Assembly (NCBI RefSeq): GCF_014279875.1
Contig: NZ_CP047952.1
Coordinates: forward strand, 620,001-684,000
Direction of reading: 5' to 3'
DNA length: 64,000 bases
From: Synechococcus sp. MEDNS5
Lineage (GTDB): Bacteria; Cyanobacteriota; Cyanobacteriia; PCC-6307; Cyanobiaceae
Position numbers and translations under genes: made by a program. Positions 1 to 64,000 of the stretch are shown here, piece by piece. The stretch's first letter is position 1. The number at the start of each line of letters is the position of its first letter. The notes beneath the pieces were generated by a model that made no database searches, was not told the DNA's origin, and worked only from the letters and a program-made list of their open reading frames with translations.

Positions 1-954
1 CTTCCTGCCAAGGGAGAACAGGCTGTCGTTTTGGTTCCGCGCCGCGGCTACAGCACATTTCTCAGCTGCCGCAGCTGCGGTGAGGTGGTGATGTGTCCTC
101 ATTGCGATGTCGCCATGACCGTTCATGGAAGCCGTTCTCAGCAGCAGTGGCTTCGCTGTCATTGGTGTGACCATCGCGCTGCTGTGACAGACCACTGCAC
201 AGCCTGCGGTTCCTCTGCTTTCAAGCCGTTCGGTGCGGGTACGCAAAGGGTGATGGAGCGCTTGTCCGAGGAGCTGGAAGGGCTGCGCCTGCTCCGATTC
301 GATCGCGACACAACAGGAGGGCGCGACGGTCATCGGCGCCTGTTGGCCCGTTTTGCCGACGGTGAAGCTGATGTTCTGGTAGGGACCCAGATGCTCGCCA
401 AGGGAATGGATCTGCCCCAGGTCACCCTGGCTGCGGTGCTCGCGGCTGATGGCCTTCTGCACCGCCCTGATCTGCGGGCCGGTGAGCACTCTCTGCAGCT
501 CATGCTCCAACTGGCTGGGAGGGCAGGCCGTGGAGAGAAACCTGGTGAAGTGCTTGTGCAGACCTACAGCCCGGATCACCCGGTGATCCAGCATCTGATC
601 GATGGCCGCTATGAACGGTTTCTCGATGAGGAATCGACGCTCAGACAGCAGGCGGGATTGGTTCCCTACGCGCGAGCCTGTCTGCTGCGATTGGCGGGGC
701 GTTCCGCAGCCGCCACAGCGACTGCCGGAACTCTTCTGGCTGAACAACTTCGCCCTCTTTGCGTCGCTGCCGGGTGGCAGCTGCTTGGACCAGCGCCAGC
801 GCCGGTCGCCCGTGTGGCAGGGCGCAGCCGCTGGCAGCTGTTGCTGCACGGCCCGCCGGAGTCGCCCATCCCTCTGCCTAAGGGCTCGGACCTTTGGGAT
901 GGGTTGCCCAAGGATGTGACCCTCTCTGTGGATCCCGATCCACTTCAGCTCTGA
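1..954 (+). CDS. priA: Primosomal protein N' (replication restart helicase PriA), C-terminal part
   Basis: PriA is the 3'-5' DNA helicase that restarts collapsed replication forks by loading the replicative helicase. The reading frame is open from base 1, so the gene starts upstream of the window; 317 residues remain. The zinc-binding cysteines are visible as a CRSC...CPHC pair followed by CHWC...CTAC. The helicase C-lobe follows, with GTQMLAKG and a QLAGRAGRGEKPGEV block (motif VI). The C-terminal PriA domain follows to the end. The next gene is convergent, with only 2 bases between the stop codons. Nothing suggests damage apart from the truncation at the window edge. Confidence 0.95.
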   Translation, partial: LPAKGEQAVVLVPRRGYSTFLSCRSCGEVVMCPHCDVAMTVHGSRSQQQWLRCHWCDHRAAVTDHCTACGSSAFKPFGAGTQRVMERLSEELEGLRLLRFDRDTTGGRDGHRRLLARFADGEADVLVGTQMLAKGMDLPQVTLAAVLAADGLLHRPDLRAGEHSLQLMLQLAGRAGRGEKPGEVLVQTYSPDHPVIQHLIDGRYERFLDEESTLRQQAGLVPYARACLLRLAGRSAAATATAGTLLAEQLRPLCVAAGWQLLGPAPAPVARVAGRSRWQLLLHGPPESPIPLPKGSDLWDGLPKDVTLSVDPDPLQL

Positions 955-956
955 TG

Positions 957-2048
957 TCAGGAAGGGAGCTGCGGGTATCCAAAGCCCAGGGATTGCCGGA
1001 TCGACTGCAGCAGGGTGCTGACCAGCAGAAGCCCCAGGATCACGAGGCTGCCGAGGCCGAGGCGGCTCCATTGCCATCGGTGCAATTCCAGATGGTTCAC
1101 TTCCCCCTGGACCAGGGACCAAACGATGCGTTGGTCCTCGAGACGCGCCGGGATCGGCACGCTGCTCACGTGACGCAGGTCGGTGCCTGGGCTAATGGTC
1201 ACCGACAGGGAATCGTTGGGAAGGGAGGCGATCTCCGTTAGATCCAGGTTCAGGGTCAGGTCCTGCTGCACGCCGACCAACCAGTTCCGTTCGTGCATGC
1301 TGAGATCGGGTGGTGGCAGCGACAGTCCTGCGAAGCGTCCCGCGCGTTCAACGGTGTCGGCCATCAACCTTGCGGCCGCGTCAGCATTCATAGGCCGACT
1401 GGTGAGATTGAGTTTTCCATCGCGCAGGAAGGTCTGAGTCCAGTTCGGCTCCTGATCGCGCATCGCTGCTCGGAAATTGCTCTGCCAGGGCAGTGTGTGG
1501 CCGCTCAGGCTGTTGATGTGCCAAGACATCTCAAGGCGGTCCGGGCCCACCAGATCCAGGTCCGCCCGGATCTGCATGCAGCCTCCCAGAAGAAGGGTGA
1601 GACCCACGAGCACCACGAGCACCACCGCGGCAAACCCTGCCGATGGACCTGGGGTTGGCCCTGTTGGTGGTGGTGGTGGCGGAGTCGGTTGCCGACGACG
1701 TCGGCTGATGCGTGGACGCTGGCCCATGCGTGGCGTCATCTCGAGGGTGGGGAGCTGCATCGACCAGCGCGCAGGCCGTTCCAGGCTGGGTGCCTCCAGC
1801 ACATTCAGAAGCTGTTTGGCCCGATTGCGTAGGTCTGGGTCTTTACAGCGAGTGAGAAGCCTGCAGGTGCTGATCGCGCGTCGCTCTTCTCCTTGCCCCA
1901 TCCATGCTGTGACCATCAGCATGCGGATCATCGCCCCCTCGGGTTCGCTGATGGGGTGAGTGGATGCCAACGGTTCCAGAAGACGAAGGCACCGGCCATA
2001 GTCACCCCGATCCAGTGCCTGCTGCGCTTCTGCCAGGCCGATGGTCAT
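957..2048 (-). CDS. TPR-like / DUF3153 membrane protein
   Basis: A 363-residue protein of unknown function with an unusual layout. Residues 1-90 are helical and TPR-like. A low-complexity linker follows, with a basic RISRRRRQ stretch and a run of prolines. A hydrophobic segment ending in LLLGGC (near residue 156) resembles a lipoprotein signal placed internally. The extracytoplasmic domain after it resembles the cyanobacterial DUF3153 family, and a second membrane segment lies near the C-terminus before a short tail. It starts 3 bases after the argB stop on the same strand, so the two are probably co-transcribed. Family assignment is from memory of the sequence type; function is unknown. Confidence 0.8.
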   Translation of the reverse strand: MTIGLAEAQQALDRGDYGRCLRLLEPLASTHPISEPEGAMIRMLMVTAWMGQGEERRAISTCRLLTRCKDPDLRNRAKQLLNVLEAPSLERPARWSMQLPTLEMTPRMGQRPRISRRRRQPTPPPPPPTGPTPGPSAGFAAVVLVVLVGLTLLLGGCMQIRADLDLVGPDRLEMSWHINSLSGHTLPWQSNFRAAMRDQEPNWTQTFLRDGKLNLTSRPMNADAAARLMADTVERAGRFAGLSLPPPDLSMHERNWLVGVQQDLTLNLDLTEIASLPNDSLSVTISPGTDLRHVSSVPIPARLEDQRIVWSLVQGEVNHLELHRWQWSRLGLGSLVILGLLLVSTLLQSIRQSLGFGYPQLPS

Positions 2049-2051
2049 GGT

Positions 2052-2933
2052 TCAGCTGCGTCCCAGCACCATGGTGCCGATTCCAGCATCTGTGAACACC
2101 TCCAGGAGCAACGCATGGGGGACCCTGCCATCCAAGATGTGCGCTGCGGAGACACCCTGGGCGAGTGCACGGATGCAGCATTCGGTTTTCGGGGTCATGC
2201 CACCGGCAACGATGCCGTCGTCGATCAGCTGCCGGGCCTCCGATAGCTTGAGCTGTCGGATCAGCGACTCCGGTGATTCCCGATCTCTGAGAATGCCTGG
2301 AGTATCGGTGAGCAGGATCAGCTTTTCGGCCTCCAATGCCGCTGCCAGCTCGCCAGCGACGGTGTCAGCGTTGATGTTGTGCGCGACCCCCTCACGATTG
2401 GCGGCAACACTGGAGATCACCGGTACATAGCCACGATCCAGAAGGGGCTCGAGCACATCCGGGTTGACGCGGGCTACATCGCCCACCAGCCCATGGCTGC
2501 CGTCGCCCCAGGAGCGGGCTTCCACCAGGCTGCCGTCGCTTCCACTTAGGCCGACCGCCTTGGCTCCGAGGCGATTCAGTCCATTCACAATCTGTTTGTT
2601 GACCCGGCCCACCAGAACCATTTCCACTACATCCATCGTCGATGGATCAGTGACTCGCAAGCCCTCGCGGAATTCAGGTGCAATGTCGAGCCGTTTCAAC
2701 CAATGGTTGATCTCAGGTCCTCCGCCGTGAACAACCACCGGTTGCACACCCACGCTGCGCAAGAGGGCGAGATCCCTGAACACAGCAGTCTGCAGTTCGG
2801 CATGAGCCATGGCCGCGCCGCCGTACTTCACCACGATCCGTCGCCCGGCGAATCGCTGGATATACGGAAGGGCTTCGCTCAGGACGGAAACCCTGAGAGC
2901 GTCATCCATCGCTTCGTGATCAGGACTCACCAT
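2052..2933 (-). CDS. argB: Acetylglutamate kinase
   Basis: ArgB phosphorylates N-acetyl-L-glutamate, the controlled step of arginine synthesis. In cyanobacteria the enzyme is activated by PII signalling protein when nitrogen is plentiful. Visible motifs are VVKYGGAAM (phosphate binding), VVHGGGPEI (substrate loop), [10 protein letters not shown] and [12 protein letters not shown] near the nucleotide site. The ATG at 2933 gives 293 residues, the usual cyanobacterial length; the frame stays open upstream but that part looks non-coding. The start overlaps the end of the upstream DUF2854 gene by 14 bases, which suggests translational coupling. Confidence 0.95.
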
Positions 2934-3486
2934 GCTCGCCCGCCGAGGAGGCGCCTGCCGGCAGAAGGGTGAGATCGAGGCTGTCCCCGTCGAGTGGCGT
3001 GATGGTTGCAGTAAGACCTTTGGCGAAGAATCGACCGAGACGATCCCTGCGCTCTTGCCAGCGCTCGAGCGGGACCGCCTCGCAGGCAAAGCGCATGCGC
3101 AGGCCATAACCGCACTCACCGTGGAGCTCCTCGATCTCAAGGAGCTGAGGAGGGCGATCCTCGTCCCAGAGTTTCAACGCCTCAAGAGAGCTCTCTAGAT
3201 GGGCTTTTTGACCGTATCTCCAGCGCGTCACATCGCCGAGCAGTTTGCCGAGTTCAGGGGCTGCAGCCTCCCTTTCCTGCCGTAGCTGGTTCTTGGGAAC
3301 AACCCGTCTGGCGGGCGGCAGTTCCGATGACTTCAGGGCCAATCCTCCGAGCAGGATCGGGATTCCATAGAAAATTGTGGGGAGGCTGAGGTTGGCGTTG
3401 CCTGTGCTGTAGGCCACTGCACCGACCACCGTGAGCACGCCTCCGGCAACAGTGACCAAACTTCCCGGTGAAAGCAGATCCTTCAT
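2920..3486 (-). CDS. DUF2854 family membrane protein
   Basis: A 188-residue protein of a family found mainly in cyanobacteria and plastids, function unknown. The ATG at 3486 begins [11 protein letters not shown]. Two hydrophobic segments follow at about residues 9-27 and 32-50, then a soluble region rich in charged residues to the C-terminus. It heads the group DUF2854-argB-DUF3153 and overlaps argB by 14 bases. The assignment rests on the paired N-terminal membrane helices and overall likeness to DUF2854 proteins. Confidence 0.8.
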
Positions 3487-3553
3487 TCGCCCTCGACAGT
3501 GGCGACATTCTGCCGGCGTGGGGGCCAGGATGGGCTGATCACGGATCACTCCG

Positions 3554-3763
3554 ATGGAGAGCACTACACCCCCGGAAACCTCTTCGCCGCCCGAGGAGGC
3601 TGCGTCGGAGCTCATCCAACAGCTGGAGCAAGACAGAGCCTGGCTGCTTGAGCAGATCGATCGTGGGCGCTGGTCCGAGTTTCGATTGGACCTGGCCGCA
3701 TTGGAACGCGAACTCGGTCAGCTGCTCCGCAGAGCCGCGGAGCAGCGACCGGCCGATGGGTAA
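3554..3763 (+). CDS. Small acidic hypothetical protein
   Basis: A 69-residue acidic protein with no recognised function. After a Pro/Ser/Glu-rich start it is predicted to be almost wholly helical (ELIQQLEQDRAWLLEQIDRG ... LAALERELGQLLRRA), suggesting a short coiled coil or helical hairpin. It starts from ATG, runs divergently from the DUF2854 gene, and its stop codon directly abuts the stop codon of ssb on the other strand. Its clean start and position support it as a real gene. Confidence 0.65.
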   Translation: MESTTPPETSSPPEEAASELIQQLEQDRAWLLEQIDRGRWSEFRLDLAALERELGQLLRRAAEQRPADG

Positions 3764-4228
3764 TCAGAAGGGAATGTCGTCGGTATCAGGCACCAGTGGA
3801 GCGCTGTTCCACTGAGCAGCAGGTTCTGCAGCAGGAGGCTGGGAGGCTGCTTGCCGGGGCGTGACCGGTTGAGAGGCTTGCTGGGCCTGCGGTGCGGATG
3901 GTGCTGCCTGCATTCCAGACGGTGTTGCGCCAACTGCATGCAGGCGTGACAAGGTGAATTCGGCCCTTTTCTCTTTGGTGCCGTCTTGCCGGGGAACAGT
4001 GTTCATCCGGAGACGGCCCTCGATCACCAGCCGTTGCCCCACCTGCACGCGGTTCTGGAGGTCTTGGGCAAGGTTGCCCCACCCCACAACTTTCAGTTGC
4101 CCGCGGGGATCATCCGGTCGAAGAGCATCGAAGCCCACGTCCATTTCGGCGATCGGAGTTTGATTGTCCTGGGTGTAACGGAGGGTGGGAGCCTGGAGCA
4201 CATCCACTTCCAGAACGCAGTGATTCAT
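3764..4228 (-). CDS. ssb: Single-stranded DNA-binding protein
   Basis: SSB coats single-stranded DNA in replication, repair and recombination. The 154-residue protein has an N-terminal OB fold (about residues 1-105), a Gln/Ala/Pro-rich flexible linker and the canonical acidic tip DTDDIPF, which docks partner proteins such as RecO, PriA and exonucleases. The length is typical. It is divergent from the cobK gene (14 bases between the starts) and convergent with the 69-residue gene. Confidence 0.93.
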   Translation of the reverse strand: MNHCVLEVDVLQAPTLRYTQDNQTPIAEMDVGFDALRPDDPRGQLKVVGWGNLAQDLQNRVQVGQRLVIEGRLRMNTVPRQDGTKEKRAEFTLSRLHAVGATPSGMQAAPSAPQAQQASQPVTPRQAASQPPAAEPAAQWNSAPLVPDTDDIPF

Positions 4229-4242
4229 CCTCGATCGATGCG

Positions 4243-5052
4243 GTGAGCGCCATCCTGATGCACCGACGTACGAATCGCCAGATCCACGTTCTTGTGTTCG
4301 CAGGCACCGGCGAGGGCCCTGCGCTGGTTGCGGCCCTCGCGCAAGCAGGCTGGGGCGTCAGCGTCAGCGTTGTCACGGAATCCGCGGCCCACGCGTACCG
4401 ATTCGCAGACCTTAGGGATCTGCATGTGGGTTCGTTCCCTTCATTCGAGGATCTCCGCGCCCATTGCCTGACCCACGCTGTTGATGCGGTGGTGGATGCG
4501 ACCCATCCCTTCGCGCTCACGATCAGCGCTCAGCTGCAGCAGGTGTGCATGGCCCAGTCTTTGTTCCTCGTGCGATTTGAACGTCCGGGATGGACCGGAG
4601 ACCGGGCGTCCCTGCTCAGCGGGGTGCATGCACTCGCCCATCAGCCCCTGCAGGGTCACAGGGTGCTGCTGGCTTTGGGCGCCAGACATCTGGCGGCGGC
4701 CACGCAGGCCGGCCGGGCTGCTGGTGCAATCGTGAAAGCTCGGGTTTTGCCGACGCCTGCGGCGATCCGGCTCGCGGGAGCCGCGGGTCTCTCCGGAGAG
4801 GATCTGGCGGTGCTGCGACCCCTGAGCGGAATTCGCCCAGGGGCTGTTGAGGCCGCTCTCTGCCGCCGCTGGGCCATTACCGACGTGCTCTGCAGGCAGT
4901 CAGGAGGTGCGGCTGATGCGCTGTGGAGCGCTCTCGCCGAGTCGGTCGGATTTCATTTGTGGAAATTGAAGCGGCCTTCCCCCCCAGAGACTGTCCCTGT
5001 CGTTCAGAGCACGCAAGAGCTCCTCACGTCTTTGGATGGCTTGTCGGTTTAG
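4243..5052 (+). CDS. cobK: Precorrin-6A reductase (cobalt-precorrin-6A reductase)
   Basis: This CobK/CbiJ-type enzyme reduces the macrocycle of (cobalt-)precorrin-6A with NADPH in cobalamin synthesis. A GTG start gives 269 residues. An N-terminal nucleotide-binding segment contains FAGTGEGPALVAALAQAG, and the family block VDAVVDATHPFA follows near residue 90; a second Rossmann-like half follows. Its 3' end overlaps the PfkB kinase gene on the other strand by 4 bases. cobO, another cobalamin gene, lies about 22 kb away, so the pathway is dispersed. Confidence 0.87.
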   Translation: MSAILMHRRTNRQIHVLVFAGTGEGPALVAALAQAGWGVSVSVVTESAAHAYRFADLRDLHVGSFPSFEDLRAHCLTHAVDAVVDATHPFALTISAQLQQVCMAQSLFLVRFERPGWTGDRASLLSGVHALAHQPLQGHRVLLALGARHLAAATQAGRAAGAIVKARVLPTPAAIRLAGAAGLSGEDLAVLRPLSGIRPGAVEAALCRRWAITDVLCRQSGGAADALWSALAESVGFHLWKLKRPSPPETVPVVQSTQELLTSLDGLSV

Positions 5053-6062
5053 CTCAGGTGCTGGGCAACCAAGTCCTTGAGCGACACCTGGGAACGCGGC
5101 CCGAGCTGGGTCACCACCTGTCCAGCACAGATGGAACCGATCTGTCCACAGGCCTCCAACGCAAGTCCCTGGGTGTACCCATGCAGAAAGCCGCCGGCGT
5201 AGAGGTCGCCAGCGCCTGTGGTGTCGATCAGATCTCCCAGTGCATAGGAAGGAATGTCCCAGCGCTGGTCACCACTGAGCACCACAGACCCCCGCTCGCT
5301 GCGGGTGAGTGCGGCCACACTGCAGCAGCCTTTGACCTGCGCGAGTGCGGAGTCGAAATCATCCGTGCTGTACAGCGATGTGAGTTCACTCTCATTGGCG
5401 AACAGCACATCCACATGGCCGTTCACCAGGTCGAGGAAGCTGTCGCGGTGTCGGTCGACGCAGAAGCCATCGGACAGGGAGAGTGCGACCTGGCCGCCTT
5501 CTCCTTTGCAGGCTTCCGCTGCAGCGATGAAGGCTCGCTTCGCAGCCGGACTATCCCAGAGGTATCCCTCGAGGTAAAGCACTTTTGTTTGCTTCACCAT
5601 CGACAGATCCAGGTCATCCGGCTCGAGCTGCGTGGATGCACCCAGAAACGTACACATGGTGCGTTCGGCATCTGGGGTGACGTAGATCAAGCAGCGTGCG
5701 GTGGTGGAGCCGCTGGTGGCGGCTGGTGTGTCAAATCGGGCTCCCACGGCGCGGATGTCGTGGCTGAAGATCGATCCGAGTTGGTCATCCCGCACCCGTC
5801 CGATGAATCCGACTTGGCCGCCGAGTTGGGCAATGCCCACCATCGTGTTGGCCACCGAGCCACCGGAGGTCTCCAATCCTGGACCGCTGGCGCTGTAGAG
5901 CGCTTCTGCCTGCTGCTCATCGATCAGGGCCATGCCGCCTTTTTGAAGGCCCTGTTGCTCGAGAAACGCGTCATCGGTCTGTACGAGCACATCAACGATG
6001 GCGTTGCCGATCCCCACCACGTCAAACGTGGTGGAGGAGTTGGCGAATCGTGATGTGCTCAT
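5049..6062 (-). CDS. PfkB-family carbohydrate/nucleoside kinase (adenosine-kinase-like)
   Basis: A 337-residue ribokinase-superfamily kinase. The first signature region carries VVGIGNAIVDVLVQ and GGSVANTMVGIAQLGG. The second signature, DTTGAGDLYAGGF near residue 288, contains the catalytic Asp. The ordering and the VVGIGNAIVDV start resemble adenosine-kinase-like and fructokinase-like members, so the substrate cannot be fixed from sequence. It lies downstream of purA on the same strand, which gives mild support to a purine nucleoside substrate. Confidence 0.88.
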   Translation of the reverse strand: MSTSRFANSSTTFDVVGIGNAIVDVLVQTDDAFLEQQGLQKGGMALIDEQQAEALYSASGPGLETSGGSVANTMVGIAQLGGQVGFIGRVRDDQLGSIFSHDIRAVGARFDTPAATSGSTTARCLIYVTPDAERTMCTFLGASTQLEPDDLDLSMVKQTKVLYLEGYLWDSPAAKRAFIAAAEACKGEGGQVALSLSDGFCVDRHRDSFLDLVNGHVDVLFANESELTSLYSTDDFDSALAQVKGCCSVAALTRSERGSVVLSGDQRWDIPSYALGDLIDTTGAGDLYAGGFLHGYTQGLALEACGQIGSICAGQVVTQLGPRSQVSLKDLVAQHLS

Positions 6063-6132
6063 GGGGGCAGGACGGGTGAACTGGGGCAGTCTCGCTGTTC
6101 GTGGCCCCCTCGTTGCTGCACGCCCTGGTTGA

Positions 6133-7446
6133 TCAGGCGCTCAACAGGGCCCGTTTCGGTCCGTGAATCGGATCTTCCACCACGATGGTCTGATCGCGGC
6201 TGGCACCGAGGGACACGATGGCGATGGGAACTTCCATCAGGTCGGCGAGGAAGCGCAGATAGGCCATGGCTTTCTCAGGCAGATCGTCCAGGTGGCGACA
6301 GTCCGCGGTGGAACATTGCCACCCCGGCAGCGTTTCGTAGATCGGCTTGCAGCGGGCGAATGCCTCAGAACAACTTGGGAAGTGATCGATGCGTTCGCCA
6401 TCGAGTTCGTAGGCCACGCAGACCTGGAGGGCATCGATCTCATCGAGCACGTCCAGTTTGGTGACCGCAAGGCAATCGAGACCGTTGACTTCGACGGCAT
6501 AGCGTCCGATGACGCCATCAAACCAGCCACAGCGGCGACGCCGCCCAGTGGTGGTGCCAAATTCACCACCGCGGTCGCAGAGGTGATCGTTGAGGCTGCC
6601 GTCGAGTTCGGTGGGGAAGGGTCCTTCTCCCACCCGGGTGGTGTAAGCCTTGGCGACGCCGATCACGCGATCGATCAGCGTTGGTCCAACACCTGCACCG
6701 ATGCAGGCTCCTCCGGACACTGGGTTGGAGGAGGTGACGTAGGGATAGGTGCCGTGATCCAGATCGAGGAGTGTTCCCTGAGCACCTTCGAAAAGGATGT
6801 TTTTCCTGTTGCGGGCAGCTCCGTGGATGGCCCGGGAGCAATCCACAACATGGGGTGCCAAACGCTGGCCGTAGTCCAGATACTCGGCGATCACCTCTTC
6901 GGCGTTGAGGGGATCCATGCCATAGATGGTTTGCAGGAGCTGATTCTTCTCCTGCAGCGGTCCTTCGAGGCGATCCCTCAGCCGTTGTTCATCGAGCAGA
7001 TCGATGACCCGGATGCCGCTTCTCTGCGACTTATCCGCATAGGTCGGACCGATGCCCCTACCGGTGGTCCCGATTCTGCGGTCGCCCCGTTGGCGTTCCA
7101 TCGCCTGATCCAGCAGACGGTGATACGGCATCGTGACGTGGGCTGTCGATGCCAGCTGCAGGCCTGAGATGTCGATGTCGTTTTTGATGAGCATGTCGAG
7201 CTCACCGAGCATCACCCGCGGATCCACAACGGTTCCCGATCCGATCAGACAGATCGTGTCTGGATAGAGGATCCCGGAGGGAATCAGGTGGAGCTTCAGG
7301 ACCTGACCATCAACAACGATGGTGTGCCCGGCGTTGACGCCGCCCTGATAACGCACCACTACATCCGCGGAACGACTCAGAAGGTCGGTGATCTTTCCTT
7401 TTCCCTCGTCACCCCACTGAGCACCGATGACGACAACGTTGGCCAA
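6133..7446 (-). CDS. purA: Adenylosuccinate synthetase
   Basis: PurA joins IMP and aspartate using GTP, the first committed step to AMP. The 437-residue protein opens with [16 protein letters not shown], the GTP/IMP-binding P-loop. It also has GVNAGHT, a [14 protein letters not shown] segment and [17 protein letters not shown]. The start is a TTG codon (complement of CAA at 7444-7446); no better start is apparent just before the P-loop. Length is typical of the family. Confidence 0.95.
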
Positions 7447-7483
7447 AGACTCGGCGGCCCGAAGCCGCGGTTCTGCACAATCC

Positions 7484-7502
7484 GTAAGTCTCTCAGACTT
7501 AC
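7484..7502. other. Inverted repeat between psb27 and purA
   Basis: A perfect 8-base inverted repeat (GTAAGTCT, 3-base loop CTC, AGACTTAC) lies in the 112-base gap upstream of purA and downstream of psb27, both read from the minus strand. A 12-base palindrome GGCCGATCGGCC sits at 7541-7552. There is no T-run on the minus-strand side, so a 5' leader structure of purA is as likely as a terminator of psb27. Confidence 0.45.
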
Positions 7503-7558
7503 CCGCCGGGGGTCAAAGAGACTTCGGATTCTGTGATGGAGGCCGATCGGCCGTTGTG

Positions 7559-7984
7559 TCAGGTTCCGCGAAGAGCCGCTTTTTCCGCCTTGGTGAGCTC
7601 TTTCTCAACGCGCGTTTTCAGAGCATCCGGCACAGGACGATTGGTGTAAGTGTTGTAGTGACCCTGCAGTGAATTGAGCGCTGTCTGCATCGTTGTGAAT
7701 GAGCTCAATCCGTTCACCTGAGGCCTGGGACGGTACCGGGACATGTAGTCATTAATGAGGTCGTGGGCTTCATGCTCGGAGTTCTGCAGCCCCTCTGCGT
7801 CGGAAGGCAGCGCCAGGGTGTTCTGAAGCATGTGGACCACAGCCACGGTGTCTTCGACGTAATCCCCGGAAAGCAACGAGGTGGTGCTGTCACCACAGGC
7901 GGTGAGCAGAAGAGAGAGTCCGAGGCAGAGCGACAGGGTGAGGCTCGTGAGATGTCGGCCCAGGCGGGTCAGCGCGGCGTGCAT
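7559..7984 (-). CDS. psb27: Photosystem II assembly lipoprotein Psb27
   Basis: Psb27 is a lumenal lipoprotein that binds CP43 on immature photosystem II and keeps the oxygen-evolving site open for Mn assembly and repair. The 141-residue protein has a lipoprotein signal with lipobox LLTAC (cysteine near residue 30), then a helical bundle containing GDYVEDTVAVVHMLQNTL and YMSRYRPRPQVNGLSSFTTMQTALNSL. It lies between proS and purA on the same strand. Confidence 0.93.
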   Translation of the reverse strand: MHAALTRLGRHLTSLTLSLCLGLSLLLTACGDSTTSLLSGDYVEDTVAVVHMLQNTLALPSDAEGLQNSEHEAHDLINDYMSRYRPRPQVNGLSSFTTMQTALNSLQGHYNTYTNRPVPDALKTRVEKELTKAEKAALRGT

Positions 7985-8016
7985 GGCTTGGAGGATTTGC
8001 GGAACTTTAATGGGGG

Positions 8017-9813
8017 TCAGATCCCGGGTTGCAGGGGGGTGAGGATCGAATCCTGCACCTGTCGGAAGGCCTCTTGATGGTTCATCGATGTGGAACTGCG
8101 TGCAGACCGCTCAACCACCTCAACCTTCCCATCTCCAGCATCCCTGCCCACCACGATTCTCCAGGGAATGCCGATGAGGTCAGCATCTTTGAATTTCACG
8201 CCGGCCCGCTCATCACGATCATCCAGCAAGGCATCGATTCCGGCGTCTAAGAACGACTGATACAGACCTTCTCCCAGGGCGACCTGGGTTGCATCCTGGA
8301 TCTTGGCAATGACCACGATCACTTGAAATGGGGCAATACCCACAGGCCAGCAAATGCCCGCATCGTCGTGGTGTTGTTCCACAGCAGCCTGGGCAAGCCT
8401 GGAGATGCCGATGCCGTAGCAACCCATCAGCAGCGCCTCCTGCCGGCCCTCACTGTTGGTGAACCGAGCATCAAGGGCTTCTGAATATTTTCTCCCGAGT
8501 TGAAAGATATGCCCCACTTCAATCCCCCGGCATTCCGAAAGGGTCTGGGCAGGATCGTGAACACACCGCTCTCCGGCATGCGCTGTCCTCAGGTCTGCTC
8601 TGATCTGCTCCGGTATCGCCTCCCAGGTGCGGCCCCAGTGGTGTTGATCCCTGCTATTGGCTCCACAGACGAATCGCGGCAAATCGACTGCCGTTGCATC
8701 GGCTAGTCGCAGAAAATGGCTCTGCCAGGAGCGGCATCCTTTCAGGGCCGTGTCGCTGAGATCGGGGCCAATGGATCCAAAAGGAAGCTCTGATAGCCCC
8801 TGCTGGCGAAGCTGATTTTCGGAGATGGGACTGATCTCAAGAACCGTGGCATCAAGCGATCGACTGACCGCATTCGCCAGCTTCACATCATTGAGAACCT
8901 GATCTCCCCGCAGGCTGACCAGGGTCGGCTGCTCCCGTCCGTCGTCGAGGCGGGCGAGCAGTACGAGCACTTTCACGGTCTGGGTAGGGTCCAAACCATT
9001 AGCTGCACAAAGCTGTTCGATTGAGGCCTGATCAGGTGTCTCGATCATTCGCTCTGCACCGGCCTCGAGCGGTTGGGCCACGGAGGGCAACGACGTTGCT
9101 TTCTCCTGATTCGCCGCGTACAGGCCATCGCTGCTGGTGAGAATCAGATCCTCGCCAGCTTCGGCGGTCACCATGTATTCCTGGGATGCGGCGCCGCCGA
9201 TGGCGCCGCTGTCGGCGTCTACGGCCACGGCCTCGAGTCCACACCTCTTGAAGATCCGCGAATAGGCCGCAGCCATCGCCTGATAGGTGCCTTCGAGGTC
9301 GTCCTGGTTGGCGTGGAACGAATAGGCATCTTTCATGATGAATTCCCTCCCGCGCATCAAGCCGAAGCGAGGACGGATCTCATCCCTGAATTTGGTCTGG
9401 ATCTGATAAAGCGTGACCGGCAGTTGCCTGTAGGAGCGGAGCAGGTCCCCTGCCAGTTCGGTGATGACCTCTTCATGGGTCGGGCCGAGGCCCAGTTGAC
9501 GGTTCTGTCGATCCTCAAGGTGAAACATGATTCCCTCCCCAGCGGTGTAGCCCTGCCAGCGGCCGCTTCTTTCCCAGAGATCAGCAGGCTGGAGCTGGGG
9601 GAGAAGAGTCTCGAGAGCCCCAAGACTGTTCAGCTCGTCGCGCACGATCGCATTGATCTTGCGAAGCACCCTCCACATCATCGGCAAATAGGCATAGATG
9701 CCTGAGCCGATTCGACGGATGTATCCCCCTCGCACAAGTAATTGATGGGAGGGGATTTCTGCGTCAGCAGGGACGTCCCTCAGCGTCACCAGCATCAGGC
9801 GGGAGACGCGCAT
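8017..9813 (-). CDS. proS: Prolyl-tRNA synthetase (bacterial type, with editing insert)
   Basis: Charges tRNA-Pro. The ATG at 9813 (MRVSRLMLVTLRD) gives 598 residues; a second in-frame ATG 9 bases upstream is less likely. Class II signatures are visible: motif 2 in RPRFGLMRGREFIMKDAYSF and motif 3 in GCYGIGISRLAQA. About 150 residues between them (roughly 230-390) form the YbaK-like domain that hydrolyses mischarged Ala-tRNA-Pro. The C-terminal anticodon-binding domain begins around FQVIVVIAK. The gene precedes psb27, with 32 bases between them. Confidence 0.95.
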   Translation of the reverse strand: MRVSRLMLVTLRDVPADAEIPSHQLLVRGGYIRRIGSGIYAYLPMMWRVLRKINAIVRDELNSLGALETLLPQLQPADLWERSGRWQGYTAGEGIMFHLEDRQNRQLGLGPTHEEVITELAGDLLRSYRQLPVTLYQIQTKFRDEIRPRFGLMRGREFIMKDAYSFHANQDDLEGTYQAMAAAYSRIFKRCGLEAVAVDADSGAIGGAASQEYMVTAEAGEDLILTSSDGLYAANQEKATSLPSVAQPLEAGAERMIETPDQASIEQLCAANGLDPTQTVKVLVLLARLDDGREQPTLVSLRGDQVLNDVKLANAVSRSLDATVLEISPISENQLRQQGLSELPFGSIGPDLSDTALKGCRSWQSHFLRLADATAVDLPRFVCGANSRDQHHWGRTWEAIPEQIRADLRTAHAGERCVHDPAQTLSECRGIEVGHIFQLGRKYSEALDARFTNSEGRQEALLMGCYGIGISRLAQAAVEQHHDDAGICWPVGIAPFQVIVVIAKIQDATQVALGEGLYQSFLDAGIDALLDDRDERAGVKFKDADLIGIPWRIVVGRDAGDGKVEVVERSARSSTSMNHQEAFRQVQDSILTPLQPGI

Positions 9814-9841
9814 GACATCCAAACAAAAGAACCCGGGAAAG

Positions 9842-9857
9842 TTATCACCGCTGATAA
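9842..9857. promoter_or_regulatory. Dyad TTATCA-N4-TGATAA in a divergent promoter region
   Basis: A perfect 6-4-6 inverted repeat lies between the divergent proS and HTH-protein genes, 29 bases upstream of the proS start and about 100 bases upstream of the HTH gene. Its symmetry and A/T-rich arms are what one expects of a homodimeric repressor operator. The neighbouring HTH protein is a natural candidate for the binder, but that is inference. Confidence 0.4.
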
Positions 9858-9959
9858 AACGGTCGATCCGAGAAGTGTCCCTTTGGCTGTGATCGTTGCT
9901 GGCATCACGAGTCTCAGCTGCTATGTTCAGCCAATTCCAAGCCGTCCCAGAGCCGTCTC

Positions 9960-10424
9960 ATGTTTCCTCGTCCGCTTGATGGTTCAGTAACTTCTGCGGC
10001 CGTTTCAGCTGGATTGAGTGGAGATATTGGGGCTGTCCTTTCTCAGTCGGATTCATTGGTGGGAATTGATGATGTGCAGAAGTCGCTGAACCGTTCACGA
10101 GCTTCTGTGTACCGCTATACAAATACTGATCCTCGTAATCTCAATCCTCCCTTTAATCCCAGAAAGCTCAATCCTGAATATCGAAGCGATCAAAAGGATC
10201 CGTTGCTGTTTCACCCCAACGAGGTTGCGCGCTTCGCCAAAGATGTGCTCAGGATTAAAGAGGTCACCGTTGAAGTGCTGAATTCACCGTCAACGGCAAC
10301 CCAGCAGGTTCTCGCTGCAATTCTCGAGGAGCTGCGTCTCATCAGGTCTCAGTTGGATGGCATTCCTGCGGCTCCATCGGATCTGGCTTCCAGGCGTGAC
10401 CGTCAGGACCGACCCGCTGCATAG
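9960..10424 (+). CDS. Helix-turn-helix DNA-binding protein (resolvase-like annotation family)
   Basis: A 154-residue protein. Residues about 33-60 (LVGIDDVQKSLNRSRASVYRYTNTD) look like a helix-turn-helix followed by a wing-like, Asn/Pro-rich stretch (NPPFNPRKLNPEYR). A helical C-terminal half (VLAAILEELRLIRSQL) may dimerise. I recall homologues in picocyanobacteria labelled as resolvases, but no serine or tyrosine recombinase catalytic domain is visible, so a transcription or nucleoid role is as likely. It is divergent from proS, with an operator-like dyad between them. Confidence 0.75.
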   Translation: MFPRPLDGSVTSAAVSAGLSGDIGAVLSQSDSLVGIDDVQKSLNRSRASVYRYTNTDPRNLNPPFNPRKLNPEYRSDQKDPLLFHPNEVARFAKDVLRIKEVTVEVLNSPSTATQQVLAAILEELRLIRSQLDGIPAAPSDLASRRDRQDRPAA

Positions 10425-10436
10425 GCCGCCTAAAAG

Positions 10437-10463
10437 TGCCAGAATGAGTTTGGCAAATTTTTT
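10437..10463 (+). terminator. Weak terminator-like stem with T-run
   Basis: Downstream of the HTH gene, TGCCA (10437-10441) pairs with TGGCA (10451-10455) around a 9-base loop and is followed by AATTTTTTG. The stem has only 5 pairs, so intrinsic termination is possible but weakly supported. Confidence 0.35.
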
Positions 10464-10543
10464 GTTAGTGCCAATCCCGGTCGAAGGCTCCGATCTTCGA
10501 TTCAGCCCTTGCGCTGAAGCCGGTTGTCCCTGTATCCCCCTGA

Positions 10544-10795
10544 ATGGATCCTGAGCCTGTCTTCGAGAGCACCCCAGCGTCCAGTCCGCTGGTGGCCATC
10601 CCTTTGCTCGCTCTCCTGGGATTCACGCTTGCTTTAACTGGGCTCGGTATTCCGATGGCGGCGGTTTTGAGCGACCGACCATCATCAAAGTCTTCCTTTG
10701 TCACGAAGAGCAATGGATCTCAGGGCTCTTTCCCCATCTCCTTCTCCAGGACTGGTCAATCTGTTGGTGGAGATTCCAGCAGGAAGTCGCAATAA
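10544..10795 (+). CDS. Possible small membrane protein overlapping ppa
   Basis: An 83-residue frame with an ATG start. Residues 14-43 form one convincing hydrophobic segment rich in Leu/Ala/Gly ([20 protein letters not shown]), followed by a Ser/Lys-rich tail. Its last 83 bases overlap the start of ppa in another frame, which is longer than usual here. Either a real single-span membrane protein with a non-conserved tail, or a chance frame. No family recognised. Confidence 0.45.
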
Positions 10796-11225
10796 GTACG
10801 AATATTTTGAAGACTGTGGAGTGATGGCTCTTGATCGGGTGCTCCACTCGTCAGTGCGTTATCCCTTCGACTACGGATTCATCCCAAACACCTTGGCAGA
10901 CGATGGATCTCCCCTCGATGCCATGGTGATTATGGAAGAACCCACATTTGCGGGATGTCTGATTCAGGCCCGACCGATTGGGGTTCTGGACATGCACGAC
11001 ATGGGGCATTACGACGGAAAAATCCTGTGTGTGCCGGTGGCTGATCCCCGCCAAGCGAAGATCCACAGCATTCATCAAATTGCCCCCAATCAGCTGGAGG
11101 ACGTGGCTGAGTTCTTCCGCACGTACAAAAACATGGAAGGACGGGTCACGGAAATCGGTGGTTGGAGGGATTCGGAGGCTGTGCAGCCCTTGCTTCAGGC
11201 CTGCATCAAGGCAGCAGAGCGCTGA
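10713..11225 (+). CDS. ppa: Inorganic pyrophosphatase, family I
   Basis: Hydrolyses pyrophosphate released by biosynthetic reactions, pulling them forward. The ATG at 10713 ([13 protein letters not shown]) gives 170 residues, the usual soluble bacterial size. Visible motifs are [33 protein letters not shown] (with the acidic metal-binding signature DGSPLD) and [19 protein letters not shown]. Another frame upstream overlaps its beginning. Confidence 0.94.
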
Positions 11226-11318
11226 ATTGAAGGTGACGTTCGAGCAAAGTTTGGCTGCTGGCTCCCGCCGAGTCCCCTGCTGCTTGTAAGTTGGTTCGCG
11301 CCAAGCCTGTGATCGACC

Positions 11319-11678
11319 GTGCCCACCATCCGTTTTGAGCAGGAAGGCCAGCAGGTCGGTTGTATCGAGGGTGCCAATCTGCGCAAAGCGGCCCTTGATG
11401 CAGGGATCAATCCCTACAAGGGGCTCAATAATCTCAATAACTGCGGGGGTGTGGGCCAGTGCGGCACCTGTGTTGTCGAAGTGCTGGAGGGATCCCAGAA
11501 CCTCTCACCCCGCAGCGATGTTGAAGAGGTTTATCTCTCCGACCGTCCGGCCAACTACCGCCTCAGCTGCCGTACGAGCGTCAATGGAGATGTCACGATC
11601 CGCACCCGCCCTGATGACGGAGTCGGTAAAGGCTCCAATAGCCTTCTTGGCGCTGTGAAGAGTCTTCTTGGTCGCTGA
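11319..11678 (+). CDS. 2Fe-2S ferredoxin-like protein
   Basis: A 119-residue ferredoxin-fold protein with a GTG start. The cluster ligands are C-x5-C-x2-C in NNCGGVGQCGTCVVEV, plus a fourth Cys in YRLSCRTSV. The x5 spacing differs from the x4 of plant-type photosynthetic ferredoxins and is closer to adrenodoxin-like or specialised ferredoxins. It is therefore probably not the main photosystem I acceptor; its partner is unknown. The C-terminal 25 residues (Gly/Ser-rich, then AVKSLLGR) look like an added tail. The ArsC-like gene follows 8 bases later. Confidence 0.85.
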   Translation: MPTIRFEQEGQQVGCIEGANLRKAALDAGINPYKGLNNLNNCGGVGQCGTCVVEVLEGSQNLSPRSDVEEVYLSDRPANYRLSCRTSVNGDVTIRTRPDDGVGKGSNSLLGAVKSLLGR

Positions 11679-11686
11679 TCAGGGCC

Positions 11687-12043
11687 ATGGCGCTTCTGAA
11701 GGTTTACAGCTACTCACGCTGTTCAACATGCAGAAAAGCTTTGGCATGGCTTGACTCCCACGGAATCGATGCTGATGTCGTCGACATCACCGTCGTGCCT
11801 CCTGACCGAAAGACCCTTATGGACGCTCTCCAGCAGTTCGGGCAGGTGAAGCCTTTGTTCAATACGAGCGGTCAGAGCTACAGGGCCCTGGGCGCCGCTG
11901 TCGTGAAAGCCATGACAGACGACGAAGCCATCGACGCACTTGCTGCGGATGGAAAGCTGATCAAGCGCCCCTTCGTGTGTACTGCTGATGCCTTCCTTGT
12001 TGGATTCAAGCCTGAGGTTTGGGCGGAAGCGTTTCTGAGCTGA
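11687..12043 (+). CDS. ArsC/Spx-family thioredoxin-fold protein
   Basis: A 118-residue protein of the ArsC/Spx/MgsR group. The N-terminal beta strand leads to CSTCRKALAWL with a CxxC at the position of the ArsC catalytic Cys. A KRPFVC segment matches the cis-Pro-like region that follows. Members of this family include glutaredoxin-linked arsenate reductases and the RNA-polymerase-binding regulator Spx; sequence alone does not decide. Its last 38 bases overlap the end of the membrane protein gene on the minus strand. Confidence 0.85.
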   Translation: MALLKVYSYSRCSTCRKALAWLDSHGIDADVVDITVVPPDRKTLMDALQQFGQVKPLFNTSGQSYRALGAAVVKAMTDDEAIDALAADGKLIKRPFVCTADAFLVGFKPEVWAEAFLS

Positions 12044-13511
12044 AGTTCAGTCCATCCAGCTCCGTGATCAGCTCATCGACGTCTTTCTGAAGACGCAGCT
12101 GGCTCATGCTCGATCTCTTGAGATCCTCAAGGAAAATGGCGATGAGCTCTTGGCTGCGTTCGAGTACCGCGCCTGTCTCAAGTTTGTGGGCCAATTCTTC
12201 CCAGAAGCGATCCGCTGTCTCCACCCCAAGACTTTCAAACACTGGGTCTTTCTGGCCGAGCCGATCTCCAGCATTGCGCGACAGATTCAAAAGCGAGTCG
12301 ACCAGACCGGCAGACAGCGTCTGGCTCAATTTCTGTTCGGCATTGTCAACTCCCGGAAGTGTTCTCAGGGCACCTGGAAACGCTGCTTCCTCCAGATTGC
12401 GCCGCAAAATATGGCCGACTAGGGCAACCAGCTGGGGGCGCAGGGCAGGGCCCACTTGGATGAGAATGAGTGGTAACCAGAGCCTGAGAAGTTCGGCAAG
12501 TTCTGGTTCCCCCTCCTCGACAACACTCTGATGGGTGCACAACCGCCGAATCTTTTCAGGTAAACGGGGTGATCTCACCACGTCCTGCACGGTGTCCAGG
12601 ATCCGGAGGGTGATCACTTCAAAGAGCTCGATGGCGAGAACAGCCACGACGCCGCGACTGATCACAGCCCGCAATGGCTCCAGTTGAATCAGTCCGGAAT
12701 TGGACAGACGCTCAGTGACTGGAATGATGCGCAGCAATCTCCAGAAAGGAATCAATAGCGGTAGATCAATCCAGCGGCGGAGCAGTGCGTCACGCCATGT
12801 GATTCCCGGGTAACGCCGTTTCAGGCGAAAGCTGCGGATCAGGATGTCGAGAAGGAACAGGATCTGGAAGGGGGTATCGATTTGCCAGGAGCGATCGATC
12901 GCCTGTCCGTTCTCATCAGTTCCGCGCCAGTAATTGGTCGCGGCCAGTGGAAGGATGCTCTTGGTCCAGAAGCGCCTTTCCTCTTCCCAGTTCTCTTCCG
13001 AGAGGTGGTCGTCTCCCAGGAGATGGGCGGCAGCCTGTTTCGCCGAATCCATGCCTGCTCTGGAGCGGAGGCGGTTCTTGAGCTTCTCGAGGGTGCCCGC
13101 CTTCCCCGAGCTCACGAAGGGATTTTCGTCGATCAGTTGGCTGTTTCGAACCACCATCTCGAGGCGGAGCTGCCGGACCTCTTGGTTGCCGATCCCTTTT
13201 GTGGCCGCGGCTTTTTCCAGACGCCGGAAATGTTTGATGTAACTCTGCGTGTCCCGATGGGGTTCGATTCCCTTGACCTTGTCGTACGCCGGCGTGATGT
13301 CTGGCAGCCATGGGAGAGGAATCGCCAGGTTGATCGTGGGCAGCGGAAACAGGATTCGCTGGAGCCAGAAATTCCGCAGCGGAACGTAGGTCACATCAAA
13401 GATGACCCAGGCGAGATTGATCGCAGCGATTGTTGCGATAACCCTGTCCCAGCCAAGCCAGAAGCGCCTGGCAGCGCTGGGGCGCACGCCTTGCCAGCGG
13501 GGTCTGACCAT
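12006..13511 (-). CDS. Conserved membrane protein with voltage-sensor-like segment
   Basis: A 501-residue protein of unknown function. One hydrophobic helix lies near residues 24-46, and a hydrophobic region around residues 215-265 is rich in Arg at spaced positions (LLDILIRSF ... RRWIDLPLLIPFWRLLRIIPV). That pattern resembles S3-S4 of voltage-sensing domains, but I see no pore loop. The remainder (residues about 290-501) is a helical, largely soluble region. Related proteins seem common in cyanobacteria. The start at 13511 is the first ATG after a stop, and the 3' end overlaps the ArsC-like gene by 38 bases. Confidence 0.75.
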   Translation of the reverse strand: MVRPRWQGVRPSAARRFWLGWDRVIATIAAINLAWVIFDVTYVPLRNFWLQRILFPLPTINLAIPLPWLPDITPAYDKVKGIEPHRDTQSYIKHFRRLEKAAATKGIGNQEVRQLRLEMVVRNSQLIDENPFVSSGKAGTLEKLKNRLRSRAGMDSAKQAAAHLLGDDHLSEENWEEERRFWTKSILPLAATNYWRGTDENGQAIDRSWQIDTPFQILFLLDILIRSFRLKRRYPGITWRDALLRRWIDLPLLIPFWRLLRIIPVTERLSNSGLIQLEPLRAVISRGVVAVLAIELFEVITLRILDTVQDVVRSPRLPEKIRRLCTHQSVVEEGEPELAELLRLWLPLILIQVGPALRPQLVALVGHILRRNLEEAAFPGALRTLPGVDNAEQKLSQTLSAGLVDSLLNLSRNAGDRLGQKDPVFESLGVETADRFWEELAHKLETGAVLERSQELIAIFLEDLKRSSMSQLRLQKDVDELITELDGLNFSSETLPPKPQA

Positions 13512-13589
13512 GGCTCCTCCATCGCGAAATGAGGCTAGGAGCTCATCGTTCCACGCCTATCTTGGAATTCTTCAGGCCATAGGTTCCCG

Positions 13590-14291
13590 TTGCCCAACGT
13601 GCAGCACGACCCATCGTCATCGGGTCCCGATTCCTCAGCACCCTCCCGTTCCCATCCCTTCTGGGATTTCTGGGGCCCTGTTCTGTTCACGCTGGCCCTT
13701 TATTTCGGCATCCGTCACTTCGTTGCTGAAGCACGCTTCATTCCTTCAGGGTCCATGCTCCCTGGCCTGCAGATTCAGGACCGGTTGTTGGTGGAAAAAC
13801 TCACCTATGGCGGAAGGAGCCCCCAGCGCGGCGAGATCGTGGTGTTCAACTCGCCCCATGCGTTCGACCCTGCTCTCAAATCAGCCGCGTCCCCCTCTGC
13901 GTTGCGCTGTGCATTGGTGAGTTTTCCATTGGTCGGCCTGATCCCAGGACTAGGGCATCCCGCCTGTGACGCCTACATCAAACGTGTCGTCGCTGTTGGT
14001 GGGGATCGGGTTGTGGTCAATCCCCGTGGAGAGGTGTCTGTCAACGGCAAGGCGTTGAACGAGCCCTATGTCACCAAGTTCTGCCCCCTGGATGACCAGG
14101 GCATGAGTCTCTGCCGCACCCTCAACGTGACGGTTCCTGAGGGACATGTGCTGGCACTCGGGGATAACCGCAGTAACAGCTGGGATGGTCGTTACTGGCC
14201 AGGAGGTCCTTTCCTGCCGGAGGACCAGATCATCGGCCGAGCGTTCTGGCGTTTCTGGCCCCTCAATAGGCTCGGTTCGCTGGGGTCCTAA
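13590..14291 (+). CDS. lepB: Signal peptidase I
   Basis: Cleaves signal peptides of exported and thylakoid-lumen proteins. The 233-residue protein starts at a TTG. One N-terminal membrane segment (about 29-45) precedes the catalytic Ser55 in IPSGSMLPGL; the general base Lys131 is in YIKRVVAVGGD. GDNRSNSWDGRYWP is the conserved box E. An insertion between the Ser and Lys boxes (residues about 92-126, ending LIPGLGHPACD) is typical of this lineage. Its 3' end overlaps the dihydroorotase-like gene by 29 bases. Confidence 0.93.
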   Translation: MPNVQHDPSSSGPDSSAPSRSHPFWDFWGPVLFTLALYFGIRHFVAEARFIPSGSMLPGLQIQDRLLVEKLTYGGRSPQRGEIVVFNSPHAFDPALKSAASPSALRCALVSFPLVGLIPGLGHPACDAYIKRVVAVGGDRVVVNPRGEVSVNGKALNEPYVTKFCPLDDQGMSLCRTLNVTVPEGHVLALGDNRSNSWDGRYWPGGPFLPEDQIIGRAFWRFWPLNRLGSLGS

Positions 14292-15543
14292 GCCCGCAAT
14301 GCGTCACCTGGCCCCGCAGCGCCTTGCCCTGGAGAGGCACATTGGCGGTGCAGGGACCCATCGGGTCGGAACGTAAGGGCGTCCAAGGGAGCTCTGGATC
14401 AAATAGCAGCCAGCGGTTGCTGCCCACTGCCAGGCATTCTTCCCTTAACCCCAGCAAGTTGGATGGCCCGAAGCTGACGACCTGCCAAAGCTGCTCAGGG
14501 GACCAACCTTCTTCCACCACCAGGGTATGCCAAAGGGTCGGCAGGACCAAGTGATGTCCGGAGACCCCTCGAGATCGCTGATCGGGCGGCAAGAGGCATT
14601 CCTCGTCGTCTAGTGGCGTGGCCTGAACGGCGACGGCCTGAATCAGGTTTTCCGCCAGTCCCCTGATCAAAGCCTTGCGATCCGATCGTGACCCCAGGGA
14701 TGGGTCCACAAACCATGTGGATGCGGTGGCGCTGCTCTTACAGGAATCAGCCACCACATGCCACCAGTTCACGGTGGCTTTCGGGCGTAATGGCATCTGT
14801 TGCAGCAGCTCTACAGCGTCGGCGGTGGAGAGTGCCATCAGGACCAGCCGGCGGTCTGGGTGACACTGCTGGAGTTGCCCAAGCTGGCTGAGGGGCAATG
14901 TCTCACTGCTCACTGGGTCCGAAGGCCATCCGGCCCTCAAGGCGTTCACTCCCTCCCGCAGGAGCCCCTCTCCCCGCAGCGCTAAATCCAGTGCTGGGAT
15001 CAGCACCGGCGCTGCGTTCATGTCTCCAAGCGTCAGGGCGCGATCCAGAAGAGCAATCGGTGGCATGGATCTGCCGTCACTGAGGCCGATGGCTCCTGCT
15101 TCCAGCAGATCGGCATGGGCCGTTAACTCCACCCCGGAGCTCCCGCTGCTGAAACCTCCCCAGAGGTGAACGTTGACATCGCAGTCGTTCCGCTGAAATC
15201 CCTGCAGCTGATCTGGATGCTCCCGTGGACCATGCAATGTTCCAGGGAGCAGGGCGAGCTGGCCGAAGCCGGCCGATCCAGCAGTTCGCAGCAAACTCAC
15301 CAAGGTTTCTCCCCTGCCGTGGAACGGCTCTGGGAGTTCAGAGTGACAATCCACCAGGCAAGGAGCCAGAAGCTGATGGCCGGCGTCTTGTGGTTCCAGT
15401 GCCTCGGATCGGCCCATTCGGCGGGCTTCGTCCCCAAAGGCTTCAAGGCGCCGGTTCCTGATCAGAACGGCCGATTGTTTCTCGACAGCCTGACCCGGTC
15501 CGCCCAGGACCTGGACCGGATCCAGCAGCATTGATGCATCCAT
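14263..15543 (-). CDS. Dihydroorotase-like protein, probably catalytically inactive
   Basis: A 426-residue amidohydrolase-fold protein resembling the PyrC-like, non-catalytic partner found with aspartate transcarbamoylase. The region that should hold the DxHxH metal ligands reads LLAPCLVDCHSELPEP, so the second His is gone. GAIGLSDG and a C-terminal SFGPSNLLGL segment keep the family look. The ATG at 15543 (MDASMLLDPVQ) fits the family N-terminus better than the upstream in-frame ATG. It lies 5 bases downstream of the histidine phosphatase gene and is likely co-transcribed with it. Confidence 0.78.
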   Translation of the reverse strand: MDASMLLDPVQVLGGPGQAVEKQSAVLIRNRRLEAFGDEARRMGRSEALEPQDAGHQLLAPCLVDCHSELPEPFHGRGETLVSLLRTAGSAGFGQLALLPGTLHGPREHPDQLQGFQRNDCDVNVHLWGGFSSGSSGVELTAHADLLEAGAIGLSDGRSMPPIALLDRALTLGDMNAAPVLIPALDLALRGEGLLREGVNALRAGWPSDPVSSETLPLSQLGQLQQCHPDRRLVLMALSTADAVELLQQMPLRPKATVNWWHVVADSCKSSATASTWFVDPSLGSRSDRKALIRGLAENLIQAVAVQATPLDDEECLLPPDQRSRGVSGHHLVLPTLWHTLVVEEGWSPEQLWQVVSFGPSNLLGLREECLAVGSNRWLLFDPELPWTPLRSDPMGPCTANVPLQGKALRGQVTHCGLRTPANRAY

Positions 15544-15548
15544 CAGGT

Positions 15549-16904
15549 TCAGAGTGCTCCGGCAGCCGTTCTGTCCAGAACCCCTCCGAGATGGGAGGTG
15601 AGGTTCAGGCAAGCAACAACCGCAGGCTGCCCTGCTTCTGTGGGCATGTCGACCACGGTGACACCTCCATTTCCCTGTTTGACGGCCCAGATGTCGCCAG
15701 GACTCAGGCCGAGGAGCGAACAGAGAATGGTTTTGTTCACCGCATCGTGCGCGACCACGAGAGCGGTTTCAGACCGATCCAGGGATTCCGCAATCGTGTT
15801 CCAGCTGCGGACCGAGCGTTCCCAAACATCCTGGATGGTCTCTCCCTCTGGCATCTGCACCGTTTCAGGCGTGCGTTTCCATTCATCAAGAAGTTCAGCC
15901 CATTCGGCCCTGATCTCTGATTCCAGCTTCCCTTCCCAGAGTCCATGGCCGATCTCAACCAGTCCGCTGGTCACCGTCAGCGGCACTCCAGGATGGGAGC
16001 GCAGAATTCCTTCGGCGGTCTGTCGCGGTCTAGACATCGCGCTGCTGTAAGCACGCTGAATCGACACGGTTTCCAGAAAGGCCCGTGCTGCTTCGGCTTG
16101 AGCGTGACCATTGCTGTTGAGGGGGATGTCGATCTGTCCCTGAAAGCGCCCATCACGGTTCCAGTTTGTTTCCCCGTGCCGAACCAGAATCATCCTTGAA
16201 CCGGTGCCCTTGGGGGGGATCGGTGGATTGAGATGCGCCGTGCTGTTCAGGCACTCGATCTGAACCTGGTGGTCACTCCCCTGAGGAATGAGATTGAAGA
16301 CAGACAAAGAGGCGTTGTCGAGCCGCAACCGGCGGAAGCCTCCCGCAGGGTTGCCCAGCAATGTTGTGATCAGGCAGCGCAGGATGGCGTTATGCCCAAC
16401 CAGCAGCACTGTGTCGTTGCCGTGAACAGGATGACGAGCCAGCAGTGCGTCCAGAAACTGGCTGGCCTGTTGCATCAGTTCCGGCAGCGGCCGGTAGCGG
16501 GTGCCGTCGTTGCGGGTCAGCTCCAGCTGCTCGGGATGACTCCTCCAGGCTGCGTACTCCTCTGGAAAACGTTCGGCTCGTTCCGCTGCCGTGAGGCCGC
16601 TCCAGGGTTCCAGATCAATTTCAAGCAGACCGTCATCGAAGCATGGCTCAAGCGCATCGTTCCGTGCTGCCAGAACTCCTGCAGTGGTTGATGCAGCCCG
16701 TTGGAGCGGAGAGCTGTACACCGCCGTGATCGGTACGTCCGCGAGGGCCGTGCCGGTGCGGCGTGCCTGGTCCACGCCTGTTTCAGTCAGCGTAGAGAGG
16801 TCATCCCGCCCCTGGATTCTGCGCTCCACATTGAAGCTGCTGAGTCCGTGGCGAACGAGGAGAAGACGCAGGGTCACGGCTTCGTGCGTGCAGGGCGCCG
16901 CCAT
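15549..16904 (-). CDS. Tandem two-domain histidine phosphatase (phosphoglycerate mutase-like)
   Basis: A 451-residue protein with two consecutive histidine-phosphatase domains. Domain 1 opens with LLLVRHGLSSFNVE and domain 2 (about residue 230) with ILVRHGETNWNRDG; both have the catalytic RHG and later His motifs (LLVGHNA and VVAHDAVN). It belongs with cofactor-dependent PGAM-like phosphatases. Some cyanobacterial homologues act as phosphoserine phosphatases rather than glycolytic mutases, so substrate is left open. The chosen ATG (16904) lies just before the first domain. Confidence 0.85.
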   Translation of the reverse strand: MAAPCTHEAVTLRLLLVRHGLSSFNVERRIQGRDDLSTLTETGVDQARRTGTALADVPITAVYSSPLQRAASTTAGVLAARNDALEPCFDDGLLEIDLEPWSGLTAAERAERFPEEYAAWRSHPEQLELTRNDGTRYRPLPELMQQASQFLDALLARHPVHGNDTVLLVGHNAILRCLITTLLGNPAGGFRRLRLDNASLSVFNLIPQGSDHQVQIECLNSTAHLNPPIPPKGTGSRMILVRHGETNWNRDGRFQGQIDIPLNSNGHAQAEAARAFLETVSIQRAYSSAMSRPRQTAEGILRSHPGVPLTVTSGLVEIGHGLWEGKLESEIRAEWAELLDEWKRTPETVQMPEGETIQDVWERSVRSWNTIAESLDRSETALVVAHDAVNKTILCSLLGLSPGDIWAVKQGNGGVTVVDMPTEAGQPAVVACLNLTSHLGGVLDRTAAGAL

Positions 16905-16984
16905 CGTATGAGTGAGCCCCGGTTTGCTCTGGCCTCGCCCGCTGCACCCGTTACCCACCAGAATCGCATCGAGTTGCCTGCGGC

Positions 16985-18355
16985 GTGTTGACCAGCCCAC
17001 CTGTCGGACGTCCATCGGCTGACCGGTTTTTGAAGGTGTTTCTGGCCTTCGTCTCACTGGTTCTGGCCACCTTGGTGTGGATCCTGGGATTGGTAGACAG
17101 CTTTGGAAAGCCATCCGTTGCTCCGGCTTTGTCGTTGGAGCAGCAAGAGCTGTCCCTTTTGGCCCAGTCAAAGGTTCCAGAACCGCTTCAACCGCTGGTG
17201 GTCGGCGATGACCCTGCTGCGGCCCTGCTGCGCACCCTGCGCGATACCCCGCTCGACCGATTGGATGATCGCCAGATTCTTTTGTTCACGGCCCTGGAAC
17301 AAGAGGAGGACTACAAGCAAAGCCTTCGCCAGGTGACCGTTGGCCAACCGCAACTCATCCCGCTCCAACAGGCGCTGACTGGGACCAATGCTCCTGAGCT
17401 GGAACGATCCGAATTGCTGGCTCTGGCGCCGGATCCCCTGACCCGAAGCGTTGTGTGCAGTGCCCTGGGCGGCCCACCCAGTGACTGCGTGGATCCAGCT
17501 CCGGCCTCCGCAGCAGCACGCCGGCTGATCTTCAGCGAAGTTTTCCCACTGGCGGCCCTGATTCTTGGAGGCCTGCTCCTGCTTAGGCACGGCTGGCAGC
17601 TGCTGGGTCGCAGGTTGCCGCCCTGGCCGCCGCTCGTGTCGGCCCCCCTCGGCCCCCTCGACATGGTTCTGCTGGTGGCCGGTGGCTTCGTTGTTTTGGG
17701 CGAGGTGCTGGTTCCACTGTTGATTGCCCCATTCACTGGCTGGCTGAGCCGCGATCTGTCTCCTGCGCTGATGCAAGGAGTCACAGTCTTCTTCGGTTAT
17801 GTCGCTCTCGCGGTTCCGCCTCTGCTCATCCTTCGCCAGCAGTTATCGCAGTGCGATCAAGAGGCGCTCCCTCCGGGTGGGTGGCTGCAATGGCAGGCGC
17901 GTCCCATCCCCTTGGCTTTTCTCCAGGGTGGGAGGGGATGGCTGATGGTGATGCCACCGGTGGTGATGAGCGGCTGGCTCGTGAGTCGATGGATCGGGGA
18001 ACAGGGGGGGAGCAACCCGCTGCTGGAGATTGTGCTGAACAGCCGAGACCCTTTGGCATTGGCCCTGCTGGCCATCACCGCTGTTGTGCTGGCTCCGCTG
18101 TTTGAGGAAACGATCTTCCGAGGGGTCTTGCTGCCGGTTTTGGGACGATCCCTCGGGCGTTCCGGCAGTGTGGTGGTTAGCGCACTGGTGTTCGCGATTG
18201 CTCACCTGAGCATTGGCGAACTTCCTCCATTGCTGGTTCTCGGCCTCGGATTGGCCTTGCTCAGGCTGAGTACGGGGCGCCTGTTCCCATGCGTGGTGAT
18301 GCATGCGCTCTGGAATGGCGTGACATTTCTCAATCTCTTGCTGCTTGGGGGTTGA
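16985..18355 (+). CDS. CPBP-family intramembrane metalloprotease
   Basis: A 456-residue polytopic membrane protein with a GTG start. The C-terminal CPBP (Abi/Rce1-like) domain carries EETIFRG (the EExxxR motif), then a His in FAIAHLSIGE and another in VVMHALWNG, the expected zinc ligands. The N-terminal 200 residues, after one membrane helix, are a soluble, Leu-rich extracytoplasmic segment. Substrate unknown. The FtsL-like and ftsI genes follow on the same strand. Confidence 0.88.
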   Translation: MLTSPPVGRPSADRFLKVFLAFVSLVLATLVWILGLVDSFGKPSVAPALSLEQQELSLLAQSKVPEPLQPLVVGDDPAAALLRTLRDTPLDRLDDRQILLFTALEQEEDYKQSLRQVTVGQPQLIPLQQALTGTNAPELERSELLALAPDPLTRSVVCSALGGPPSDCVDPAPASAAARRLIFSEVFPLAALILGGLLLLRHGWQLLGRRLPPWPPLVSAPLGPLDMVLLVAGGFVVLGEVLVPLLIAPFTGWLSRDLSPALMQGVTVFFGYVALAVPPLLILRQQLSQCDQEALPPGGWLQWQARPIPLAFLQGGRGWLMVMPPVVMSGWLVSRWIGEQGGSNPLLEIVLNSRDPLALALLAITAVVLAPLFEETIFRGVLLPVLGRSLGRSGSVVVSALVFAIAHLSIGELPPLLVLGLGLALLRLSTGRLFPCVVMHALWNGVTFLNLLLLGG

Positions 18356-18438
18356 GCAAAGCCCCAGTGTTGATCAAGGTTTCAGCCTTGCGGCTCCCCT
18401 CTGTAGGTGGTTCACTGGCGCATTGCTGAACCTCAGCC

Positions 18439-18894
18439 GTGGTCGCGGTTCCCCAACCCCAGCCGGTGTCCCCGCAGCGGTCGTCCAGTGCCGGAACCTT
18501 TGAGGTCATCCAAGGCTCACTGTCGGCCCGTCGTGCTGCCCGTCATTCCCCTCTGCTGGCCGGACTGCATCGCGCTGCCGATGGCGGACTTCTCGGGGTT
18601 TTCGCCGCCGTTCTCGTGCTCAGTGGCCTGACTCTTCACTGGCAGCATCGCTGGACGATGGCGTTTCAGCAGCTTGAGTTGACCCGGACTCTCTCCCATC
18701 GGCTCACAGACTCGACTGCGATGCTCGAACGGCATTTGTTGGAACGCTCCAAGGTCCCCGGACGCATGGTGCCCACCACCGTGGCCAATCTTCTGTATCT
18801 CGATCGACCCGGCACGGTTTCGTCCCAGGACGCCCCCGATCATCTGGCCATGCTGGGCTCCCTCATGGAGCGTCCGATCAAGAACGGTTATTGA
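18439..18894 (+). CDS. FtsL-like membrane protein upstream of ftsI
   Basis: A 151-residue single-pass membrane protein with a GTG start. It has a cytoplasmic N-terminus of about 50 residues, one hydrophobic segment (GLLGVFAAVLVLSGLTLHW) and a helical, coiled-coil-prone extracytoplasmic part (QQLELTRTLSHRLTDSTAMLERHLLER). Size, topology and position 3 bases upstream of ftsI match FtsL, the divisome subunit that forms a complex with FtsB/FtsQ and activates FtsWI. FtsL diverges fast, so this is a context-based call. Confidence 0.7.
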   Translation: MVAVPQPQPVSPQRSSSAGTFEVIQGSLSARRAARHSPLLAGLHRAADGGLLGVFAAVLVLSGLTLHWQHRWTMAFQQLELTRTLSHRLTDSTAMLERHLLERSKVPGRMVPTTVANLLYLDRPGTVSSQDAPDHLAMLGSLMERPIKNGY

Positions 18895-18897
18895 TTC

Positions 18898-20703
18898 ATG
18901 GGTCGCTCGCCTGCCGCAGGACGGCCGAAAAAGATCTCTGCCCGTCGGCGCGTTGTGCCCCTTGAACAGATTCCCGCCACACGGATGCGCTGGGTGTTCG
19001 CCCTGCTGTGCTTCGGGCTGGTCGGCCTGATGGGCCGGATGGCCTGGCTGCAGATGTTCCAGGCTTCGGAGCTTGAAGCACGCGCCAGATCCGTGCAGAC
19101 CCAGCGCACCCAGCCACTCGGGACCCGTCGGCCGATCATCGATCGGACGGGACGGCTCATCGCTCTCGATGAGGAGCGCTATCGCCTGTGGCTGCACCCT
19201 CGCTATTTCAATCTCCCAGGCGATGATCCGGCCCTCATTCGTCCATCAGTGGATGTTGCTGACCGTTTGGCCCCGCTCCTGTCCCTGAGCTCGGCTGAGA
19301 TTCTCAAGCGGATTGGCAACCGGCCCTCCGGTATCAAGCTTCTGGATGGACTTGATCCGGAAACGGCTGCTGCTGTTCGAGGGGCTGGAATCAGTGGTGT
19401 CGATCTGGAGTCCTATCCCCATCGGGTGTATCCCCAGGGTGATCTGTTCGCCAATGTGGTGGGGTTCCTCAATCAGGAGCGCGTCCCCCAGGCCGGCCTG
19501 GAACAGAGCCGCCATGACGATCTCCAGCGTCATGAGCAGGCCCGCAGCCTCCGTCGTGGTGCTGATGGAACCCCATTGCCGGACAACCTTGATGCCGGCG
19601 TTTTCTTCGGAGATGACCTCCGACTTCAGCTCACTCTTGACGCCCGCCTGCAGGCTCTGGCTGCAAAGGCTCTGGCCTCACAGGTGAAGCAATGGAAGGC
19701 GAAGAAAGGGGTTGCCATCGTGATGGATGTCACCAACGGTGAGTTGCTGGCTCTCGCCTCAGCTCCTACCTACGACCCAAACCGTTATTGGGACTTTTCT
19801 GCGAGCCGATTCAGGGAATGGTCTGTGCAAGACCTCTATGAGCCGGGTTCCACCTTCAAGCCCATCAATTTGGCCCTTGCGCTTCAAGAGGGTGCGATCA
19901 AAGCTGATGGTCAGGTGCATGACAACGGCACCCTCACCATTGGTGGATGGCCGATCAACAATCACGATCGCCAGGCCAATGGAGTGATTGATTACGCCAC
20001 GGTTCTGCAAGTTTCCAGCAATGTGGGAATGGTGCAGGCGATGCGTCGTCTACCGGCCGATCGCTATTGGGACTTGCTCAGTCGGTTGCGTCTCGATGCC
20101 CGTCCCGACACCGATCTGCCAGGGGCTGTAGCCGGTCAGCTCAAGTCGAAAGAACAATTCACCAGGCAAGCGATTGAGCCTGCCACCGCATCCTTCGGCC
20201 AGGGATTTTCACTCACGCCGCTCAAGCTTGTGCAACTGCATGCGCTGCTGGCAAACGGAGGCCGGCTTGTCAGTCCCCATATCACCAGGGGATTGCGCAC
20301 TGGTGATGCCCTTGCGCCTGCCGGAACGCGCCAAGGCCAGCAACTGCTCAGGCCCGAGGTGACCCGCACGGTGCTCGCCTGGATGGAGTCTGTCGTGGAG
20401 AAGGGCAGCGGCAAGGGAGCGCGAACTCCTGGGTATCGGATCGGAGGCAAGACAGGAACCGCGCAGAAAGCGCTCAATGGTGTGTACGTCCCTGGCGCCT
20501 TGATTTGCAGTTTTGTTGCCACGCTTCCAATCGACGATCCGCGTTATGTCGTGCTGGTCGTCGTGGATGAGCCTCAAGGTGGCAATGCCTACGGTTCAAC
20601 GGTGGCATTGCCCGTTGCTAAATCCATCATCGACGGTCTCCTTGTGATCGAGAAGATCCCTCCGAGTACGGCCCAATCCCAGAATTTGAGCCTTCAGGGC
20701 TGA
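18898..20703 (+). CDS. ftsI: Septal peptidoglycan transpeptidase FtsI (PBP2b/PBP3-type)
   Basis: A 601-residue class B penicillin-binding protein that cross-links septal peptidoglycan. One N-terminal membrane helix (about residues 29-48) is followed by the dimerisation/pedestal domain. The transpeptidase domain has STFK with the catalytic Ser318, the SSN triad in LQVSSNVGM and KTGTAQ. It sits directly after the FtsL-like gene, a division pairing seen in many bacteria. Confidence 0.94.
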
Positions 20704-20795
20704 TTCTTTTCATCACAGCCTGTGCAGAGGAATACCTCCACGGATGCCACTCCGAAAAACGTGGCTACGTTGCGCACATCAAGACTTTCAGCGCT

Positions 20796-21968
20796 ATGGC
20801 CAGTCTGCTCGAGCAGCTCTCTGCGATGACCGTTGTGGTCGCAGACACAGGGGATCTGGAGGCAATCCGCAAGTTCACTCCAAGGGATGCCACGACCAAC
20901 CCTTCCTTGATCCTGGCGGCAGCCCAGATTCCCGCGTATCAGAATCTGATCGATGAATCTCTGCGGTGCTCTCGGCGACTGATTGGCGACAACGCACCGG
21001 TGGAACAGGTTGTGCGTGAAGCGCTTGATGAAATCAGCGTGATCTTCGGCAAAGAAATTCTCAAGATCGTTCCCCGGCGTGTCTCCACCGAGGTCGATGC
21101 CCGTCTCAGTTTTGACACCGACGCCACGATCGAAAAAGGGCGCAAGTTAATTCGCCTTTATAACGATGCAGGCATCAGCAATGATCGTGTGCTGATCAAG
21201 ATTGCTTCTACCTGGGAAGGTATCAAAGCTGCTGAAGTGCTCGAGCAAGAGGGGATTCACTGCAACCTCACGCTCCTGTTTGGTTTCGGTCAGGCGGTTG
21301 CCTGTGCCGAGGCAGGTGTGACCCTGATTTCACCCTTCGTCGGTCGCATTCTGGATTGGTATAAAGCAGATACCGGTCGCGATTCTTACCCCGGTCCCGA
21401 GGATCCAGGTGTACTGTCTGTGACCCGGATCTTCAATTACTTCAAAACCTACGGCTACAAAACTGAGGTGATGGGGGCCAGCTTCCGTAACATTGATGAA
21501 ATCACTGAGCTCGCTGGCTGCGATCTGCTGACCATTTCACCCAAGCTTCTTGATCAGCTGCGAGAGAGCCAAGCCACTCTCTCCCGCAAACTCGACGGTG
21601 AGAATCCCTCCAGCAGCGAAGCTCAGATCCATGTGGACCGTGAGCAGTTCGAAGCCATGATGAAGATTGACCGCATGGCCACCGACAAACTTGCTGAGGG
21701 CATCAAGGGATTCAGCAAAGCAATCGAAACACTTGAGAGCATGCTGGCCCACCGGTTGGCTGAACTCGAAGGTGGTGAGGCTTTTGGCCATGCCGTTCAG
21801 GAAATCTTTCTGCTCAATGACATGAACGGTGATGGCTGCATCACCCGTGATGAGTGGCTCGGAAGCGATGCGGTGTTCGATGCGTTGGACTTGGATCACG
21901 ATGGACTTCTCACACCAGAGGACGTCCGCAGGGGATTCGGTGCAGCTCTTGCCCTCACAACCGCCTAA
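20796..21968 (+). CDS. tal: Transaldolase with C-terminal EF-hand pair
   Basis: Transfers a dihydroxyacetone unit in the pentose phosphate pathway. Residues 1-320 match TalB-type transaldolase: [11 protein letters not shown] near the N-terminus, Schiff-base Lys135 in [11 protein letters not shown], and the [24 protein letters not shown] block. TalB is normally about 317 residues; here about 70 more follow with two EF-hand loops. Loop 1 spans residues 342-353 (D1, N3, D5, G6, I8, E12, all canonical) and loop 2 spans 365-376 (D1, D3, D5, G6, L8, D12). This predicts Ca2+ binding and possibly Ca2+ control of the oxidative pentose pathway, which is untested here. Confidence 0.93.
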
Positions 21969-22034
21969 GTCTGCGAGTCCATTACCGGCTCTTGATCTGC
22001 GCCAATCACAATCCAATTAGTTCCATCAGCTGAC

Positions 22035-22421
22035 GTGAACGCTCTCGACACCATGCGTGCCCTCGCTCAGAAGAGCGAGGTGCACACGTTCAATTCCGGC
22101 GACATCATTTTTAAAGCTGATGATCCCGGGTCTTCGATGTTTGGGGTCCTCGAAGGTTCAGTGCGTTTGTCTTGGCAGAACGACGACGGTCACAAGGGAT
22201 ACGAGCTCATTGAGGCCGGCAACGTATTTGGAGCCGGCGCTCTGGTGATGGATGGTCACCGTCGCCTCGGGACGGCGCAGGCGGAAGGCCCCTGCCGCCT
22301 GATTGAGATGAACAGGGAGAAGTTTCTGTTTGCCGTCCAAGAAGCGCCGATGTTCGCCATCGAGCTGTTGGCTTCTGTGGATTCGCGTCTTCGCGATCTG
22401 AAGATTACGTCTGTCAGCTGA
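22035..22421 (+). CDS. Single cyclic-nucleotide-binding-domain-like protein
   Basis: A 128-residue protein consisting of one Crp/Fnr-type beta-roll domain and no DNA-binding helix-turn-helix. The phosphate-binding cassette reads FGAGALVMDGHRRLGTAQA where cAMP binders usually have FGELALL...PRxA. The Glu that contacts the ribose is replaced, so cAMP binding is doubtful. It starts with GTG after a 66-base gap downstream of tal. Role unknown; related short proteins occur in cyanobacteria. Confidence 0.8.
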   Translation: MNALDTMRALAQKSEVHTFNSGDIIFKADDPGSSMFGVLEGSVRLSWQNDDGHKGYELIEAGNVFGAGALVMDGHRRLGTAQAEGPCRLIEMNREKFLFAVQEAPMFAIELLASVDSRLRDLKITSVS

Positions 22422-22469
22422 CCGGATTTTCTAAGGTCTGCGGAATGAAGCCGGCTTTGGCCGTGATCC

Positions 22470-23942
22470 ATGACCCTTCAGCTGGTCTGGTTCAAACGTG
22501 ATCTGAGACTGGTGGATCACCAGCCTCTGGCCAGAGCTCGGGCCAGGGGCCCGGTTTTGCCTCTTTACATCGTTGAACCTGAACTCTGGTGTCAACCGGA
22601 TTGCTCTGCCAGGCAATGGGAGTTCTGCCGTGAATCCCTTCAGGATCTCCAGGAGGCCTGTGCCGCTCTAGGCCAGCCGCTGATCATCCGCAGCGGCGAT
22701 GCCGTGGATGTGCTGGAACGCGCCTGGCGTCAACTCGGCGTATCGGCACTCTGGAGCCATGAGGAAACAGGCAATGCCTGGACCTTTGCCCGTGACCGTC
22801 GAGTGGCTGCATGGGCGAGGGAACGGGGCATCCCTTGGCATGAATTGCCCCAGTTCGGGGTGGTCAGGCGGTTACGCACGCGCAGGGGTTGGGCTCGCCG
22901 CTGGGAGGAGCGTATGGGGGAGGCCATCACCCCGGCACCCACTGGCTTGACGCCCCTGCCTGGCATCGCTCCCGGAGACCTGCCCACCAGCGATTCCCTG
23001 GCTCTGCGGTCTGATCCTTGCCCACACCGTCAGCTTGGCGGCAGGCGGTTGGCCCTTCAGGAGCTTGATGATTTCCTTGCGCATCGGGTGCAGCGCTACT
23101 GCCGTTCCATCTCCAGTCCGAATCTGGCCTTCAATGGCTGCTCGAGACTTTCCGCTTACATCACCTGGGGCTGCCTCTCCATGCGCGAGGTGCTGCAACG
23201 CAGTCGTGAACTCCAAGGCCGTGGGGTGAGCAGCTTCAGCTCGAGGCTGCACTGGCATTGCCACTTCATCCAGAAACTGGAAGATCAACCTCCGATCGAA
23301 TGGGAGGACTTTCACCCTTTCATGCGCGGCATCCGTTCTCTGGATGACGACCGCTTTGCGGCCTGGGCCGAGGGCAAAACGGGTGTTCCCTTCGTGGATG
23401 CCTGCATGCGGGCTCTGCGAGCGCATGGCTGGATCAACTTCCGCATGCGTGCCATGTTGATGTCTTTCGCCAGTTACAACCTCTGGCTTCCCTGGCGGGA
23501 TTCAGGTTTGCATCTGGCCAGACAGTTCGTGGATTACGAGCCAGGAATTCATTGGAGTCAGTGCCAGATGCAGTCGGGCAGCACCTCCATCAACACAATC
23601 CGCATCTATAACCCGATCAAGCAGGGGCTTGATCACGACCCTGATGGGAGTTTTATCCGCCGCTGGTGTCCGGAACTCGAGGATGTTCCTGCGGTGCATT
23701 TGCACGAACCCTGGTCTCTCGGCGGTGCCAGGCCGATGCCGATTGTTGATTGCGCTCTTTCAGCGCGTGAAGCCAAAGAGCGCATTTTTGAGATTCGCCG
23801 TTCCGCAGGATTTGATCGCCATGCGGATGCGATACAGCATCGCCATGGATCCCGACGTTCAGGTCTGCCCTCGACCAGGCGGAGACGACCGAGGCGGAAG
23901 ACCACTGACCCTGGTGTTGAACAACTGGTGCTGGATCTTTAG
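22470..23942 (+). CDS. DNA photolyase / cryptochrome-family flavoprotein
   Basis: A 490-residue photolyase. The N-terminal antenna-binding Rossmann domain begins with LQLVWFKRDLRLVDH. The C-terminal FAD domain has FSSRLHWHCHFIQKLED, WAEGKTGVPFVDACMRAL, WINFRMRAMLMSF and NTIRIYNP, all typical of the class I photolyase group and its close relatives. It probably repairs UV pyrimidine dimers using blue light, a useful function in surface seawater. The last 4 bases overlap the flavoprotein gene on the opposite strand. Exact subclass (CPD, 6-4-like or cryptochrome) not resolved. Confidence 0.87.
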   Translation: MTLQLVWFKRDLRLVDHQPLARARARGPVLPLYIVEPELWCQPDCSARQWEFCRESLQDLQEACAALGQPLIIRSGDAVDVLERAWRQLGVSALWSHEETGNAWTFARDRRVAAWARERGIPWHELPQFGVVRRLRTRRGWARRWEERMGEAITPAPTGLTPLPGIAPGDLPTSDSLALRSDPCPHRQLGGRRLALQELDDFLAHRVQRYCRSISSPNLAFNGCSRLSAYITWGCLSMREVLQRSRELQGRGVSSFSSRLHWHCHFIQKLEDQPPIEWEDFHPFMRGIRSLDDDRFAAWAEGKTGVPFVDACMRALRAHGWINFRMRAMLMSFASYNLWLPWRDSGLHLARQFVDYEPGIHWSQCQMQSGSTSINTIRIYNPIKQGLDHDPDGSFIRRWCPELEDVPAVHLHEPWSLGGARPMPIVDCALSAREAKERIFEIRRSAGFDRHADAIQHRHGSRRSGLPSTRRRRPRRKTTDPGVEQLVLDL

Positions 23943-25069
23943 CCCCGCTGCAGCAGAAGGCGACGGATCACTCGCTGGGCGATATCTCCATAGCCCATCT
24001 CACCAGAGAGGATCTGGGCAATTCTTCGAGGAGCCGTGGGACGCTTGATCCCCAGTTGGTACCCCACCCCGGGGAAGCGATAGAACACTTGGGCAATGCG
24101 GCGGCCCCACGCCATGGAGTCACCCCAGCGGCGACGCATCACCGTGGAGTAGTCCGCAAGGGTCTCTACCTCATTGTTGAGCCAGCGGTCGAGACATGTC
24201 GCGGCCTCACATCCGCTCATCAGAGCCGGTCGCAATCCCTCCGCCAGAAAGGGATCACACAGTGATGCTGCATCGCCGACAGCCACTATCCCATCGCTGT
24301 GCAGCGGACTGTGGCCATTCCAGACCCTCAGTGCCGCCTGTTGGCGGAGCCCTGAATCAGCGGGGAAACCAAGATCAGGAAGCAAGGCGTTGAGAACAGT
24401 CTCTGCATCCATGGGATCCCGGCCGATGAATGTGCCCACTCCCACATTGATGCCTCCATTCAGGGGGAAAGCCCAGGCGAAACCGTGGTGGACAAGACCG
24501 AATTCGAAGCGGGCGACACCAGGGTTGAGTGTTCCAAGCCCCTCCAGACGGACGGAGAGTGTGCTGGCGAGATGGAGATCTCGGGGCCCAAGGCCGAACT
24601 GACCCGACCAGGGCGACGCCGAACCATCTGCAATCACCACCGCTTTGGTCTTCAACGTGATGCCGCAGTCACTGCGGATCATCCACTGACCATCCTCACG
24701 GCCGATCTGCTGCACCAGAAATGGGCAGTGGAGCGTGGCTCCGGCCTCCTGGGCCTTCTCCAGTAGCAATCCATCGAGACGTTCGCGTCTCACAATCCAG
24801 AACGGTGCCTCTCCTGGAAGCTCAGCAACAACCGGATCGTCCAGGCACCAGCTGAAGTCCACCTGGCGGATCACATCATCGACCGCTGGGCTGAGATCGA
24901 AGGGAAACCACTGCCGAACCGATGACGCCATGCCGCCACCGCAGGGTTTGACACGTCGTCCCTCGACGGCTTCCAAAACGGACACGCGATGCCCGGCATT
25001 GGCAAGATGAAAGGCTGCTGCTGAGCCGGCTGCCCCGGCTCCGATCACAGCGACGTCGTAGACGCTCAC
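23939..25069 (-). CDS. Geranylgeranyl-reductase-family FAD oxidoreductase
   Basis: A 376-residue flavoprotein with an N-terminal dinucleotide-binding motif ([21 protein letters not shown]) followed by [10 protein letters not shown], a signature of the ChlP/geranylgeranyl reductase family. [20 protein letters not shown] near residue 265 is the second FAD motif. The family includes ChlP, which saturates the chlorophyll phytyl tail, but also archaeal lipid and other reductases; this copy looks shorter and more divergent, so the substrate is open. It starts with GTG and overlaps the end of frr by 4 bases (GTGA). Confidence 0.83.
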
Positions 25070-25614
25070 ACCTTCAGGATGTCGGCTTCCTTTTTGGCGA
25101 GATGCTTTTCCAGTTCGGCGATGAACTGATCAGTTAACTTCTGGATCTCATCCTGTTGATCACGGCTCTGGTCTTCGGAAAAGTCACCATCCTTCTCCTG
25201 CTTCTTGATCTTGTCGATCGCATCTCTGCGCAGATTGCGCAAAGCCACTTTGCCCTCTTCGGCATATTTGGAGGCCAGTTTGCAGAATTCCTTGCGGCGT
25301 TCTTCCGTCAGCGGGGGAACGTTGATGCGGATCACCTTGCCGTCGTTGTTTGGCGTAAAACCAAGCTCGCTCATGGCGATCGCTTTTTCGATCGAGGCGA
25401 GTGCACTGATGTCGAACGGCTGTATCTGAATTGTCTGAGAATCCGGGGTTGAGAGGGTGGCTAGAGATTTCAATGGCGTGTCTGCCCCGTAGTACTCCAC
25501 GCTGATGCGGTCGAGAAGAGAGGAATTGGCTCGACCGGTTCGGATGGTGTTGAAGTTGCGCTGGGTGGCTTCCACCGACTTGCGCATGCTGGATTCGAGA
25601 TCGGATTGAGACAT
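25066..25614 (-). CDS. frr: Ribosome recycling factor
   Basis: RRF, with EF-G, splits post-termination ribosomes. The 182-residue protein has the typical N-terminal helix, the [24 protein letters not shown] segment and the C-terminal helices with REFCK- and [17 protein letters not shown]-like blocks. It is 8 bases downstream of pyrH, the gene order seen in most bacteria. Confidence 0.95.
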
Positions 25615-25622
25615 GACGATGA

Positions 25623-26330
25623 CTAGTTACTGATGCGAGAACCGATGGGCTCACCTGCCACGGCGCGGCCGATGTTGCCGGCTTCGAACAGATTGAAGAC
25701 CACGATGGGGATGTTGTTGTCTTTGCAGAGGGCTATGGCAGTGCTGTCCATTACCGCCAACTCACCGCTGAGAACCTGCTGGAAGGTCAGTGCGTCGTAG
25801 CGCACTGCATCAGCATGTTTATGGGGGTCTTTGTCGTAGACCCCATCCACCTTGGTGGCCTTGAAAACCACATCTGCTCCGATCTCTGCAGCCCTTAAGG
25901 CTGCGGTGGTATCGGTGGTGAAGAAGGGGTTCCCGCAACCTGCGCCGAAGACCACCACACGCCCTTTCTCGAGGTGTCGAATGGCCCGCCTGCGGATGTA
26001 AGGCTCGGCAACTTCTTGCATTTCGATGGCTGTCTGCACCCTGGTGGGGATGCCTGCTCGCTCGAGGCCATCTTGCAAGGTGATGGCATTCATCACAGTG
26101 GCGAGCATCCCCACGTAATCCGCCGTGGCCCGATCCATGCCCGCGGCCGACCCTTTGAGCCCTCGGAAAATGTTGCCACCTCCAACCACGATCGCCAGCT
26201 GGGTGCCGCTGGCTACAACACCGGCCACGTCACGGGCGATCGCCTGAACAATGGCTGGATCGATCCCGTAGCCCTGGTCCCCCATCAGCGCTTCTCCGCT
26301 GAGTTTCAGGAGTGCGCGCGCGTAGGCCAT
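25623..26330 (-). CDS. pyrH: Uridylate kinase
   Basis: PyrH makes UDP from UMP and is an amino-acid-kinase-fold hexamer. The 235-residue protein opens [11 protein letters not shown] and contains [32 protein letters not shown]-like [17 protein letters not shown], and [10 protein letters not shown]. The start ATG at 26330 has a plausible upstream region shared with a divergent small gene. It is followed by frr, an ordinary translation/nucleotide operon. Confidence 0.95.
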
Positions 26331-26432
26331 TCATCCACTTGATCCTTTTGACAGTAGCAAGCGAGATCGGACGGTCCCATTACTGGCGCCATGGTGCCTT
26401 AGCCGCTTGGATGGGGAAACGACAGGGATTCC

Positions 26433-26615
26433 ATGGCTGAGGTGAACGGCGCGCGCAGTTCGGTGATGGCCCGTCTGACCCTTTCGGCCCTTGATCGTGC
26501 CAGCCAGGATCCTTCCTGCTGGCGTGACCCCCTGGTTCACCGCGCACTGCTGGTGAGTGGATTGTCAGTGCTGACAGCAGCGATGGGGCTGTTGCGGAGC
26601 GATCTCGACCGATAG
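26433..26615 (+). CDS. Small hypothetical protein
   Basis: A 60-residue protein with an ATG start and no recognised domain. Its second half has a hydrophobic patch (RALLVSGLSVLTAAMGLL) that may be a short membrane helix. It is divergent from pyrH and ends 6 bases before the cobO stop on the other strand. Because it fills the only gap here and is flanked by convergent genes, it is likely real, but evidence is modest. Confidence 0.55.
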   Translation: MAEVNGARSSVMARLTLSALDRASQDPSCWRDPLVHRALLVSGLSVLTAAMGLLRSDLDR

Positions 26616-26621
26616 TGATCT

Positions 26622-27287
26622 CTAAAACTCAATACCCGTCTGCGCTTTGACGCCCTGCTCGCGAAACGGGTGGTGAATCAGGGTCATTTCTGTGACCAGA
26701 TCGGCTGCTTCCACAAGCTCTGCAGGGGCTCCGCGTCCCGTCACGGCCACGTGGGTCAGCGCGGGCCGCTCCCTTAACCCATTAATGACGGTGTCTGCAT
26801 CGATGTAGCCCAGCTTCAGAGCCACATTCAATTCATCGAGCAGCACCAGCTTTACCGCTTCATCCCGCAGATACTCCAGGGCTGTCTGCCAGGCCGTTTC
26901 CACCAGCTGCTGATCCCGTTCCCGGTCCTGGGTCTCCCAGGTGAAGCCTTCGCCAAGCGCATGCCAGCTCACCTGGTCTCCGAACGCTTTCAGCGCTCGT
27001 GCTTCTCCTGGTTCCCAGCCCCCCTTGATGAACTGCACGATGGCCACCCGTTCACCATGACCGACCGTGCGCAAGACGAGACCCAGTCCTGCGGTTGTTT
27101 TCCCCTTGCCCTGGCCCGTGAACACGAGAATCAGACCCTTTTCCTTGTTGCGTTCTTCCACCCGCTGCTTCTGGACCTGCTGGCGTCGCTCCATGCGTTT
27201 GCGATAACCGGCATCGTCTGGTTCAGGCGCAAGCTTCCCGCCCATGCCCAGCTCCGCTGCCGATTGATCGAGATCGTTCGTACTCAT
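26622..27287 (-). CDS. cobO: Cob(I)yrinic acid a,c-diamide adenosyltransferase
   Basis: CobO/BtuR adds the 5'-deoxyadenosyl group from ATP to cob(I)alamin precursors. The 221-residue protein has the P-loop VFTGQGKGKTTAGLGL, then RVAIVQFIKGGWEPGEA, LVLLDELNVALKLGYID, and VAVTGRGAPAEL, all diagnostic of this family. An N-terminal basic stretch (RKRMERRQQVQKQRVEE) is typical. Its ATG overlaps the methyltransferase stop codon (ATGA), so the two genes are translationally coupled. Confidence 0.94.
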   Translation of the reverse strand: MSTNDLDQSAAELGMGGKLAPEPDDAGYRKRMERRQQVQKQRVEERNKEKGLILVFTGQGKGKTTAGLGLVLRTVGHGERVAIVQFIKGGWEPGEARALKAFGDQVSWHALGEGFTWETQDRERDQQLVETAWQTALEYLRDEAVKLVLLDELNVALKLGYIDADTVINGLRERPALTHVAVTGRGAPAELVEAADLVTEMTLIHHPFREQGVKAQTGIEF

Positions 27288-27967
27288 GGCTGTTCGGTTT
27301 GGAATGGCTGTTCGGTTTGGAATGGCTGTTCGGTTTGGATAGGACGCATGGCGGTGATCCGCTGCAGTGCCTGCCCTGCGAGAAGCTCCTGCTTCACAGA
27401 TGTGAAACCAAGCCGTTGCAGTTCGGAGGGCAGATCGTCCTCCAGCATGGCTGTCGCGGTGTCCGTTTCAAACAGCTCACAAAAGATCTGCTGAGGCAGT
27501 CGCAGCCAGGGGCCAGCTGGATGTAAATCCACCACCACCAGCCAACCGCCGGGTTGGAGCAGGCGTAGAGCACTGCTTAACACCATTGCCCTCTCACGGC
27601 GTGGAAACTCATGCAGGGCGACGCTCAGCTGGATGGCGCTGAAACTCTCGGAACGCATTGGGGGGTCCTCGGCAAGGCCCTCCACGCGTTGGAGCATCGG
27701 GTGGCGAGTCGCGGCCAGCTGCAAGGCACGACGGGAGACATCGAGACCCGTTACGGCAAAGCCTGCAGCGAGCCAGGGGGCGGCTGCCTCGCCGCTGCCG
27801 CAACAGAGATCCAGCACGGCAGCTCCAGTTTGGAGATGCGGTTGGAGGGCTTCAAGGCCTAAGCCTCGGAGTTTCTCCATACCGCCCACGCTCAGGGACG
27901 ACACTGCCGTGACCGCGTCGTATATCCAGCGATAGCGATAGGCCAGGGGGCGGAGGAATGACGACAT
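27284..27967 (-). CDS. Class I SAM-dependent methyltransferase
   Basis: A 227-residue methyltransferase with the SAM motif VLDLCCGSGEAAAPWLAAG, then VTGLDVSRRAL, SVALHEFP and LLQPGGWLVVVDLHP. The substrate is not evident; quinone or small-molecule methylation is possible. The last residues are an in-frame (FQTEQP) repeat, three copies of an 18-base unit, ending exactly where cobO begins. That tail is unlikely to be catalytic and looks like a recent slippage expansion. Confidence 0.87.
   Translation of the reverse strand: MSSFLRPLAYRYRWIYDAVTAVSSLSVGGMEKLRGLGLEALQPHLQTGAAVLDLCCGSGEAAAPWLAAGFAVTGLDVSRRALQLAATRHPMLQRVEGLAEDPPMRSESFSAIQLSVALHEFPRRERAMVLSSALRLLQPGGWLVVVDLHPAGPWLRLPQQIFCELFETDTATAMLEDDLPSELQRLGFTSVKQELLAGQALQRITAMRPIQTEQPFQTEQPFQTEQP
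27287..27340. repeat. Three tandem 18-base units at the methyltransferase/cobO junction
   Basis: Three consecutive copies of an 18-base unit; copies 1 and 2 are identical and copy 3 differs only in its last base. On the minus strand each unit encodes FQTEQP, at the C-terminus of the methyltransferase. The 5' side of copy 1 overlaps the cobO start codon and stop of the methyltransferase. The unit length keeps the frame, which fits replication slippage. Confidence 0.95.
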
Positions 27968-27980
27968 CAGGGAAGGGGGG

Positions 27981-29135
27981 TCAGGCTCGATGACGGGCTA
28001 AGGCCGCATCCACCGCCTGCTGCTGATCACGGCGGGTGATCCAGTGGTGATAGGTGCGCGTGTGAATCGCCACCGAGTGGCCCATCATCCTGGCGGCAAC
28101 GGTGTCCGGTAGGCCGATATGAATGGTGCGCACCGCCCAGGCATGACGCAGGTCGTAAGGGGTGATCGGCAGTGCATAACGGCGGAACTGCTCGCTCACC
28201 CGACGCCCCACCTGCTGCAGGGTGGTCCGACGGAGGTCGGTGCGGATCGCCGGCAGCGCTTTCGGGTTGTCGGCCAGCTCTTGAAGCCCGAAGCGCTCGA
28301 CCCACTCGGGGTGGAACGGCCAGCTCTGGTGCTCGCCTGTTTTTGTGGTGGGCAGGACCCGCAGCACCCGATCTCCGCCCTCGGCCAACGCGGAACAATC
28401 GCAGAAGAACACTTCATGGTTGCGAAGCCCGTAGGTGGCCATCAGGCCGTAGGCCAGGCGCCAGCTTGGATTCGGGATGGTGAGTGCGGCTTCGAGAATT
28501 TGGCGGTCTGTGGGTAGCTGGCGGAACCGGGCCCGGTGCAAGCCATAACCGCCTGCTTCTTCGCGCCAGTCATCAGGCAGCGGAATCTCCAGGAAACGGG
28601 CCAGGGCCGCAAGCGCTGTGGCGCATTGCTGGCGACTGCGGCTGCCGTCCTCATAGCTCATGAGAGTCTGCATCAGCAGATCGGCGCTGATGGTGTCGCC
28701 ATCGCACTGATTCGACAGACGGCGCAGGTAAGGAAGGTAGGCACCGCTCCAGGTTGTGCGACTGCCAGATGGAGAGCGGCGACGCCTGGGATCTGAGAAA
28801 AAGGCTTTTTCGAAACGCTTCAAGGCAGCGTTAACCGCGTGGGTCGGCTCGAGTGCGTTGGCACCGCTTCGGCGGGATGACCAGGCTGACCAGTCAAAGC
28901 ACCCCTGATCGATCTGCAGTCGAACCAGGGATGCGGCATTGAGGGCATGGTCGAGTCCAGCCGGGTCGGCCTTGACGCCAAGGCTGATGCGCTGAAGTTT
29001 TGTCTGGTCTGGATCCAAACGCAACGGCAGTACGCCGCGTAGGTTCAAACGGCAGCCGCGTTGCTCGATTCGCAGTTTCGATCCCTGCGCCGCCAATCGT
29101 GTATTAGCGGAAACCAGCGCCTTCTCGAACTCCAT
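27981..29135 (-). CDS. Tyrosine recombinase / integrase-family protein
   Basis: A 384-residue tyrosine-recombinase-like protein. In the C-terminal catalytic domain, box I Arg is in ATYGLRNHEV, box II in PYDLRHAWAVR (Arg present, the usual preceding His is Tyr), a His in MMGHSVAIH and the nucleophilic Tyr in TRTYHHW. The N-terminal half resembles a core-binding/SAM-like domain. No prophage, att-like repeats or cargo genes flank it, and it sits between hemH and a methyltransferase, so it looks like a resident gene. The start is chosen at 29135; an in-frame ATG at 29183 would leave only 23 bases to hemH. Confidence 0.83.
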   Translation of the reverse strand: MEFEKALVSANTRLAAQGSKLRIEQRGCRLNLRGVLPLRLDPDQTKLQRISLGVKADPAGLDHALNAASLVRLQIDQGCFDWSAWSSRRSGANALEPTHAVNAALKRFEKAFFSDPRRRRSPSGSRTTWSGAYLPYLRRLSNQCDGDTISADLLMQTLMSYEDGSRSRQQCATALAALARFLEIPLPDDWREEAGGYGLHRARFRQLPTDRQILEAALTIPNPSWRLAYGLMATYGLRNHEVFFCDCSALAEGGDRVLRVLPTTKTGEHQSWPFHPEWVERFGLQELADNPKALPAIRTDLRRTTLQQVGRRVSEQFRRYALPITPYDLRHAWAVRTIHIGLPDTVAARMMGHSVAIHTRTYHHWITRRDQQQAVDAALARHRA

Positions 29136-29206
29136 AAATGTGTCGTCGACGCCAAGGATCGCGTTAATGGTCGCTACGCTCAACCCCCTGAACCGGTGTG
29201 ATTGCT

Positions 29207-30382
29207 ATGTCCCGCGTCGGCGTCGTACTGCTGAATCTTGGTGGGCCCGAGCGCATACAGGACGTAGGCCCCTTCCTGTTCAACCTCTTCGCTGACCCGG
29301 AGATCATCCGGTTGCCCATCCCAGCGCTGCAGAAGCCCTTGGCCTGGTTGATCAGCACCCTGCGTAGCGGGAAGTCCCAGGAGGCCTACCGCTCCATCGG
29401 CGGAGGGTCACCGCTGCGGCGGATCACAGAGCAGCAGGCCAGAGAACTTCAGAGTTTGTTGCGTCAGCGCGGAATCGATGCCACCAGCTACGTGGCCATG
29501 CGCTACTGGCATCCCTTCACTGAGTCCGCCGTTGCCGATATCAAAGCTGATGGCATGGATGAGGTGGTGGTTCTTCCTCTTTATCCACATTTTTCCATCA
29601 GCACGAGTGGTTCCAGCTTTCGCGAGCTTCAGAGGCTGAGGCAGGGAGACGCGTCCTTCGAAAAGCTACCGATCCGATGCATCCGCAGTTGGTTTGATCA
29701 CCCGGGTTATGTGCGGGCGATGGCTGAGTTGATCGCCGAGGAAGTGCGTGAGAGCGATGACCCCACCAAGGCGCATGTGTTTTTTAGCGCCCATGGTGTT
29801 CCCAAGAGTTATGTGGAGGAAGCCGGAGATCCTTATCAGACGGAGATTGAATCCTGCACGGATTTGATCATGAAGGCGTTAGGCGAGCTGATGGGTCATG
29901 AGAATCCTTTCACCCTCGCCTATCAAAGCCGGGTTGGCCCGGTGGAATGGCTCAAGCCTTACACCGAGGAGGCGCTTGAGAAACTCGGCAAGGCCAAGAT
30001 CAACGACCTGGTTGTGGTGCCGATCAGTTTTGTCAGTGAGCACATCGAAACCCTGGAGGAGATCGATATTGAGTATCGAGAGTTGGCCACGGAAGCTGGC
30101 GTGGTGAATTTCCGGCGTGTCCGCGCCCTCGACACCTATCCGCCTTTCATCGAAGGGTTGGCTGATCTCGTCACGACCAGTTTGGAAGGTCCTGAAATCA
30201 GCCTTGATGCTGCGGCTGAGCTGCCTACGAAGGTCAAGCTTTATCCCCAGGAGAAGTGGGAATGGGGTTGGAACAACAGCTCTGAAGTTTGGAACGGTCG
30301 CCTGGCAATGCTTGGATTCTCCGCGTTCCTTTTCGAGCTGATCAGTGGCCATGGACCGCTGCATGCCCTCGGTCTTCTCTAA
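29207..30382 (+). CDS. hemH: Ferrochelatase with C-terminal chlorophyll-binding-like segment
   Basis: Inserts Fe2+ into protoporphyrin IX, the last step of heme synthesis. The 391-residue protein starts [15 protein letters not shown] at 29207 (an earlier ATG exists 9 bases upstream). The catalytic His is in [19 protein letters not shown], with a [18 protein letters not shown] block. The C-terminal ~35 residues form a membrane helix with E360, N363 and R365 of the ExxNxR motif of chlorophyll a/b-binding and Hli proteins. Such fusions are known in cyanobacterial and plastid type ferrochelatases, where the tail is thought to bind chlorophyll or regulate dimerisation. Confidence 0.95.
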
Positions 30383-30465
30383 GGCTCGCCACAGAGCAGT
30401 TCCTACGTTGGGCAGGACGGGCGGTGGAACCTTAATCTTGAAGACCAGTATGTCGTGATGCCGCT

Positions 30466-32319
30466 GTGACGCTGACCTCCGCTCCCAAGGTCGAAACAGC
30501 GTCCGGGAAGGGAGATGGCTGCCGTCTGACCGGTGCCCATGCCCTGATGGATGCGTTGCGTCGCCATGGAGTCGACACGATCTTCGGCTATCCAGGCGGG
30601 GCCATCCTCCCCATCTATGACGCTCTTCATGTGGCGGAAAGCGAGGGGTGGCTGCGCCACGTGCTCGTTCGGCATGAGCAGGGTGGAACCCATGCCGCCG
30701 ATGCCTATGCGCGGGCAACCGGTCGCGTCGGCGTTTGTTTCGGTACCTCAGGACCTGGCGCAACCAACCTCGTCACCGGCATCGCCACGGCGCAGATGGA
30801 CTCCGTTCCGATGGTGGTGATCACCGGGCAGGTCCCCCGAACGGCGATCGGCACCGACGCCTTTCAGGAAACCGACATCTTCGGAATCACCCTGCCGATC
30901 GTGAAGCATTCCTGGGTGGTTCGCGACCCTGCGGATCTTGCTTCGGTGGTCGCCCAGGCCTTTTACATCGCTGCCTCCGGGCGTCCAGGTCCGGTGCTGA
31001 TCGATATCCCCAAGGATGTCGGACAGGAGGAGTTCGACTACGTGCCCGTGGAGCCGGGCACGGTGATTCCTGCTGGTTTCAGAGCCACTCCCCCTCCGGA
31101 TCTTGCCGCTGTTGCTGACGCACTTGCGCTGATCAAAACGGCCAACCGTCCCTTGTTGTACGTGGGTGGTGGGGCCGTCGCCGCCTCAGCCCACGACAGT
31201 CTGAGGGTGCTGGCTGAGCGCTATCAGCTCCCTGTGACCACAACACTCATGGGGAAGGGGGCCTTTGATGAGAATCACCCCCTAGCGCTGGGCATGCTCG
31301 GCATGCACGGCACCGCCTACGCCAATTTCGCCGTCACCGATTGTGACCTGCTGATCGCGGTGGGAGCGCGTTTCGATGACCGCGTGACCGGCAAACTCGA
31401 CACCTTCGCCCCCCGGGCACGGGTGATCCACTTTGAGATCGACCCTGCTGAAATCGGCAAGAACAGGCGAGCGGATGTGGCGGTTCTCGGGGACGTTGGG
31501 GCCAGCTTGGCCGCACTCGTTGAACTCAGCCTGCAACAGAGTCCTGAACCGCGCACTGCAGCCTGGCTCGAACGTATCAAGGACTGGAAACAGCGCTACC
31601 CCTTGACCATTCCCCCGGCTGAGGGATCGATCTACCCCCAAGAGGTGCTTCTGGCGGTCAGAGATCTGGCGTCCGATGCCATCGTTACAACCGATGTGGG
31701 GCAGCATCAGATGTGGGCTGCCCAGTACCTGCGTAACGGGCCTCGAGGCTGGATCAGTAGCGCCGGACTGGGAACGATGGGATTTGGCATGCCTGCGGCA
31801 CTGGGTGCCCAGGTGGCTTGTCCCGATCGGAGGGTCGTGTGCATCGCAGGCGATGCCAGTGTGCTGATGAACATTCAGGAACTTGGGACCCTCGCGCAGT
31901 ACGACCTGCCCGTGAAAGTGGTGATCGTGAATAATCACTGGCAGGGCATGGTCCGCCAGTGGCAGGAAAGTTTCTATGAGGAGCGGTATTCAGCCTCCGA
32001 CATGCTGAAAGGAATGCCGGATTTCGAGATGCTGGCGCGCTCCTTTGGCGTTGAGGGAATGAAGATTGTGGAGCGTGCCGAGCTCAAGTCGGGACTGGCG
32101 GCAGCCCTTGCCTCGCCTCACCCCACGCTTGTGGATGTGCATGTTCGACGTGGAGAAAATTGCTATCCGATGGTGCCTCCTGGTTGCAGCAATGCTCAGA
32201 TGGTGGGTCTTCCTTCGCACCCGGAACTGGCCATGGATCCCAAACGCAACTGCCCTGCCTGCGGTGCCGTCACCTCCAGTGATCACCGCTTTTGCCCTTC
32301 TTGTGGCAGCGCTCTGTGA
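30466..32319 (+). CDS. ilvB: Acetolactate synthase large subunit with C-terminal zinc ribbon
   Basis: Thiamine-diphosphate enzyme that makes acetolactate/acetohydroxybutyrate for Val, Leu and Ile. The 617-residue protein (GTG start) has the catalytic Glu region FGYPGGAILPIYDAL, RHEQGGTHAADGYA-type block, GTSGPGATNLVTGIATA and the ThDP motif GDASVLMNIQELGTLAQYDLPV...NN. The final ~25 residues add a CxxC-x10-CxxC element (Cys596, 599, 610, 613) that looks like a zinc ribbon. The next gene starts in its stop codon (TGATG). Confidence 0.94.
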   Translation: MTLTSAPKVETASGKGDGCRLTGAHALMDALRRHGVDTIFGYPGGAILPIYDALHVAESEGWLRHVLVRHEQGGTHAADAYARATGRVGVCFGTSGPGATNLVTGIATAQMDSVPMVVITGQVPRTAIGTDAFQETDIFGITLPIVKHSWVVRDPADLASVVAQAFYIAASGRPGPVLIDIPKDVGQEEFDYVPVEPGTVIPAGFRATPPPDLAAVADALALIKTANRPLLYVGGGAVAASAHDSLRVLAERYQLPVTTTLMGKGAFDENHPLALGMLGMHGTAYANFAVTDCDLLIAVGARFDDRVTGKLDTFAPRARVIHFEIDPAEIGKNRRADVAVLGDVGASLAALVELSLQQSPEPRTAAWLERIKDWKQRYPLTIPPAEGSIYPQEVLLAVRDLASDAIVTTDVGQHQMWAAQYLRNGPRGWISSAGLGTMGFGMPAALGAQVACPDRRVVCIAGDASVLMNIQELGTLAQYDLPVKVVIVNNHWQGMVRQWQESFYEERYSASDMLKGMPDFEMLARSFGVEGMKIVERAELKSGLAAALASPHPTLVDVHVRRGENCYPMVPPGCSNAQMVGLPSHPELAMDPKRNCPACGAVTSSDHRFCPSCGSAL

Positions 32320-32675
32320 TGGCGCGTCAAGTTCTGGGGGTTGCACTGGCGCTGATGCTGCTTGTGGTTCAACCCTTGCTCACCCAGGCTGCTGAAGTCC
32401 TTCAGGTCCGAGAAGCCACGCTTCTTCAGGTCGGTGATCGCAACCGCAACTACAGCGTTCGTCTGGCCTGTATTGAAGTGTCGCCGGAGGACCAGCAACA
32501 GGCCGTCGATTGGTTACGCCAGACCCTTCCCCGTCGCCGTCGCGTCAATCTCCGTCCGGAGGGAAGCTCCGATGGTCTCCTCCTTGCGCGTGTGACGCCG
32601 ATCGGTGCCGAACAGGATCTGGGCGCTGCTCTGGTGAATGAGGGCCTGGCCCATACAACCTGTCCCCCCGCTTGA
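32319..32675 (+). CDS. Secreted nuclease-like (SNase-fold) small protein
   Basis: A 118-residue protein with an N-terminal signal peptide (hydrophobic LGVALALMLLVVQPLLTQAA, cleavage near AQA/AE). The mature part resembles a thermonuclease-type OB fold (VRLACIEVSPEDQQQAVDWLRQ ... GLLLARVTPIGAEQDLGAALVNEGLAH), although the catalytic Asp/Arg/Glu set is not obviously complete. Start at the A of the ilvB stop (TGATG) implies coupling. Function as a nuclease is uncertain. Confidence 0.7.
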   Translation: MARQVLGVALALMLLVVQPLLTQAAEVLQVREATLLQVGDRNRNYSVRLACIEVSPEDQQQAVDWLRQTLPRRRRVNLRPEGSSDGLLLARVTPIGAEQDLGAALVNEGLAHTTCPPA

Positions 32676-32676
32676 G

Positions 32677-32904
32677 ATGGCGCAAAACCGAATTGCCTCC
32701 GGCATCGTGATGGTCCCTTGCTTTCTGCTCGGATCAGCATTTTTGAGTACGGCGATCTGGGGTGATGCCGCCTCCGGCAATCGACCGCTCGCGGTGGGTA
32801 TGGGAGCTCTGCTGGTTCTGGCAGGTGGTCTCGCTCTGCTGATTCAGGGGGATCGTCCAGACACGCAGCAGGATCCTGTGACAAAACCCGACGACCCAGT
32901 CTGA
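32677..32904 (+). CDS. Small membrane protein
   Basis: A 75-residue protein with two hydrophobic stretches (GIVMVPCFLLGSAFLSTAIW and PLAVGMGALLVLAGGLALLIQG) and a short acidic tail. The ATG at 32677 lies 1 base after the stop of the nuclease-like gene, so it belongs to the ilvB transcription unit. No family recognised. Confidence 0.65.
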   Translation: MAQNRIASGIVMVPCFLLGSAFLSTAIWGDAASGNRPLAVGMGALLVLAGGLALLIQGDRPDTQQDPVTKPDDPV

Positions 32905-32938
32905 AATCTCTAACTTCAGAACCTGGGGGCGTCTGGCC

Positions 32939-34195
32939 ATGACCCATTCTTCTGAAGCACCTTCAAAGGTCCCTGCATCGGATCAACCTCTTGCGATGTC
33001 TCGCCTTAAGGAGGGTCTTGCTGGTCAGTTTCGTGTTGCCCGCTCCCTGCAATCCGGCTTTGTTCTGCTGGCCACGCTGATCGGTTGCCAGGCCCTGTCT
33101 GCCAGTGCCTCGCCGCGATCCACCGTGGTTGCCATTGCCCACGGTGATGGGGCCGGCATGAGTGCTGAATTCATGGGCGGCTTTGCTCTTGGTCTGGATC
33201 AAGTCAGAGCTTGTGGCGTGGATCCTGCCTCTGTGGACTGGTTGTCCATTGCTCCAGGAGATGATCCATCGGCTCTTCTTGGCCAACAGGTGTCTGTTTT
33301 GGTGGCCCCTTTTTCCGCTGACCTGGCCATCTATTCCCAGCTCGCCAGCCAGCGCAAACTTGGAGTTCTCCTCCCATATCAGCGTGGAGAATCCCTCGAG
33401 AGCCTCGCTGAACTCGATCCTGAAGGACGTCTCCATCCGGTTGTTCCGCCTTATCAGCAGGATCTGAATCAACTGGTCGATGACCTTCTCGACCAGGGCA
33501 TTCGACGGGTGATGCTGGTGGCCGATCCAACGGATCGGAGTGCCGATCAAGCGGAGCGATTTGTGTCCGCCTTCCAGGGAGAAGGCGGAATCGTGGACTC
33601 GTACGAACCATCCCTGGTACAGACGGTGAACCCAGGCGATGCGGCTGCACTGGAACGATTGGTCAACGATGTGGCCTGGAAGGGACCTCAGGCCATCGTT
33701 TTGGCCGCAGCCCATAACAGTGCCTTGGCCGAGCAACTTGATCAGGCCCAGTCCTCAGGCCGTTTCGGACAACGACCCGAGGCCCTGCTTCGGGTCTGGT
33801 TGCTGCCCCATCACCGCGTTCAGGATCTCTCCGAACGGTCTTGGCCGCAGTTGATTCTCGATCAGCCAGCCCATGGCCCCGGTTGGGCTGACTTTGCTTC
33901 CATCTATCGCCGTTCACGTGGAGAGCAGCCCACGCTGCTGGCGGGGTCTGGATTTGATACGGCTCGGTTGATGGCCCTGTCTTCTCTGACACCCCCACCG
34001 GTCTCGACGGAGGGAACGAGGGATCCACTGGGTTGGCTGGACCCCGATCAGGAGCCGAAACCCCTTTGCGAAGCCATTGAGGATCGTCTAAGCGGAAAAC
34101 CTGTGCGTCTGATCGGTGCCGCGAGCGATCTGATGCAGCGTCCCGGCCAACCACCTTCTGGGCAGGCCACCACCCGTCGGATCCCCGGTCGGTAG
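32939..34195 (+). CDS. Periplasmic-binding-protein-like lipoprotein (type I fold)
   Basis: A 418-residue secreted protein. An N-terminal cytosolic stretch of about 38 residues is followed by a hydrophobic segment with a lipobox-like LIGCQ. The rest resembles type I periplasmic binding proteins (like LppC/branched-chain amino acid receptors): GAGMSAEFMGGFALGLDQVRA, VLVAPFSADLAIYSQLAS, RRVMLVADPTD and a domain swap of alternating halves. No transporter genes adjoin, so a sensing or cell-wall role is possible. Confidence 0.72.
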   Translation: MTHSSEAPSKVPASDQPLAMSRLKEGLAGQFRVARSLQSGFVLLATLIGCQALSASASPRSTVVAIAHGDGAGMSAEFMGGFALGLDQVRACGVDPASVDWLSIAPGDDPSALLGQQVSVLVAPFSADLAIYSQLASQRKLGVLLPYQRGESLESLAELDPEGRLHPVVPPYQQDLNQLVDDLLDQGIRRVMLVADPTDRSADQAERFVSAFQGEGGIVDSYEPSLVQTVNPGDAAALERLVNDVAWKGPQAIVLAAAHNSALAEQLDQAQSSGRFGQRPEALLRVWLLPHHRVQDLSERSWPQLILDQPAHGPGWADFASIYRRSRGEQPTLLAGSGFDTARLMALSSLTPPPVSTEGTRDPLGWLDPDQEPKPLCEAIEDRLSGKPVRLIGAASDLMQRPGQPPSGQATTRRIPGR

Positions 34196-34229
34196 GTTTT
34201 CAAGAGGGACGACCCGGGAGAGCGGACTT

Positions 34230-35897
34230 GTGCTGAGGCTGAGCGAGCTTCGTCTGGAGCTTGATCACACGGAGGAGGATCTGGAACGGGCCGTTCTTCG
34301 CTGCCTGAAAATTCCACGGGATCGCCTGCTCGAGCGCCATCTGGTGAAACGCAGCATCGATGCTCGGCGTCGCGATCGGATTCGCCTGATCTACAGCGTG
34401 GACGTGCAGGTGCGTGGAGAGGATGCTCTCCTGCGTCGGTGTGCTCAGGATCGCCGGGTCCGTCGCAGCCCCGATGAGCGCTATCACTACGTCACGCAGG
34501 CTCCACCTTCCCCTGAAACGGGTGGGCAGCATCGCCCTGTTGTGATCGGAGCTGGCCCATGCGGCTATTTCGCGGCCCTTCTGCTGGCTCAGATGGGCTT
34601 TCGGCCTCTGCTGCTGGAGCGGGGGCAGCCAGTGAAGCAGCGCAGTGCCGATACATTCGGCTTCTGGCGAAGAACCTCGGCGTTTCAGCCGGAATCCAAT
34701 GCGCAGTTCGGAGAAGGGGGGGCAGGAACCTTCTCCGATGGAAAGCTCTACAGCCAGGTGAGTGATCCTGCCCACTACGGCAGGAAGGTGCTGGAGGAAC
34801 TTGTCGCCTGTGGTGCCAACCGAGAGATCCTCACGCTGCACCGTCCCCATGTCGGTACTTTCAAGCTCGCCACAGTGGTGAGGGGATTGCGAGCACGGAT
34901 TGAAGCGCTGGGCGGTGAAGTGCGCTTCGGAAGCAGGGTTGATGCACTGGAGATCGAACCAGGATCGTCCTCGGCAAAGAAACCATTGCAGCTCTCCGGT
35001 GTGAGGCTGTCCGATGGCACGCATCTGGCTTGCGACCAGTTGGTACTGGCGCCAGGACATTCGGCCAGAGACACCTTCGAGATGCTCGAACGGGTCGGTG
35101 TTGCATTGGAACGCAAACCCTTTGCCATCGGCGTTCGCATCGAACACCCGCAGGCGCTGATCGATCGTGCTCGCTGGGGTGACTGCGCCGGTCATCCGCT
35201 GCTCGGTGCCGCCGAGTACAAGCTGGTGCATCACGCCGGCAATGGCCGTTGCGTCTACAGCTTCTGCATGTGCCCCGGCGGATTTGTGGTGGGAGCAACC
35301 TCTGAGCCAGGCCGTGTTGTGACGAACGGCATGAGCCAACACTCCCGCAATGAGCGCAACGCCAACAGTGGACTCGTCATCCCGGTCTCGGAGGATGACC
35401 TGGAGCCCCATGAACGTTTCCAGGGGGATCCTCTGGCAGGCATGGCGTTTCAACGCGTGCTTGAAGGCCGGGCCTTCGAGCTGGGAGGAGGCGATTACAG
35501 CGCCCCCATCCAGCGTTTGGAGGACCTGCTCGAGGGTCGTGCATCAACGAGAGTGGGCTCTGTGGCACCGTCGTATCAGCCAGGTGTGCGTCCTGCCGAC
35601 CTCGCTGACCTGCTGCCAGCTTCGATGATTGCTGCGCTTAGGGAGGCCCTGCGGGTTTTTGCGAAGCAACTCTCCGGCTACGACCACCCCGATGCCGTGC
35701 TCACGGCCATCGAAACGCGCACATCGTCTCCACTGCGCATCCCGCGCGATCAAGCGTTGGAGTCGATCAACGTTCAGGGTTTGACTCCCGCCGGTGAAGG
35801 GGCAGGGTTCGCAGGGGGGATCCTGTCGGCTGCCATTGACGGAATCCGGGCGGCTGAAGCTGTGGCCTTGCGCCTCTTGGAGCAACCCTCGGACTGA
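34230..35897 (+). CDS. FAD-dependent dehydrogenase (COG2509-like)
   Basis: A 555-residue flavoprotein with a GTG start. An N-terminal ~85-residue domain (LSELRLELDHTEEDLERAVLRCL ... IDARRRD) precedes the FAD motif PVVIGAGPCGYFAALLLAQMG. Further blocks are FGEGGAGTFSDGKLYS, LVLAPGHSARDTFEML, FCMCPGGFVV and a C-terminal GEGAGFAGGILSAAIDGI that closes the FAD site. The reaction of this family is not known to me. Confidence 0.85.
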   Translation: MLRLSELRLELDHTEEDLERAVLRCLKIPRDRLLERHLVKRSIDARRRDRIRLIYSVDVQVRGEDALLRRCAQDRRVRRSPDERYHYVTQAPPSPETGGQHRPVVIGAGPCGYFAALLLAQMGFRPLLLERGQPVKQRSADTFGFWRRTSAFQPESNAQFGEGGAGTFSDGKLYSQVSDPAHYGRKVLEELVACGANREILTLHRPHVGTFKLATVVRGLRARIEALGGEVRFGSRVDALEIEPGSSSAKKPLQLSGVRLSDGTHLACDQLVLAPGHSARDTFEMLERVGVALERKPFAIGVRIEHPQALIDRARWGDCAGHPLLGAAEYKLVHHAGNGRCVYSFCMCPGGFVVGATSEPGRVVTNGMSQHSRNERNANSGLVIPVSEDDLEPHERFQGDPLAGMAFQRVLEGRAFELGGGDYSAPIQRLEDLLEGRASTRVGSVAPSYQPGVRPADLADLLPASMIAALREALRVFAKQLSGYDHPDAVLTAIETRTSSPLRIPRDQALESINVQGLTPAGEGAGFAGGILSAAIDGIRAAEAVALRLLEQPSD

Positions 35898-35909
35898 TTG
35901 TGGCCGGGC

Positions 35910-36704
35910 TCAGGCCGCGGCCTGAGCGACGATGCCACTCCACTGAACCGCCTTCACCTGATCCCGGCGCCAGGAATGAAACAGGTCGGCTTCGCCGACT
36001 GTGCAGAGAGGGCACAAGCTGATCCTGTCAGCTTGCAGGCCCCAGTTCACCAGCTGGGAGAAGGCGGCCCTGCGGATGTCGAGGCGACAGCGACCGTCCT
36101 CGGGATCCTCACGAATGATTCCGTTCTGTTCCAGCTCCTGGAAGGATGCCTGCTGACCCCCTAACGATGCTCCAACCTTCTCAGCCACAGCCTCCTCAAC
36201 CTGATAAAGCGCTCCGCTCACGGCAGGACCCATCGCAACCAGGAGGCGGTTCCTACGGGCACCCAGGGCTTCCAGTTGAGAGACCGCTTCTGGAAGAATC
36301 CGGCTGGCCACCCCTCGCCATCCGGCGTGACATGCCGAGGCGTGACCGCTGTCCGGATCGGCAATCAGTACAGGCGTGCAGTCAGCACCGCAGACCCAGA
36401 GACTTTGCCCGCCTTGATCGCTCACCAGCCCATCGGCCTCAGGCCAGGGGGATTCAGTTGCTTTGGAGGCTGGCAGAACGACGTTGCCATGCACTTGCTG
36501 AGGACGGTGCACACTGGCGCCCGCCGAGAGGTAACCGGCGAGCTCGTCAGGTCCCCGGCCCTGCCAGCGACGGGTAAAAAAACCATGTTCAAACCCTGCT
36601 GCGTGCAGGAGGTCAGAGGTGAGGTAGTACCCCCCATAACAGCCGACCCACGTCCACTGCTCGAGGGCATTGAAGCAGCGGTCGTTGGTTTGGATTGGAT
36701 CCAC
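35910..36704 (-). CDS. YfiH/PgeF-type laccase-domain protein (purine nucleoside phosphorylase/peptidoglycan-editing family)
   Basis: A 264-residue protein of the DUF152 family, members of which are variously described as multicopper polyphenol oxidases, purine nucleoside phosphorylases/adenosine deaminases or peptidoglycan-editing factors. The metal ligands are visible as the His in PQQVHGNVV, the Cys in CGADCTPVLIAD and the His in HAGWRGVASR. It starts 2 bases after the stop of the Tab2 gene and lies in the same unit. Confidence 0.87.
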   Translation of the reverse strand: MDPIQTNDRCFNALEQWTWVGCYGGYYLTSDLLHAAGFEHGFFTRRWQGRGPDELAGYLSAGASVHRPQQVHGNVVLPASKATESPWPEADGLVSDQGGQSLWVCGADCTPVLIADPDSGHASACHAGWRGVASRILPEAVSQLEALGARRNRLLVAMGPAVSGALYQVEEAVAEKVGASLGGQQASFQELEQNGIIREDPEDGRCRLDIRRAAFSQLVNWGLQADRISLCPLCTVGEADLFHSWRRDQVKAVQWSGIVAQAAA

Positions 36705-36706
36705 GT

Positions 36707-37621
36707 TCAGCCCTCGGGTTGATCCCTGAGCATCCAGAACCCGTCAAACCGCTGGCTGTCGGGCGTGGTCTGCACGGAGATGAACTGAAGGCCGCGGGAC
36801 CTGCTGATGGAGTCCATCAGGGCGTCACGGCACTGATCGGCCTCCGCCTGGCCTAGATCGCTGACTAGCCAACTGTCATCCTGCCCGGCGTCAAGGATCA
36901 GTTGCTGGGCATTCACTCGCAGCCGGACGGGCTCCAAGCCTCCCAGCCAGCCAGCCAGAGCAAGGGCGCGGGTTTGGCTGAAGAGGCGAAGGCCTGGGAC
37001 CGGCAGCTCAGGATCCATCGCCTCTGGAATCGGTAGGAGACCGTTGAATCCCATGGGCCACTCGCCGGCTTCACGAAGACTTCCCAGCGGCAGGGCTGCC
37101 CAACCCCAGGCGTCTCCCCGGACGGCCTCAGGCAAGGGCAATGGAGGGGTGGCAATCGGTACGGGAGGTGGAGCGAGCGGGCCAGCCATGAATCCCTCAT
37201 CGAATGGATAGAGATCGCGTTCCCGTTCCTCCAACCAGTCGAGCAATGCATAAGTTCTTCGGCTTGGAATCATTTCCAGGCCGAGCTCGCTGGCAGCGCG
37301 CTGCACCATCGTGCGCATCGCGCTGCGCCACGTGCGCAATCGTCTTGGCGGCATCCACCCTTGTTCGTTGGCGGTGTCCAAGGCTTCGCGAAGAGCTGAA
37401 GCCAACCATGTGGAGTTCACATCACCAGCAGGACAGCGTTTTTCAAAGCGAAAACAGTCCGGAGCTGACGGGGTGGGAGTGCTGGTGACCAGCAGTTCCC
37501 ATCGCTTTTTGCCATCAGCTTCAAGAATGGGTCTCGAATAGAAGTCCAGTTCCCAGTCAGCCTGTTTCGGCGCCGAGGATCGTTCTCCGTTGTTCCCGGC
37601 TGTCTGTGGAGCGGTGATCAT
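36707..37621 (-). CDS. Tab2/Atab2-family RNA-binding protein
   Basis: A 304-residue protein of the Tab2 family. In algae and plants Tab2/ATAB2 promotes translation of photosystem I mRNA (psaB) and PSI/PSII assembly; a similar role in cyanobacteria is inference. Features: WELDFYSRPILEADGKKRWELLV near the N-terminus, WMPPRRLRTWRSAM, RTYALLDWLEERERDLYP. Its ATG overlaps the stop of the S1-domain gene upstream (ATGA), so the two are coupled. Confidence 0.85.
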   Translation of the reverse strand: MITAPQTAGNNGERSSAPKQADWELDFYSRPILEADGKKRWELLVTSTPTPSAPDCFRFEKRCPAGDVNSTWLASALREALDTANEQGWMPPRRLRTWRSAMRTMVQRAASELGLEMIPSRRTYALLDWLEERERDLYPFDEGFMAGPLAPPPVPIATPPLPLPEAVRGDAWGWAALPLGSLREAGEWPMGFNGLLPIPEAMDPELPVPGLRLFSQTRALALAGWLGGLEPVRLRVNAQQLILDAGQDDSWLVSDLGQAEADQCRDALMDSISRSRGLQFISVQTTPDSQRFDGFWMLRDQPEG

Positions 37622-38910
37622 CCAGCTGACTGTTCCTGCTGCCTGAGGACGTTACGAGCCCTGTTGGCACGATCGGCAGCTTCGGCCATCACGGTGTCGC
37701 GATTGATCAAGAGCTCTCCGGGCTGTCCTTCGAGCATGGCGGTGTTGAGGGCGATCCGTCCCCGTCCGGGGTCGAGCTCGGTGATGAGCGCTTTGACGGT
37801 GTCGCCTTGGTCGAAGACCTCTCGGAGTGATCGCAGGCTGCCGCCGGTGATCATCGACTGGTGGAGGAGTCCGCTGATGCCTCCGAGATCGATGAACAGT
37901 CCGTAGGGCTTGACAGCAGCCACATGGCCCTCCACCAGCTGGCCGACTTCCAGTTCGGCGAAACGGGCTGCCGTTGCGGCTTTTTTCTCCGAAAGCACAA
38001 GCTTTCGGGTTTCGGAATTGACCTCGAGGAAGGCGACACCCAAGGACTTGCCAACGAGAGCTTCGTGGTTCTCGCCCTCTTGAAGCTGAGATCGGGGAAT
38101 GAAGCCACGTAGGCCCTCCAGATCACAGGTGACGCCCCCGCGGTTGAAACCACTCACCTTCACCTGCACTACTTTGCCCTCCTTCTCAAGCTGCTTCACC
38201 TTGTCCCAGCTCTTACGCAGTGCCAGGGCTCTGCAGCTGATGGTGACCATGCCATCGGCATTCTGTTCTCGTGTCACCAGGACTTCGATCTCTAAGCCTT
38301 TCGGGAAACGCTCCTTGAGGTTCGTGATCACGCCAAGGCCGCATTCACTTTTGGGCATGAAGCCAGGTGCTTTGCCGCCGATGTCGACGTAAACACCATC
38401 GCTTTCCATCCCGATCACCGTTCCTGTAACCACATCGCCCGTGGTGCCGACGGGCTCGTTCTCGTCAAGGGCAGCCAGGAAGGCATCCTCGTCAAAATCG
38501 AAATCATCCACACTTCGCTGCAGTCCCCCAGGGGCCTGCGGCATCTCTGCAGGCTTCCGACGCGAATCCGATCCACCCATGAGATCGGCCATGGTCATCC
38601 CGCCGAAATCGTCATCATCGGTTGAACGGCGCACCTCCGGCTCTGCTGAGCGGGGAGCTGCTGGCGCGGCTAACTGGGGCGGGGGTGCAAGGGATGTGCC
38701 GGCCTCGAGGGCCGCCTGTTCGAGTTGTTCAGCTCTCGCTGCTGCAGCATTCGCCGCGGCTCTTGCTTCTTCGGCATCACGGCGCAGACGGTCCTGCTCC
38801 TCTCGCTTGCTGATATGCATGACCTGCAAGGGCTTTTTCGGCGGCTGCGCCGAGGGAGTCGTTGCCTTGCGGGGTTCTGAGGGTGAATTCTGACGTTCTG
38901 TGCCGGCCAT
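37618..38910 (-). CDS. S1-domain RNA-binding protein with disordered N-terminus (ribosomal protein S1-like)
   Basis: A 430-residue protein. The ATG at 38910 begins MAGTERQNSP; the upstream in-frame extension looks non-coding. Residues 1-150 are low-complexity, with an Ala/Glu-rich coiled-coil-like block (EEARAAANAAAARAEQLEQAA). Three S1 OB-fold domains follow: about 168-240 (VTGTVIGMESDGVYVDIGGKAPGF), 250-330 and 335-415 (VEGHVAAVKPYGLFIDLGGISGLL). It resembles a second, S1-like protein of cyanobacteria rather than standard S1. Pairing with Tab2 points to a role in mRNA binding or translation. Confidence 0.88.
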   Translation of the reverse strand: MAGTERQNSPSEPRKATTPSAQPPKKPLQVMHISKREEQDRLRRDAEEARAAANAAAARAEQLEQAALEAGTSLAPPPQLAAPAAPRSAEPEVRRSTDDDDFGGMTMADLMGGSDSRRKPAEMPQAPGGLQRSVDDFDFDEDAFLAALDENEPVGTTGDVVTGTVIGMESDGVYVDIGGKAPGFMPKSECGLGVITNLKERFPKGLEIEVLVTREQNADGMVTISCRALALRKSWDKVKQLEKEGKVVQVKVSGFNRGGVTCDLEGLRGFIPRSQLQEGENHEALVGKSLGVAFLEVNSETRKLVLSEKKAATAARFAELEVGQLVEGHVAAVKPYGLFIDLGGISGLLHQSMITGGSLRSLREVFDQGDTVKALITELDPGRGRIALNTAMLEGQPGELLINRDTVMAEAADRANRARNVLRQQEQSAG

Positions 38911-38961
38911 GGGACCTGTCGTCCTTGATCGGTCAGTTTGACAGGAGATGGTGAAGAGTCG

Positions 38962-39807
38962 ATGGAGTGCTCGGACTCCCGCAGATCGCGACGCCTGGAT
39001 CACCTGCATTGGCCTGATGCAGCGTCACGGCTGCGCGACCCCCGTTCAACGCTGGTCTGGCCATTCGGAGCGCTGGAACAGCACGGCCCTCAGCTGCCGC
39101 TCGCGACGGATGCTCTCTTCGCGGAGCGGATCCTTTCCCGTGTCTTGGAGACGCTCCCCGACGCGTGGCCGATCTGGGCGCTCCCCCCTCAGTCGATCGG
39201 TCTCTCCCCGGAACACCGAGGGTTTCCTGGCACCTTGAGCCTGAGTGCCGATCTTTTGATTCGCCTTGTTGTGGAGGTGGGCGAGCAGCTGGCAGCCCAG
39301 GGTGTGAAGCGACTTGTGCTCTTCAATGCCCATGGCGGGCAGATTGGATTGCTGCAAACCGCGGCCAGGGAGCTGGCGGCCCGAGCTCCATCGATGGCTG
39401 TGTTGCCTTGCTTTCTCTGGAGTGGTGTCGAGGGGCTCGAGACCCTGATCCCCAGCCAGGAGCTGCAGAACGGATTGCACGCAGGGCTGGCAGAAACCAG
39501 TCTGATGCTGGCCCTCGCTCCCGAACTCGTCGGACCGGAGCGTCCCTGCGACGGTCTCCAATCCGCCCTACCCCCTCCGGACGGGTGGAGCCTCGAGGGG
39601 GCCGCCCCCTATGCCTGGTTCACAGCCGACATCAGCAACAGCGGAGTTGTCGGAGACAGTCGCGGAGCCGACGCCTCGCTCGGGCAACGTCTGAACATCG
39701 CCCTCATGGAGCATTGGAGCAGCCTTTTCAGCAGTCTGATGGTCTCCGACTGGCCCCCTGCCGCCGACGCCAGGCGTGTGAGAGGACCATCAACCATGCA
39801 TCCATAA
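38962..39807 (+). CDS. Creatininase-family protein
   Basis: A 281-residue amidohydrolase-like protein of the creatininase fold. Metal-binding motifs match: [16 protein letters not shown] and [12 protein letters not shown]. The family includes creatinine amidohydrolases, mycofactocin maturation protein MftE and ring-opening amidohydrolases; the substrate here is unknown. ATG at 38962 is preferred over the in-frame TTG at 38938. It is divergent from the S1 gene and lies 49 bases upstream of ado. Confidence 0.85.
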
Positions 39808-39856
39808 CGGGTGGCTCTGGTTACAGTCGGTCGCATTGAATAATTCGGAAAGATCC

Positions 39857-40588
39857 ATGCCGACCCCTGTCACCTCCGAGGTCGCCGTTCTCGACGAGCA
39901 GGCTGGATCCACCCAGGCTCTCCCCGACTTCTCCAGCGAGGCCTACAAGGATGCGTATAGCCGTATCAACGCGATCGTGATCGAAGGCGAGCAGGAGGCT
40001 CATGACAACTACATTTCCCTCGGCACGCTGATCCCCGATCAGGCCGATGAACTGGCTCGACTGGCCAGGATGGAGATGAAGCACATGAAGGGCTTCACGT
40101 CTTGCGGTCGCAACCTTGGTGTGGAGGCGGATATGCCCTTCGCTAAGGACTTCTTCGCGCCCCTTCATGGCAATTTTCAGGCTGCTTTGAACGAGGGGAA
40201 GGTGGTGACCTGTCTTCTGATTCAGGCGTTGTTGATTGAAGCCTTTGCTATCTCCGCTTATCACATCTATATCCCTGTAGCCGACCCATTTGCCCGCAAG
40301 ATCACCGAGGGTGTGGTGAAGGATGAATACACCCATCTCAACTACGGACAGGAGTGGCTCAAAGCCAACTTCGAAGCAAGCCGCGAAGAATTGATGGAAG
40401 CCAACAAGGTGAACCTGCCACTGATTCGCTCAATGCTCGAGCAAGTGGCAGCCGATGCCGCAGTTCTCAAGATGGAAAAGGAAGATCTCATCGAAGATTT
40501 CCTGATCGCTTACCAAGAGGCACTGGAACAGATTGGTTTCACTTCCAGGGACATTGCCCGGATGGCTGCTGCGGCTCTCGCGGTCTGA
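39857..40588 (+). CDS. ado: Aldehyde-deformylating oxygenase (alkane synthase)
   Basis: Non-heme di-iron enzyme that converts fatty aldehydes to alkanes and formate using O2. The 243-residue protein starts [11 protein letters not shown]. All six iron ligands are in place: E45, E73, H76, E128, E157 and H160, in the usual [27 protein letters not shown] and [10 protein letters not shown] blocks. It is followed by aar with a 137-base gap, the standard cyanobacterial pairing. Confidence 0.96.
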
Positions 40589-40624
40589 ACCAAGATCCCT
40601 TGATCCTGTCCGGTTCGCCCACAG

Positions 40625-40686
40625 GCACGTTATGCAGAACACGTGCCGACGTGGGACGATGATCGATCAGCGCACCATTGGGTGCG
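40625..40686. other. Two inverted repeats between ado and aar
   Basis: In the 137-base gap, GCACGT (40625-40630) pairs with ACGTGC (40641-40646) around a 10-base loop, and CGCACC (40671-40676) pairs with GGTGCG (40681-40686) around ATTG. The second ends 39 bases before the aar ATG. They could be a weak terminator, an operator or an internal leader of aar. Confidence 0.4.
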
Positions 40687-40725
40687 GTTCTGTTCAATGC
40701 GTTTACACACGACCGTCGGTGGCAC

Positions 40726-41766
40726 ATGTTTGGTCTGATCGGACATTCCACAAGTTTTGAAGCCGCCAGGCGAAAGGCTTCCGAACTTGGGTTCGATCAC
40801 ATTGCTGAGGGTGACCTCGATGTGTGGTGCAGCGCCCCGCCTCAGCTTGTGGAGCACGTCGAAGTCACCAGCGCCACAGGTCGGACGATTCAGGGTGCCT
40901 ACATCGATTCCTGCTTCGTGCCGGAAATGTTGAGCCGTTTCAAAACGGCACGCCGCAAGGTGCTCAATGCCATGGAGCTCGCTCAGAAAAAGGGGATCGA
41001 CATCACAGCGCTTGGCGGATTCACGTCGATCATCTTCGAGAACTTCAACCTGTTGCAGCACCAGCACGTGCGCAGCACAACCCTGGCTTGGGAGCGCTTT
41101 ACCACCGGCAATACCCATACGGCCTGGGTGATCTGCCGCCAGGTTGAAAACAATGCTCCTTCTCTGGGCATCGATCTCAAAAAGGCCTCTGTGGCTGTTG
41201 TGGGAGCAACCGGGGATATCGGCAGTGCCGTGTGCCGTTGGCTCTCCTCCCGGACCGGGGTGGCTGAACTGTTGCTCGTGGCCCGGCAACAGCAACCGCT
41301 TGAAGATCTCCGCGAAGAGCTGGGCGGAGGCCGGATTCTCAGTCTCGAAGACGCGCTACCGGAAGCTGATGTCGTGGTTTGGGTCGCCAGCATGCCTCGC
41401 ACCCTCGAGATCGACACGTCAAGGCTGAAAACTCCTTGTTTGATGATCGATGGCGGCTACCCCAAAAACCTTGATGCCCGTGTGGCTGCCAAAGGGATTC
41501 ACGTTCTGAAGGGTGGGATTGTTGAATTTTTCACTGACATCGGATGGTCGATGATGGAAATCGCCGAGATGGAAAAACCTCAGCGTCAAATGTTTGCCTG
41601 CTTCGCCGAAGCGATGCTGCTCGAGTTTGAGTCGCATCACACCAACTTCAGCTGGGGACGGAACAACATCACGTTGGAGAAAATGGATTTCATTGGTGGG
41701 GCCTCCGTCCGCCACGGGTTCACCACCCTCAATCTGCAGGGCCTTCCTCAGGCTGCAGCTGCCTGA
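40726..41766 (+). CDS. aar: Long-chain acyl-ACP reductase
   Basis: Reduces acyl-ACP to fatty aldehyde with NADPH through a thioester intermediate, feeding ado. The 346-residue protein starts [16 protein letters not shown]. The Rossmann motif [17 protein letters not shown] is near residue 160, and Cys292 in [12 protein letters not shown] corresponds to the catalytic cysteine of the PCC 7942 enzyme as I recall it. accA follows 20 bases downstream. Confidence 0.95.
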
Positions 41767-41786
41767 CCTCACTCTCTTGATTCGCC

Positions 41787-42776
41787 ATGCCACGCCGTCC
41801 GCTGCTTGAGTTTGAGAAACCCCTGGTCGAACTCGAGCAGCAGATTGAACAGATCCGCCAGCGCGCGCGCGACTCAGAGGTTGACGTCACTCCTCAGCTC
41901 CACCAGCTCGAAACGTTGGCTGCACGCCGCCGTGAGGAGATTTTCAAATCGCTGACGCCAGCTCAAAAAATACAAGTGGCGCGTCATCCCCACCGCCCCA
42001 GCACTCTGGATTACATCCAGATGCTCTGCGACGACTGGGTCGAGCTTCATGGTGACCGGCGGGGCAGTGACGATCAGGCTTTGATCGGAGGCATTGGCCG
42101 CTTGGGCGATCGCGCCGTGATGCTGATCGGACATCAGAAGGGACGGGACACGAAAGAGAATGTGGCGCGGAATTTCGGAATGGCCACCCCTGGCGGCTAT
42201 CGAAAGGCTCTCCGCCTGATGGATCATGCCAACCGCTTTGAACTGCCGATCCTTTCGTTCATTGATACTCCAGGGGCCTATGCCGGTCTGCTGGCTGAAG
42301 AGCAGGGGCAAGGGGAAGCGATCGCGGTGAATCTGCGTGAGATGTTCCGATTCAGGGTGCCCATCATTGCCACTGTGATCGGAGAAGGCGGCTCCGGCGG
42401 TGCTTTGGGAATTGGCGTCGCCGACAGGCTGCTGATGTTCGAGCACAGCGTCTACACAGTTGCGAGTCCCGAGGCCTGCGCATCCATCCTCTGGCGTGAT
42501 GCAGGCAAAGCCTCCGAAGCGGCTTCGGCTCTCAAGATCACGGGGCCGGACCTGCTCAGCCTCGGTGTGGTTGATGAGGTGCTCCCTGAGCCGGTCGGCG
42601 GTAATAACTTGGCTCCACTGGAGGCTGGCGAGATCTTGAAGGAGGCTCTAACCCGCAATCTTGAGGTTCTTCTGAGGCTCTCCCAGGAGGATCTCAAAGA
42701 GCAGCGCTACGGCAAGTTCCGGGCCATGGGGCAATTTCTCGATGGCCTATCACCGGAAGTCTTTGAGGCTGGGTAG
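41787..42776 (+). CDS. accA: Acetyl-CoA carboxylase carboxyltransferase subunit alpha
   Basis: With AccD forms the carboxyltransferase that makes malonyl-CoA from acetyl-CoA and carboxybiotin. The 329-residue protein shows [16 protein letters not shown] at the N-terminus and the crotonase-fold blocks [51 protein letters not shown] and [11 protein letters not shown]. It sits in the ado-aar-accA group, linking fatty acid synthesis to alkane production. Confidence 0.96.
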
Positions 42777-42800
42777 GGTATCTCGGCTCGCACGGATTCA

Positions 42801-43508
42801 TTGCCTTCCGTACTGATTACAGGTGCATCCCGCGGGATTGGTCAAGCTGCGGCGAAAGCCTTTGCTGCCGCTGGATGGGATCTCCTTCTGGTTTCTCGAA
42901 GTGAGGCAGCTCTTCAGTCTCTCAAGGCTGAGCTGTCGGCTAGCGGTTCCCGAGTGGCCTATCGAGCCATCGACCTCACAGATCCCTCGCTGATCGCTTC
43001 GGGCCTCGAGGAGCTCCTCAACCAGGGTCTTCGCCCTTCTGTTCTGATCAATAATGCAGGTGCTGCCTGGACAGGAGACTTGCTCGCCATGCCGCTTGAT
43101 CGCTGGGAGTGGCTGATGCAGCTCAATCTCACCAGCGTTTTTCAGGTCTGTGCTGCGGTTGTTCCAGCCATGCGTCCCGCTGGCGGACTGGTCATCAATG
43201 TGAGCAGTCATGCGGCACGAAACGCCTTTCCTGGTTGGGGGGCTTATTGCACGGTCAAAGCTGCTCTTGCCAGCTTCACCCGTTGCTTGGCTGAGGAGGA
43301 GCGAGACAACGGGATCCGCGCCTGCACGCTCACGCTTGGAGCAGTGGATACGTCACTGTGGGATTCCCCTACGGTCGACAGCACTTTCGACCGCCGTGCC
43401 ATGCTTCCCGTAACTAAGGCAGCTGCCGCACTCCTGCATCTTGCACAGCAACCTGCCACTCAGGTCATCGAAGACCTCACTCTGATGCCGGCCACCGGCG
43501 CTTTCTGA
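42801..43508 (+). CDS. Short-chain dehydrogenase/reductase
   Basis: A 235-residue classical SDR. The coenzyme motif is VLITGASRGIGQAAAKAF, NNAGAAW follows, and the catalytic Ser and YxxxK (YCTVKAAL) are in place. A TTG start at 42801 is the best available; the ORF cannot be extended usefully upstream. The substrate is unknown; location after accA could suggest a lipid-linked ketoacyl role, but it lacks diagnostic FabG features I can see. Confidence 0.86.
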   Translation: MPSVLITGASRGIGQAAAKAFAAAGWDLLLVSRSEAALQSLKAELSASGSRVAYRAIDLTDPSLIASGLEELLNQGLRPSVLINNAGAAWTGDLLAMPLDRWEWLMQLNLTSVFQVCAAVVPAMRPAGGLVINVSSHAARNAFPGWGAYCTVKAALASFTRCLAEEERDNGIRACTLTLGAVDTSLWDSPTVDSTFDRRAMLPVTKAAAALLHLAQQPATQVIEDLTLMPATGAF

Positions 43509-43520
43509 TCACTGCTCGAT

Positions 43521-44279
43521 ATGACTTCCACCCTTCCTGTCTCCACCAACGGCAACGGATCCGTGTCTCAGAACGGAAAACTCTCTGAGCTGGAGTCCCG
43601 TGTTTCTGAGCGTATCCGAGCGCGATTAAGGGAACGGGATGTGTCGTTCCTCGCCAATGACAACGTGGCAGACCATCTCCTTCCCGGTGAACTCGATGCG
43701 TTGCAGGTTGAGGTGGCGGACCGCGTCCGAGATCTTCTCAATGCTCTTGTGATCGACATCGAGAACGATCACAACACCGCTGAGACAGCCGAGCGGGTTG
43801 CGAAAATGTATTTACACGAAGTCTTCAAGGGCCGTTATCATCAACAGCCCAAAGTGGCCAGCTTCCCTAATGTGAAGAAGCTGGATGAGATCTATACGGT
43901 TGGACCTATCACAGTGCGTTCGGCTTGTTCTCACCATTTGGTGCCCATCATGGGCAACTGCTGGATTGGTATCAAGCCCGGAGAGAGAGTAATTGGTCTC
44001 TCTAAGTTCACTCGTGTTGCCGATTGGGTGTTTTCAAGGCCTCACATCCAGGAAGAGGCGGTGATGATTCTTGCAGACGAAATTGAGCGACTTTGTAAAC
44101 CGCAGGGTCTTGGGATCATCATTAAAGCTCAGCACTACTGCATGAAGTGGCGGGGCGTCAAAGAACCCCAGACCAGCATGGTCAATTCAGTAGTGCGTGG
44201 TGATTTTCGTCATGACCCCAGCCTGAAGCAGGAGTTTTTCGAGCTTGTGCGACAGCAGGAGGCCCTGCTGAGTACTTGA
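43521..44279 (+). CDS. folE: GTP cyclohydrolase I
   Basis: Converts GTP to 7,8-dihydroneopterin triphosphate, the entry to folate and pterin synthesis. The 252-residue protein has an N-terminal extension of about 60 residues and the catalytic core with ACSHHLVPIMGNCWIGIKPGERVIGLSKF, and IIIKAQHYCMKWRGVK; the zinc-binding Cys and His are present. It closes the ado-aar-accA-SDR-folE run. Confidence 0.95.
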   Translation: MTSTLPVSTNGNGSVSQNGKLSELESRVSERIRARLRERDVSFLANDNVADHLLPGELDALQVEVADRVRDLLNALVIDIENDHNTAETAERVAKMYLHEVFKGRYHQQPKVASFPNVKKLDEIYTVGPITVRSACSHHLVPIMGNCWIGIKPGERVIGLSKFTRVADWVFSRPHIQEEAVMILADEIERLCKPQGLGIIIKAQHYCMKWRGVKEPQTSMVNSVVRGDFRHDPSLKQEFFELVRQQEALLST

Positions 44280-44308
44280 GGCGCTTGCTGTTCACTCGCT
44301 TTCGTGGC

Positions 44309-44800
44309 TTAGTTGTCGACTGGTCCGAGCACATTGCTCGATATCCGTTGCACCTTCCCATCGGAGGTACGCACAACGAGAACGGCCATTAACTGATCCC
44401 CACGGTCACTGGGACCGACGCGGTAGGTGCTCTCAGTGACGTTATCGACCAGCTGCCAATTTCCCTGGTTGTTTCGTCGATACCAATGGATGTGGACTTC
44501 CTCGAAGCCTCCACCTTGAAGCTTCAACTTAGCCTTGATCAGCTGACCTTCTTTGGCTTCGCCGATCAGTTCAAAGCGTTTTAGTCCTTCGATGGCTTGT
44601 TCCAGGTGACCTTCGGTCTGCACATCACGGTTGATCTGACCTTCCAAAACCTTGATTTGCTGCTGGGGATCGGCGGTGAGTCCTGGAACGCACTGCAGGC
44701 TTCCGTTTTCGAGCCGGCAACCAGGAAGCAGCCCCTGTGCTGACGTTCCCACCGGTAGTCCTGTCATCAAGACCAGGAGCAGGGGTGAGAGCCGAATCAT
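44309..44800 (-). CDS. Secreted hypothetical protein
   Basis: A 163-residue protein with an N-terminal signal peptide (LSPLLLVLMTGLPVGTSAQ). The mature part has two early cysteines (LLPGCRLENGSLQC), a helical segment with possible coiled coil (QQQIKVLEGQINRDVQTEGHLEQAIEGL) and a beta-rich C-terminal half (HIHWYRRNNQGNWQLVDNVT). No family recognised. It lies downstream of trpF on the same strand and is convergent with folE. Confidence 0.7.
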   Translation of the reverse strand: MIRLSPLLLVLMTGLPVGTSAQGLLPGCRLENGSLQCVPGLTADPQQQIKVLEGQINRDVQTEGHLEQAIEGLKRFELIGEAKEGQLIKAKLKLQGGGFEEVHIHWYRRNNQGNWQLVDNVTESTYRVGPSDRGDQLMAVLVVRTSDGKVQRISSNVLGPVDN

Positions 44801-44826
44801 GAAGCTGTAGTGAACAGAGATTCAAG

Positions 44827-45504
44827 CTATCCGAGCCTGCAAGCTCTGTCTTCAAGAGATTGCACAAGTGCACGCACGCGCTCGAGATCTTTCACTCCAG
44901 GGCTGATCTCCAACCGACTGGAGGCATCAAGGCCGAAGGGATGAACCCTGTCGAGCTTCGGCACCCATTCCGCACAGATTCCGCCGGCAAGCCACCAGGG
45001 AGCTCCCCCCGCTAGGTGCGTTTGCACGCGGTCAAGCCAGATCGGGTTCAGCTGGTGCCCTGTTCCCCCCAGCTGCTTGGAGCTCCAGGCATCAATAAGC
45101 AGTGCATCCACCTGATGGGTGTAGCGGTGAATCGCCTCGAGATCCGCATCATCACGGAGGCGCAAGGCCTTCCACCAACGGATGCTCGGATGTTTGGCGC
45201 GGAGTTCCGCGCAGCGTGCTTCCGATTCCTGGCCATGAAGCTGAACCACCGATGGCGTTCCCTGGCCGCTCAACACGTCATCAAGTTCGTTGTCGGCGGG
45301 ATCCGCAGCAACCCAGACGCGCTCAACGTTCGATTGAGACGTCAACCTGGCATATATCTCCCTCCGCTTCTTGGAAGAGACGCAGCGTGGTGTTCCAGGC
45401 ACTCCGATCACCCCGATGGCCTGCACTCCCATCGAAGCGATGGCGCAAGCTTGCGTGCTGTCGGTCAGACCGCAGATCTTGAGGTGCAGGGCTTTACCCA
45501 CCAT
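44827..45504 (-). CDS. trpF: Phosphoribosylanthranilate isomerase
   Basis: Catalyses the isomerisation of phosphoribosylanthranilate to CdRP in tryptophan synthesis. The 225-residue protein (ATG at 45504, MVGKALHLKICGLTD; an alternative ATG is at 45525) shows KICGLT, VQLHGQES, LLIDAWSSKQLGGTGHQLN and WLAGGICAEW, all typical. It is divergent from the S2P protease gene. Confidence 0.93.
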   Translation of the reverse strand: MVGKALHLKICGLTDSTQACAIASMGVQAIGVIGVPGTPRCVSSKKRREIYARLTSQSNVERVWVAADPADNELDDVLSGQGTPSVVQLHGQESEARCAELRAKHPSIRWWKALRLRDDADLEAIHRYTHQVDALLIDAWSSKQLGGTGHQLNPIWLDRVQTHLAGGAPWWLAGGICAEWVPKLDRVHPFGLDASSRLEISPGVKDLERVRALVQSLEDRACRLG

Positions 45505-45561
45505 GGCGAGAAGCGACGATCGCAATCCTTTCTAGGATCATGGAATTGATGGCGACCGGCT

Positions 45562-46827
45562 TTGCCGGCGAATCTCTTGGGTGATGGTTGGCAACTGATG
45601 CGTATCGGTGGCATCCCACTGCGGGTCCATCCCAGCTGGTTCGTTGTTTTGGTTCTCTTCACCCTGGCCTTCCAGAGTGAAGTGGCTCAGCTTCCCGAAG
45701 CGCAAGGGCTTGTTTGGGCCAGCTGGTTGACGGGTTTCCTGACCGCTCTTCTGCTGTTTGTCTCCGTTTTGTTGCATGAGCTGGGACATTCGGTGATGGC
45801 GATCCGCGAAGGGGTCAAGGTCAGCAGCATCACCCTGTTCCTTCTCGGTGGTGTTGCCAGAGTTGAAAAGGAATGCCCCACGCCGATGGGGGCCTTTCGG
45901 GTCGCTGCGGCAGGCCCAGCCGTGAGTCTCCTTCTTGCTGCAGCTCTGCTGGCAAGCATGCAGGCAGCCGGATCTGTGAATCCGCTGCTGGGAAATCTGG
46001 TCGCAAAGCTCGGTTGGCTCAACCTCATCCTTGCCCTATTCAACCTGCTGCCTGGTTTGCCTCTCGATGGTGGTCTGATCCTTAAGGCCCTTGTTTGGCA
46101 GTGGACCGGCAGTCAACGCAAAGGCATCCAGGTGGCAACGGCCAGCGGACGTTTCCTGTCGCTTTTGGCGATGGTGATTGGGTTTTGGTTGATCTTCAAA
46201 AGCGCTGTTTGGCCAGGCCTCTGGTTGGTGATGCTCGGCTGGTTCGGGATGGGGGCTTCCCGAAGCCAAACCCAAACCCTCGCTTTGCAGCAGGTTCTTC
46301 AGAACGAAACTGTCGGCAAGACGGCGTCCCGTCGTTTTCGTGTTGTTGAAGCCGATCAGCCTCTTCGCACGCTGAGTCAGATGAGGCTTGGGGCTGTGGG
46401 GACAGATGATCCCCGACTTTCCGACTGGGTTCTGGTTTGCAGGAACGGTCGATGGGTCGGATTCATCACCGATCAACCCCTCAAAGACCTCCCCGTACAG
46501 CAATGGGATCGGCAGACGATCAGCGATCATCTGCAGCCTTTGGACCGCTTGCCGTCCATCCAACAGTCATCGCCTCTTTGGAAGGCGGTCCTCGCTCTGG
46601 AGAAGAGTGATCAGGGGCGTTTGCTTGTGCTGGGCCCCGCAGGTCTCCCTGATGGCACCCTTGATCGCAGTGAGCTTGGTGAGGCCGTGCTTCGTGGGTT
46701 GGCCGTGAAGCTTCCTGATGCAATGTTGGAAAGCTCGAGGCGGGACAACACCTACCCTCTTGGTCTGCCCCTGCTGCAAGTGGTCAACAGCATGCAGGCG
46801 TCAGGACTTCTCAAGCGTCAGGCCTGA
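45562..46827 (+). CDS. Site-2-protease family zinc metalloprotease with CBS domains
   Basis: A polytopic membrane protease of the S2P/M50 family. The zinc site HELGH (His72, Glu73, His76) lies in a membrane helix, and NLLPGLPLDGGLI gives the third ligand region. Six or so membrane segments occupy residues 1-230, followed by a soluble region with CBS-like sequences (residues about 250-410). Such proteases release membrane-anchored regulators. The start used is a TTG (45562); an in-frame TTG at 45577 and an ATG at 45598 are alternatives, the latter closer to the conserved MRIGGIPLRVHP. Confidence 0.87.
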   Translation: MPANLLGDGWQLMRIGGIPLRVHPSWFVVLVLFTLAFQSEVAQLPEAQGLVWASWLTGFLTALLLFVSVLLHELGHSVMAIREGVKVSSITLFLLGGVARVEKECPTPMGAFRVAAAGPAVSLLLAAALLASMQAAGSVNPLLGNLVAKLGWLNLILALFNLLPGLPLDGGLILKALVWQWTGSQRKGIQVATASGRFLSLLAMVIGFWLIFKSAVWPGLWLVMLGWFGMGASRSQTQTLALQQVLQNETVGKTASRRFRVVEADQPLRTLSQMRLGAVGTDDPRLSDWVLVCRNGRWVGFITDQPLKDLPVQQWDRQTISDHLQPLDRLPSIQQSSPLWKAVLALEKSDQGRLLVLGPAGLPDGTLDRSELGEAVLRGLAVKLPDAMLESSRRDNTYPLGLPLLQVVNSMQASGLLKRQA

Positions 46828-47591
46828 GCCGGTTCAAGGCAGTAACAGGTCGTGAGCTTGTCCATTCGCTGAATCTCCTCTTGGGATAGATCCTCGTCGC
46901 GCCAATTCAGGCCTGGGTTGAGCGTTTGGAACGACTGCTTCAGTGCGAGCTCAAGGCTTGCTGCCGAGGGTGTAGAGGGTGTCCAGCATGGGGGAGAGGT
47001 TTCAAACACAGCCTCCCAGAGGCCTTGAGGCGGATCAAGGGGAATCTCCCCGTGCTGCAGCAGGTGACCTCGTTTCCAGAATTGGGCACTGCCGATGCGT
47101 TTGCAGCCACCGGAGTCGACCAGATCAGCAGTTGTGGACTGGGCGAAACAGTCAGCCACGATCCTTTCCGTCGCATTGATCCCGGGTCGGAGTTCGAGGC
47201 CCAGGGCCTGCAATCCCTCTTGAAGGCACTTGTTCACCTGGGCATAAGCCTGCCGGCGTTGACGGGGTGGATCGGCCCAGATCAGGGCATAGGTGAGTCC
47301 GCCTGCATGCAGCACGGCGCCACCTCCGCTTGGGCGCCGTACCAAATCCAAGTCGCCGGAGATGGCGAGCTGTCGCCACTGGTGGGTTGGGGGACCCTGG
47401 TGGCGTCCTAACGAGAGGGTGGGACGACTCCATTGATAGAAACGCAGAATCAGGGCGTCAGACCCGTCGCTGCAGCTCTGCTCCAGAAGCAGGGTGTCGA
47501 GGGCCATCTGTTCAGAACCGCTGCGGATCTGGGTCGGCACAAGCCTGGCTGGGGGGCGTCCGCCGGACGGGCAAGATGCAGACAGCGTCAT
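46818..47591 (-). CDS. Lipoate-protein ligase / octanoyltransferase-like protein
   Basis: A 257-residue protein of the biotin/lipoate ligase fold. The signature RRPSGGGAVLHAGGLTYALIW matches the ligand-binding loop and LVPTQIRSGSEQMALDTLLLEQ the N-terminal strand. A dedicated LipA/LipB partner is not adjacent. The ATG at 47591 overlaps the divergent TauE start (ATG 47590), so one of the two starts is probably not used; a GTG at 47540 is an alternative for this gene. The 3' end overlaps the S2P protease by 10 bases. Confidence 0.83.
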   Translation of the reverse strand: MTLSASCPSGGRPPARLVPTQIRSGSEQMALDTLLLEQSCSDGSDALILRFYQWSRPTLSLGRHQGPPTHQWRQLAISGDLDLVRRPSGGGAVLHAGGLTYALIWADPPRQRRQAYAQVNKCLQEGLQALGLELRPGINATERIVADCFAQSTTADLVDSGGCKRIGSAQFWKRGHLLQHGEIPLDPPQGLWEAVFETSPPCWTPSTPSAASLELALKQSFQTLNPGLNWRDEDLSQEEIQRMDKLTTCYCLEPAQA

Positions 47592-48369
47592 GGCAGCGAT
47601 GACATTGGCAGAAGGTCTAGTGGTTCTGCCGATGGGACTGCTCGCGGGAGCCCTGGCAGGCCTGCTGGGTATCGGCGGAGGTTTGATTTTCGCGCCTCTG
47701 CTGCTTTGGATGGGCCTCACTCCGCATCAGGCCCTGGCCACGAGCACCTTCGCCATTGTTCCCACCGCCATCGGTGGAAGTGTCACCCATTGGCGGAGCC
47801 GTTCCTTGCCGCTGAAGCCTGGCCTGGTGATTGGCCTGACGGCCTTCGCGACCGCGCTGATCTTCAGTCGTCTGGGGGGGCTGGTGGCCGGCTGGCACCT
47901 CCTGGCCATGCAGGCCTTGCTGTATCTGGTGCTGGCTGGATCAATCCGAGCCGATCGTGAGGCGGCTCTGCAGAGTGATGGTCATAGACCTTCTCCCTGG
48001 GGGTTGTCTGCAGTCGGCGCTGTGGCGGGTCTGGCCGGAGGATTGCTTGGTCTGGGCGGAGGGCTGTTGATGGTGCCCCTGATGGTGAGTGGACTGTCGA
48101 TGCCCATTCGCCAGGCCATTCGACTGAGCACCTTGGCCGTGGCCTGTTCGGCCAGTGCAGCGTCGCTTCAGTTTCTGCAGGAGGGTCGAGGACTGGCTTC
48201 GATGGGCTTGCTGCTGGGAGGTGTCGCTGCTGTTTCGGCCCAGTGGACCGCATCCCGCCTGGATCGGGTCAGGCCAGGAACCCTGGCCTGGCTCCTGCGG
48301 CTTCTGGCATTGGTGCTGGCCATCGACAGCGGTCGGCGAGCTATCGCCCTCGCCCTGCCACTGAACTGA
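47590..48369 (+). CDS. TauE/SafE-family sulfite/sulfonate exporter-like permease
   Basis: A 259-residue membrane protein with eight or so hydrophobic segments in two similar halves; each half opens with a Gly-rich block (GLLGIGGGLIFAPLLLWMG and GLLGLGGGLLMVPLMVSGL), the TauE/SafE hallmark. The transported anion is unknown. ATG at 47590 or 47599 (MTLAEGLVV) are both possible; the former overlaps the start codon of the divergent gene. The PiT-like gene is convergent 2 bases downstream. Confidence 0.86.
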   Translation: MAAMTLAEGLVVLPMGLLAGALAGLLGIGGGLIFAPLLLWMGLTPHQALATSTFAIVPTAIGGSVTHWRSRSLPLKPGLVIGLTAFATALIFSRLGGLVAGWHLLAMQALLYLVLAGSIRADREAALQSDGHRPSPWGLSAVGAVAGLAGGLLGLGGGLLMVPLMVSGLSMPIRQAIRLSTLAVACSASAASLQFLQEGRGLASMGLLLGGVAAVSAQWTASRLDRVRPGTLAWLLRLLALVLAIDSGRRAIALALPLN

Positions 48370-48371
48370 AC

Positions 48372-49379
48372 TCAGCCCCCAGTCCAGGCGATCAGAGGCT
48401 GCAGGCCAAGAGCGATCACCAGGCTGACAATCACGCCGATGAATGCTTTCCAAAGATCACTACCGATGATCTTGCCGAGGTTGCCTCCGGATCGGTTGGT
48501 GAACACGTATTCGAATTCCTGTTCTTTGATGCGCAGGGCGATTTCCCGACCACCCAGCAAACCCAGGAACACCCACGTTGTGCTCAACGGGAAGGTGCTG
48601 AGAAATGCTTTGTACAGCAGGCAAAGTCCGAACATGAAGTCGATCACCGTGGCCGAACGCAGATCGGCGGTGTTGGTTTTGCTGCGCAGCACACCCTGAA
48701 TCGGACCACCGCCGATAGCGACGAGCACACACAGCCCGATGCAGAGGATGGCGGTGCAGACCAGCATCGGGAATAACCCAAGCTCGCGGGGAAGGAAGAC
48801 GAAAATGTTGGCGAGATCCTGCACCATCCACATGCTCCACAGGAAGCCAGTGGAGAACCACTGCAGGCCATACCAAACCTTGTTGAAATCCTTGCCTTCC
48901 TGTGTGCGCCGGAACACCCAACGCTCCAGTAGCCACATGCCAAGACCCCAGGCCGCCAGAGCGAGACAGAACGCCAGGAAATAACCAGACAGAGAACTTT
49001 CAAGAAGTTTGGGGATGTTCTTGGGAACAAATGCGGAAAGCACCAGGAACGATGTGCTTACGGGTGCGCCCCAGGCGGTAAGGCCCAGCACCGCAAGCGG
49101 AGGAATGATGTATACCCAGGTGAAGGTTTCAGGAATCGGGAATTTTTCGAGTCGTCCCCATGCCGGGTCGCCGCCATTGATGAACCAGCCGAGCATCAGC
49201 ACGAAGATCGTGACGGTGCAGATGAAGATCATCTGCACCACTTTTGGGGTGCGTTTTTTGTTCGACGAAATGTAGGTGCCAAGCGTCTGCAGCGAGTCGT
49301 TGGCCACCACTGAATAGGCTGCCAACAGAAAGCCGATGATCATCCAGATATTGGTGTCCATTGATCCAAGGAATTCCAT
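48372..49379 (-). CDS. PiT-like (PHO4-type) membrane transporter
   Basis: A 335-residue polytopic protein with about ten hydrophobic segments. Near the N-terminus SVVANDSLQTLGTYIS resembles the GANDxxN repeat of PiT phosphate transporters, and near residue 262 LSTTWVFLGLLGGREIA resembles its second copy; APVSTSFLVLSAF is another family-like block. The usual Asn/Asp pattern is incomplete, so substrate may differ (phosphate or another anion). It is convergent with the TauE-like gene. Confidence 0.7.
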   Translation of the reverse strand: MEFLGSMDTNIWMIIGFLLAAYSVVANDSLQTLGTYISSNKKRTPKVVQMIFICTVTIFVLMLGWFINGGDPAWGRLEKFPIPETFTWVYIIPPLAVLGLTAWGAPVSTSFLVLSAFVPKNIPKLLESSLSGYFLAFCLALAAWGLGMWLLERWVFRRTQEGKDFNKVWYGLQWFSTGFLWSMWMVQDLANIFVFLPRELGLFPMLVCTAILCIGLCVLVAIGGGPIQGVLRSKTNTADLRSATVIDFMFGLCLLYKAFLSTFPLSTTWVFLGLLGGREIALRIKEQEFEYVFTNRSGGNLGKIIGSDLWKAFIGVIVSLVIALGLQPLIAWTGG

Positions 49380-49402
49380 CCGGTTTTAGAGACCGTCCTG
49401 CA

Positions 49403-49442
49403 GTGTTGGTGTGATGCTTACAACACATGGAATGTTTCCATG
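49403..49442. promoter_or_regulatory. Two dyads upstream of the PiT-like gene
   Basis: In the 87-base gap between the lipoprotein gene and the PiT-like gene (both minus strand) are CATGGAA-TGT-TTCCATG (49426-49442) and GTGTTG (49403-49408) paired with CAACAC (49421-49426). A 7-base perfect stem with a 3-base loop plus a neighbouring 6-base one fits a terminator or an operator; no clear T-run follows. Confidence 0.4.
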
Positions 49443-49466
49443 CTGCTTGCTGTCTTCTTTGGAGGG

Positions 49467-50078
49467 TTAATTCAACACAGTCAGTGTCTGGATCTGGACC
49501 GTTTTGGCCCAGTTTGCAAGGGCCTCTAAGGAGGCGCGATCCGGGAGGCAGACGCAGCCACTGCCCGGGTTGCAGCCATGGATGCCCAATCCGGAGCGGG
49601 TCGTTTCGAAGCGTGGCGTCAGGGTGAACCAGATGTCGTCTCCCCAGGCTTCAGGCAGCCCCAGGGTGTACAAGCCTGGAGGCAGGGGAGCTCCGTTGCC
49701 TGGAGACCAGCGGCGATCGAGGGATTGGCTGGTGGTGAATCCGCTCACGGCCTCCCAGCGGGCCAGGAGTCGTTCGTCTTGATGAAGCTCCAGTGCCCAA
49801 AGGCGTTCTCCATCAAGGCGATTGCGCTCCGTGCGCTGAGCCGACAGAGACAGGGGCGCTGCGCTCAGACTGGCAAGGAGCTCTGTGTTTGGGCCGAGCT
49901 GCCCCGGAGGCTGAGGTTTCTGAGGTTGGGTGTCTGATTGACGTTCCAGGCTGGTGGCTTCCGCCGATACGGGGGATGTGAGGGCTTGCTCCGGTAGCGA
50001 CCGCCTGAAGCAGCCCTGGAGAAGAACTCCCGCCAGCACAAGCCAGCACCAGTGAGCGTTGGTTGTGCCAAGGGTCAT
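49467..50078 (-). CDS. L,D-transpeptidase-like lipoprotein
   Basis: A 203-residue lipoprotein: signal with lipobox LLQGC (Cys near residue 22), then a 60-residue Ser/Pro/Gln-rich linker. The C-terminal domain ends with GLGIHGCNPGSGCVCL, like the YkuD L,D-transpeptidase active site (HGxxxxxxxxSxGC). Likely remodels peptidoglycan, though a full YkuD pattern is not certain. Its start codon lies inside the CRR6 stop region (overlap 4 bases). Confidence 0.75.
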   Translation of the reverse strand: MTLGTTNAHWCWLVLAGVLLQGCFRRSLPEQALTSPVSAEATSLERQSDTQPQKPQPPGQLGPNTELLASLSAAPLSLSAQRTERNRLDGERLWALELHQDERLLARWEAVSGFTTSQSLDRRWSPGNGAPLPPGLYTLGLPEAWGDDIWFTLTPRFETTRSGLGIHGCNPGSGCVCLPDRASLEALANWAKTVQIQTLTVLN

Positions 50079-50575
50079 CGCGTCTGGTCCAGCAGCTCCC
50101 AGAAGCCGGCGTCGAGCTCGAAGCCGAGGCTTGCAGCCATCAATGACAGATTGCCGCGCTGATGTCCGGGAACCCCTGCGTCTGCCCCCAGCTGATCCAG
50201 AACCATCAACCGGTGTGTGACCCAGAGCTCGAGGGCCTGGGGATCAAAGCGGATTCCTTCGCTCGGGCGAAAATCATGGGGAACGAGCATGGCCACATGT
50301 TGAATGAGGCATCCCTTCGAGCGATCCAACAGAAGGGGAAGCCAGGGATAGCGCGCGTCAGCCCTTAACGCCCAAAGTCTGGGTTCAGCGCACTCACTCA
50401 GTTCCCGAGGATCCTCTGCTGCACGAGGCCACTCATAGTTGAGTTCGAGAACAGCCCCGTCGTTCAACAGCTTGGTCAGGGGCTGGTCCATCCAACTGAC
50501 GAGGACCTTCAGATCCAGTCGCTGGATCGCTTCTGCGGTAATGGTCAGCGAAGACTGGTGGCATCCGGCTTCCAT
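50075..50575 (-). CDS. CRR6-family protein (NDH-1 NdhI maturation factor)
   Basis: A 166-residue protein matching the CRR6 (chlororespiratory reduction 6, DUF1817) family, which in plants and cyanobacteria helps maturation of the NdhI subunit and NDH-1 assembly. Features: LTITAEAIQRLDLKVLVSW, LELNYEWPRAAEDPRELSE and FDPQALELWVTHRLMVLDQLG. The ATG at 50575 (MEAGCHQSSL) is preferred to the in-frame ATG at 50710. psaM is divergent, 78 bases away. Confidence 0.85.
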   Translation of the reverse strand: MEAGCHQSSLTITAEAIQRLDLKVLVSWMDQPLTKLLNDGAVLELNYEWPRAAEDPRELSECAEPRLWALRADARYPWLPLLLDRSKGCLIQHVAMLVPHDFRPSEGIRFDPQALELWVTHRLMVLDQLGADAGVPGHQRGNLSLMAASLGFELDAGFWELLDQTR

Positions 50576-50653
50576 AAAGGTGTGACAGGCCTTTGCGAAT
50601 GATGGCGTTCGGAGGGGGCTTGGCGGAAGAATGCAATGGTTTCGAGGTCCGCC

Positions 50654-50758
50654 ATGGTCAGCTCCATCACCCAGGCCGAAATCTTCATCGCTCTCGTGGT
50701 CGCTGCCCACGCAGGGGTGCTTGCGGTTCGTCTGTGCGTCAGCCTCTACCGCGCTTGA
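50654..50758 (+). CDS. psaM: Photosystem I reaction centre subunit XII (PsaM)
   Basis: A 34-residue single-helix protein (MVSSITQAEIFIALVV...LYRA) found by reading the intergenic gap; too short for a 60-residue cutoff. It matches PsaM of cyanobacteria: a conserved N-terminal TQ, ALVVA and a C-terminal RL...SLY. PsaM sits at the trimer-facing side of PSI and stabilises the trimer. It lies divergent from CRR6 and 63 bases upstream of the next gene. Confidence 0.85.
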   Translation: MVSSITQAEIFIALVVAAHAGVLAVRLCVSLYRA

Positions 50759-50821
50759 TCGGCATCAGGGTCTGAGCGGTTGTCCCCTTGGCATGCAGTG
50801 TTCCCTGCGTTACAAGCGGGC

Positions 50822-51163
50822 ATGCCAAACGCCGTTACCAAGCCAGCTGACGCAGCATCTCTCGCGGCACTTCTCCAGCATCAAAACGATCGCAGGGAGT
50901 TGTTGTGCAGCACGCTTGCGCTGACCGTGAAGCTCGGTCTCACCTTTCTTGGTGTGGTGAGTTTGGTTCGTCTGTCGATGGCCTATCAGGAACGACTCGA
51001 TCGCCATGGAGAGATGGCTGCCGTTGTCGATGTCGAGACATCCAAACTTCAGACCCTGCAACAGCGTTTCGACACGTTGTTCACCGTCGGTGGTGATGAG
51101 CGTTTGATGGATGAGCAAGATCAGTGGATTGCGCCGAACCGCCTGAGGGTGATTTGGCGCTGA
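50822..51163 (+). CDS. Hypothetical membrane protein
   Basis: A 113-residue protein from ATG 50822 (MPNAVTKPADA). One hydrophobic segment (LALTVKLGLTFLGVVSLVRL, about residues 32-51) is followed by a helical, coiled-coil-prone part (YQERLDRHGEMAAVVDVETSKLQTLQQRFDTLF). No family recognised. It lies between psaM and por. Confidence 0.65.
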   Translation: MPNAVTKPADAASLAALLQHQNDRRELLCSTLALTVKLGLTFLGVVSLVRLSMAYQERLDRHGEMAAVVDVETSKLQTLQQRFDTLFTVGGDERLMDEQDQWIAPNRLRVIWR

Positions 51164-51198
51164 GTTTCTGATTCATGGGGCGAGCGCTGCAGCATTGA

Positions 51199-53136
<1,938 letters not shown>

Positions 53137-53224
53137 TCACCGGGAAATGAAAGATCTGCTTTCAGAAGCTTTAGCTTGGCTGCTGATTATTGGTTGGTTG
53201 GCTTAAATAATTGAGTGAAAATGC

Positions 53225-54811
53225 TCATGCCTTGTAGTGGGCTTTTGCGTCATAGAGCGTTTCGCTGCTGATTTCCCTGCAGCCCACCTCTCGGGCATAC
53301 GACTCGGCATTGCGTCGAACTTTTCCACGCACAAAGAATGGGATCTTCTTCAGTTCCGCTTCGCCATCGGCGGTCCAGACCAGCTGGCCTGATGGGGCCT
53401 CCTGCAGGGAACCAGAATCGTTCATGACCTCGTTGCCGTTGCCGGCACCCGCTCCCCCCGTATGACCCAGATGACTCTGGTGTCCATCCACAAACTCGAA
53501 GTCGTGGCGGAACATGCCGATCAGGTGCTCCTCCAGGCCCATCATCAATGGGTGGACCCAGGCGTCGAAAATCACATTCGCGCCTTCCCAGCCCATCTGA
53601 GGGCTATGGCGTGCCGGAACATCCTGAACATGCATCGGCGTACTGATCACAGCGCAGGGAATTCCCAGTCGTTTGGCGCTGTGCCGTTCCATCTGGGTAC
53701 CCAGGACCAGTTCGGGAGCCGCCTCGGCCATGGCTGCTTCGACCGCTAGATAGTCATCACAGATCAGGGCCTCAAGCCCCAGTTGTTTGGCAGCGGCGCG
53801 AACGGGTCTGGCCATTTCCCTGCTGTAAGACCCCAGCCCCACCACGGTGAATCCCAGCTCTTCGCTGCAGATCCTTGCTGCTGCAATGGCGTGGGTGCCG
53901 TCCCCGAAGATGAACACACGCTTGCCCGTGAGGTAAGTGGAATCCACGGACTCGGAATACCAGGGCATGCGGGATCGCTGGTACCCCTCTGCGGCTTCCG
54001 GGGGGGACATCCCCAGGAGATCATGCACTTCAACAAGAAAGTCGTGGGTTGCCCCCATGCCGATCGGCACCGTCTTGCTGAACGGGATGCCGAAGTTGCG
54101 TTCCAGCCAGCTGCAGCTGGATTCAGCCACTTCCGGATAGAGGCATACATTCAAGTCCGCCTGGGGCAGCCGAAGGATGTCTTCCACACCCGCACCAAGA
54201 GGTGCAACAACGCCAACGTCGATGCCATGAAGTGACAGCAGTCGCTGGACTTCAAGAACATCGTCTCGACAACGGAACCCCAGCAGGGACGGTCCGAGCA
54301 GATTCACCCGCGGCCGACGCCCTTCGTGCTGCCAGGCCTTCACATCGTGGTTCGGCTGTTGCGGCACGCTCTGTTTCAGCAGCCCGCGCATCAGTTGGTA
54401 GAGGGTCTCTGCCGCTCCCCAGTTCTCTTTCTTGCTGTACGCGGGCAGCTCCAGTGTGACGACGGGCATCGGTAATCCCATTCCCTGCGCCAGCGCACCG
54501 GGCTGATCCTGGATCAGTTCGGCCGTACAGCTCTCTCCCACAAGCAGAGCATCGGGTTGAAAGCGATCCGCTGCTTCTTGCACGTGCCGCTTGACCAGTT
54601 CTGCAGTGTCACCTCCCAAATCTCTGGCCTGAAAAGTGGTGTAAGTCACTGGTGGTCGCTGCCCGCGGCGTTCGATCATCGTGAACAGAAGATCGGCATA
54701 GGTGTCGCCCTGCGGTGCATGCAGCACGTAGTGAACCCCATGCATTGAGGCGGCGATGCGCATGGCTCCCACATGGGGGGGGCCTTCGTAAGTCCAGAGC
54801 GTCAGTTCCAT
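53225..54811 (-). CDS. chlB: Light-independent protochlorophyllide reductase subunit ChlB
   Basis: Catalytic component with ChlN; the ChlN2ChlB2 heterotetramer holds the substrate and a [4Fe-4S] cluster. The 528-residue protein starts [18 protein letters not shown], with [17 protein letters not shown], and a C-terminal block [26 protein letters not shown] characteristic of ChlB. It follows chlN by 4 bases and is separated from chlL by 151 bases. Confidence 0.96.
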
Positions 54812-54815
54812 CGAT

Positions 54816-56746
<1,931 letters not shown>

Positions 56747-56760
56747 GCGCTGACAGTGGC

Positions 56761-57168
56761 TCAGAGGCGACGGCGGAAGCGCTCATCTGCAAAGCTTCCG
56801 CCCGATCTCCCTTCAGAATCATCGATCTTGGTGAGACGCCAGACATTGCGGCTCACACGCTTGGCGGACAGGCCGCCGCGCTCAACCTGCTCTGTTCCAG
56901 GCCTTGCACCGAGCAGAAAACCCACTTCGGCCGTGCTCAGCGGTGCACCTGTCTCAAGAGCCAGTGCTGTGAGTTCCAGTCGTTGCCGCAATTGATGCAG
57001 GTTCTGGGCTTTGTCTTCGTTTTGGGATGGCAACCAAGGAAGTTCGACGTGACCCTCTCCAGCCAAGCGCTGCATTAGGCCGTAGCTCACCAGTCCGAGT
57101 GCCTGTTCAGCATTCAGTTCAGTGGCTGGATTTCCTTCGTTCAGGCGGGGCTCCTGTGTCGAGGTCAT
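56761..57168 (-). CDS. Hypothetical protein beside the carboxysome locus
   Basis: A 135-residue protein (ATG 57168, MTSTQEPRLNEG). Residues about 18-60 are helical (AEQALGLVSYGLMQRLAGEG), and residues about 75-115 may form a winged helix (ALETGAPLSTAEVGFLLGARPG ... VSRNVWRLTK). The basic C-terminus ends RFRRRL. No family recognised. It is divergent from csoS1D, sharing a 95-base promoter region. Confidence 0.7.
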   Translation of the reverse strand: MTSTQEPRLNEGNPATELNAEQALGLVSYGLMQRLAGEGHVELPWLPSQNEDKAQNLHQLRQRLELTALALETGAPLSTAEVGFLLGARPGTEQVERGGLSAKRVSRNVWRLTKIDDSEGRSGGSFADERFRRRL

Positions 57169-57263
57169 CGATCTTGGTGCATGTGTGTTGAAGGTATCGG
57201 CTGGCATCAGTGACGCAAGCGCACGGTCCTTGCTCACAATCGGCTTCCGGTAAGATCCGCGCC

Positions 57264-58049
57264 ATGAATCGTTTCGCCGGCTTCGATGCCAGGGAGCGGC
57301 GCGTTGGCGGCAGCGCCCTCGTCACCGGTACGGAGGTTCAGTCCTCCGCCAGCGGAGCGAGCTGTGTCGTTACCACCGACTCAGAATCGTCGCGCTTCAC
57401 CCGGCGAAACAGTCATGTGCAGTCGATTGAACTGCGCACGCATGTGTTCATCGACTCTCTGCAGCCCCAGCTTGCGGCGTATATGGGGTCTGTCAGCCAG
57501 GGCTTTCTTCCGATCCCAGGCGATGCCTGTCTCTGGATGGAAGTGTCTCCTGGAATGGCCGTGCACCGTGTCACTGATATCGCCTTAAAGGCCAGCAATG
57601 TGCGGCTCGGCCAGATGGTGGTGGAGCGGGCGTTCGGCTCGATGGCTCTCTACCACCGTGATCAGAGCACGGTGCTTCACTCGGGAGATGTGGTTCTCGA
57701 GGCGATCGGCAGCTCGATCGACCAGCGCAGCCCTGCCGAGGTGAGTTGGACTGAGGTGATCCGCGCGATCACACCGGACCATGCGGTGCTGATCAATCGG
57801 CAGAACCGGCGGGGTTCGATGATCGAGGCGGGAATGAGCATGTTCATCCTCGAGACGGAACCGGCTGGTTATGTGCTGATTGCTGCAAACGAAGCCGAGA
57901 AGGCCTCCAACATCACATTGGTGGATGTGAAAGCGGTGGGTGCCTTCGGGCGTCTCACCCTTGCCGGAAAAGAAGGTGATGTTGAAGAGGCTGCCGCCGC
58001 TGCCATGCGAGCCATCGACTTGGTGAATCGGCGTTCAACCCTGCGCTGA
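57264..58049 (+). CDS. csoS1D: Carboxysome tandem-domain shell protein CsoS1D
   Basis: A 261-residue protein with two bacterial-microcompartment domains, forming trimeric pseudohexamers that can stack and have gated pores. The ATG at 57264 begins [16 protein letters not shown], and a flexible N-terminal extension of about 50 residues precedes the first BMC domain. A TAAGAT -10-like box lies 8 bases upstream of the ATG. It is read with csoS1 but separated from it by the inverted rdgB gene. Confidence 0.93.
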
Positions 58050-58064
58050 TTCAGTTCTGCGGAA

Positions 58065-58643
58065 TCAGTCCAACTGAAGGCGTCTTCGCAGTCCTGGAGC
58101 CAGAATCCGTGCTGCTTTCCCGCGACTGCCCAGCCTCGACAGCTGGGAGGCGTTGAGTTGGCCATAACTGCAGCCTGCCTCACGCACCCAGAACAGGGAT
58201 TCAATCCCTCCGCCCGGATAAGCAGGGATGTGGAGCAGTTCACCCCAGCAGAACCCCTCGGACTCCTCTTCACAGCTTCCCTCCGGAGAGCAGAGCACCA
58301 TGGCGCTGCGAAAGCATGCGCTGCGGTAAGGAATGTCGGCCATGGCAGCTTGAAGGCGTTCCAACTTGTCGTGGTCCGACGCGGCGAATCTTGCCGTGAA
58401 GAGCCCCGGAGCACCATCAAGAGCGTCAACTTCCAGGCCTGAATCATCAGCAAGGGCCCAGCACCCTGTTCGGCACGCTGCAGCAACTGCTTTCAGTCGA
58501 GCGTTCTCAAGGTAGGTGCTGCCTGTTTCCTCCACATCGAGATCTGAAGGCTGGCGACAGACGTCCACATTGATTGGGCCGAGCATGGCTTCAATCTCAG
58601 CAACCTTGTGTGGATTCCCGCTGGCGATGATCAGCCTGCGCAA
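58065..58643 (-). CDS. rdgB: XTP/dITP pyrophosphatase (Ham1/RdgB)
   Basis: Removes non-canonical purine nucleotides (dITP, XTP) from the pool. The 192-residue protein has SGNPHKVAEIEAML, YLENARLKAVAAAC, ALADDSGLEVDALDGAPGLFTARFA and an SFSPFFWVREAGCSYGQL-like C-terminal block, all Ham1 features. It is inverted within the carboxysome locus, between csoS1D and csoS1. Confidence 0.93.
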   Translation of the reverse strand: MRRLIIASGNPHKVAEIEAMLGPINVDVCRQPSDLDVEETGSTYLENARLKAVAAACRTGCWALADDSGLEVDALDGAPGLFTARFAASDHDKLERLQAAMADIPYRSACFRSAMVLCSPEGSCEEESEGFCWGELLHIPAYPGGGIESLFWVREAGCSYGQLNASQLSRLGSRGKAARILAPGLRRRLQLD

Positions 58644-58933
58644 GGCACCTCCCTAGAAGGGCTCCATTGTGTGGGATCAACGGCGCCGCCAACCGACGAC
58701 GGGGGGCATGTCTTTTTGTAAACAAAGGCTTTGGCCGGAGTTGGCAACCCAATGTGTTCGGGCGCTCACCGGAAGGCCAGCAGTGGTTCACATCAGTCGT
58801 GGACAGGCTCATCAGCTGAGCTTATGAAGTTCACTATGGACAGTGATCTCGAGAGTTCTCTGGATCGCTTGACGGCCAGGCCTGTGGCAGAGCAGTCTCA
58901 GCGGCGAACATCCTCCCCCTTTCCCGGTAGGCA
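58644..58933 (+). promoter_or_regulatory. Likely promoter/leader region of the carboxysome operon
   Basis: The largest gap in the window (290 bases) lies upstream of csoS1 and behind rdgB. No open frame here looks coding. TTTGT-AA-ACAAA (58715-58726) is a 5-base dyad about 210 bases before csoS1. No convincing LysR-type (CbbR/CcmR) site could be confirmed by eye. The gap plausibly holds the promoter of the csoS1-rbcL-rbcS-csoS2-csoSCA operon and part of the rdgB promoter. Confidence 0.5.
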
Positions 58934-59245
58934 ATGGCTAACGAAACCATGGGCATCGCTCTCGGCATGATCGAGACCCGCGGCCTCGTCCCCGCGATCG
59001 AAGCTGCTGACGCCATGACCAAGGCCGCCGAAGTGCGCCTGATCGGTCGTGAGTTCGTCGGCGGCGGTTACGTCACCGTGCTCGTGCGCGGCGAGACCGG
59101 TGCAGTGAACGCTGCAGTGCGCGCTGGCGCCGATGCCTGTGAGCGCGTGGGCGACGGCCTCGTTGCTGCTCACATCATTGCTCGCCCCCACCGCGAAGTG
59201 GAGCCTGCACTGGGCAACGGCAACTTCCTTGGTCAGAAGGACTGA
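58934..59245 (+). CDS. csoS1: Carboxysome hexameric shell protein CsoS1
   Basis: A 103-residue single-BMC-domain protein, the major facet hexamer of alpha-carboxysomes. It shows MGIALGMIETRGLVPAIEAADAM, the GEFVGGG-like REFVGGGYVTVLVRGETGAV, the central pore loop, and AHIIARPHREVEPALG. It begins the downstream shell/Rubisco operon, 70 bases before rbcL. Confidence 0.96.
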   Translation: MANETMGIALGMIETRGLVPAIEAADAMTKAAEVRLIGREFVGGGYVTVLVRGETGAVNAAVRAGADACERVGDGLVAAHIIARPHREVEPALGNGNFLGQKD

Positions 59246-59315
59246 GATCAGCTGATCCTCTGAATAGAGGTTCGACTGTTCATCACCCCCTTCACCGACT
59301 TAACGGAGTTTTCTC

Positions 59316-60731
59316 ATGAGCAAGAAGTACGACGCCGGGGTCAAGGAGTACAGAGACACTTACTGGACTCCTGATTACGTTCCCCTCGACACCGACCTGC
59401 TGGCCTGCTTCAAGTGCACAGGCCAAGAAGGTGTGCCCAAGGAAGAAGTTGCCGCTGCTGTGGCTGCTGAATCCTCCACCGGCACCTGGTCCACTGTGTG
59501 GTCCGAGCTCCTCACCGATCTCGACTTCTACAAGGGCCGTTGCTATCGCATTGAAGACGTCCCTGGTGACAAGGAGGCGTTCTATGCCTTCATCGCCTAC
59601 CCCCTCGACCTGTTCGAAGAGGGTTCGATCACCAACGTTCTGACCTCCCTGGTCGGCAACGTGTTCGGTTTCAAGGCTCTTCGCCACCTGCGTCTGGAAG
59701 ACATCCGCTTCCCGATGGCGTTCATCAAGAGCTGCTACGGCCCGCCTAACGGCATCCAGGTTGAGCGCGACCGGATGAACAAGTACGGCCGTCCTCTGCT
59801 GGGTTGCACCATCAAGCCGAAGCTCGGCCTGAGCGGTAAGAACTACGGCCGTGTCGTCTATGAGTGCCTGCGTGGTGGTCTGGACTTCACCAAGGACGAC
59901 GAGAACATCAACTCCCAGCCTTTCCAGCGTTGGCAGAACCGCTTCGAATTCGTTGCGGAAGCTATCAAGCTGTCCGAGCAGGAGACCGGCGAGCGCAAGG
60001 GTCACTACCTCAACGTGACCGCCAACACTCCCGAGGAGATGTATGAGCGGGCTGAGTTCGCCAAGGAACTCGGAATGCCGATCATCATGCACGACTTCAT
60101 CACCGGTGGCTTCACCGCCAACACCGGTCTGTCGAAGTGGTGCCGCAAGAACGGCATGCTCCTGCACATCCACCGCGCCATGCACGCGGTGATCGACCGT
60201 CACCCCAAGCACGGCATCCACTTCCGCGTTCTCGCCAAGTGCCTGCGTCTGTCCGGTGGTGACCAGCTCCACACCGGCACCGTGGTTGGAAAGCTGGAAG
60301 GTGATCGTCAGACCACCCTCGGCTACATCGACCAGCTGCGCGAATCTTTCGTGCCCGAAGACCGCAGCCGCGGCAACTTCTTCGATCAGGACTGGGGTTC
60401 CATGCCTGGCGTGTTCGCCGTCGCTTCCGGCGGTATCCACGTGTGGCACATGCCTGCACTGGTCACCATCTTTGGCGACGACTCCGTCCTGCAGTTCGGT
60501 GGTGGTACCCACGGTCACCCCTGGGGTTCCGCTGCAGGTGCTGCTGCCAACCGCGTGGCCCTCGAGGCCTGCGTCAAGGCCCGCAACGCCGGCCGTCATC
60601 TCGAGAAAGAGAGCCGCGACATCCTCATGGAAGCCGGCAAGCACAGCCCCGAGCTGGCCATCGCCCTCGAGACCTGGAAGGAGATCAAGTTCGAGTTCGA
60701 CACCGTCGACAAGCTCGACGTTCAGAGCTGA
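59316..60731 (+). CDS. rbcL: Ribulose-1,5-bisphosphate carboxylase large subunit (form IA)
   Basis: Fixes CO2 onto RuBP. The 471-residue protein has [17 protein letters not shown] (catalytic Lys), the carbamylated-Lys region [41 protein letters not shown] and the loop [11 protein letters not shown]. Sequence and co-location with csoS genes indicate the alpha-carboxysome form IA. A GGAG Shine-Dalgarno lies 8 bases before the ATG. A strong hairpin follows its stop codon. Confidence 0.98.
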
Positions 60732-60741
60732 TCGTCTCTTC

Positions 60742-60775
60742 GGCCGGTTGATGCAACCGGCCCAACATTTTTCTA
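60742..60775 (+). terminator. Hairpin with T-run between rbcL and rbcS
   Basis: GGCCGGTT (60742-60749) pairs perfectly with AACCGGCC (60755-60762) around GATGC, followed by CAACATTTTTC. This looks like a partial intrinsic terminator or an mRNA-stabilising 3' hairpin in the 59-base rbcL-rbcS gap. Confidence 0.55.
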
Positions 60776-60790
60776 ACTACCAGGATCCCC

Positions 60791-61132
60791 ATGCCTTTCC
60801 AGAGCACCGTGGGTGACTATCAAACAGTCGCCACCCTGGAGACCTTCGGCTTTCTTCCGCCGATGACCCAGGACGAGATCTACGACCAGATCGCGTACAT
60901 CATTGCCCAGGGTTGGAGCCCGCTCGTCGAGCACGTCCATCCCAGCAATTCCATGGCCACGTACTGGTCCTATTGGAAGCTTCCTTTCTTCGGTGAGAAG
61001 GACCTCAACGTTGTTGTGAGTGAGCTCGAGGCCTGCCATCGCGCCTACCCCGACCACCACGTGCGCATCGTCGGTTACGACGCTTACACCCAGAGCCAGG
61101 GTGCCTGCTTCGTGGTTTTCGAAGGACGCTGA
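60791..61132 (+). CDS. rbcS: Ribulose-1,5-bisphosphate carboxylase small subunit
   Basis: A 113-residue small subunit that caps the L8S8 enzyme. It shows TLETFGFLPPMTQDEIYDQI, YWKLPFFGEKDLNVVVSELEACHRAYPDHHVRIVGYD and a C-terminal FVVFEGR, all typical of form IA. Two hairpins follow, one spanning its stop codon. Confidence 0.97.
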   Translation: MPFQSTVGDYQTVATLETFGFLPPMTQDEIYDQIAYIIAQGWSPLVEHVHPSNSMATYWSYWKLPFFGEKDLNVVVSELEACHRAYPDHHVRIVGYDAYTQSQGACFVVFEGR

Positions 61133-61185
61133 TCCTTCGGACCATTGGTTCCGAGCCCTGAGCTGTTCAGGGCTCCAGCTTTTTC
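61121..61185 (+). terminator. Hairpins after rbcS (before csoS2)
   Basis: GAAGGA (61121-61126) and TCCTTC (61133-61138) form a stem spanning the rbcS stop codon. Downstream, GAGCCCTGA (61153-61161) pairs perfectly with TCAGGGCTC (61167-61175), loop GCTGT, followed by CAGCTTTTTCC. This 9-base-pair stem with a T-run is terminator-like and likely attenuates csoS2 relative to rbcLS. Confidence 0.6.
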
Positions 61186-61233
61186 CGGAGGGGCAGGTGC
61201 CCCTCCACTTCACGACGACACCCTCGGGCGGAC

Positions 61234-63549
61234 ATGGCAAGACTTTCCAGTCGCGAACTCGCACTCGAGCGCCGCAAGGCGCTGACCACTTCCGGTAAGA
61301 AGTCCTCTGTGGCTGCAGGAGATGGTGCCAATCGTGTGCGCACCGCCGCCGACGCACGTCCAACTCGAACGGATGCTGCTGCCGCTGTTGAGCCAACTGC
61401 TCCAGCCGTTGCTGCTCCCGTGAAACCCACGGGTTCGCTTACATCTGCTTCCCCGTCCCGCAGTTCTCAGGTGAAGCCCCAACGTCATCCCAGCCGGGAT
61501 CTGGTGCTGGCTCGCCGCGAAGCACTGTCCCGCCGCGGAAAGATTGCTGATACCAGCCGCGATCGGAATCGCGCCGACGTTGTCAGTCAGTCCCAGGTTT
61601 CTGTTCCAGCGGCGACACCTGTTGAACAGGCGCAGCTGAGTGCTCCACCCGTAACTTTTAAGCCTCGCTCCGAGCGCCGCAGTGCGACCCCCAAGCGTCG
61701 CGCCCTCGAGAATCCGAGCCGTGCCCTGGTGTTGGCTCGCCGTGATGCCATGTCGAAGCATGGCAAGACCGCCGGCAAGCAACCCACTAGCGCAGCCGCT
61801 GTGGCTCGCCAGGCGAATCCAGATCTCACCAGCCGTGAGCTGGCTCAGCAAGTGCGTGAGCTCCGGGCGAAAGCCGGTGCCCGCAACAAGCAGAGCGCAG
61901 GTGTGACCCGTCCCTCCGGCCCTAACCGCCACGGCGCCAAGCAGGCTGCTGCTGCAGATGCCCATTGGAAGGTGGGTGAAAGCACGACCACTTCCGGCCA
62001 AACCGTGACAGGCACGCAAGCCAACCGTTCAGTGAAGACCACTGGCAATGAGGCCAGCACCTGCCGCTCCATCACTGGCACCGAATATCTAGGCGCTGAG
62101 GTGTTCCAGACGTTCTGCCAGCAGGCGCCTGAGCCCACCACCCCCGCCAAGGTGCGCGTGACCGCCACTAGCCATGGCAACCGGGTCACTGGCAACGAGG
62201 TGGGTCGCTCCGACAAAGTCACCGGAGATGAGCCCGGTACATGCAAAAACGTAACGGGAACTGAATACATCTCTGCTAATCAGTCCGCTGCCCATTGCGG
62301 TGGTGGGCAGGTCTCCCCTCGCAAGGTTGGTCACAGCCATACGCAGCAGGGTCGCCCCGTCAGTGGCGTGATGGTTGGCCGTTCGTCCAGCGTTACCGGT
62401 GATGAAGCCGGTGCTGGCCGCAGTCTCACCGGTGATCAATATCTTGGCTCTGATCCCCTGCCCGAAGGTCGTCCTGCTCCCAAAGTCGGCCTGTCGGGAA
62501 CCCTCTCCGGTACGGGTGTCACCGGCACCATGGTGGGCCGGTCTTCCCAGGTGACAGGCGATGAGTTCGGCTCATGCCATCGCGTTACCGGCGATCAATA
62601 CATCAGTGCAGAACAGGTGAATTCCTTCTGCGGCGGCAAGCCCGAGCCCGAAGCTGCCAAGGTCGGCTTCAGCGTCACCAATCGCAACCAGGTGGTGAGC
62701 GGAACACGCACCGGTCGCTCGGAGCGTGTCACCGGCGACGAGCCCGGCAGTTGTCAGGCCGTGACCGGTACGCCCTATGCAGGTCTCGAACAGGCGGGTC
62801 AGCACTGCGGTACTTCTGCTGTGCAGGCCATCCGCGAGCGCACCCCCGTTCGCCCTGGCACTCCTTCCGCCGCCATGACTGGAATCCAACCCGGCGTGGG
62901 TGGTGTCATGACCGGTGATCAGCGCGGTGCTTGCGAAGCGATCACTGGTACTCCCTATGTGGGGGCAGACCAGCTCGCTCAGGCCTGTGGTGAAAGGGCG
63001 CCAGCTGGAACCGACACCCATGGCCAAGCCCCTGATGGTGCTGCCTGGACACGGTTCAGTGTGATGTCTCCAGCTCGTGCTGCTCAACAGCAACGTGATG
63101 CCCAGGGTTCTGTCACTGGTACTTCCTATGAGCAGGGAAATCGCATCACCGGCCCTTTTGATATGGCCGGTGGCAAGGTCACCGGCACAGAGCAGTTCCG
63201 TTTCGATAACCGCGAATTCCAGCGTCGTCATTTTCAAGACACACCCCCTGTGGCTGATGCTCCGGTCACCATGGATGAGGATCAACATCCTGTTTCCCGC
63301 GTGACCGGCGAAGGTTCGGCGAGGAAAGTCACCGGTGACGACTGGGACCGTGGTGAGCACGTCACCGGTACGGAGGGTGCTTCGGCCCGTCGGCGCAATC
63401 CAAGCCGTACTGGCCCGATGAGTGCCATGTCTCCCTTCGAGAGCAAGCGAAATGATGCAATCGAATGGCCTGTTAGCCGCGTGACCGGTTCCAGCGGCAA
63501 CACCGAAAAGGGCTCGCTGATCACCGTCTCCGGCGGCGCACGGGGCTGA
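61234..63549 (+). CDS. csoS2: Carboxysome assembly scaffold protein CsoS2
   Basis: A 771-residue disordered scaffold that links Rubisco to the shell. The N-terminal region has four Rubisco-binding helical repeats near residues 6-24, 87-103, 162-178 and 200-216 (type SRxLxLxRRxAL...GK). The middle region, residues about 246-588, has six repeats with VTGDE.GTC..VTGTEY-type motifs and paired cysteines. The C-terminal region ends in a conserved peptide (VSRVTGSSGNTEKGSL...). Length is the full-length form; I saw no slippery heptamer that would make the short form known from proteobacteria. Confidence 0.97.
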   Translation: MARLSSRELALERRKALTTSGKKSSVAAGDGANRVRTAADARPTRTDAAAAVEPTAPAVAAPVKPTGSLTSASPSRSSQVKPQRHPSRDLVLARREALSRRGKIADTSRDRNRADVVSQSQVSVPAATPVEQAQLSAPPVTFKPRSERRSATPKRRALENPSRALVLARRDAMSKHGKTAGKQPTSAAAVARQANPDLTSRELAQQVRELRAKAGARNKQSAGVTRPSGPNRHGAKQAAAADAHWKVGESTTTSGQTVTGTQANRSVKTTGNEASTCRSITGTEYLGAEVFQTFCQQAPEPTTPAKVRVTATSHGNRVTGNEVGRSDKVTGDEPGTCKNVTGTEYISANQSAAHCGGGQVSPRKVGHSHTQQGRPVSGVMVGRSSSVTGDEAGAGRSLTGDQYLGSDPLPEGRPAPKVGLSGTLSGTGVTGTMVGRSSQVTGDEFGSCHRVTGDQYISAEQVNSFCGGKPEPEAAKVGFSVTNRNQVVSGTRTGRSERVTGDEPGSCQAVTGTPYAGLEQAGQHCGTSAVQAIRERTPVRPGTPSAAMTGIQPGVGGVMTGDQRGACEAITGTPYVGADQLAQACGERAPAGTDTHGQAPDGAAWTRFSVMSPARAAQQQRDAQGSVTGTSYEQGNRITGPFDMAGGKVTGTEQFRFDNREFQRRHFQDTPPVADAPVTMDEDQHPVSRVTGEGSARKVTGDDWDRGEHVTGTEGASARRRNPSRTGPMSAMSPFESKRNDAIEWPVSRVTGSSGNTEKGSLITVSGGARG

Positions 63550-63556
63550 TGGCCTG

Positions 63557-64000
63557 ATGGTTCGCTCCATGCCTTTTCGTGGCGGGCGACCTCAGGCGCC
63601 CACGGCCCCTACCCGGCGTCAGCTGTCTGCCCAGGACGGTCAACCGTCGACGTCATCTGGGGCTTCAATTCCTTTAACCCGATCTGCTACGCGATCATCG
63701 GCGCTTCAACGCCGCCAAGCGTTGACAACTGCAGGTAAAGCAGCAGTTGTCAATTCTGGATCCGTTACCGCCGGACGTGTTCGTACCCAGCAAGATCGTC
63801 CTCGTCGATCGAGCCAACAGCCCGGATGGGTTAAGAAGTCCTCTCAGCCATCTAAGTCGACTGTCAATCTCAGCCGCTCCTCTCTCCCATGGGCTGTGGA
63901 TTTTCATCCACTCACCGATCAACAACAAAACACTCATCTCCAGGCTTACGAAAGCGAGGTGAAAGGCCGGTTTGATCGAATCGTTCCTGTGCTTAAGCAA
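63557..64000 (+). CDS. csoSCA: Carboxysomal carbonic anhydrase CsoSCA (N-terminal part)
   Basis: CsoSCA dehydrates bicarbonate to CO2 inside the carboxysome. The frame from ATG 63557 stays open to the window end (148 codons), 7 bases after csoS2. The N-terminal ~95 residues are disordered and basic, and residues 49-61 closely match the first CsoS2 Rubisco-binding repeat (10 of 13 identical). The ordered domain begins near PWAVDFHPLTDQQQN, followed by EVKGRFDRIVPVLKQ. The catalytic domain lies beyond the window. Confidence 0.95.
   Translation, partial: MVRSMPFRGGRPQAPTAPTRRQLSAQDGQPSTSSGASIPLTRSATRSSALQRRQALTTAGKAAVVNSGSVTAGRVRTQQDRPRRSSQQPGWVKKSSQPSKSTVNLSRSSLPWAVDFHPLTDQQQNTHLQAYESEVKGRFDRIVPVLKQ

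Follow-up and report, generated by a model that had tools for sequence, protein, structure and literature searches.

The closest described precedents for what we report here are the Rubisco-binding repeats of the scaffold protein CsoS2 and the N-terminal tail of the carboxysomal carbonic anhydrase CsoSCA of H. neapolitanus. According to the accessible sections of Blikstad 2023 (PMC10614612), the Rubisco motif of CsoS2 is RxxxxxRRxxxxxxGK, and the CsoSCA tail of H. neapolitanus is both necessary and sufficient for encapsulation and occupies the CbbL/CbbS groove used by CsoS2, which blocks it; Rubisco sites in this species are estimated to be in surplus, and its docking peptide is not conserved across species. 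The same sections report PTAPx[R/K]R in 87% of cyanobacterial CsoSCA and a CsoS2-type motif in 'a handful' of CsoSCA sequences from the Prochlorococcus genus, and their authors already suggested an evolutionary relationship. CsoSCA is described as a hexamer in Cyanobium and H. neapolitanus, and another study, in its available text, has the enzyme recruited through shell contacts as well. The occurrence of the bare motif in CsoSCA has thus been published before, and what is new in this report is its extent, its origin and its distribution. In the accessible portions of the literature searched, mostly open-access and including PMC11086599, PMC12646314, PMC12918739, PMC11365436, PMC4499774, PMC13249358, PMC13370225, PMC9388693 and PMC13159521, we found no mention of the extended module or of its distribution.

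The window analysed here, a stretch of 64,000 nucleotides, carries cbbL, cbbS, csoS2 and csoSCA in the order of a cso operon, and all features of these genes described below lie on the forward strand. The large subunit of form IA Rubisco, the presumed docking partner, is encoded by cbbL at 59316..60731 (E 1.1e-276 to 1svd), the small subunit by cbbS at 60791..61132, and the scaffold by csoS2 at 61234..63549 (771 aa), the upstream neighbour of csoSCA. The latter begins with an ATG at 63557, and its 5' part fills 63557..64000; the gene extends past the window end (full gene G000:C1:683557-685302 plus stop, 582 aa), and its product was identified as the carboxysomal beta-carbonic anhydrase CsoSCA by the CsoSCA_C domain (PF08936, E 1.5e-53) and by its position after csoS2 in the operon.

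The first-pass annotation of this DNA had matched CsoSCA residues 49-61 (ALQRRQALTTAGK) to CsoS2 residues 10-22 (ALERRKALTTSGK) at 10 of 13 positions, and our recount agrees. It had overlooked R46, which completes the published 16-residue motif, so that RSSALQRRQALTTAGK (residues 46-61, 63692..63739) is an exact RxxxxxRRxxxxxxGK, and likewise a second CsoS2-like element, GRVRTQQD (residues 73-80, 63773..63796), whose counterpart is conserved behind the first CsoS2 repeat, N1. The motif, an 11-residue spacer and GRVRTQQD make up a putatively N1-derived module at residues 42-80 (63680..63796), and upstream of it lies PTAPTRR (residues 15-21, 63599..63619), a candidate Rubisco contact. Within csoS2, the nearest relative of the CsoSCA motif is the N1 repeat RELALERRKALTTSGK at 61252..61299, behind which stands the element NRVRTAAD (61330..61353); repeats N2 and N3 follow at 61495..61542 and 61720..61767. 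A scan of all stop-to-stop frames of at least 60 aa in the window (both strands, six frames, 73,270 residues) gave four matches to the strict motif, namely the three CsoS2 N-repeats and CsoSCA. The strict motif arose in 107 of 200,000 shuffles of the CsoSCA tail, and the 11 of 16 identities between the CsoSCA motif and the N1 of its own genome were reached in none of 50,000 tail shuffles; over 56 genomes, the mean identity was 11.9 of 16 to N1, 8.0 to N2 and 7.1 to N3. CsoSCA carries a single strict motif in the window part of the gene, and the profile matches the whole gene once, whereas CsoS2 has several repeats per chain; any multivalency of CsoSCA would need to be provided by the hexamer. 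In an AlphaFold2 model of the free tail, residues 46-55 form a low-confidence helix (block mean pLDDT 52-54).

The likeness between the two proteins does not end with the motif but spans about 38 residues, through GRVRTQQD. We built a profile from ten CsoS2 N1 modules (nine genera, no CsoSCA) and searched the whole 2.44 Mb genome with it. At an E cutoff of 10 there were five matches: CsoS2 N1 (1.9e-23), CsoSCA (6.2e-7, covering model positions 3-40 of 46), CsoS2 N3 (1.5e-4), CsoS2 N2 (9.6e-4) and one elsewhere (0.325). CsoSCA is therefore second genome-wide, ahead of repeats 2 and 3 of CsoS2 itself, and this ranking, together with the shuffle counts, led us to reject a chance match. Profile-profile comparison with hhalign aligned CsoSCA to CsoS2 over 45 columns (E 3.4e-14) within the group of two genera that carry the motif (g1 and g5, see below) and over 52 columns (E 2.6e-14) for outgroup CsoS2, each E being that of one comparison. 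Since these segments are anchored on the motif, the 34 residues behind it were compared on their own; against the stretch behind N1 they gave E 4.8e-4 and 3e-4 at modest hhalign probabilities of 32 and 40%, against those behind N2 and N3 E 0.03 or worse, and none of 200 column shuffles equalled the real score with either N1 set. The CsoSCA tail alone had three weak matches among PDB sequences at E up to 10 (0.07, 0.35 and 4.7), all of them CsoS2 and aligned through the RVR element, and a CsoSCA search in genome G319 also matched the CsoS2 frame (query residues 22-89, E 6.6e-4). Thus, in the profile, hhalign and PDB-sequence comparisons, CsoSCA resembles an N-repeat past the fixed letters of the motif. 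Of the 57 motif-bearing CsoSCA, 56 have [GDS]R[VIL]R at a distance of exactly 11 residues behind GK, and in 53 the motif is followed by xR[VI]Rxxx[DE].

The second element proved informative about which repeat CsoSCA resembles. The N1 repeat is present in all 179 CsoS2 examined, and an R[VIT][RH] triplet follows it within 22 residues in 178. Outside the group this loose triplet is not N1-specific, since 87 of 107 CsoS2 there also have it behind N2 (against 0 of 59 within the group), and the stricter xR[VI]Rxxx[DE] was used for this reason. After exclusion of the 13 of 179 with fewer than three strict repeats, the strict form was found behind N1 in 161 of 166 CsoS2 (59 of 59 inside the group and 102 of 107 outside) and behind N2 or N3 in none of the 166. 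Copying of N2 or N3 is disfavoured by both this pattern and the post-motif comparison, and the likeness of about 38 residues, second element included, most plausibly reflects copying of the N1 module. In the window (61330-61353) and in other CsoS2, the conserved element behind N1 takes the form R[VI]R[ST]xxDARxTRT. We found no described role for it, and the letters RVR are absent from the main text of two papers on CsoS2; it was the CsoSCA copy that brought it to attention.

We then turn to the distribution of the motif. Of 400 genomes in the family, 356 have a PF08936 match, and these represent 51 of its 59 genera. We sampled 181 cso loci, one per genome. Those of the group come from 28 of the 29 g1 genomes and 32 of the 33 g5 genomes in which csoSCA was matched, two fragments without the tail (G317 and G338) being excluded; the 121 others cover the 49 remaining genera with a match and were selected, not at random, from the matches listed. 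The strict motif is present in 26 of 28 g1 and 31 of 32 g5 genomes, that is, in 57 of the 60, and in none of the 121 loci of other genera, or, without the tailless L218, in 0 of 120 from 49 genera. A profile scan of 180 tails found no degenerate copies in other genera: the best score there was 3.1 bits, and no motif bearer fell below 22.4. P[TS]APx[RK], in contrast, occurs in 166 of the 180 tails and in 48 of 51 genera. Among the CsoSCA sampled, conservation therefore holds for g1 and g5 and fails in the other genera; the motif characterises these two genera, and the wording of the first-pass annotation, 'the cyanobacterial anhydrase', covers too much. Its suggestion that a scaffold repeat was borrowed or copied fares better: copying is most likely, specifically of N1 and with homology past the motif, although not in all cyanobacterial CsoSCA. 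The clade that we presume to be Prochlorococcus has no motif in our sample, and naming in the published set may differ. Compared with the 'handful' in the accessible text of Blikstad 2023 (PMC10614612), the protein and the motif are the same, but here the motif extends to nearly all genomes sampled from two genera, is absent from the others and belongs to a longer region of homology. Two further observations on CsoSCA tails deserve mention. In L178 (genome G267, genus g5), two copies of RNGRPQAPSRRQLRQNQDRS flank the N1-like motif on both sides, a second sign of tail growth by duplication of docking-type elements, and the CsoSCA tails of genus g10 (L077-L082) have a different conserved pair, SKVLRQRELA and RRVRPVA[TA]QV[VI], possibly another lineage-specific docking element.

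Within the fast-evolving tail, the motif is conserved. Among the tail regions compared, PTAPTRR had the lowest pN/pS ratio (0.12); the linker before the motif had 0.75, the motif itself 0.24, the spacer 0.55 and GRVRTQQD 0.39, and the folded core had 0.16. The motif value is influenced by the selection of sequences with the pattern itself, and over the 11 positions that the pattern leaves free it was 0.33. Three of the 60 group members (L177, L058 and L060) have no motif, and all retain PTAPTRR, so the N1 copy is not indispensable there; L177 keeps RVRSAGD, and in L058 and L060 some 70 residues are missing between RRQLQ and QPAWVRR. A tree of 61 rows, picked by hand among the 181, unites g1 and g5 in a single clade (support 84). 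Within it, L058 and L060 are sisters and L177 branches separately, and the motif was thus lost at least twice in the group while PTAPTRR was kept. A tree of 111 rows, from which 43 loci were dropped because the core pattern failed and in which other genera were limited to four rows each, disagrees by placing a small-genome clade inside the group (support 85), which would allow an older origin followed by loss in that clade. As N1 is universal among the CsoS2 examined and occurs in CsoSCA of one group only, the direction from CsoS2 to CsoSCA is favoured.

The Rubisco of the window retains the equivalents of the published docking-site residues CbbL D99, S345, F346 and G362 and CbbS D94 and Y96, numbered by PDB chain index (with which P19 of the paper disagrees). 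The equivalent of CbbL D26, which we take to be a docking-site residue as well, is also present. The counterpart of H. neapolitanus Y72 is F71 in the window CbbL, and phenylalanine occupies this position in 165 of 166 genomes read (51 of 51 in the group and 114 of 115 elsewhere; the count leaves out three unread loci and 12 without CbbL). We found no link between the motif and this site, since phenylalanine is found with and without the motif alike and there is no co-change. Because an arginine can still stack on phenylalanine, and because the hydroxyl that the CsoSCA peptide of H. neapolitanus uses is absent, docking of the CsoS2 type would be favoured. The precedent invoked in the first-pass annotation, proteobacterial CsoSCA that docks on Rubisco where its site and the CsoS2 site overlap, is indeed described for H. 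neapolitanus in the accessible text of PMC10614612, but with another motif and mode. The H. neapolitanus peptide, PRLDLIEQA (PDB 7SMK), shares with the arrangement proposed here a disordered tail, an overlapping groove and blockage by CsoS2, and differs in sequence and in hydrogen bonding; it is absent from the window CsoSCA tail as read from the sequence. The resemblance to the CsoS2 N-repeat or N-peptide (PDB 6UEW; PMC10614612 and PMC4499774 in their available parts) lies in the 16-residue motif, with N1 closest, and in the downstream R[VI]R. In contrast to CsoS2, for which the accessible part of PMC4499774 tabulates strains with four N-repeats and which has shell-binding regions besides, CsoSCA has a single module, located in the tail of an enzyme and paired with PTAPTRR.

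Taken as a whole, we consider it probable that the N1 module of CsoS2 was copied in frame into the csoSCA tail and that the copy docks in the CbbL/CbbS groove in the CsoS2 mode. Under this model, the ancestor of the group would have copied the first Rubisco-docking module of CsoS2, consisting of the 16-residue N1 helix, a short spacer and the R[VI]R element, into the disordered tail of the adjoining csoSCA, beside the more widespread PTAPxRR. The copy would dock in the CbbL/CbbS groove with its arginines stacking on an aromatic pocket, and two candidate Rubisco contacts per chain may provide up to twelve per hexamer. Avidity could then keep CsoSCA within the Rubisco-CsoS2 condensate, and the enzyme would compete locally with CsoS2 for Rubisco sites that are likely in surplus, if the H. 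neapolitanus estimate applies. Docking and competition are predicted here from sequence; the literature searched yielded no Rubisco-binding results for any CsoSCA of the group. A more far-reaching proposal, which we advance tentatively and think possible though doubtful, is that the docking unit is larger than the 16-residue motif, comprising the helix, spacer and R[VI]R common to CsoS2 N1 and CsoSCA, and that the hexamer with its six tails of PTAPTRR plus module serves, alongside CsoS2, as a second cross-linker of Rubisco and not as a passive passenger.

Several alternatives must be weighed against a copied N1 module that docks on Rubisco. That PTAPTRR is the working Rubisco contact, with the N1-like copy being auxiliary or binding a shell hexamer or other CsoS2 partner, seems unlikely to us; the breadth and the strong constraint of the PTAPTRR-type motif and the three genomes that do without the copy speak for it, as does the peptide-array binding of CsoS1 and CsoS1D, mostly at N-repeat locations (PMC4499774, accessible part), but the motif has been retained in 57 genomes, and those of its positions that the search pattern leaves free are also constrained. 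Alternatively, the tail may have evolved a CsoS2-like short linear motif de novo, without copying, as both proteins faced the same Rubisco groove. Rubisco-binding motifs are short and plastic, and H. neapolitanus CsoSCA reached this groove with an unrelated motif; moreover, no similarity survives at the codon level, since the copy shares codons with its own N1 at 211 of 663 common residues (0.32), compared with 0.33 for the N1 of other genomes and 0.35 among the copies of different genomes. However, the likeness reaches the RVR element and is nearest to N1, and convergence must account for both parts and their spacing, unless the RVR element belongs to the docking unit; on balance we find this explanation improbable.

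The same codon counts bear on the age of the copy: as it shares codons with its own N1 no more than with those of others, it appears to be old and held at the protein level. Gene conversion between csoS2 and csoSCA was rejected, because the copy does not track the N1 of its own genome at either the codon or the residue level. A recent duplication, gene conversion or an assembly artefact would be easy to imagine for two adjoining genes, yet besides this lack of tracking, the copy occurs in 57 genomes, several of them single-contig assemblies, and we regard such an origin as extremely improbable.

If the preferred reading, an old copy of N1 that docks on Rubisco, is true, one Rubisco-docking module is used in two carboxysome proteins, recalling the Rubisco-binding motif of the pyrenoid, which, going by the title of a 2020 study by Meyer, reportedly guides pyrenoid assembly. 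For the recruitment of carbonic anhydrase in cyanobacterial alpha-carboxysomes, the group offers an answer that is both concrete and testable, and natural variants without the copy exist within it. The window also contains, upstream of the cso locus, a small lipoprotein-like ORF (56228-56746) with a DDSMK tandem repeat at its end, the lipoprotein call being made by eye from LAAC after a hydrophobic start.
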